A DNA stretch of 22,717 nt from a virus, in the IMG/VR virus record IMGVR_UViG_3300021197_000918, positions 1-22,717 of that record. One strand, 5' to 3'. The notes beneath the pieces are model-generated. The model worked only from the letters and a program-made list of their open reading frames with translations, did no database searches and was not told the DNA's origin. Shown piece after piece: positions 1-22,717 of the stretch (position 1 is its first letter; each line of letters starts with the position of its first letter). A program made the translations under genes and the position numbers.

Positions 1-790
1 TTTCTGATGACTTGTCCATCTTGGTTCCACCTACATTCTTCATTCCGTAAGCCCAGCTGGCTTCACGAATTTCATAATTGTCATATAGGTCTCGTATTTC
101 GGGACAGTCGTTGTACGACAATACCCAGCTGGTTCGTTCGCTGAGAATGTCATACAGGGCTCTGTGGTCAAAGCCTGCGTGCGTATTACCCCTATCACCA
201 TATAGCTTGTCTTTGTCGTCTCCAAGCAGGTATGGCGGGTCGCAATATAGGAATGCGTCAGGGTGTTTGTTAATTGAAGTTTTAAAGCCCTCGCAGCTTA
301 CTGCTATGTTGGGCTCTCGGAAGTTGTATATCCGGTCAATGGAACTATCAGTGAAGCGTTCATAGGATGCCCGCTTTGACCAGCCTCCAGAGAATGTTGC
401 CCCTGAAAAGCTGCTCCGATTGATAGCATAGAACTTGGCTGCGTTGGTGAAAGAAAAACGGTCGTCCTTTCTTAACTCATTCCGAAGGCACAAAAAGTCT
501 TCTTTTAGAAGCCCTCGCATTCCTTCAAAATCAGGATGTTCTTTTCGGTAAGAATCAGCGCAAATCGCCAGCAAGCGGGGGTCTGATAGCAGAGCATTCC
601 AGAACCACACAAGCGGTTCAAAGACGTCATAAGCGTGGACTGGCGTGCCTCTGGCAGCAACGGCAAGCTCCACCGACCCACCCCCAAGGAACGGGGAGCA
701 AAGCTCCTCGCAATCCTCGGGGATGAGTGGCAGAATGTGCTTTACAGCACGAGATTTACCACCCGGATACCGGAGTGGAGTCTTAGGCAT
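1..790 (-). CDS. dam: Dam-type DNA adenine-N6 methyltransferase (3' end cut by window edge)
   Basis: Methylates adenine in a short DNA target using S-adenosylmethionine; in T4-type phages this protects phage DNA or marks it for repair or packaging. Reading from ATG 790 the protein opens with MPKTPLRYPGGKSRAVKHI, the N-terminal YPGGK cofactor-binding motif of the Dam family, followed by PFLGGGSVELA. An NRSSFSG block and the catalytic motif IV, DPPYLLGD, appear in the middle, with LSYND after it. About 263 codons lie inside the window without a stop. T4 Dam is about 259 residues, so only a short C-terminal piece should be missing. The start overlaps the end of the gp32-like gene by 8 bases (ATGCCTAA), which suggests translational coupling. 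Family assignment is firm; the target sequence (GATC or other) cannot be told from this. Confidence 0.93.
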   Translation of the reverse strand, partial: MPKTPLRYPGGKSRAVKHILPLIPEDCEELCSPFLGGGSVELAVAARGTPVHAYDVFEPLVWFWNALLSDPRLLAICADSYRKEHPDFEGMRGLLKEDFLCLRNELRKDDRFSFTNAAKFYAINRSSFSGATFSGGWSKRASYERFTDSSIDRIYNFREPNIAVSCEGFKTSINKHPDAFLYCDPPYLLGDDKDKLYGDRGNTHAGFDHRALYDILSERTSWVLSYNDCPEIRDLYDNYEIREASWAYGMKNVGGTKMDKSSE

Positions 791-1535
791 TCATTAGCTC
801 GTTGAATGCACTATCTACGGAATCTCCACTGGTCTTGCTATACTGTACGGTCTCCGCAGAGTTGCCCTCAGCATCTACACCACCAGAAACAAACTCCCGT
901 AGCATCTGATCAACTTCTGCCGTAGTCTTTCGCTCAAAGAGGTTCATAATGTCCTCAATAGAGTCAAGATACATCTTAGTCGTATCCGCGTCCTCAGAGA
1001 GGGGGGACGGACGACGACGTGGCTGAAGCTTGGTCTGAGGGAACGACGCCCCGGGAGGCTTCCCGTAGTTTAGCACGAGATCAGTTCCCTCGTCAGTATC
1101 GGTGATATCACCGTAATCTGGGTTTAGCACTAGATTTAGCAGACTCTCGTAAGCCGTCTTGCCGTAACCCCACCAACGAACTCCATCAGTCTCCTCGCCA
1201 CGGACAAGAACCGGGCTAAAGAAGCGCTGACGGACGAAGAGATCCTTCGCCATCTTCTTTGAAGATTCGTCGTTCTTATCTGCACCCTCACGCCACAGAT
1301 TGGACGCAAAATCGCAGACGGGGCACGAGTCCCCGAAGTTACGCTTAGGGCAGAGAATACCACCCTTGGCTACGTTATAATGGAAATAGACTTCCTTGAA
1401 GGGGTCGCCGTCTGCGGTAGGCACCACACGAATTGTCTGGTTGCCGTCGTTTGGGCGCCAGAATGCACTCTTGTCGCCTCCCTTGTTCTGCACTGCAGCG
1501 AGCTTTGCTCGCATCTTGTCTAGATTGATTCCCAT
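783..1535 (-). CDS. 32: gp32-like single-stranded DNA-binding protein
   Basis: Coats single-stranded DNA during replication, recombination and repair. The 250-residue protein has His52, Cys62, Cys71 and Cys74 in the arrangement H-x9-C-x8-C-x2-C (CPKRNFGDSCPVC), closely paralleling the zinc site of T4 gp32 (His64, Cys77, Cys87, Cys90). The N-terminus (MGINLDKMRAKLAAVQ) is the short cooperative-binding arm seen in this family, followed by a KSAFWRP-type core start. The C-terminal tail, rich in Ser, Asp and Glu, is only mildly acidic. T4 gp32 is about 301 residues, so this is a compact member. The gene has its own consensus sigma70 promoter and a structured leader, and its last codons overlap the methyltransferase start. 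The likely regulation is autogenous, as in T4, but that is inference. Confidence 0.9.
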   Translation of the reverse strand: MGINLDKMRAKLAAVQNKGGDKSAFWRPNDGNQTIRVVPTADGDPFKEVYFHYNVAKGGILCPKRNFGDSCPVCDFASNLWREGADKNDESSKKMAKDLFVRQRFFSPVLVRGEETDGVRWWGYGKTAYESLLNLVLNPDYGDITDTDEGTDLVLNYGKPPGASFPQTKLQPRRRPSPLSEDADTTKMYLDSIEDIMNLFERKTTAEVDQMLREFVSGGVDAEGNSAETVQYSKTSGDSVDSAFNELMNA

Positions 1536-1551
1536 ATTATTTTTTTCCTTT

Positions 1552-1585
1552 TTTGGTTATAGTAAGCCGGGCAAATCTCCCCGAC
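1552..1585 (-). promoter_or_regulatory. gp32 leader: hairpin with possible H-type pseudoknot
   Basis: On the coding strand, GTCGGG (1585-1580) can pair with CCCGGC (1571-1566) around the loop GAGATTTG; one pair is G-U. The loop end TTTG (1575-1572) lies directly against the 3' strand of the stem and is complementary to CAAA at 1555-1552, after a 10-base connector. This gives a classic H-type pseudoknot geometry (stem 6, loop 4, stem 4, connector 10, no gap between stems). An A-rich, unstructured stretch with the weak ribosome site AAGGA follows immediately. T4 gene 32 is known to repress its own translation by gp32 binding at a leader pseudoknot followed by unstructured RNA. The pairing is visible in the sequence; the function is inferred. 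Confidence 0.5.
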
Positions 1586-1596
1586 TTCTGCCATTG

Positions 1597-1625
1597 ATTA
1601 TATCAAATTGAGAGGAAAATGTCAA
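1597..1625 (-). promoter_or_regulatory. Perfect sigma70 promoter for gp32
   Basis: The coding strand carries TTGACA (1625-1620), a 17-base spacer, and TATAAT (1602-1597), a full match to both bacterial sigma70 boxes. The -10 box is also extended (TGATATAAT). The -35 box begins just 3 bases past the stop codon of the tubulin-like gene. The expected transcription start near 1590 falls a few bases before the leader hairpin, so the whole structured leader would be transcribed. Confidence 0.9.
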
Positions 1626-1628
1626 GAA

Positions 1629-2459
1629 CTATTTTTCTTGAATGATTGAGCTGTAGGCTACACAATAAACATAATCTTCGTCATATTGAGTGGGGTATAT
1701 CCCATAAGTGGTCTTAGTGTTTTTGGCGTTTTCTTTCACCTGTGCTATGACCCTTTTGTGGAGACCCCCTTGCTCTCTCAACTTTTCTTCATTGATAGCA
1801 TAATAATACACCTTTTCTCGGACGTTGTCAAGATTAAAAAATAAGTTTTCCTCTCCCGTGTCAAAGTCTACCAGACCATAGGAGACGATGCGGCTAATGT
1901 CATGGGGAGGGGAAATATTATCCATAATACTGTCTCCGTGGCGCAGTACGTTGATCATATGCATAGTAGGAACCAATAATTCGTTCAGCTGGTCATAAAA
2001 CCCAATAATTGGGAGGTCTCCTAGGATCTCTTCAAGGCGGGTATTGTCCACCAAAATAACATTTTGAAGCACTCCAGAGCGGGCATATTCTTGAAAAACA
2101 TTAAAGGTTACGCGCTGTTGTAAACGAGCGGTCTCACCGAGAAGTTCCACATCGGAATAGATATATAAGATGTGCAGTGAGCAATCTTTGATTTGTTCTA
2201 AAATTCTTAATGACGCACCAGAAGTAGCCCCGGAGCCTGCAACCACAAACAGCACATCGCCGCTGACGTCCTTGAAAAAGCGTTTCAAGCTTCCAAGAGA
2301 CTTCTCCTGCTCTTCTGGGGAAGGACCTTCCTTTAAGCCGTAAGTGCGGGGGGTGCGTTTAAGCCCCACATCCATTTTATAAACTTCATATTGGGGATAT
2401 TGGGAGAATCTCTCGGCGATTGTGCATCCCGCCTGCCCCAGTCCGATTATTGTTTCCAT
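1629..2459 (-). CDS. Tubulin/FtsZ-superfamily GTPase-like protein
   Basis: A 276-residue protein whose order of motifs follows FtsZ and tubulin. It begins with a beta strand and glycine loop IIGLGQAGCTIAERF (residues 4-18; the GQ is tubulin-like). A hydrophobic strand and Gly/Ser/Thr loop follow, VLFVVAGSGATSGAS (69-83), at the place of the GGGTGTG signature loop, which it matches only in part. Next comes a block like the FtsZ helix and strand before the guanine-binding Asn: RLQQRVTFNVFQEY, then NVILVDNTRLEEI. Residues around 155-180 fit helix H7. The catalytic T7 loop (NxDxxD) is poorly conserved, with only HDISRIV recognisable. The C-terminal part (KNAKNTKTTYGI-type strand, then YCVAYSSII) resembles the FtsZ C-terminal domain. 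No long C-terminal tail is present. It overlaps the polymerase gene by 13 bases and is probably co-translated with it. Fold assignment is fairly strong by eye; GTP hydrolysis and filament formation are open. Confidence 0.72.
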   Translation of the reverse strand: METIIGLGQAGCTIAERFSQYPQYEVYKMDVGLKRTPRTYGLKEGPSPEEQEKSLGSLKRFFKDVSGDVLFVVAGSGATSGASLRILEQIKDCSLHILYIYSDVELLGETARLQQRVTFNVFQEYARSGVLQNVILVDNTRLEEILGDLPIIGFYDQLNELLVPTMHMINVLRHGDSIMDNISPPHDISRIVSYGLVDFDTGEENLFFNLDNVREKVYYYAINEEKLREQGGLHKRVIAQVKENAKNTKTTYGIYPTQYDEDYVYCVAYSSIIQEK

Positions 2460-3637
2460 TCTCTCATATCTCCATAACTCTTGCCATATTTTACATTAAC
2501 TCCGAACTTTCCTAAAGCAGTATTTGAGAAATGTTCAACTAAAGTGTTGACTAGCGAGGCACACTCGCTGTCTGTCATATCTAGGACCACTTCATCATGC
2601 ACACAGAAGGCAACAAATGACCCCTTGTCTTGCAGGTACTTGTCAAGCTTAATCATTTGGCGAAGGACGACGTCTGAACAAGTGCTCTGAATAAGATAGC
2701 TCATCGCGTGGTGAGCGTCTGCGGGTATGGTCCTGCCAAAAGGATTCTTAACCGCACCGTTCTTCCAATACTTGCTTAGCACACGTTGCTTATCATATAC
2801 TTCCTCTGTCACCGTGTCCTGGGACTTGGGATTGTAAAGCCAAGCGAAGAATCTTTCTTTAACTTCTTCTCGGGTTGCGGTACCCTTATATACGTTTTGG
2901 CGGTTCCAATCATGAACATCAAAGCGTGGCTGCTCCATATCAGACAAAGCCAAGAAGGTTCGCAGCTCAGCGCCGTTAAAATCAAGCGAAACGAGCCAAC
3001 CATTGGTCGGCGTGACAACTTTTCGGAACTTCTTGTCCATTGTAAGGATTGGAAAGCTGTTCTTCTTGGTTGTCAGGCGACCAGTCTTGGTGCCAAAGAT
3101 ATTATAATCGCACGAAAGTGAAATCTTGCTCAACTTTTGCGTAAAGTTTCGTGCTCGCTTCTCGTGCATAACATCTCGGAGAGCCCAAGGGTCAATTTGA
3201 ATCTTCCGGTGCTTGATATCGTGCAAAACTTTCGTTAGATCTACCAAGAAGTCATAGTTTTCGGGTTTCTCGTGGGTCTCTAGGACGTGCTGAGTAATCT
3301 TGTTTCGCACCTCGCAATATTCTTGCAAGAAACACTCATTTACGAGGTCAAAAAAGCAGTTTTCGGTGAGGTCCACTTTAGCCGTCGTAAAGGCACGTAG
3401 GAACGCCTTCAATCTTCCATTGATGGTTTCCCACTCGTGAGCGACGTGGACCGGACAGGCGTCTCCTAGAGCCTTCTGGGCGTATAGGAATGCATACTCC
3501 ACATTCGCCCTGTCGCGAAGGAATGCAGAATAGTTCCAAGTGTGGGTCAACCCCTCGGGGATGACGTCAAAATGCAACTCATTGTTGCAGTAAACGCCGA
3601 CACACTCTTCTTTGTTGTCAAGTGTCTGAAATAGCAT
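2447..3637 (-). CDS. Family A DNA polymerase, short form without exonuclease domain
   Basis: Template-directed DNA synthesis. All polymerase motifs of the Pol I family are present in 396 residues: TKTGRLTT (about 183-190); motif A LVSLDFNGAELR with catalytic Asp219, Glu224 and Arg226; motif B REEVKERFFAWLY with the spacing Arg256, Lys260, Phe264, Tyr268, matching Arg659, Lys663, Phe667 and Tyr671 of Taq; an IQSTCSDVV block; and motif C VHDE with His347, Asp348 and Glu349. The N-terminal 180 residues show no 3'-5' exonuclease motifs, so proofreading, if any, must come from another gene. As I recall, phage RM378 has this split arrangement. The start is the ATG at 3637, which shares its A with the upstream stop (TGATG); a TTG one codon earlier is less likely. 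The next gene, tubulin-like, overlaps by 13 bases. Confidence 0.9.
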   Translation of the reverse strand: MLFQTLDNKEECVGVYCNNELHFDVIPEGLTHTWNYSAFLRDRANVEYAFLYAQKALGDACPVHVAHEWETINGRLKAFLRAFTTAKVDLTENCFFDLVNECFLQEYCEVRNKITQHVLETHEKPENYDFLVDLTKVLHDIKHRKIQIDPWALRDVMHEKRARNFTQKLSKISLSCDYNIFGTKTGRLTTKKNSFPILTMDKKFRKVVTPTNGWLVSLDFNGAELRTFLALSDMEQPRFDVHDWNRQNVYKGTATREEVKERFFAWLYNPKSQDTVTEEVYDKQRVLSKYWKNGAVKNPFGRTIPADAHHAMSYLIQSTCSDVVLRQMIKLDKYLQDKGSFVAFCVHDEVVLDMTDSECASLVNTLVEHFSNTALGKFGVNVKYGKSYGDMREWKQ

Positions 3638-4857
3638 CAATATGTGGGCTGAATGTTTTCGTTATTGAGTTGGTTGCTCTGCTTGAGCTTGATTTTAGCA
3701 AAGGAGCCCTCAAACTTGTCAAAACCTTGAAATTGCAAGTTGATATAAGAAAGAACATACCTAAGCTCAAACTGTGATAGCAGATCTCTAGCATCTTTCT
3801 TTATCGTAGACAAGCTTCCATGGCTCCCTGGCTTTCTCTTCTCAATATACCTTATATCAATGTATTTGTCAACCCAATATTGAAGGGGGTAGAATGTCTC
3901 TAGGTTTGCAAACGTCACAAAGTCCCGGCATATGACAGTTAGCCGTGTTTCGTCATAAACTTTTAGACGTGGAGTTCGGGAAACAAGGGCATTGTAGAAA
4001 TCAACTGCCATCCGCTGAAGATCTTGAATATCATTACCCCCTACAAGTTGAAAGTAGTTGTTTAAGACTGCCTGCTCACTATTCGCTCCGTATCTCGCCG
4101 AATAATTCAGCATGGCAGGGCTCCCAATATCTGCGGTGAGCCTCCAGGGAACAAATTTGTCCACAAAGAAACCAAACTTCTTAGCTGCCAAGACCAAAAA
4201 TGGGAAATTGGGACTGTTAAGGAATTGCTGCTTTTGGGTGTCGTCTGAAGGGTCCAGATCTGTCAAGTTGATGCTTAGTCCGCTTACCATCGGGCTACAC
4301 AAGTTGGAACAGATGTAAGATCCCTTGGTGACCGAAACGCCTTCAGCCGCTTTCTCTAAGAAATTAAAGAATACAGGGACAAAGGTTTTGAAATCCACTA
4401 TCTGATTGTCAAGTTCGGGAGTGACATAGACGTTGAGAAAGAGATCGCGGAAGACACTCAAATAGTTGGCGTACATTGTCTTAGGGTCTACAAGTGCGGC
4501 GTGTGCCTTGACCTCTGCCAAATGAGGGTCGTTCTTGTCCAACTTGCCTGCGAGACCTTGGAGCTTCATTTCTTCTACCAAGTCCTCAAACGCATCCACT
4601 ACAAAATTGAAAGCTGTCAACTGTTTTTTCGGGGCAGCTTGAGAGGATATCTTCTTGGCAAAAGAAACATTTGCCTGGATGATGTTATGTTGTTTATCAA
4701 TTCTACCATATAACATGCGTTCTGCAAACAAAAAATCACTCACTGGCTTGATATAGAGCGACCCATTGCCTTGAGGAAAGGCTAGTCTAGAATAGCTAAT
4801 GCGCTCAAAAAACAACTCGGCGATATTAAGATCGTTTCTCCCCAAAAACTCTGTCAT
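3637..4857 (-). CDS. Conserved-looking protein of unknown function, between baseplate and polymerase genes
   Basis: I do not recognise this 406-residue protein. It is rich in aromatic residues and looks globular and mostly helical, with no signal peptide, membrane segment, nucleotide-binding loop or cysteine cluster. It is coupled at both ends by one-base overlaps: its ATG shares an A with the stop of the 1209-aa gene (TAATG), and its stop shares an A with the polymerase start (TGATG). That makes it the bridge between the tail genes and the replication genes. The tight link to the very large upstream gene favours a structural or assembly role, such as a baseplate component, but the link to the polymerase allows a replication role. 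The coding region is certain; the function is not. Confidence 0.85.
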   Translation of the reverse strand: MTEFLGRNDLNIAELFFERISYSRLAFPQGNGSLYIKPVSDFLFAERMLYGRIDKQHNIIQANVSFAKKISSQAAPKKQLTAFNFVVDAFEDLVEEMKLQGLAGKLDKNDPHLAEVKAHAALVDPKTMYANYLSVFRDLFLNVYVTPELDNQIVDFKTFVPVFFNFLEKAAEGVSVTKGSYICSNLCSPMVSGLSINLTDLDPSDDTQKQQFLNSPNFPFLVLAAKKFGFFVDKFVPWRLTADIGSPAMLNYSARYGANSEQAVLNNYFQLVGGNDIQDLQRMAVDFYNALVSRTPRLKVYDETRLTVICRDFVTFANLETFYPLQYWVDKYIDIRYIEKRKPGSHGSLSTIKKDARDLLSQFELRYVLSYINLQFQGFDKFEGSFAKIKLKQSNQLNNENIQPTY

Positions 4858-7800
4858 TATTCTGTCCTCTCCGAAACTCCAAATAGCATATCCACAGCGC
4901 GCTCAGCTGCCGAACAACCTTCTGCAGGGGTATCTGTTTCATTGGGAGTGTTGAAGCCCAATGCGCTTCGCTGACCAGTGCCTTCAAAAATAGCATTAAT
5001 GGTGGTCTCAAATTTGCCAGCTTCTATAAACGACTGCACCCTATAAATGGTATGGTAGCCGCCGATGCCAAGCTTGTATGCAGCTGAGCTGGGCTGATTA
5101 GGCTGCCCAAGACTTCCACCTAGCCCTCCGGGATCTAGATACATCTTCATCCCAGGGACAAATTGTGTAGTACCAAACATGTTCACCTCAATGTCATAGA
5201 CATTCGCCAATATAGACAAGCCGGTAGCGTTAGAGACAACGTCTGTCTCAAAGCGTGACTCACGCAATCCAGGGATGTCCGTTTTAGTGAAGTTAACCTT
5301 CTTAAATATTCCTCGGTCTTTACCAATGGATAGATGGTATATCCCTTTTCTGGCGTCTGCTGCAGGATTGCCTACCAACTCCTGGGTACGCTCCGCATTG
5401 ACTGCATACAGGAGCATATAGTGGTAGGCATCATCACCCTCTTCTGGGCGCTGTAGTAATGAAAGTCCCCGGGCTAGTTGCTCATCAAAAGCTTGATCAA
5501 GGTTTATACGGGTAAACTGCTCCTGATTCGGGAGTATGTTCCTCTTAGACTGGAGCGTGTCTACTGATTGTCCGTTTTCATCTCTCGCTGCCTTGGCGGA
5601 AAAGAAGTTGGTGCGTAATTGCAAGTTTTGACGTGTAATATTGGTAAAACTCTGCGCTTGGTCCGAGAATACTGAAGTTAAGAGCTTGTTCGCCAAGTCT
5701 CGCACAAAGTTTAAGAAAGGATAAATGTGTCGTTCTCGGCTAATAGACTGATCCATGAACCACTCTATAAAGTAATTCAGAGAAATAGGAATATCAGCCA
5801 AATTGATGTTATAGGTCACCTGACTCTCTACTTGGGGCGGACGATCATTGGGCTCTAGGTTTTCTCCCCGTTCCAAAGCTTCAATGTTTCTTGATGTTTG
5901 GGATTCTTCGCCGCCTGTACGAATAAGCTTTCTATAGCTTATGGGACCCAGGATAAACTTTAGCTTTTTATGCATCTTTCCGATTGTATAGTTGGGAACT
6001 ACTGCGCCTGCATTCTCGTGATTCTCACTAATGTTACGAAGAGCCACTTCTAGCAGATCTCCAAAATAAAAGAATTGAACATTAACGTTCGGCTGAGCGT
6101 CATTGTAGGTTAGATCTGATAACCGGGAGAGCAGCGTCTCCTCCTGCCCATTAGACGCAGTAAGCGGCTGAATTCCTCCCACGCGGTCCTCCAAAGCACC
6201 TTCAGAATTGCGAGGGGCTGCATTAGAGAAATCAACCTCTATATCCCGACTTGCATCAACTGGGTTTCGGAAAATATTCCTGAAGCCGGTGCAGCCTTGG
6301 TTTAAAGCACCATAGTTGATATAACTCTCTAGTTCTAAAGTGGGAACTGATAGGTAATAGACCTTATCGTTTTGATACAATTCCTTTATTATTCTCTGCC
6401 AACTGTTGTACTTCTCTGTTTTAATTTGCTGCTCGTAATCACGAGTCAGATTGGCGATGTAGTCCTCATTACAGCCTTCGCCCGCTTCCACAAGCTTCTG
6501 TCTTCTCTCCAAACGAGCTAGGATGGCGTTCTCGTCGGCGAGGACATCGGAGTCGGCATCAAAATATGAGCCCTCTTGCCACGCAATATAGTCAACTTTA
6601 AGTTCTATGTTCCCAAATTCGTTAATCCCTATCTCGTGCTCGTAGGCTGTCAAGAACATAACCATTCGGGCATTTTCTACTGCCTTGCGCTTTACCTCTT
6701 TTTCGGTCGCAGAGCCCAGAAATACATCATTGCCCGGGGGCATCCACCCCACCTCTACTCTTAATTTATAGTAGTCGGGGTTCCAGACTGCATTAGAGGT
6801 TCTCTCGCGCAGTCCGATATTCACCAAGTCCACGTAGCGAAAGTCTTTAGATTCGCCGGGGCGTCCGGTGACAGGGACGGTCATCACCCGTAAAAAGTCA
6901 TCCATACTTTGGAAAAACAGTTTCAATTCTGCATAAATATCACGGCGAGCCGTAAAAGGGTTTTGCCCCTCTAGCTTCCAGTCAAAACTCCTAATACCTA
7001 CTCCGCGACCTCTCTCAATTCCCGGCGAAGTCATCGCTTGGATGGAGGCAGCATTCGTATATGCTTCAAAAGGTACTTCCTGCTCGTAAGGCTCGCCTTG
7101 ATCTCCGTTTGCGTCTATGTCGTAGAACACCTTATAAAGTCGTATCTGGGGAACAAGAGCGGATACCTCGGCGGGGAGCAGCTTTTCCATGTGTCGGACC
7201 TGCTCGCTAAAGAGCAGCTTGTTGACTATTGTGTCCGTATGTCCCTGGACCATTGTAAAATACGGTGTTCCAGATTGGTTAGTGTATAGAGGGTTCCTAT
7301 CCGTCTGATTCAATTTAGCCAGCTGGGGAAGATAATCCGCCAAGAAGGCTTGTTCCGCTAGGCGCTTAATTTGTGCGATTTTAGCCGGATCGCTGGGTTC
7401 TTCGCCTGTTTGGCAGGCGTCTTGCAGAACAAGGCGCTCGGCAATTATCCTCCCCTCTTCAGTATACAGCCCTGTCTGTACGTCAATCCCATCGGCGGAT
7501 GGGTCAAAAGCTTGTGCGCGTATAATCTCCTCATCTGCCTCAATAATGTACTGCCTAATTCTGATTCGCGCCAGAAGTGCTACCGCTCTCTGAAGCGCAA
7601 CCTGGTCGTAGAGAGTGTTTAACCTAGTGGTCTGAAGGGTTTGGGCGCCGACTGGAGATCCAGCCGAGGGCTGGATAAACATAAGATAATAGCCATAAAC
7701 AAAGTTCCTCGTCAGAAGGGACAGGATCTCTCTTTGATCTATCTCATTGGCGACATCACTATACCGGCGGAAGAAGCTACGAGTGAGATTTTTTAGGTCA

Positions 7801-8486
7801 CCACTCACTCGGTTAAGAGCAACACTTGCCTCTTCGTTTTCAGTTCCAAGGTCAAGAATGTTAAGGTTGTCCAATACATCGTCAAATTTAGTATTTAGAA
7901 TACCCGTTAGGGTACCCAAAGTGGGGACATTGCTATTGTCCTCTGATTGGTTCACAAGATCGGGCATTACGCCTCTTGCGCCGCCTCCGCCAGAGGGACC
8001 GGCTGCGACTCCCCCTCTCAAAATAACGTTACGATCAGATTCTGCCAACTGCCAAAAAGCATAGCCCCCCCTACCAAAGTTGTAAAGACCGGTAAGGTTC
8101 CCCCCACTTAGCCCCTCTGGGAATGAGGGGAGCGCCAGCTGAAAAGTCGCCCTAGAGTGCGTAGGCTGCAGATCTCTAGCGGTGGTCTTGTCAAACATCA
8201 CAGGAAACTGTGAATCCCTGGGCGGATACGGGGTGCCCAAGGTGTAATTGATATCAGAGGCTAAAAAGCTAGCACGGTTGGTTTCCACTTCGCTAACATA
8301 GTCATCATATGCGGCTCGGATTCCCGCATCAGTATAGAGAGGACCATATGTATCACGTATTCGTCGTTCTTGCGTGGCTTCTAGCTCGTCTTGCCGTTCG
8401 CCGGCTTCGCTCGCGGCGGTCTCAGCCTCCCGCTCAGCGACACGTTCATTCCACGAATTGGCAGATCCATTAAGAAAACCACTCAT
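4857..8486 (-). CDS. 1209-aa probable baseplate protein, candidate central hub
   Basis: The largest gene in the window. The N-terminal 70 residues are highly charged and helical (Glu/Arg/Ala-rich, probable coiled coil). A Gly-rich stretch near residues 160-175 (GPSGGGGARG) follows, and long mixed regions come after it. The last 120 residues run LGIGGYHTIYRVQSFIEAG then FETTINAIFEG. That wording is common at the C-terminus of phage baseplate-hub proteins, where a GxGGYY-type strand precedes a FETT strand. Its place, after tape measure, a 309-aa tail protein and a LysM protein, is also the usual place for the hub in contractile tails. It is far longer than T4 gp27 (about 391 residues), so it may combine several baseplate parts. 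No peptidase or lysozyme motif was seen. Hub identity is inference; a structural role is likely. It ends in a TAATG overlap with the next gene. Confidence 0.85.
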   Translation of the reverse strand: MSGFLNGSANSWNERVAEREAETAASEAGERQDELEATQERRIRDTYGPLYTDAGIRAAYDDYVSEVETNRASFLASDINYTLGTPYPPRDSQFPVMFDKTTARDLQPTHSRATFQLALPSFPEGLSGGNLTGLYNFGRGGYAFWQLAESDRNVILRGGVAAGPSGGGGARGVMPDLVNQSEDNSNVPTLGTLTGILNTKFDDVLDNLNILDLGTENEEASVALNRVSGDLKNLTRSFFRRYSDVANEIDQREILSLLTRNFVYGYYLMFIQPSAGSPVGAQTLQTTRLNTLYDQVALQRAVALLARIRIRQYIIEADEEIIRAQAFDPSADGIDVQTGLYTEEGRIIAERLVLQDACQTGEEPSDPAKIAQIKRLAEQAFLADYLPQLAKLNQTDRNPLYTNQSGTPYFTMVQGHTDTIVNKLLFSEQVRHMEKLLPAEVSALVPQIRLYKVFYDIDANGDQGEPYEQEVPFEAYTNAASIQAMTSPGIERGRGVGIRSFDWKLEGQNPFTARRDIYAELKLFFQSMDDFLRVMTVPVTGRPGESKDFRYVDLVNIGLRERTSNAVWNPDYYKLRVEVGWMPPGNDVFLGSATEKEVKRKAVENARMVMFLTAYEHEIGINEFGNIELKVDYIAWQEGSYFDADSDVLADENAILARLERRQKLVEAGEGCNEDYIANLTRDYEQQIKTEKYNSWQRIIKELYQNDKVYYLSVPTLELESYINYGALNQGCTGFRNIFRNPVDASRDIEVDFSNAAPRNSEGALEDRVGGIQPLTASNGQEETLLSRLSDLTYNDAQPNVNVQFFYFGDLLEVALRNISENHENAGAVVPNYTIGKMHKKLKFILGPISYRKLIRTGGEESQTSRNIEALERGENLEPNDRPPQVESQVTYNINLADIPISLNYFIEWFMDQSISRERHIYPFLNFVRDLANKLLTSVFSDQAQSFTNITRQNLQLRTNFFSAKAARDENGQSVDTLQSKRNILPNQEQFTRINLDQAFDEQLARGLSLLQRPEEGDDAYHYMLLYAVNAERTQELVGNPAADARKGIYHLSIGKDRGIFKKVNFTKTDIPGLRESRFETDVVSNATGLSILANVYDIEVNMFGTTQFVPGMKMYLDPGGLGGSLGQPNQPSSAAYKLGIGGYHTIYRVQSFIEAGKFETTINAIFEGTGQRSALGFNTPNETDTPAEGCSAAERAVDMLFGVSERTE

Positions 8487-8492
8487 AGGGAG

Positions 8493-8831
8493 TTAGTCTC
8501 TCTGCAAGAGAGCCAGAACTTCGTTCAATGGCAATGGGATGCGAATGACATCACCTTGCTTGAAGTGGGCTTCGGTCGGGCGCGTATTATACCAGGCGAT
8601 GATCCACCATAGTGCAGGATCTCCGTAATACTGGTGTGCAAGCTTATATAGACGATCGCCGAGCCCCCATACGTGGCGAATCATCTGAAGAGATGCTCTT
8701 TGCGCAATTGTAGGCTGACGTAGTCTACCGGTACGAAACTGACGAATGTAATTTACGTTTCTCTCTTGAAAGGCTCCCTCGTACAGCTCATCACGGTTTA
8801 CAAAAGGAGACGAATTATTGTATCTAGACAT
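8493..8831 (-). CDS. 53: LysM-domain baseplate protein, gp53-like
   Basis: A 112-residue protein. The central and C-terminal part, HVWGLGDRLYKLAHQYYGDP followed by LWWIIAWYN and then GDVIRIPLP, is a LysM-type fold: 'D-L-klA-yYGdp-WwiI-N-G-IriP'. Small LysM proteins of this sort in contractile-tail phages sit at the tube-baseplate junction, and T4 gp53 is a baseplate wedge protein with a LysM-like domain. I choose the ATG at 8831. A TTG at 8843 is also in frame, but it would leave only 3 bases after the GGAGG site, which lies inside the end of the upstream gene, whereas the ATG leaves 15 bases, somewhat long. The gene follows a 309-aa tail protein and precedes the probable hub with a 6-base gap. 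Confidence 0.83.
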   Translation of the reverse strand: MSRYNNSSPFVNRDELYEGAFQERNVNYIRQFRTGRLRQPTIAQRASLQMIRHVWGLGDRLYKLAHQYYGDPALWWIIAWYNTRPTEAHFKQGDVIRIPLPLNEVLALLQRD

Positions 8832-8836
8832 AATGG

Positions 8837-9766
8837 TTACCAACTTCCTCCATAATCTTCAGTGTCATCGGGCACAAAAAGATAGCCCACGGCACTACCT
8901 TCGCCTGGCTCTGGAGTGTAAAGGACTTCTTGCCCCCTTTCGTCAAAGCTTAGATCACCTACTTGAATTGTCTCGGCTGCGATATTCTCCTCATCGCCGG
9001 CTGTCGTTTCAGTGACAGGCGATTCAGTGATAGTTGGCTGAGTCTGCTCAGAAGTTACCTGCTGTGTTACTCCGTTACCTGGATTGCGGGCAGAGGGTGG
9101 CTCAAAGACTCCACCTGTTTCCCCAAAGGGATACTGTGTATAGGCATCGTCGTTAAAGCCGATTTCAGCGCCCCAACCAATCTGATGTTCGTGAAGAACG
9201 GTAAGGCTCATAAAATTAACGGAAATAGATTTAGGGTAGAGGGTTTCTGAGCCGGGGTCAAAGAAGCCTGCACCGTCAGCTCCGAAGTCTGGTGTGATGG
9301 TCAAGCCGCCTGCAGCGACCAACAAGCCCCCGTTGTTAGCGGCATTGCGAATAAGGTTGGCGAACTTAATCCTCATAAGAGGGGGCTTTGAGATTGTGTT
9401 AGCTTGGTTCTGACGATCGTAGGCAGGGTACATAAACTGAGCTAACCTATTGCACCTCGCTAAATTGATTTTTGCTTCTTCCAGGCTATACGCTGGAATG
9501 TCCCAATTCACGCTGAAAGACCTCTTTGTACGCTGAAATGTCATGATAGGGTCAAACCGACCAAAAACATCTTCAGGCGCATAACTGGATTCAAAGTTTT
9601 CGTTATATGACGTGATAAACGCTTTAAAAGATACCGACAATCCGCTCGCGATGTGCTCAATCTTTAAGAATAGCCCCTTTTGGTTAGCATAGGTGTCCGA
9701 ACCATCAAAGCCCATGCCTGCGCCAGGGTTCTTGTTTTTCTTATTTGCGTTGAAAAAATCTGCCAT
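8837..9766 (-). CDS. Tail or baseplate structural protein, tube-initiator type
   Basis: A 309-residue protein. Residues about 35-120 (ITSYNENFESSYAPEDVFGR, then DPIMTFQRTKRSFSVNWDIP, then a helix ending QFMYPAYDR) have the pattern of tail proteins that dock the tube to the baseplate: a beta strand, the phrase 'GR-DPI-tfq-T-R-fsv-W', and a helix before 'YP-Y'. The C-terminal 90 residues are low-complexity, acidic and rich in Thr, Glu, Gln and Pro, and look disordered. A VLHEHQIGW strand pair sits near residues 195-205. It lies between tape measure and LysM protein, fitting a tube-initiator or hub-adapter role such as T4 gp54 or gp48. No clear Shine-Dalgarno precedes the ATG at 9766. The specific family is uncertain. 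Confidence 0.8.
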   Translation of the reverse strand: MADFFNANKKNKNPGAGMGFDGSDTYANQKGLFLKIEHIASGLSVSFKAFITSYNENFESSYAPEDVFGRFDPIMTFQRTKRSFSVNWDIPAYSLEEAKINLARCNRLAQFMYPAYDRQNQANTISKPPLMRIKFANLIRNAANNGGLLVAAGGLTITPDFGADGAGFFDPGSETLYPKSISVNFMSLTVLHEHQIGWGAEIGFNDDAYTQYPFGETGGVFEPPSARNPGNGVTQQVTSEQTQPTITESPVTETTAGDEENIAAETIQVGDLSFDERGQEVLYTPEPGEGSAVGYLFVPDDTEDYGGSW

Positions 9767-9790
9767 ACTATAAATATGCCCGTTCTATCT

Positions 9791-11455
9791 TTATGACGTT
9801 CCCAGAACGCGCTTATCAATATGGGGCACAATAGCTTCCCCAAGCTGTCTGTTGTCCAGCATCACCTTGACCACTAGATTGGTGGAGTTACCACGAGAAC
9901 CGCCGGCTCCTCCCATTGCCTGATCAATAGGTCCACCGGGCTTGGCAGCAATAACTTGGTCGGCACTATCAATCGGCGTAACCCTTCCGTTAGAGATTAC
10001 ACCATCGCCGATAGCCTGGGTAGCTCCAGCCAATGCGCCGGTGGTGGCGAGCGCTCCCGCAGCTCCGAGAGACAGTCCCCCCGTAGGGATTGCGGCGAGG
10101 ACGGCCCCTACTGTCATTAGGGTGCCCAGTCCGCCTGGTACCATATTAATTAATGCGACAAGCATGTCAACCATGCCGCCAAATAAATCCGCTAATGGTT
10201 TGACTATAACCGCCAACTGCATAAATACAAATTTCAATTGTGTGAAGGAGTCTGTTGCCTTCATAGCCATCTCTTCCATCTCTGCGGTGCTAATGCCGGT
10301 GTCTCCAATCATCTCAGCGACCTGACCTTGTTCGTTGCCGAACAACTTGGCTGCTGTTGCAACGTCCCGAATACCAGCCGCGTTGGCGACTGCCATCTTC
10401 TGGAATCTGCTCATATTCTCAAAGTCTTGTCCAGATAATGCGAGGCGTTCCCGAAGAATTTCAACGCGCTCAGCTTCAGTTGCCATCAATAGCTCAGTGC
10501 CGCTTACGAGATCTGTGCCCATGACAGCGTTCAGTCTACCCGCGACCTTCGCAGAGCCCTCAAAAGTATCCATCTGGTCCCCTACAATGGCTGTAAGGTC
10601 ACTAATGGAGGTTCCTGTTTCTCGGGCTGTGATCTGGAGATCTCGGAAAACTTCTACCGCACGGTCCCCAAACTTAGCAAGGTCTGGAAGTGCCTTGTTG
10701 AATTCCTGCACCATCTCTTGGGGTGGACGACCAAGAGCCACTGCAAGACCCACCATCTCCCTTTGGGTGTCCATAGCCTCGGTGGTCGTCATCCCAAACG
10801 CCATTGTAAGCGTGTTAAGAGATTCGGCAGTGGTGCCGGCGCCTACACCCACCTTTTCCATAGTGGCAGCCTGTAGTGTTAGCGTATCGCGGACGTCCTG
10901 TGACACAAAGGCGAACTGTGAGAAGCCCTTGCGCAACTCAGTTGTAGCCTTCATCACATCTTTCATCTCAAGCGCCAGGTGGGTGTTGGTGATAGCAAGA
11001 TTTGTGAAGGCTTTGCCAGCGTCGGAGACATCGCCCGTAAGCTTCACGTATTCGGCACGAAGTTTATCTGTCTCCACTACAGCAGCGAGCGTGATGTCCC
11101 TAACGGCTTTAAGAGCTGAGGCTACATTAAGTCCGTTCTTCGCAACATCGGCTAAGGATTTACCAATCTGCCCCGTCGCGGTGTTGCCTTCCGATAGGGC
11201 GCTGAAAGCCTCCCGCATGCTTTGTCCGAGACTTGTCGCGCTTTTCACTTGCTGCTGGGAGATGGCGTTGAGCTGCTCTTGAAGAGCCGTTTGTTTTTCA
11301 CCGGCTTCCAGCCCATCAAGCTGGATTTGAAGCTTTGTCTTCTGCAGCTCTAATAAAATTTCCTGGAGTTCTTTCTCGTCCCCCAGAGCCTTTGCGGTTT
11401 CTTTTCGTATCTCAAGAATTTCTTGGGATCTCTGTAACTCTTCCAAGGTCGCCAT
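9791..11455 (-). CDS. Tail tape measure protein
   Basis: Sets tail length and occupies the tail tube lumen before DNA ejection. The 554-residue protein starts with about 90 residues of charged coiled coil (Glu/Gln/Lys/Leu repeats). It continues with long Ala/Thr/Met-rich helices of tape-measure type (LNTLTMAFGMTTTEAMDTQR, FEGSAKVAGRLNAVMG), then a hydrophobic Gly/Ala-rich segment from about residue 408 to 485 that could insert in a membrane. It ends with VVKVMLDNRQLGEAIVPHID, a common C-terminal pattern of these proteins. T4 gp29 has 590 residues, so the tail should be about as long as that of T4. The gene follows a terminator and starts with AGGAG 10 bases before ATG. A 13-base leader motif shared with the gp13 gene sits 17 bases upstream of the start. 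Confidence 0.88.
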   Translation of the reverse strand: MATLEELQRSQEILEIRKETAKALGDEKELQEILLELQKTKLQIQLDGLEAGEKQTALQEQLNAISQQQVKSATSLGQSMREAFSALSEGNTATGQIGKSLADVAKNGLNVASALKAVRDITLAAVVETDKLRAEYVKLTGDVSDAGKAFTNLAITNTHLALEMKDVMKATTELRKGFSQFAFVSQDVRDTLTLQAATMEKVGVGAGTTAESLNTLTMAFGMTTTEAMDTQREMVGLAVALGRPPQEMVQEFNKALPDLAKFGDRAVEVFRDLQITARETGTSISDLTAIVGDQMDTFEGSAKVAGRLNAVMGTDLVSGTELLMATEAERVEILRERLALSGQDFENMSRFQKMAVANAAGIRDVATAAKLFGNEQGQVAEMIGDTGISTAEMEEMAMKATDSFTQLKFVFMQLAVIVKPLADLFGGMVDMLVALINMVPGGLGTLMTVGAVLAAIPTGGLSLGAAGALATTGALAGATQAIGDGVISNGRVTPIDSADQVIAAKPGGPIDQAMGGAGGSRGNSTNLVVKVMLDNRQLGEAIVPHIDKRVLGTS

Positions 11456-11472
11456 TTAAAGTAAACTCCTGT

Positions 11473-11485
11473 TAGATAATTAGTT
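11473..11485 (-). promoter_or_regulatory. Leader element upstream of tape measure, copy of the gp13 leader motif
   Basis: The coding strand reads AACTAATTATCTA, 17 bases before the tape measure ATG. Exactly the same 13 bases occur 16 bases before the gp13 start (18945-18933), and a related sequence lies before the histone-like gene and the sheath gene. Because a strong terminator ends just upstream, a promoter is needed here, and this element is the best candidate for a phage-specific (late) promoter. No sigma70 boxes are seen here. Confidence 0.35.
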
Positions 11486-11490
11486 TTAGA

Positions 11491-11520
11491 ATAAAAATAA
11501 GCCGGAATCACTTCCGGCTT
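11491..11520 (-). terminator. Rho-independent terminator after the gp26/gp51-like pair
   Basis: The coding strand has AAGCCGGAA, loop GTGA, TTCCGGCTT: a perfect 9-base stem, followed directly by ATTTTTAT. It lies 4 bases after the stop of the small gp51-like gene and separates it from the tape measure gene. Confidence 0.92.
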
Positions 11521-11524
11521 ATCG

Positions 11525-11716
11525 TTAGGAGAGTCTAGGGGGCATTCCCCCCTTTGGCTTAGAAGCCTTTTCTACAGCTTCGTTTTCTTTTTGCTTCTGC
11601 TTTATCAGCCGTTCAAGGAACCAATTCCTGAGACCAACCGGGAGGTTGTAGGCTTGCTGAAAGTCCCACTTACCGTGATACATGAGCCCGAAGAACTGCT
11701 CATATATCTGCTCCAT
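11525..11716 (-). CDS. gp51-like / tail assembly chaperone partner, possibly made as a frameshift extension
   Basis: From the ATG at 11716 this encodes 63 residues: MEQIYEQFFGLMYHGKWDF, then AYNLPVGLRNWFLERLIKQK and a charged tail. The phrase 'YNLPVgLRnWFleRL' recurs in small proteins that follow the gp26 gene in T4-type phages, where gp51 helps assemble the baseplate hub. The start lies 4 bases after the gp26-like stop. There is no Shine-Dalgarno before it, unlike most genes here. The frame stays open upstream through the end of the gp26-like gene to 11797. At the run of seven T (11741-11735) a +1 or -2 slip would fuse the two proteins into about 348 residues (gp26-like 1-279 plus 69). Either separate initiation by coupling or frameshifting is possible. 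Confidence 0.75.
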   Translation of the reverse strand: MEQIYEQFFGLMYHGKWDFQQAYNLPVGLRNWFLERLIKQKQKENEAVEKASKPKGGMPPRLS

Positions 11717-11720
11717 ATAA

Positions 11721-12572
11721 TCATCGGTTAGGCCAAAAAAAGTTTGCCGTAATCGGCACCTCCATATCCTGCGTATGACCGCATGCAGAACACTCATAGT
11801 TCTGGGAAAGATCCAAAGATGGATTAAGGGAGCGGTAAGCCTTACGCAGGTAGTATGAATCAGCGGCAGGCATCATATCCACAAACTTATAAATGGTGTC
11901 TCTGTTTTCGTCATCATTCAGGGACACAATGAACTTCGTGATCTGTGATGTTAGTGTCTTCTCTAGAAGAGAGTTCTTTTTGTTCTTTCGGACAGCCGAT
12001 GTAATTGTGTTCTCGTCTGCTCCAGTAAGAAGGCGAATTTCTGCCGTTACCTTAGTGACGGGCAACGTAACGAGAAACGTGGTATCATTTGTCTCAGTGA
12101 TATCCAAGTCGCCCCAGTCATCACCGTGGTTCATCGTCCCCTCCCGAAGATTAAACCCATAGTCAGCCTTGGCAGAGCACGCAGGGCACGCGACCTCGGT
12201 CTCATAGATCTCACCATAGGCGGTTGCTCGCGCAGCCACCAGAATGGCGCTACGGTCGCCTGAAAGCAACTGGCTGGGCTTGATCCTCTTATCGGTCACA
12301 AGGTTCTGGAGAAGCTTCTCCAAGGCGATGCCCTTACGCAAGAGCGTCTGGCTCGTGAGGATGTCTTCATCCTTCGCGGTCATAAACCGAATCTCAACTG
12401 TGTCTTGTCCATGCAACGGATGATCCGCTGCATAGAAGCGACCCTGACTGGGAAGATCAACAAATTCTGTTGGGGACACAAAGTCCAATACGGACTTAAT
12501 GGGAGCAGGTGTTGTTTCCACCTTAGCTTTTTTAGGCGCGCTCCCGGTACGCTTCTGATTATTCCTTGGCAA
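11721..12572 (-). CDS. 26: gp26-like baseplate hub / tail assembly protein with zinc motifs
   Basis: The 283-residue protein carries the signature of the T4 gp26 baseplate family: VDLPSQGRFYAADHPL (about 38-53), VEIRFMTAKDEDILTSQTLL (59-78), a GI-LEKLLQNLV helix, and LLSGDRSAILVAARATAYG (102-120). Two CxxC pairs, CPAC (129-132) and CSACGH (261-266), probably bind one zinc ion. The first 25 residues are basic and Pro-rich. The start is TTG at 12572, supported by GAGG 6 bases before it; no ATG fits. The gene has its own sigma70-like promoter and follows the tail tube gene. Its last codons contain the candidate frameshift site. In T4, gp26 takes part in hub assembly rather than forming a large part of the virion. 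Confidence 0.85.
   Translation of the reverse strand: MPRNNQKRTGSAPKKAKVETTPAPIKSVLDFVSPTEFVDLPSQGRFYAADHPLHGQDTVEIRFMTAKDEDILTSQTLLRKGIALEKLLQNLVTDKRIKPSQLLSGDRSAILVAARATAYGEIYETEVACPACSAKADYGFNLREGTMNHGDDWGDLDITETNDTTFLVTLPVTKVTAEIRLLTGADENTITSAVRKNKKNSLLEKTLTSQITKFIVSLNDDENRDTIYKFVDMMPAADSYYLRKAYRSLNPSLDLSQNYECSACGHTQDMEVPITANFFWPNR
11733..11746 (-). other. Candidate ribosomal frameshift site
   Basis: The coding strand reads GCA AAC TTT TTT TGG in the gp26-like frame. Moving one base forward (or two back) on the seven T gives TTT GGC CTA ACC, which enters the open frame of the gp51-like gene. A -1 slip would instead meet TAA within a few codons. Tail assembly chaperone genes of many tailed phages are joined in this way. 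There is no proof here beyond sequence layout and the missing ribosome site. Confidence 0.4.
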
Positions 12573-12594
12573 TTACCACCTCTTGTATGCGATT

Positions 12595-12623
12595 ATTATA
12601 CCCTACTGAAGTCTATTTGTTAA
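12595..12623 (-). promoter_or_regulatory. Sigma70-type promoter for the gp26-like gene
   Basis: The coding strand has TTAACA (12623-12618; five of six bases of the consensus), a 17-base spacer, and TATAAT (12600-12595; perfect). The -35 box overlaps the stop codon of the tail tube gene. The predicted start of transcription lies about 15 bases before the TTG start codon, leaving a short leader with the ribosome site. Confidence 0.75.
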
Positions 12624-13189
12624 GGCTGAAATAGGCGCCTGTCCACTAATTCGCCGGGATCTCTTCCGGGGATCTCGGGGATGGTGAAGGAAGCCCAGTC
12701 ATATCGGAAGGAGATAGTGATGTCAGAAAGGTCTTCTGAGTCATAGCTATAGTCGCTGAAAGCGATAGTCTTAATCCAAGGGTTGTTAAGGACCCACTCC
12801 TCAAGGAAGTTACCGTCTTCGTCAATAGCCCTGATGATGACACTGCCCAACTGTGCGGCAGAGTTTCCCTTACCGAGGGTGGTTGTGGCATCCGGCTCGT
12901 TCAAGTTACCGGGGACGTCATATCCACTTCTGCGAAGGATGGATAAAAGATTTCCAGTAGCGTCTGGATTGACCGGATCCACGAGGACGACTTGGACCTC
13001 ATTCCAGGTCACCTTCCCAGGATAATAAAAGGTGTGGTTAAGAAAAGCATGTGATGCTTCGCCTATTGATGGTGCGGGCTTCTGGGCACTCTTAGCGTAC
13101 CACGTCGCACCCTGCTCCATTCCGGCTATTGTAACCAAAAATCTATATCCCCGCTTAGGCTCAACTTTCCCAGAACTCCAGAATGGCAT
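12620..13189 (-). CDS. 19: Tail tube protein, gp19-like
   Basis: Builds the inner tube of the contractile tail. The 189 residues (T4 gp19: 163) show the family pattern: KRGYRFLVTIAGMEQGATWY, then KPAPSIGEASHAFLNHTFYY, PGKVTWNEVQVVLVDPVNPD, a helix around NLLSILRRSGY, GSVIIRAIDEDGN, and the closing strands IKTIAFSDYSYDSEDL and ITISFRYDWASF. It directly follows the sheath gene, the standard T4 order 18-19. AAGGAG lies 11 bases before the ATG at 13189. The assignment is firm. Confidence 0.92.
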   Translation of the reverse strand: MPFWSSGKVEPKRGYRFLVTIAGMEQGATWYAKSAQKPAPSIGEASHAFLNHTFYYPGKVTWNEVQVVLVDPVNPDATGNLLSILRRSGYDVPGNLNEPDATTTLGKGNSAAQLGSVIIRAIDEDGNFLEEWVLNNPWIKTIAFSDYSYDSEDLSDITISFRYDWASFTIPEIPGRDPGELVDRRLFQP

Positions 13190-13236
13190 CTTTTATTTTC
13201 TCCTTACAATTTAAATAGTATTAACTATTTTTTTTC

Positions 13237-16170
13237 TTAGTCATCAAATGAAGCGCCAGTCCTTGTAACAATAAAGTCTAGTGCAATAAACTCAATGGCA
13301 CGAGCTGGCTTGAGGTAGATCTTCGCGTATAGAATATTTCTATCAATCAGATCATCTGTGGTTGTAGTGCTGTCAAGGATGACGCGGAAGTCGGTGAGAC
13401 CAAAGCGTGCCTTAACATCAGCCAAGAAGGGGTTCACGGCAGACGTGAAGCGGTCCCAGGTTGTCTGGACATTGGGATCAAACAGAATGCCGTTGGCAAT
13501 TGTGGAGATCTCCTTCTTGATGAAAATCATTAGGCGTCGGACGTTAATGCGGTCTAGCGCGGAGCGCGTGACTTGTAGCGTCTTCTGTCCGAAGATTACG
13601 ATGCCTTCGTTAGGGAAGGTAGCAATCGGGTTAATGTTCACCGCGTAGAGGTTGTCGCGGTCCTTGGAGGTCAAGCGCATCTTCACACCAGTGACCGGAA
13701 TACCGGCACCACCGTTGGATAGCCCGCCTCGGACGAATCCTGCGGGAGCGAACCATAGCTCGCTTCTAGCCTGTGAGCTTCCGAAGGTTCCGAGAGCCGC
13801 CACTGAGGGTGGCACATCAACCAGGCGGTTGACCTCAGAATCTCGTATCGTAACCCAAGGGAAGAAGGTACAAGCGTAACTGGAGTTCAACGAACGCTGA
13901 CGCAAGGTAGTGATAGCCTGCGTAACATCGGGTCGGCGCTGGACGGCTGTCTCTTTGCCCTCCGTGCCTGCAGGCGTGTAGGCGTACTGAATGTCCACAA
14001 CTGCTAGAGCATCTGCACGATTCTCACAAGTCGTGATAAGCTTATCAGTTACAGCTGTTGTCCACACACCCGGGATTGACATGAGGTTTGTCTCAACAAA
14101 CTCTGGATCAGCAACGGTGTCAATCGCTCTACGCATCGTGTTGATACCGTAGTTGTTAAGCTCAGTAGATCCAGCTGTGCTCAAGAAGGTATTGTTGAAC
14201 GGCTCCTTCTCTGTAATGTCAAGTCCGTCAAAGCCTCCGAAGATTGGGGCGGTGAACTTGTCAAAGCCCTTCTCTAGAAGCGCACGGGCGCTATTCTTAG
14301 CCGTATAGGAGGCGCCACTCTTACGAGACCCAGAAAGATAATAGCAATTCTCCGCTGATCCCGTGATGATGAGGTCGTCCATAGAGAAGGCAAAAGAATC
14401 TGCTGTCTGAGTACCGGCGGCAAATGTCTGCGAGCTAAGAGGAGCGCACATATTGCGCACCATATCAACATAGCTTGGATCAAATTCAATGCTATCCGCC
14501 GTTTTGGTGGTCTGAATACCGAAGTATGCATTCGTGGGCGACGTTCCTCCGTCACTAGCGCTGAGACGCAGACGAATGGCTGGGAACAAGAAGGAGCCTG
14601 AGAAGTCAAGCATTGGGCTGCTTGGTCCCGTAGTACGAATAGTGTAAGTGTCGGCATCGCCCGTGGTTCCCGCAGGAGCCATTGTCTGACCACCATAAGC
14701 AAGGGTCTGCGCCTTGTCGGCAGGGTCGGGTGCCCCTAGGGGAATGTTGGGCAGGATGCGGGAGAGAGCAGGTCCCCCAGAACCGGAAGCGATGGCGAAG
14801 CCATTAGCGCGGGGTGGTCCAAAGTATCCGAAGGGGATACAAGCGGGGTCTGTACCGCCATTGGCAACGTTGTCATCCACTACCACGCGGACAAAAGCAG
14901 AGTTGTTGGGATAATCCTCGTACTCCCTCAGACGGCGCTCGGTATCACTCCACTGCACATATTTGTTACCAATCTTTCGGGCGATGTAGTCCGGATCGTT
15001 AGGGTTCAAACTACAGTTATCATAGCGCTCCACAACCTGGGGAGCGTTGTCGGTATCGGAAGCGCTTCTCAGAACAACAGAGAAGGTTCCATAGGGATTA
15101 ATATCAGGATAGGTGGGAGCAAGAATCTCCTCAATTGAGACTTTGAGGTTTCTTTGGACCCACTCGCCGTGTTCTAGAGCTACGAGCTTGAAGAGGCGAG
15201 CCACATTGGTAAGGTCGTAGCTTCCGCTAACGCCCAAGTCTTGTGATTTAAAGTAGGGGGTCTCGGCGTTCTGGAAGTTCTGACGACGATCGTCCCAGGC
15301 TGCCACGGCAGCACTTCCACTAGCTAGGGGGAGGATAAGTCCCAATGTGTTATCAGTGGTAATCTGGCGCGTAACCATCTGGTCGTAGGTTTCGCCGAGC
15401 CAGTATTGGTAGTACGCAGGAGAGCTAGAATCAACAATGGTGCTGTTAGTCTGTGAGGCGTTCGTGTTGAACACTTTACGAATATACTGCTCGCTATTGG
15501 AATTAAAATCAAAACAAATCTTTTCAGCGACATTCGTTGCGCTGCCTGTTAGAACAACAGCGGTGAACTTGCTATTCGTCCCCTGGGATTCGTAGAGGGT
15601 TCCTACTGATGCGGAAAGGTCGCCAGTGGTGCTACGAATGTTGCCACTTAGGGCAATAGAGGTTCCCTTGCGCAAGTACCACACGGCAGCCAGGGAGCCG
15701 GTAACTCCAGCTTGATACTCAGCAACAGTTCCAGAGTTAATCAGGAAGAGTCCATAAGCACCACCGTTGGTGGTTGGGAGTGAAGTAGCTCCGCCGGCAC
15801 TGGCGACCCAGCCAGCTTCACCAGCGGTTTCTGCATTAGCGTGCTGCGCGCCGAGGAGACGAACGATGGTAGCAGGGGCTTCGCCAGATGCGAGCCATGC
15901 CTTTGCAGCATAGGCGCCGTAAGTGGCGCCATCAAAGTTACCGTCGCGCCAGTTGTCACCGCCCTCTGCGCCGGGGTCGGGCGTTCCAAAAACATTGACA
16001 AACTCTTCGTATGAAGCAACCCTAACAGGGCGCAAGCCAGGACCTTTGCGAGTACGACCGAAGATGGTGGGTCCCAAAACGCGGGGATCCGCTGGTATTT
16101 GGGACTGATCAATTTCTCTCGTGAACACGCCAGGTGAAATGAACTTAAATTTTCTAACTCCACTAGCCAT
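13237..16170 (-). CDS. 18: Contractile tail sheath protein, gp18-like, enlarged
   Basis: Forms the sheath that contracts to drive the tube into the host. The N-terminus FKFISPGVFTREIDQSQIP and the nearby GPTIFGRTRKGPG, followed by ASYEEFVNVFG, are typical. The last 280 residues are the conserved sheath core: CTFFPWVTIRDSEVNRLVDV, PPSVAALG, WFAPAGFVRGG, INPIATFPNEGIVIFGQKTL, INVRRLMIFIKKEI, then a C-terminal strand ILYAKIYLKPARAIEFIALD. At 977 residues it is about 320 longer than T4 gp18 (659). The extra length lies in the middle, in Ser/Thr/Gly-rich beta-type sequence that probably forms surface domains facing outwards. AAGGAG precedes the ATG by 10 bases. A copy of an 11-base leader motif is found 63 bases upstream. 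Confidence 0.94.
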   Translation of the reverse strand: MASGVRKFKFISPGVFTREIDQSQIPADPRVLGPTIFGRTRKGPGLRPVRVASYEEFVNVFGTPDPGAEGGDNWRDGNFDGATYGAYAAKAWLASGEAPATIVRLLGAQHANAETAGEAGWVASAGGATSLPTTNGGAYGLFLINSGTVAEYQAGVTGSLAAVWYLRKGTSIALSGNIRSTTGDLSASVGTLYESQGTNSKFTAVVLTGSATNVAEKICFDFNSNSEQYIRKVFNTNASQTNSTIVDSSSPAYYQYWLGETYDQMVTRQITTDNTLGLILPLASGSAAVAAWDDRRQNFQNAETPYFKSQDLGVSGSYDLTNVARLFKLVALEHGEWVQRNLKVSIEEILAPTYPDINPYGTFSVVLRSASDTDNAPQVVERYDNCSLNPNDPDYIARKIGNKYVQWSDTERRLREYEDYPNNSAFVRVVVDDNVANGGTDPACIPFGYFGPPRANGFAIASGSGGPALSRILPNIPLGAPDPADKAQTLAYGGQTMAPAGTTGDADTYTIRTTGPSSPMLDFSGSFLFPAIRLRLSASDGGTSPTNAYFGIQTTKTADSIEFDPSYVDMVRNMCAPLSSQTFAAGTQTADSFAFSMDDLIITGSAENCYYLSGSRKSGASYTAKNSARALLEKGFDKFTAPIFGGFDGLDITEKEPFNNTFLSTAGSTELNNYGINTMRRAIDTVADPEFVETNLMSIPGVWTTAVTDKLITTCENRADALAVVDIQYAYTPAGTEGKETAVQRRPDVTQAITTLRQRSLNSSYACTFFPWVTIRDSEVNRLVDVPPSVAALGTFGSSQARSELWFAPAGFVRGGLSNGGAGIPVTGVKMRLTSKDRDNLYAVNINPIATFPNEGIVIFGQKTLQVTRSALDRINVRRLMIFIKKEISTIANGILFDPNVQTTWDRFTSAVNPFLADVKARFGLTDFRVILDSTTTTDDLIDRNILYAKIYLKPARAIEFIALDFIVTRTGASFDD

Positions 16171-16232
16171 TATTATATATCTCCTTGCTAAGCTGCTTCA
16201 GGCACCACAGTTTTATTACCTAAGACTTCTCG

Positions 16233-16243
16233 TAGTAAATAGT
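16233..16243 (-). promoter_or_regulatory. Leader element upstream of tail sheath gene
   Basis: The coding strand reads ACTATTTACTA in the 96-base gap between gp15 and sheath. The same 11 bases occur 17 bases before the histone-like gene (19361-19351), and ACTATTTA occurs before the tail tube gene (13219-13212). It may be a late promoter or processing element. No sigma70 boxes were found in this gap. Confidence 0.3.
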
Positions 16244-16266
16244 AGAATGAAAGTGCAAAGTCCGAT

Positions 16267-17154
16267 TTAGGGACGATAAAAGGCGCCCGATACGGTTGTG
16301 GGAATATCCCCAAAAATTACATGCTCTCGGGGGAGCTTAATGTCCACTGCATTTTCACGAATTGTCATCTTGGGGCGCTCTTCATTTTTGCCAGCGCCGA
16401 TGAGGTATCCCAGTATACGAATATCTATCTTTGTCTCAAAGGTACGCTCGGCATCACCCATATTTCCTACATTGTTGTTTTGTGCGAAATCCTTGGGAAG
16501 GAACCCTTCAAACTTATGCCCATCAGCATTGATGAAGAAGTTATTGATCTGCCCAGTCCTTACTAGGAATGGAGTAAGCATTTCATTTATCTGCTGGAAG
16601 TATTCTCCGCGTAGTGTTACTGAATAGGAAACGTTGACATAGGTGGGCACGGGCATCGTAAGTGTTTCATAAACTATCTTCTTATTTTTATACGGAAAGT
16701 TTATTTGCCCAACCAAGGGTCCTCCGACAGCAAAGTTGGGCTTTGTCTTAAAAGCGTCCGCATTCGCAAAATCTCCCGTCTTTGTCTGGTTAATTCTCTT
16801 AGATACGGTAACCGCACCCCCCTTGGCGTCATTCTGAGGAGGGATATGTGCCTGGTAAATTCCCTTTTGAGTAGGATCCTTTACAATAGAGGACCTTTCT
16901 ATCGTTATAAGGGGAAGTTTAAGAACTCCAAATTTATCGCGCAAATCTTTGTCCTCTTTCACCTGAAAGGCTCTTTCTGCTGAGACCCAGATGAGAGGCA
17001 CCTTATTCCAACCTCTGTTGGTGGTGGCAAAGATATCCAACTTCTCGTCTAGCCAGTTATAGAAAGCTTGATCAATGGTTTCCAAAGTAGAGGGCATGAT
17101 TTCATACTCTCTGTCTACTGGACCTCCGACCACTGTTGCGTCTCTAGCTCCCAT
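16267..17154 (-). CDS. 15: Tail sheath stabiliser / tail terminator, gp15-like
   Basis: Caps the finished tail and joins it to the neck. The 295-residue protein (T4 gp15: 272) has the gp15 order of blocks: VPLIWVSAERAFQVKED early on, then LKLPLITIERSSIVKDP, then in the second half TMPVPTYVNVSYSVTLRGEY followed by FQQINEMLTPF. In T4 gp15 the matching blocks are a 'VPITYASKE' strand, an 'ILPRI' strand and 'MIYELSIFTRYEDDMFQIVEQILPYF'. I choose ATG 17154 because GGGAG lies 6 bases before it; a TTG at 17199 would extend it 15 residues but has no such site. It overlaps the gp14-like gene by 11 bases. The position between neck and sheath genes equals T4 order. Confidence 0.82.
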   Translation of the reverse strand: MGARDATVVGGPVDREYEIMPSTLETIDQAFYNWLDEKLDIFATTNRGWNKVPLIWVSAERAFQVKEDKDLRDKFGVLKLPLITIERSSIVKDPTQKGIYQAHIPPQNDAKGGAVTVSKRINQTKTGDFANADAFKTKPNFAVGGPLVGQINFPYKNKKIVYETLTMPVPTYVNVSYSVTLRGEYFQQINEMLTPFLVRTGQINNFFINADGHKFEGFLPKDFAQNNNVGNMGDAERTFETKIDIRILGYLIGAGKNEERPKMTIRENAVDIKLPREHVIFGDIPTTVSGAFYRP

Positions 17155-17635
17155 CAAATACTCCCGGACGTGCCTTAATGCACTTAGCTGATACTTCAAT
17201 GCTATGATCCACTTGTCCGTAGATCTTTCTGGGCTCTGCCCAGCTTACAATCTCATAATACGCCCCACCATAGGAAACAAAGTCCCCAGTACGAACAAAT
17301 AGATTCTGGTCTTCTGTTAAGCGACGTTTGTGAAAATGAATGGTGATTTCCAAATTTTGGTCAACACCCATCGGTGTAGTAATCTCAGTTCCATACTGAT
17401 TCCACTCTACGAGCGCATACACACGAAGAGGGGGAAGAAATGTTTTTTCTATAGCCTCGCCATAAAGAGAGTGATAATTTGTGGTATTCTGGTCAATGGC
17501 ATAATATAAAATCTGTTGCCCCACGACACGTTCAATAAGCTCGTCGTTAACTTGCTTAATGAGGTCGCGCTCCTTCTCACCAATGAAGAGAGGTGAGGGT
17601 GGCTGCTCCGGTTGTTTCCACTTGTTATCTGCCAT
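17144..17635 (-). CDS. 14: Neck protein, gp14-like
   Basis: The 163-residue protein fits the neck (head-tail connector) family by pattern. The segment VGQQILYYAID leads into SLYGEAIEKTFLPPLRVYAL, VEWNQYGTEITTPMGV, a strand LEITIHFHKRRL, and RTGDFVSYGGAYYEIVSWAE. T4 gp14 has the same order: 'ECYYVP', '[20 protein letters not shown]', 'FSNFGMQ', 'VTLSINPNLF' and '[22 protein letters not shown]'. T4 gp14 is 256 residues, so this is a shorter form. It starts 9 bases after gp13 with AGGGG before the ATG, and overlaps gp15 at its end. The order 13-14-15 is that of T4, which supports the call. Confidence 0.78.
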   Translation of the reverse strand: MADNKWKQPEQPPSPLFIGEKERDLIKQVNDELIERVVGQQILYYAIDQNTTNYHSLYGEAIEKTFLPPLRVYALVEWNQYGTEITTPMGVDQNLEITIHFHKRRLTEDQNLFVRTGDFVSYGGAYYEIVSWAEPRKIYGQVDHSIEVSAKCIKARPGVFDGS

Positions 17636-17644
17636 TTAGTACCC

Positions 17645-18916
17645 CTAACCCTGGAAAATTGCCATTGGGACCTGCTGCTTGAGTTTATTAATGTTCTCAG
17701 CTATTCCAGCATCCTTTTCTGCTAGTGCAGAATAAGCCATCTCGTCCAGAATGGTCTTCAGTTCTTCTCGCAATGTGCTCTGTTCGTCCTTGGCTTGGGA
17801 CAAAAGCTCGGTGGCATTAAGGGTTAAGTTCTCGCCGGGGATCGGAATAGTACCAAATTTTCCACGAATTTGCCCTAATGTCTCTTTTGACAATGCTAAC
17901 GCAAACCGACGAATCCATTGCTTGCCCACTGAGTTAATATTCTTATAAGGTATATTAGTGAAGGGTATCGTGTTAAGGTTGTTTATGCCATCCACGCCGT
18001 CCTTCATATTTGCGTCTTCTGTCCAAGCATTGTCTACAACTGAGAATGTGAACCACATCTTTGTTATGTCCCCGAAAGTTGGTGTGGGGAAGATCCTTAA
18101 TCTATTGTCAAGAATTTCATAAGAGAAGTGTGACGTGCGCGTATAAATCATATCTTCAAAGTTCATTGCTTGCAACTTGTTTTGCCAAACCGGAACCAAT
18201 TCAAATGTAGAATCATCGGCATATTGCCCATAAGTCGCCAGGTTTCCTACGACGTTCAATCCTCCATAATAGCCATAGAACCTCCACATAGAGCGTGGAG
18301 TCTTATAATAAACGCGCTTGACGATAATCCTCTTTGTGCGATCTATAGAAGCGTAATCTACGCCGCCGCCCGCAGCCGAAGAGGATACAATTGCCTGGAG
18401 ATCATAGTCCTGCACGTTATCCTGAAGACTAATGGAAGCGGAATATTCACGGATGGTCCCTCCCACCCCAGCGTCAAACGCCATCGCATTGCCAACTCGT
18501 CGTGCATATTCAAATCTCACCTCGGGGTATTTAAGTTCAATACCGACGCCCCCTAGGCTAGAGGAGAGGGAGCCTGATTTAAGCTCGCCTCTGTGATCAA
18601 AAGTTCCGGTGGCGTTTCCGAGAATACTAGATAGAACATTTTTTGCCTGGTGTGTGTTGACAAGATAGGAATACTCCAGGCATGCTTCCTCATAGTTTGC
18701 ATACACGTTAGACGAGCTTAGCTCAATGTCAAGGACATCTCCTCCTAGCTTCTTATAAGTGTAGGCAACCTGGGCTGCAGCGCCCGATAGGAAGTCCACG
18801 GAGCTGGTGTACATACCCAAGGGCAGCACCGCGGCTACAGTCCCCGCAGATCCTGTGGGAGGAAGCCTTACAGCGCTTACCTGACTTTTAGGTGTTAGAA
18901 CGGGTGGTGCAACCAT
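17645..18916 (-). CDS. 13: Neck protein / head completion, gp13-like
   Basis: Closes the DNA-filled head and connects it to the tail. The 423-residue protein (T4 gp13: 309) has the family hallmark in its last quarter: NSVGKQWIRRFALALSKETL, then GQIRGKFGTIPIPGENLTLN, then a coiled helical end with EQSTLREELKTILDEM. The N-terminal 150 residues are Gly/Ser-rich with YANYEEACLEYSYLVNTHQA, similar to the start of T4-type neck proteins. GAGGAG is placed before the ATG, and the shared 13-base leader motif is 16 bases upstream. It is followed directly by gp14 and gp15 genes. Confidence 0.85.
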   Translation of the reverse strand: MVAPPVLTPKSQVSAVRLPPTGSAGTVAAVLPLGMYTSSVDFLSGAAAQVAYTYKKLGGDVLDIELSSSNVYANYEEACLEYSYLVNTHQAKNVLSSILGNATGTFDHRGELKSGSLSSSLGGVGIELKYPEVRFEYARRVGNAMAFDAGVGGTIREYSASISLQDNVQDYDLQAIVSSSAAGGGVDYASIDRTKRIIVKRVYYKTPRSMWRFYGYYGGLNVVGNLATYGQYADDSTFELVPVWQNKLQAMNFEDMIYTRTSHFSYEILDNRLRIFPTPTFGDITKMWFTFSVVDNAWTEDANMKDGVDGINNLNTIPFTNIPYKNINSVGKQWIRRFALALSKETLGQIRGKFGTIPIPGENLTLNATELLSQAKDEQSTLREELKTILDEMAYSALAEKDAGIAENINKLKQQVPMAIFQG

Positions 18917-18932
18917 GCTTAGAATTCTCCTC

Positions 18933-18945
18933 TAGATAATTAGTT
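18933..18945 (-). promoter_or_regulatory. Leader element upstream of gp13, identical to the tape measure one
   Basis: AACTAATTATCTA on the coding strand, 16 bases before the gp13 start and directly before its GAGGAG ribosome site. It is identical over 13 bases to 11485-11473. The remaining bases of the 49-base gap are A/T-rich with no sigma70 boxes. Confidence 0.35.
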
Positions 18946-18965
18946 GAGAGAACTAGAAAGCACGA

Positions 18966-19334
18966 CTAGGTTGTTGTTTTTGCCCGTGTGGTTCTTTTTC
19001 TCGTTGTCTTACCAGTAGTTGTGGTGGCACTCTTTGGCTCAGCCTTCATTTTGGTGGCTGCGTGTGCCTTCTTCTTGGGGACAGCTCTCTTCTTTGGCGC
19101 TGCTGCTACAACCTCTACGATAGGATCGGCAGTAGCTGTAATCGTGGCTGGCTCCGGTGCAACCACAACAACAGGCTCTTCCACAACTGGCTCAGGAGCA
19201 GTCATAATCACTGGCTCTGACGTGGTGCTGAATGCCTCTGTTGTCACTTCAGTGCTTTTATCAAGCCCATACTTTAGAGCGTACTTTCTGCCAAACTTCT
19301 GTGGAAACTTTCTATACCTTCTCTTTTTACCCAT
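18966..19334 (-). CDS. Histone-H1-like basic protein, probable DNA-binding
   Basis: A 122-residue protein of low complexity. The first 23 residues hold ten Lys/Arg (MGKKRRYRKFPQKFGRKYAL), and the middle is Pro/Val/Glu/Ala-rich and acidic (PEPVVEEPVVVVAPEP). The last 43 residues hold fifteen Lys/Arg in Ala, Thr and Pro (PKKRAVPKKKAHAATKMKAE, then RKRTTRAKTTT), like the tail of histone H1 or bacterial H1-like proteins. No globular domain is visible. The ATG at 19334 has GGAGG 5 bases before it; an in-frame upstream ATG would overlap the terminator and is not used. Its place between capsid and neck genes suggests a virion or DNA-condensing protein, but no function is proven. Confidence 0.8.
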   Translation of the reverse strand: MGKKRRYRKFPQKFGRKYALKYGLDKSTEVTTEAFSTTSEPVIMTAPEPVVEEPVVVVAPEPATITATADPIVEVVAAAPKKRAVPKKKAHAATKMKAEPKSATTTTGKTTRKRTTRAKTTT

Positions 19335-19350
19335 TGGGTCCTCCGTAATA

Positions 19351-19361
19351 TAGTAAATAGT
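19351..19361 (-). promoter_or_regulatory. Leader element upstream of histone-like gene
   Basis: ACTATTTACTA on the coding strand, 17 bases before the start codon, identical to 16243-16233 before the sheath gene and similar to the gp13/tape measure element. A terminator lies directly upstream, so a promoter is expected here. Confidence 0.33.
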
Positions 19362-19368
19362 TGTTTGT

Positions 19369-19394
19369 AAAAGAAAATCCCCTTCCACAAGGGG
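19369..19394 (-). terminator. Rho-independent terminator after the 57-aa gene
   Basis: Coding strand CCCCTT, loop GTGG, AAGGGG, then ATTTTCTTTT. It ends 8 bases after the 57-aa stop codon. Confidence 0.8.
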
Positions 19395-19402
19395 CAACGA
19401 GA

Positions 19403-19576
19403 CTACTCGGCTTCTGTCAATTCCTCAAGGTGATCATTGACAATCCCAGCTAACTCCGTAATGCTTTCTAACATCTGCTGCTGCACAAATGCGAGTTCTG
19501 CAACATAGGACTCTAGCTTTTCAATCCTGACCTGCATTTGCAGCCTATGAGCCAAGGGGGGTATTTGGTTTTCCAT
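19403..19576 (-). CDS. 57-aa coiled-coil protein, unknown function
   Basis: A small gene with all the signs of a real one: an extended -10 promoter upstream, GAGGAG 6 bases before ATG 19576, and a terminator right after the stop. The protein starts MENQIPPLAHRLQMQVRIEK and runs on as a single amphipathic helix with Leu, Val, Ile and Met in heptad-like positions and many Gln/Glu, ending HLEELTEAE. It has no cysteine, membrane segment or known motif. It resembles the short helical proteins that phages make next to capsid genes, perhaps an assembly helper or scaffold partner. I cannot name a family. Confidence 0.75.
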   Translation of the reverse strand: MENQIPPLAHRLQMQVRIEKLESYVAELAFVQQQMLESITELAGIVNDHLEELTEAE

Positions 19577-19613
19577 ATTATCTCCTCATGTTTAATTTTA
19601 AAGTATTGGGTTC

Positions 19614-19622
19614 ATTATATCA
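19614..19622 (-). promoter_or_regulatory. Extended -10 promoter for the 57-aa gene
   Basis: The coding strand has TGATATAAT, a perfect extended -10 (TGn plus TATAAT), with no good -35 box (best TTTAAC). The same nine bases occur in the gp32 promoter. It lies between the terminator at 19653-19684 and the 57-aa gene, about 38 bases before the start codon. Confidence 0.6.
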
Positions 19623-19652
19623 CAATATAGCCAAGGTTAAATTAGTTTCTAA

Positions 19653-19684
19653 CAAAAAACCCCCCAACCGGATGGAAGGGGGGC
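19653..19684 (-). terminator. Rho-independent terminator after the 210-aa gene
   Basis: Coding strand: CCCCCC, a 12-base loop TTCCATCCGGTT, GGGGGG, then TTTTTTG. It lies about 40 bases after the stop of the 210-aa gene. Confidence 0.85.
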
Positions 19685-19722
19685 TTTAAGATTGTTATAT
19701 TAATAACAGTTAATTATTAATA

Positions 19723-20355
19723 TTATCCAGCGGCGAATACGGTCGTATTTGTTGCAACGGATCCGTTACCCTGGTTCAAAACGACTGCCTCTACAGCCCA
19801 GCCATTTTGGGCGCCGGTCATGTTCACAAACCTGACGATTGTGCCCTTGCCGCCGTCGCCGTTGGTCTTGCCCGTAATCTTAACGATATCGTCGTTAGTC
19901 GTGGAGACGTCTGCGAAAGAAGCGTTCGCGCCTCCGACGCGGACGATTGAAGAGCCAAGCGTAAAGTTGTCATCGCCACTGTGTAGCGTGTATGAGTGAA
20001 GATTGCCATCAGCGATGGCATCTATGTAAAGCACCGTAATGTGGTCGCCAATGGAACCATCTACGCACTTCGGAAGCGTATACGCCTTAGCGGCTGTCTC
20101 AGCGTTCGTAAAGAACGTGTTGACTGCCAACTCGCCCGCTGCAATTGCCGTGGGCGCTCCGTTTGATGTAGCCGGCTGGCGCATGAAGCTGGACGCTGCG
20201 AAGCTTCCCTGAAGCTTAGTTCCGCCAGTAACTGTAACATTCTGCGATGTGTTGATGATAACGTCTGTAAGCGTGGCTCCGTTAAGATCCAAGCTTCTCT
20301 TCAAATTCTCAATTAATGCTTGCGTCCTCGCAAGACCTACTCTTTTATTTCCCAT
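19723..20355 (-). CDS. Probable virion protein (decoration or fibre-like), 210 aa
   Basis: The N-terminus MGNKRVGLARTQALIENLKR is a basic helix. The rest is Gly/Thr/Asn/Val-rich beta sequence (VIINTSQNVTVTGGTKLQGS, IVRFVNMTGAQNGWAVEAVV). This is typical of capsid-associated or fibre-type phage proteins, and it contains no cysteine except Cys in 'LPKCVDG'. I do not recognise a named family. It follows the major capsid gene, has its own structured leader and terminator, and so is expressed as a single unit. This fits an abundant structural protein such as a decoration protein. I choose ATG 20355, where GGAGG lies 10 bases before; an in-frame start at 20409 would lie within the leader hairpins. 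Confidence 0.78.
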   Translation of the reverse strand: MGNKRVGLARTQALIENLKRSLDLNGATLTDVIINTSQNVTVTGGTKLQGSFAASSFMRQPATSNGAPTAIAAGELAVNTFFTNAETAAKAYTLPKCVDGSIGDHITVLYIDAIADGNLHSYTLHSGDDNFTLGSSIVRVGGANASFADVSTTNDDIVKITGKTNGDGGKGTIVRFVNMTGAQNGWAVEAVVLNQGNGSVATNTTVFAAG

Positions 20356-20372
20356 AGTTAAAAACCCTCCCT

Positions 20373-20442
20373 TGGCTTTCCGCCATTTATAATCATGTCC
20401 ACACCCCACTTTGGTGAGGTGGGGATGGGTCGCTGCCCATCC
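20373..20442 (-). promoter_or_regulatory. Leader with three tandem hairpins before the 210-aa gene
   Basis: The coding strand has, in order: GGATGGG-CAGCGA-CCCATCC (20442-20423, perfect 7-base stem); CCCCAC-ctcaccaaa-GTGGGG (20424-20404, 6-base stem, sharing two bases with the first so the two compete); and TGGC-GGAAA-GCCA (20385-20373). None is followed by a T run, so they are not terminators. They lie just upstream of the ribosome site and may stabilise the mRNA or control translation. Confidence 0.4.
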
Positions 20443-20479
20443 AGTAACTAGGTACTCATAAGTAGCTCCCCCAAAGACA

Positions 20480-20513
20480 AAACCCTCGGCTCTCCGAAAA
20501 GAACCGAGGGTTT
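20480..20513 (-). terminator. Terminator after the major capsid gene, possibly bidirectional
   Basis: AAACCCTCGG and CCGAGGGTTT form a perfect 10-base stem around a 14-base loop. On the minus strand the stem is followed by TGTCTTT after its own TTT, a modest T tract. On the plus strand GACTATTTTTT follows. It lies 25 bases after the capsid gene stop codon. Confidence 0.75.
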
Positions 20514-20537
20514 GACTATTTTTTAACTAATCAGCGA

Positions 20538-22355
20538 TTAGCTGGTTGCGCCAGCCTCACCGAGGAGTCCACGCACGATGACGAGACCGTACATGTCAGG
20601 ACGGACCATCTTCTTCGCGTAACGGGTCATGACACCCTTACGCGGCACGAAGTCCTCGGGACCAAAGATGGTCGGAGTGACTTGTAGCGGGACGTAAGGA
20701 GCGTAAACAAATCCGCTCTCTAGGAAGCTTCCACCGCGGCGACCAACGAGGATCACGTTACGGGGGAAGTACGGGTCAACGTAGACATCCAACTTCTTGG
20801 AAAGCTGTCCAGTCTTCACAGCACCTGCGGTGCCACGGTCGCCGTCAACAGTGACGGAGGCGCGGAAGCCAGCAGTGAACTCAAGGATGTTGGCAACTTC
20901 AGGTCCGCAGACGATGAAGTTAGCGCCACCACGTAGAGTCTTGCGGTGAATACGAGCAGACACGTCATTGACTCGCTCTAGGCAAGTCTCGTACCACTCG
21001 GAGACAGTACCGGTGAAGTCAGGGGCAGCAGAGCTAGCTCCGATCTCCAGTCCGGTCTCAATGTCTAGGAAGAGACCCGGTGAGCGTGACCAGTAAAGCG
21101 TACCAGCGGTAGCACCTTGGATGAGATCGTTGAGGATCTCTTGGTCAATCTCTAGGGCAACCTGCTCTGAGAGAATGCTCGTAAGCTCAACCTCGGCATC
21201 AAGGTTGTGGTAGGCGTTGAGGTCTTGACCCAACTCCGGTGTCCACTTAGCCTTGAGCTTCTTGGTGACCGCTGTGACCGCGACACTGTCCACCTTGATG
21301 TTAATCTCGGGGATAGCAGCCGTGTTCTCCAACGCCCAAGCAGTTCCACCAACGACAGCGCCGACCGAGTCAGGAGCAGCACCGAAGTGGTCCACGCGGG
21401 GCCAAACCAAGTTGTTGAAGTCTTGCAGCTTAACGTTGCCGAAAGACTTGACAATAGCGTCACCCATGTTAGCAGCGGAGTGACAGCCACCGTTAGAACC
21501 GGTACCCGTGAAGACCAAGAGTAGATCGTTCTGTGCTGAACCACTGTATCCAGTGAGACGACGAACAAGACGGGCGCCAATCGCGTGGTTACCAGCGGTA
21601 CTGGAACCGGAGAAGATGTTGTTTCCACCGGCTGCATAGCCAGCGGAAGAGGACACCTGCACGGCGATAAAGTCATCAACGTTAACACCACTCAATATGC
21701 TCTTAAAGTTAGTGAGCTTGATAACGGAAACAGCAGTAGACCCGGACACGAAATCAGCATCAAAGCGGCAAAGCTTGTCAAGAGCCACGCTAGAACCATA
21801 AATACCAGACAAGTGCTCAGAAGCAACTGAACCGGCTTGGTACAGAGCATTGGTGGAACCAGTCGGTGAAGAGTAACCGTTGTTTAGGGCATACGGTCCC
21901 GCTTCGGCGTTATCACTAGTACCAAGGGTACCTAGGTCAATTCCGCCAGTGATCTGGCTACCGACCACACCACCACCGTAGACTGACTCACCAGCGTCGT
22001 AACCGAGACGGTCAGTAGCTGTGGTGAAGTCTAGGAAGAAGATTAGACCGGAGGGTAGGCTCATGGGCTGAACGGACACGAGGTCGTTAGCAATGAGTCC
22101 ACCGAATACACGGCGAACGATGGGGAACGCTACAGCGGCAAAGCCCTGAACGTCTCCACCCGCCATGGTGGAAGCAGCCTCACGTAGAAGCTCCTTGGCT
22201 TGGTTCTCTAGTAGACGAGCCATGCCATTTTTTGAGTTATCGTCGTTGAGACCTTCTAGAAGACCAGTCTTCTCCCACTTGGAGAGAAGCGCAGCGCCTT
22301 CCTTCTTAAGGTCACGGTTAACGATACCTTCAGTTAATTTATTTAATACAGACAT
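20538..22355 (-). CDS. 23: Major capsid protein, gp23-like
   Basis: Forms the head shell. The 605-residue protein (T4 gp23: 521) has the family blocks FPIVRRVFGGLIANDLVSVQ then PMSLPSGLIFFLDF (about 76-110), a Gly/Ser-rich middle, AKWTPELGQDLNAYHNLDAE with LTSILSEQVALEIDQEIL, then INDLIQGATAG, RGGANFIVCGPEVANILEFT, and the C-terminal FVPRKGVMTRYAKKMVRPDM. A likely prohead-protease site of the T4 (L/I)xE type is LLRE before AAST, after Glu59; the first 59 residues, charged and helical, would then be removed during head maturation. The ATG at 22355 has the strongest ribosome site in the window (AAGGAGGTGAT), fitting very high expression. It follows the scaffold gene, as in T4. Confidence 0.94.
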   Translation of the reverse strand: MSVLNKLTEGIVNRDLKKEGAALLSKWEKTGLLEGLNDDNSKNGMARLLENQAKELLREAASTMAGGDVQGFAAVAFPIVRRVFGGLIANDLVSVQPMSLPSGLIFFLDFTTATDRLGYDAGESVYGGGVVGSQITGGIDLGTLGTSDNAEAGPYALNNGYSSPTGSTNALYQAGSVASEHLSGIYGSSVALDKLCRFDADFVSGSTAVSVIKLTNFKSILSGVNVDDFIAVQVSSSAGYAAGGNNIFSGSSTAGNHAIGARLVRRLTGYSGSAQNDLLLVFTGTGSNGGCHSAANMGDAIVKSFGNVKLQDFNNLVWPRVDHFGAAPDSVGAVVGGTAWALENTAAIPEINIKVDSVAVTAVTKKLKAKWTPELGQDLNAYHNLDAEVELTSILSEQVALEIDQEILNDLIQGATAGTLYWSRSPGLFLDIETGLEIGASSAAPDFTGTVSEWYETCLERVNDVSARIHRKTLRGGANFIVCGPEVANILEFTAGFRASVTVDGDRGTAGAVKTGQLSKKLDVYVDPYFPRNVILVGRRGGSFLESGFVYAPYVPLQVTPTIFGPEDFVPRKGVMTRYAKKMVRPDMYGLVIVRGLLGEAGATS

Positions 22356-22376
22356 AAAAGTATCACCTCCTTATTA

Positions 22377-22717
22377 TTATTTGTTATGTTTAATACCTGC
22401 AAGAATTTGCAATCTGTCAATAGCAGTATCGGTTGTTCGCTTGGGCTGACGCCTAGGCAGAACAGTAGTTGAAGATTTTTGGATAGCTTCGCTTAGGGAT
22501 TTTGGCATTTGCTTTCGTCGGGCAGTGCCCCCAGTGCTCTGAAGTGTATCATAGATAACCTTCGCTTCATCAACCGAACCGGCTTTGGATATAGCTTCAA
22601 CAATATTTTCTTTTTGTCGCTCATTCAAGGAGGGGCTACTCAAAATACGATTCGTATATAATAGTTTTGCGTTTGAAGTGCTCATATCGTCAAATGCGCT
22701 CTTCATCTTCAAAACAG
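22377..22717 (-). CDS. 22: Prohead core scaffold, gp22-like, C-terminal part (5' end beyond window)
   Basis: The reading frame is open to the window edge, so this is the end of a longer gene; the TTG and ATG near 22712 are probably internal. The about 113 visible residues contain NAKLLYTNRILSSPSLNERQ, then KENIVEAISKAGSVDEAKVI, YDTLQSTGG, and a Ser/Arg/Lys-rich end (KSLSEAIQKSS, VLPRRQPKR). The wording 'NAKLLYTN-L-s-SLnE-QK-kIVEAi-kA-tv-EAK-iYetLQs' is, as I recall, that of the C-terminus of gp22 scaffold proteins in marine T4-like phages. The place directly before gp23 is the T4 order. The scaffold fills the prohead and is degraded by the gp21 protease. Gene 21 and 20 would lie beyond the right edge. 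Confidence 0.8.
   Translation of the reverse strand, partial: VLKMKSAFDDMSTSNAKLLYTNRILSSPSLNERQKENIVEAISKAGSVDEAKVIYDTLQSTGGTARRKQMPKSLSEAIQKSSTTVLPRRQPKRTTDTAIDRLQILAGIKHNK

Follow-up and report, generated by a model that had tools for sequence, protein, structure and literature searches.

A predicted tubulin/FtsZ-like protein family encoded beside the DNA polymerase of uncultured T4-related phages

The locus and its genes

The window—the whole stretch of DNA analyzed here—is a virus record of 22.7 kb and is probably a fragment. Its setting is that of a T4-type virion, as a preliminary description of this DNA had proposed: the window encodes a gp23 capsid protein (E 1.5e-70), a tail sheath protein (E 9.8e-66), and baseplate genes. 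By T4-type standards, both the tail sheath (13237–16170, 977 aa) and the major capsid protein (20538–22355, 605 aa) are long, and the capsid family match of the latter lies mainly over residues 343 to 589. The gene under study, named tub here, is located on the minus strand together with the following neighbors.

783..1535, minus strand: gp32-like single-strand DNA-binding protein (PF08804, E 2.4e-16)
1629..2459, minus strand: tub, predicted Tubulin/FtsZ-superfamily gene, 276 aa (ATG at 2459, stop codon at 1629–1631)
2447..2459, minus strand: overlap of 13 bases between the 3′ end of polA and the 5′ end of tub, from the coordinates of the reading frames
2447..3640, minus strand: polA, short family A DNA polymerase, 397 aa (Pfam DNA_pol_A, E 1.7e-15)
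3637..4857, minus strand: orf406, kept upstream of polA, an open reading frame without a family match

The 276-aa reading frame is real and is coded by the minus strand, a detail missing from the preliminary description; read forward, positions 1629 to 2459 contain many stop codons. The 13 bases reported as common to tub and the family A polymerase gene are found where the two frames overlap, and the gp32 gene is indeed the neighbor of tub. After gp32 follows a D12-class (Dam-like) adenine methyltransferase gene (2–790), which is present in some relatives only and at a varying distance from gp32. Upstream of polA, orf406 and a 1209-aa protein (4857–8486) are syntenic in nearly all relatives. 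Divergence in this upstream region is fast, with a median identity of 24% for orf406 and 21% for the 1209-aa protein, and family searches with orf406 gave no match.

Sequence searches and predicted fold

Single-sequence and family searches in Pfam, PHROGs, NCBIfam, PADLOC, and PDB sequences yielded nothing significant for tub. The comparison with Pfam Tubulin reached E 0.11 and 13.2 bits—below the PF00091 cut-off of 33 bits—and aligned residues 4 to 20 only, and the best member of the short family reached E 0.0055. PHROGs contained no meaningful match, the NCBIfam ftsZ equivalog TIGR00065 did not match tub up to E 0.1, and tblastn of tub or two other members against 50,697 phage records returned no significant match. 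Weak matches to an RNA helicase, an alcohol oxidase, and TrkA_N were rejected as probably due to the GxGxxG start or to chance. Relatives in IMG/VR number 36 by a single-sequence scan and at least 546 stretches by an alignment scan; conservation is counted below over 108 full-length tub homologues, and gene order over 110 unique loci.

The AlphaFold2 model of tub, computed with 28 homologues, has a pLDDT of 93.7 and a pTM of 0.91. As judged by Foldseek against the PDB, the top matches of this model are FtsZ and TubZ (E 2.5e-13), and all of its best structural matches are tubulin/FtsZ chains. VIA-align over residues 1 to 276 gives Z scores of 24.8 and 24.0 for CetZ, 23.4 for TubZ, and about 22 for FtsZ, the best match (Z 24.8) comprising 254 residues at an rmsd of 2.8. 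The best viral match is an uncultured Caudovirales phage FtsZ (A0A6J5RW92 in BFVD) with a TM score of 0.80 by query length; PhuZ of phage Noxifer is also among the viral matches, at a lower level (Foldseek E 6.5e-8). In addition, a profile–profile comparison of the 108 homologues with 11 FtsZ sequences yields P 2.3e-4 over 173 collinear columns; as controls, five unrelated families encoded at these loci give P 0.2–0.7. The model features both helix H7 and the second domain.

1941..2000, minus strand: helix H7, residues 154–173, a helix in the model, with Y155 and N159 (equivalents of E. coli F182 and N186)
1632..1892, minus strand: C-terminal domain, residues 190–276, without a tail in the AlphaFold2 model

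The fold check suggested at the outset, a high-probability fold match to FtsZ, CetZ, and TubZ, therefore came out positive. tub is placed in the superfamily because of the predicted fold, the profile alignment, and the conserved pocket residues described below; together, these support a tubulin/FtsZ fold at the level of a model. The idea of a diverged tubulin/FtsZ-like protein coupled to a phage polymerase is borne out by the fold match and by the linkage of the genes. As for the statement that no tubulin was known in a T4-type setting, none of the cultured phage records searched matches by sequence, but many uncultured T4-type contigs do. No report of the short family was found in the literature searched, the coverage of which was incomplete, with most subscription papers outside it. 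The short tub family joins a known superfamily as a new family, and its setting is new as well: an uncatalogued tubulin/FtsZ relative is carried by hundreds of T4-related phages, all of them seen in metagenomes only.

Nucleotide pocket, T7/H8 segment, and conserved surface

The motifs GLGQAG, GSGATSG, RLQQR, and NVILVDNTRLEEI are present in the order expected for FtsZ and align to its T1, T4, H5, and T6 in the profile–profile comparison. The parts of the protein considered here are as follows.

2427..2450, minus strand: T1 loop, residues 4–11 (IIGLGQAG), aligned to FtsZ T1
2208..2240, minus strand: degenerate T4 phosphate loop, residues 74–84 (AGSGATSGASL), from conservation and profile alignment
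2073..2093, minus strand: end of helix H5, residues 123–129 (QEYARSG), candidate partner surface
2043..2045, minus strand: Asn139 of T6, matching N165 of E. coli FtsZ in the profile alignment, kept in 104/108
1893..1940, minus strand: segment 174–189, where FtsZ has its T7 loop and H8, modeled without a helix and free of any conserved acid

The glycines of the T1 loop are kept almost throughout the homologues (G6 in 105/108, G8 in 108/108, and G11 in 105/108). The same holds for the Asn pair of the guanine site, where N139 and N159, the latter corresponding to E. coli N186, each occur in 104 of the 108; residue 155 is Y, H, or F in 97. The conservation of these glycines and Asn residues, taken with the structural matches, shows that the resemblance exceeds chance. 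The spacing of residues 155 and 159—an aromatic residue and, four residues on, an Asn—is that of Tyr224 and Asn228 of β-tubulin. The T4 loop is altered across the homologues: the signature [SAG]GGTG[SAT]G is absent, and a consensus GSGxISGA occupies the aligned position. Because of this degeneracy, nucleotide binding by tub itself is uncertain.

The alteration of the T7 loop goes further than had been claimed. Segment 174–189 is the least conserved of the parts measured (0.43 versus 0.58 overall), no acid in it exceeds 65%, and neither the NxDxxD motif of FtsZ T7 nor helix H8 is found. The protein ends six residues past the last strand of the model and, hence, is taken to be without a tail; the C-terminal linker and conserved tail peptide of FtsZ are absent. 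The strictest block of the family is Q123-E-Y-A-R127-S128, in which Q123, R127, and S128 are each invariant (108/108).

Linkage to polA and gp32

Nearly all of the 110 unique loci share one gene order on one strand: a gp53-like gene, the large upstream protein, orf406, polA, tub, and gp32. The spacing between polA and tub is −13 in 28 loci, −4 in 20, and −1 in 9 (57 loci together), and a gap of more than 250 bases occurs in 23 of the 110. In a sample selected through the polymerase instead of tub, and ranked by closeness to a tub-bearing member, tub is located just downstream of polA in 78 of 78 testable loci, two further contigs ending too early to test. The coupling of tub to the polymerase is thus far stronger than a single genome could show. 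Pairwise identity of tub tracks that of polA (rho 0.53) and gp32 (rho 0.55) above that of the upstream virion genes (rho 0.28–0.36)—values given without a permutation test, the faster-evolving virion genes giving a noisier rho. Two promoter sites accompany these genes.

1597..1625, minus strand: sigma-70-type promoter of perfect consensus (TTGACA-17-TATAAT, extended −10), between tub and gp32
3844..3872, minus strand: near-consensus promoter (11/12) upstream of polA, inside orf406

The site between tub and gp32 recurs with 11–12 of 12 consensus positions in 55 of 99 relatives versus 1 of 99 shuffled sequences, and the site upstream of polA in 40 of 79 relatives versus 1 shuffled. Promoter-like sites are also frequent within the polA–tub body. 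Given promoters ahead of polA and between tub and gp32, tub is probably cotranscribed with polA, and gp32 can start afresh; this division, with tub in the polA transcription unit and gp32 separately startable, is suggestive only, in view of those further sites.

A second FtsZ-like family

A further FtsZ-like family, A2 (alignment; L116:1027–2121, minus strand), comprises proteins of about 345 to 390 aa; T4-type phages represented by at least 107 IMG/VR stretches encode it. The T4 (GGGGGTGS) and T7 (FDSKDL) motifs of A2 are intact, and an acidic motif at the N-terminus (DDFDFVEAYDDDP-like) is conserved. Both Asp residues of T7 are kept in 25 of 25 aligned members, and the T7 region is well conserved, unlike that of tub. 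The family matches CetZ/FtsZ in the PDB (E 1.8e-9) and TIGR00065 with E 9.5e-8, which is below the family cut-off. In the large phages G027 and G029, the A2 gene follows the capsid gene and precedes the neck and sheath genes. Profile comparison of tub with A2 is weak (P about 0.03), so close kinship of the two is not claimed.

The polymerase and relatives lacking tub

The 397-aa polymerase is predicted with a pLDDT of 93.7 and matches a Klenow-type core with Z 25.7; in our reading, a protein of this length could hardly accommodate a proofreading exonuclease domain, and not a full one. A family A match occurs in all 14 large related records and a family B match in none of them, an informative absence, as two cultured relatives did give a family B match when searched in this way. 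The short family A enzyme is the only DNA polymerase recognized in these 14 records.

A cultured carrier of tub was sought via the capsid and the polymerase. The profiled regions of Flavobacterium phage immuto, Microcystis phage Mel-JY01, and Rhodothermus phage RM378 are without tub, and a whole-record search of the three with Pfam Tubulin, a weak model for the tub family, gave no match. In phage immuto, polA is followed by two small genes, SSB, recombinase, exonuclease, and helicase, without tub; G027 and G029, which carry A2 only, are likewise without it between polA and gp32. The slot next to gp32, hence, varies between lineages and is fixed for tub in one of them. In related phages the polymerase does without tub, so the fold is no general requirement of this polymerase type. 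The only match in a cellular genome, the candidate division WOR-3 MAG CP070664.1 (L208), carries orf406–polA–tub–gp32–recombinase. It was not taken as evidence for a WOR-3 host: the match is probably a mis-binned short phage piece beside an N run in a scaffolded assembly.

Proposed function and alternatives

On balance, tub probably represents a new, catalytically degenerate tubulin/FtsZ family that serves phage replication, most plausibly as a GTP/GDP-binding accessory or anchor and not as a dynamic filament. The carriers are T4-related myoviruses whose recognized DNA polymerase is the short family A enzyme. tub keeps the guanine-nucleotide pocket, consisting of the T1 loop, the T6 Asn, and the aromatic residue and Asn of H7, and has lost H8 and the catalytic acids of T7, which one subunit supplies to the nucleotide of the next. 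Such a protein could bind GTP or GDP and would not form a GTP-hydrolysing, dynamic filament of the FtsZ type; it may act as a monomer, a dimer, or a static polymer touching the polymerase/gp32 machinery, with the invariant QEYARSG surface as candidate contact. In this way, tub may serve to anchor the replication site or to position it; alternatively, it may regulate the polymerase, the guanine nucleotide acting as a signal. From the place of tub directly after the polymerase we infer work in phage replication, although adjacency of genes can last without physical contact. That tub is a dedicated subunit or a guanine-nucleotide-sensing regulator of the viral DNA polymerase is possible and rather doubtful; to our knowledge, neither role is known for any tubulin or FtsZ relative.

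tub could instead form a PhuZ/TubZ-type cytomotive or scaffold filament that manages without the usual T7 catalysis and centers, anchors, or segregates replicating DNA, being made together with the polymerase so that the filaments arise at replication sites. TubZ is among the best structural matches and PhuZ among the viral ones, the guanine site is kept, and the setting is one of replication. However, the T7/H8 segment that is well conserved in A2 is the least conserved part of tub and holds no conserved acid, and the protein stops just past its last strand without a TubZ/PhuZ-like tail. C-terminal tails matter in TubZ and PhuZ filaments. None of the genes identified encodes a TubR-type partner adaptor. 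We regard filaments of this kind, and their assembly at replication sites, as somewhat improbable; they keep a minor share of the probability, since the protein could polymerize in a different geometry. A two-tubulin system, in which the short tub caps or regulates polymers of the catalytically intact A2, draws on the intact T4 and T7 motifs of A2 and on the presence of tub in 7 of 21 A2-bearing records. One 166-kb genome carries both genes. The reverse count is 1 of 16 records chosen for tub, and in four near-complete tub genomes no other tubulin is recognizable. As the co-occurrence is partial and no further tubulin is recognizable in these four genomes, A2 is no obligate partner. The counts do not support a fixed pairing, the two may pair occasionally, and capping or regulation of A2 by tub appears highly improbable.

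Poisoning of the host Z-ring by tub, as a takeover factor that mimics FtsZ in degenerate form and joins the ring, has precedent insofar as phage inhibitors of FtsZ are known—lambda Kil (PMC3961180) and P1 Icd (PMC11897509)—and the predicted fold of tub resembles FtsZ. The known inhibitors are, however, small, unrelated proteins. Unlike typical host-takeover genes, tub has a constant place among the replication genes and is present throughout the sampled clade, and its divergence tracks polA and gp32. Such constant membership of the replication module makes poisoning of host FtsZ quite unlikely. Among the roles that the preliminary description had proposed, the positioning of replicating DNA stands as a possibility; the positioning of capsids and the poisoning of host FtsZ are unsupported in view of the fixed place between polA and gp32, the co-variation with these genes, and the loss of the polymer-catalytic face.

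The linkage suggests a tubulin-type protein built into a viral DNA-copying machine. With the tub family one can test directly whether a tubulin fold is able to function when GTP hydrolysis is not coupled to a polymer, and how the T4-related carriers organize replication. Together, tub and A2 suggest that tubulin relatives are commoner in T4-type phages than catalogues show.

Comparison with known systems

tub resembles the FtsZ/CetZ/tubulin proteins (PF00091) in a full-length match of the predicted fold including H7 and the second domain, and in the guanine-site residues of T1, T6, and H7. It differs from them by being shorter than all (276 aa), by a degenerate T4, by the lack of the T7 acids, H8, and C-terminal tail peptide, and by an identity of 10 to 16%, far under the Pfam cut-off.

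The phage tubulins on record come mostly from jumbo phages that form a nucleus and from partition systems. PhuZ of jumbo phages and TubZ of plasmid and phage partition share with tub that they are tubulin relatives, encoded by phages, with a matching fold. In contrast, tub has no sequence-family match to them, belongs to a different phage lineage, is coupled to a DNA polymerase gene, and is without the C-terminal tail and T7/H8. Two kinds of FtsZ/tubulin relatives are described in jumbo-phage reviews (PMC7824862), and PhuZ homologues were reported in work on huge phages (PMC7162821).

The uncultured Caudovirales phage FtsZ A0A6J5RW92 is unlike tub in length (452 aa) and shares 15% identity with it. 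T4 gp59, a helicase loader whose gene neighbors gene 32, shares with tub this position only; it is all-helical, whereas tub has an alpha/beta tubulin fold in the model. A2 belongs, like tub, to the tubulin superfamily and occurs in related T4-like phages, sometimes in the same genome; unlike tub, it is longer, carries intact motifs, and occupies a different gene place.
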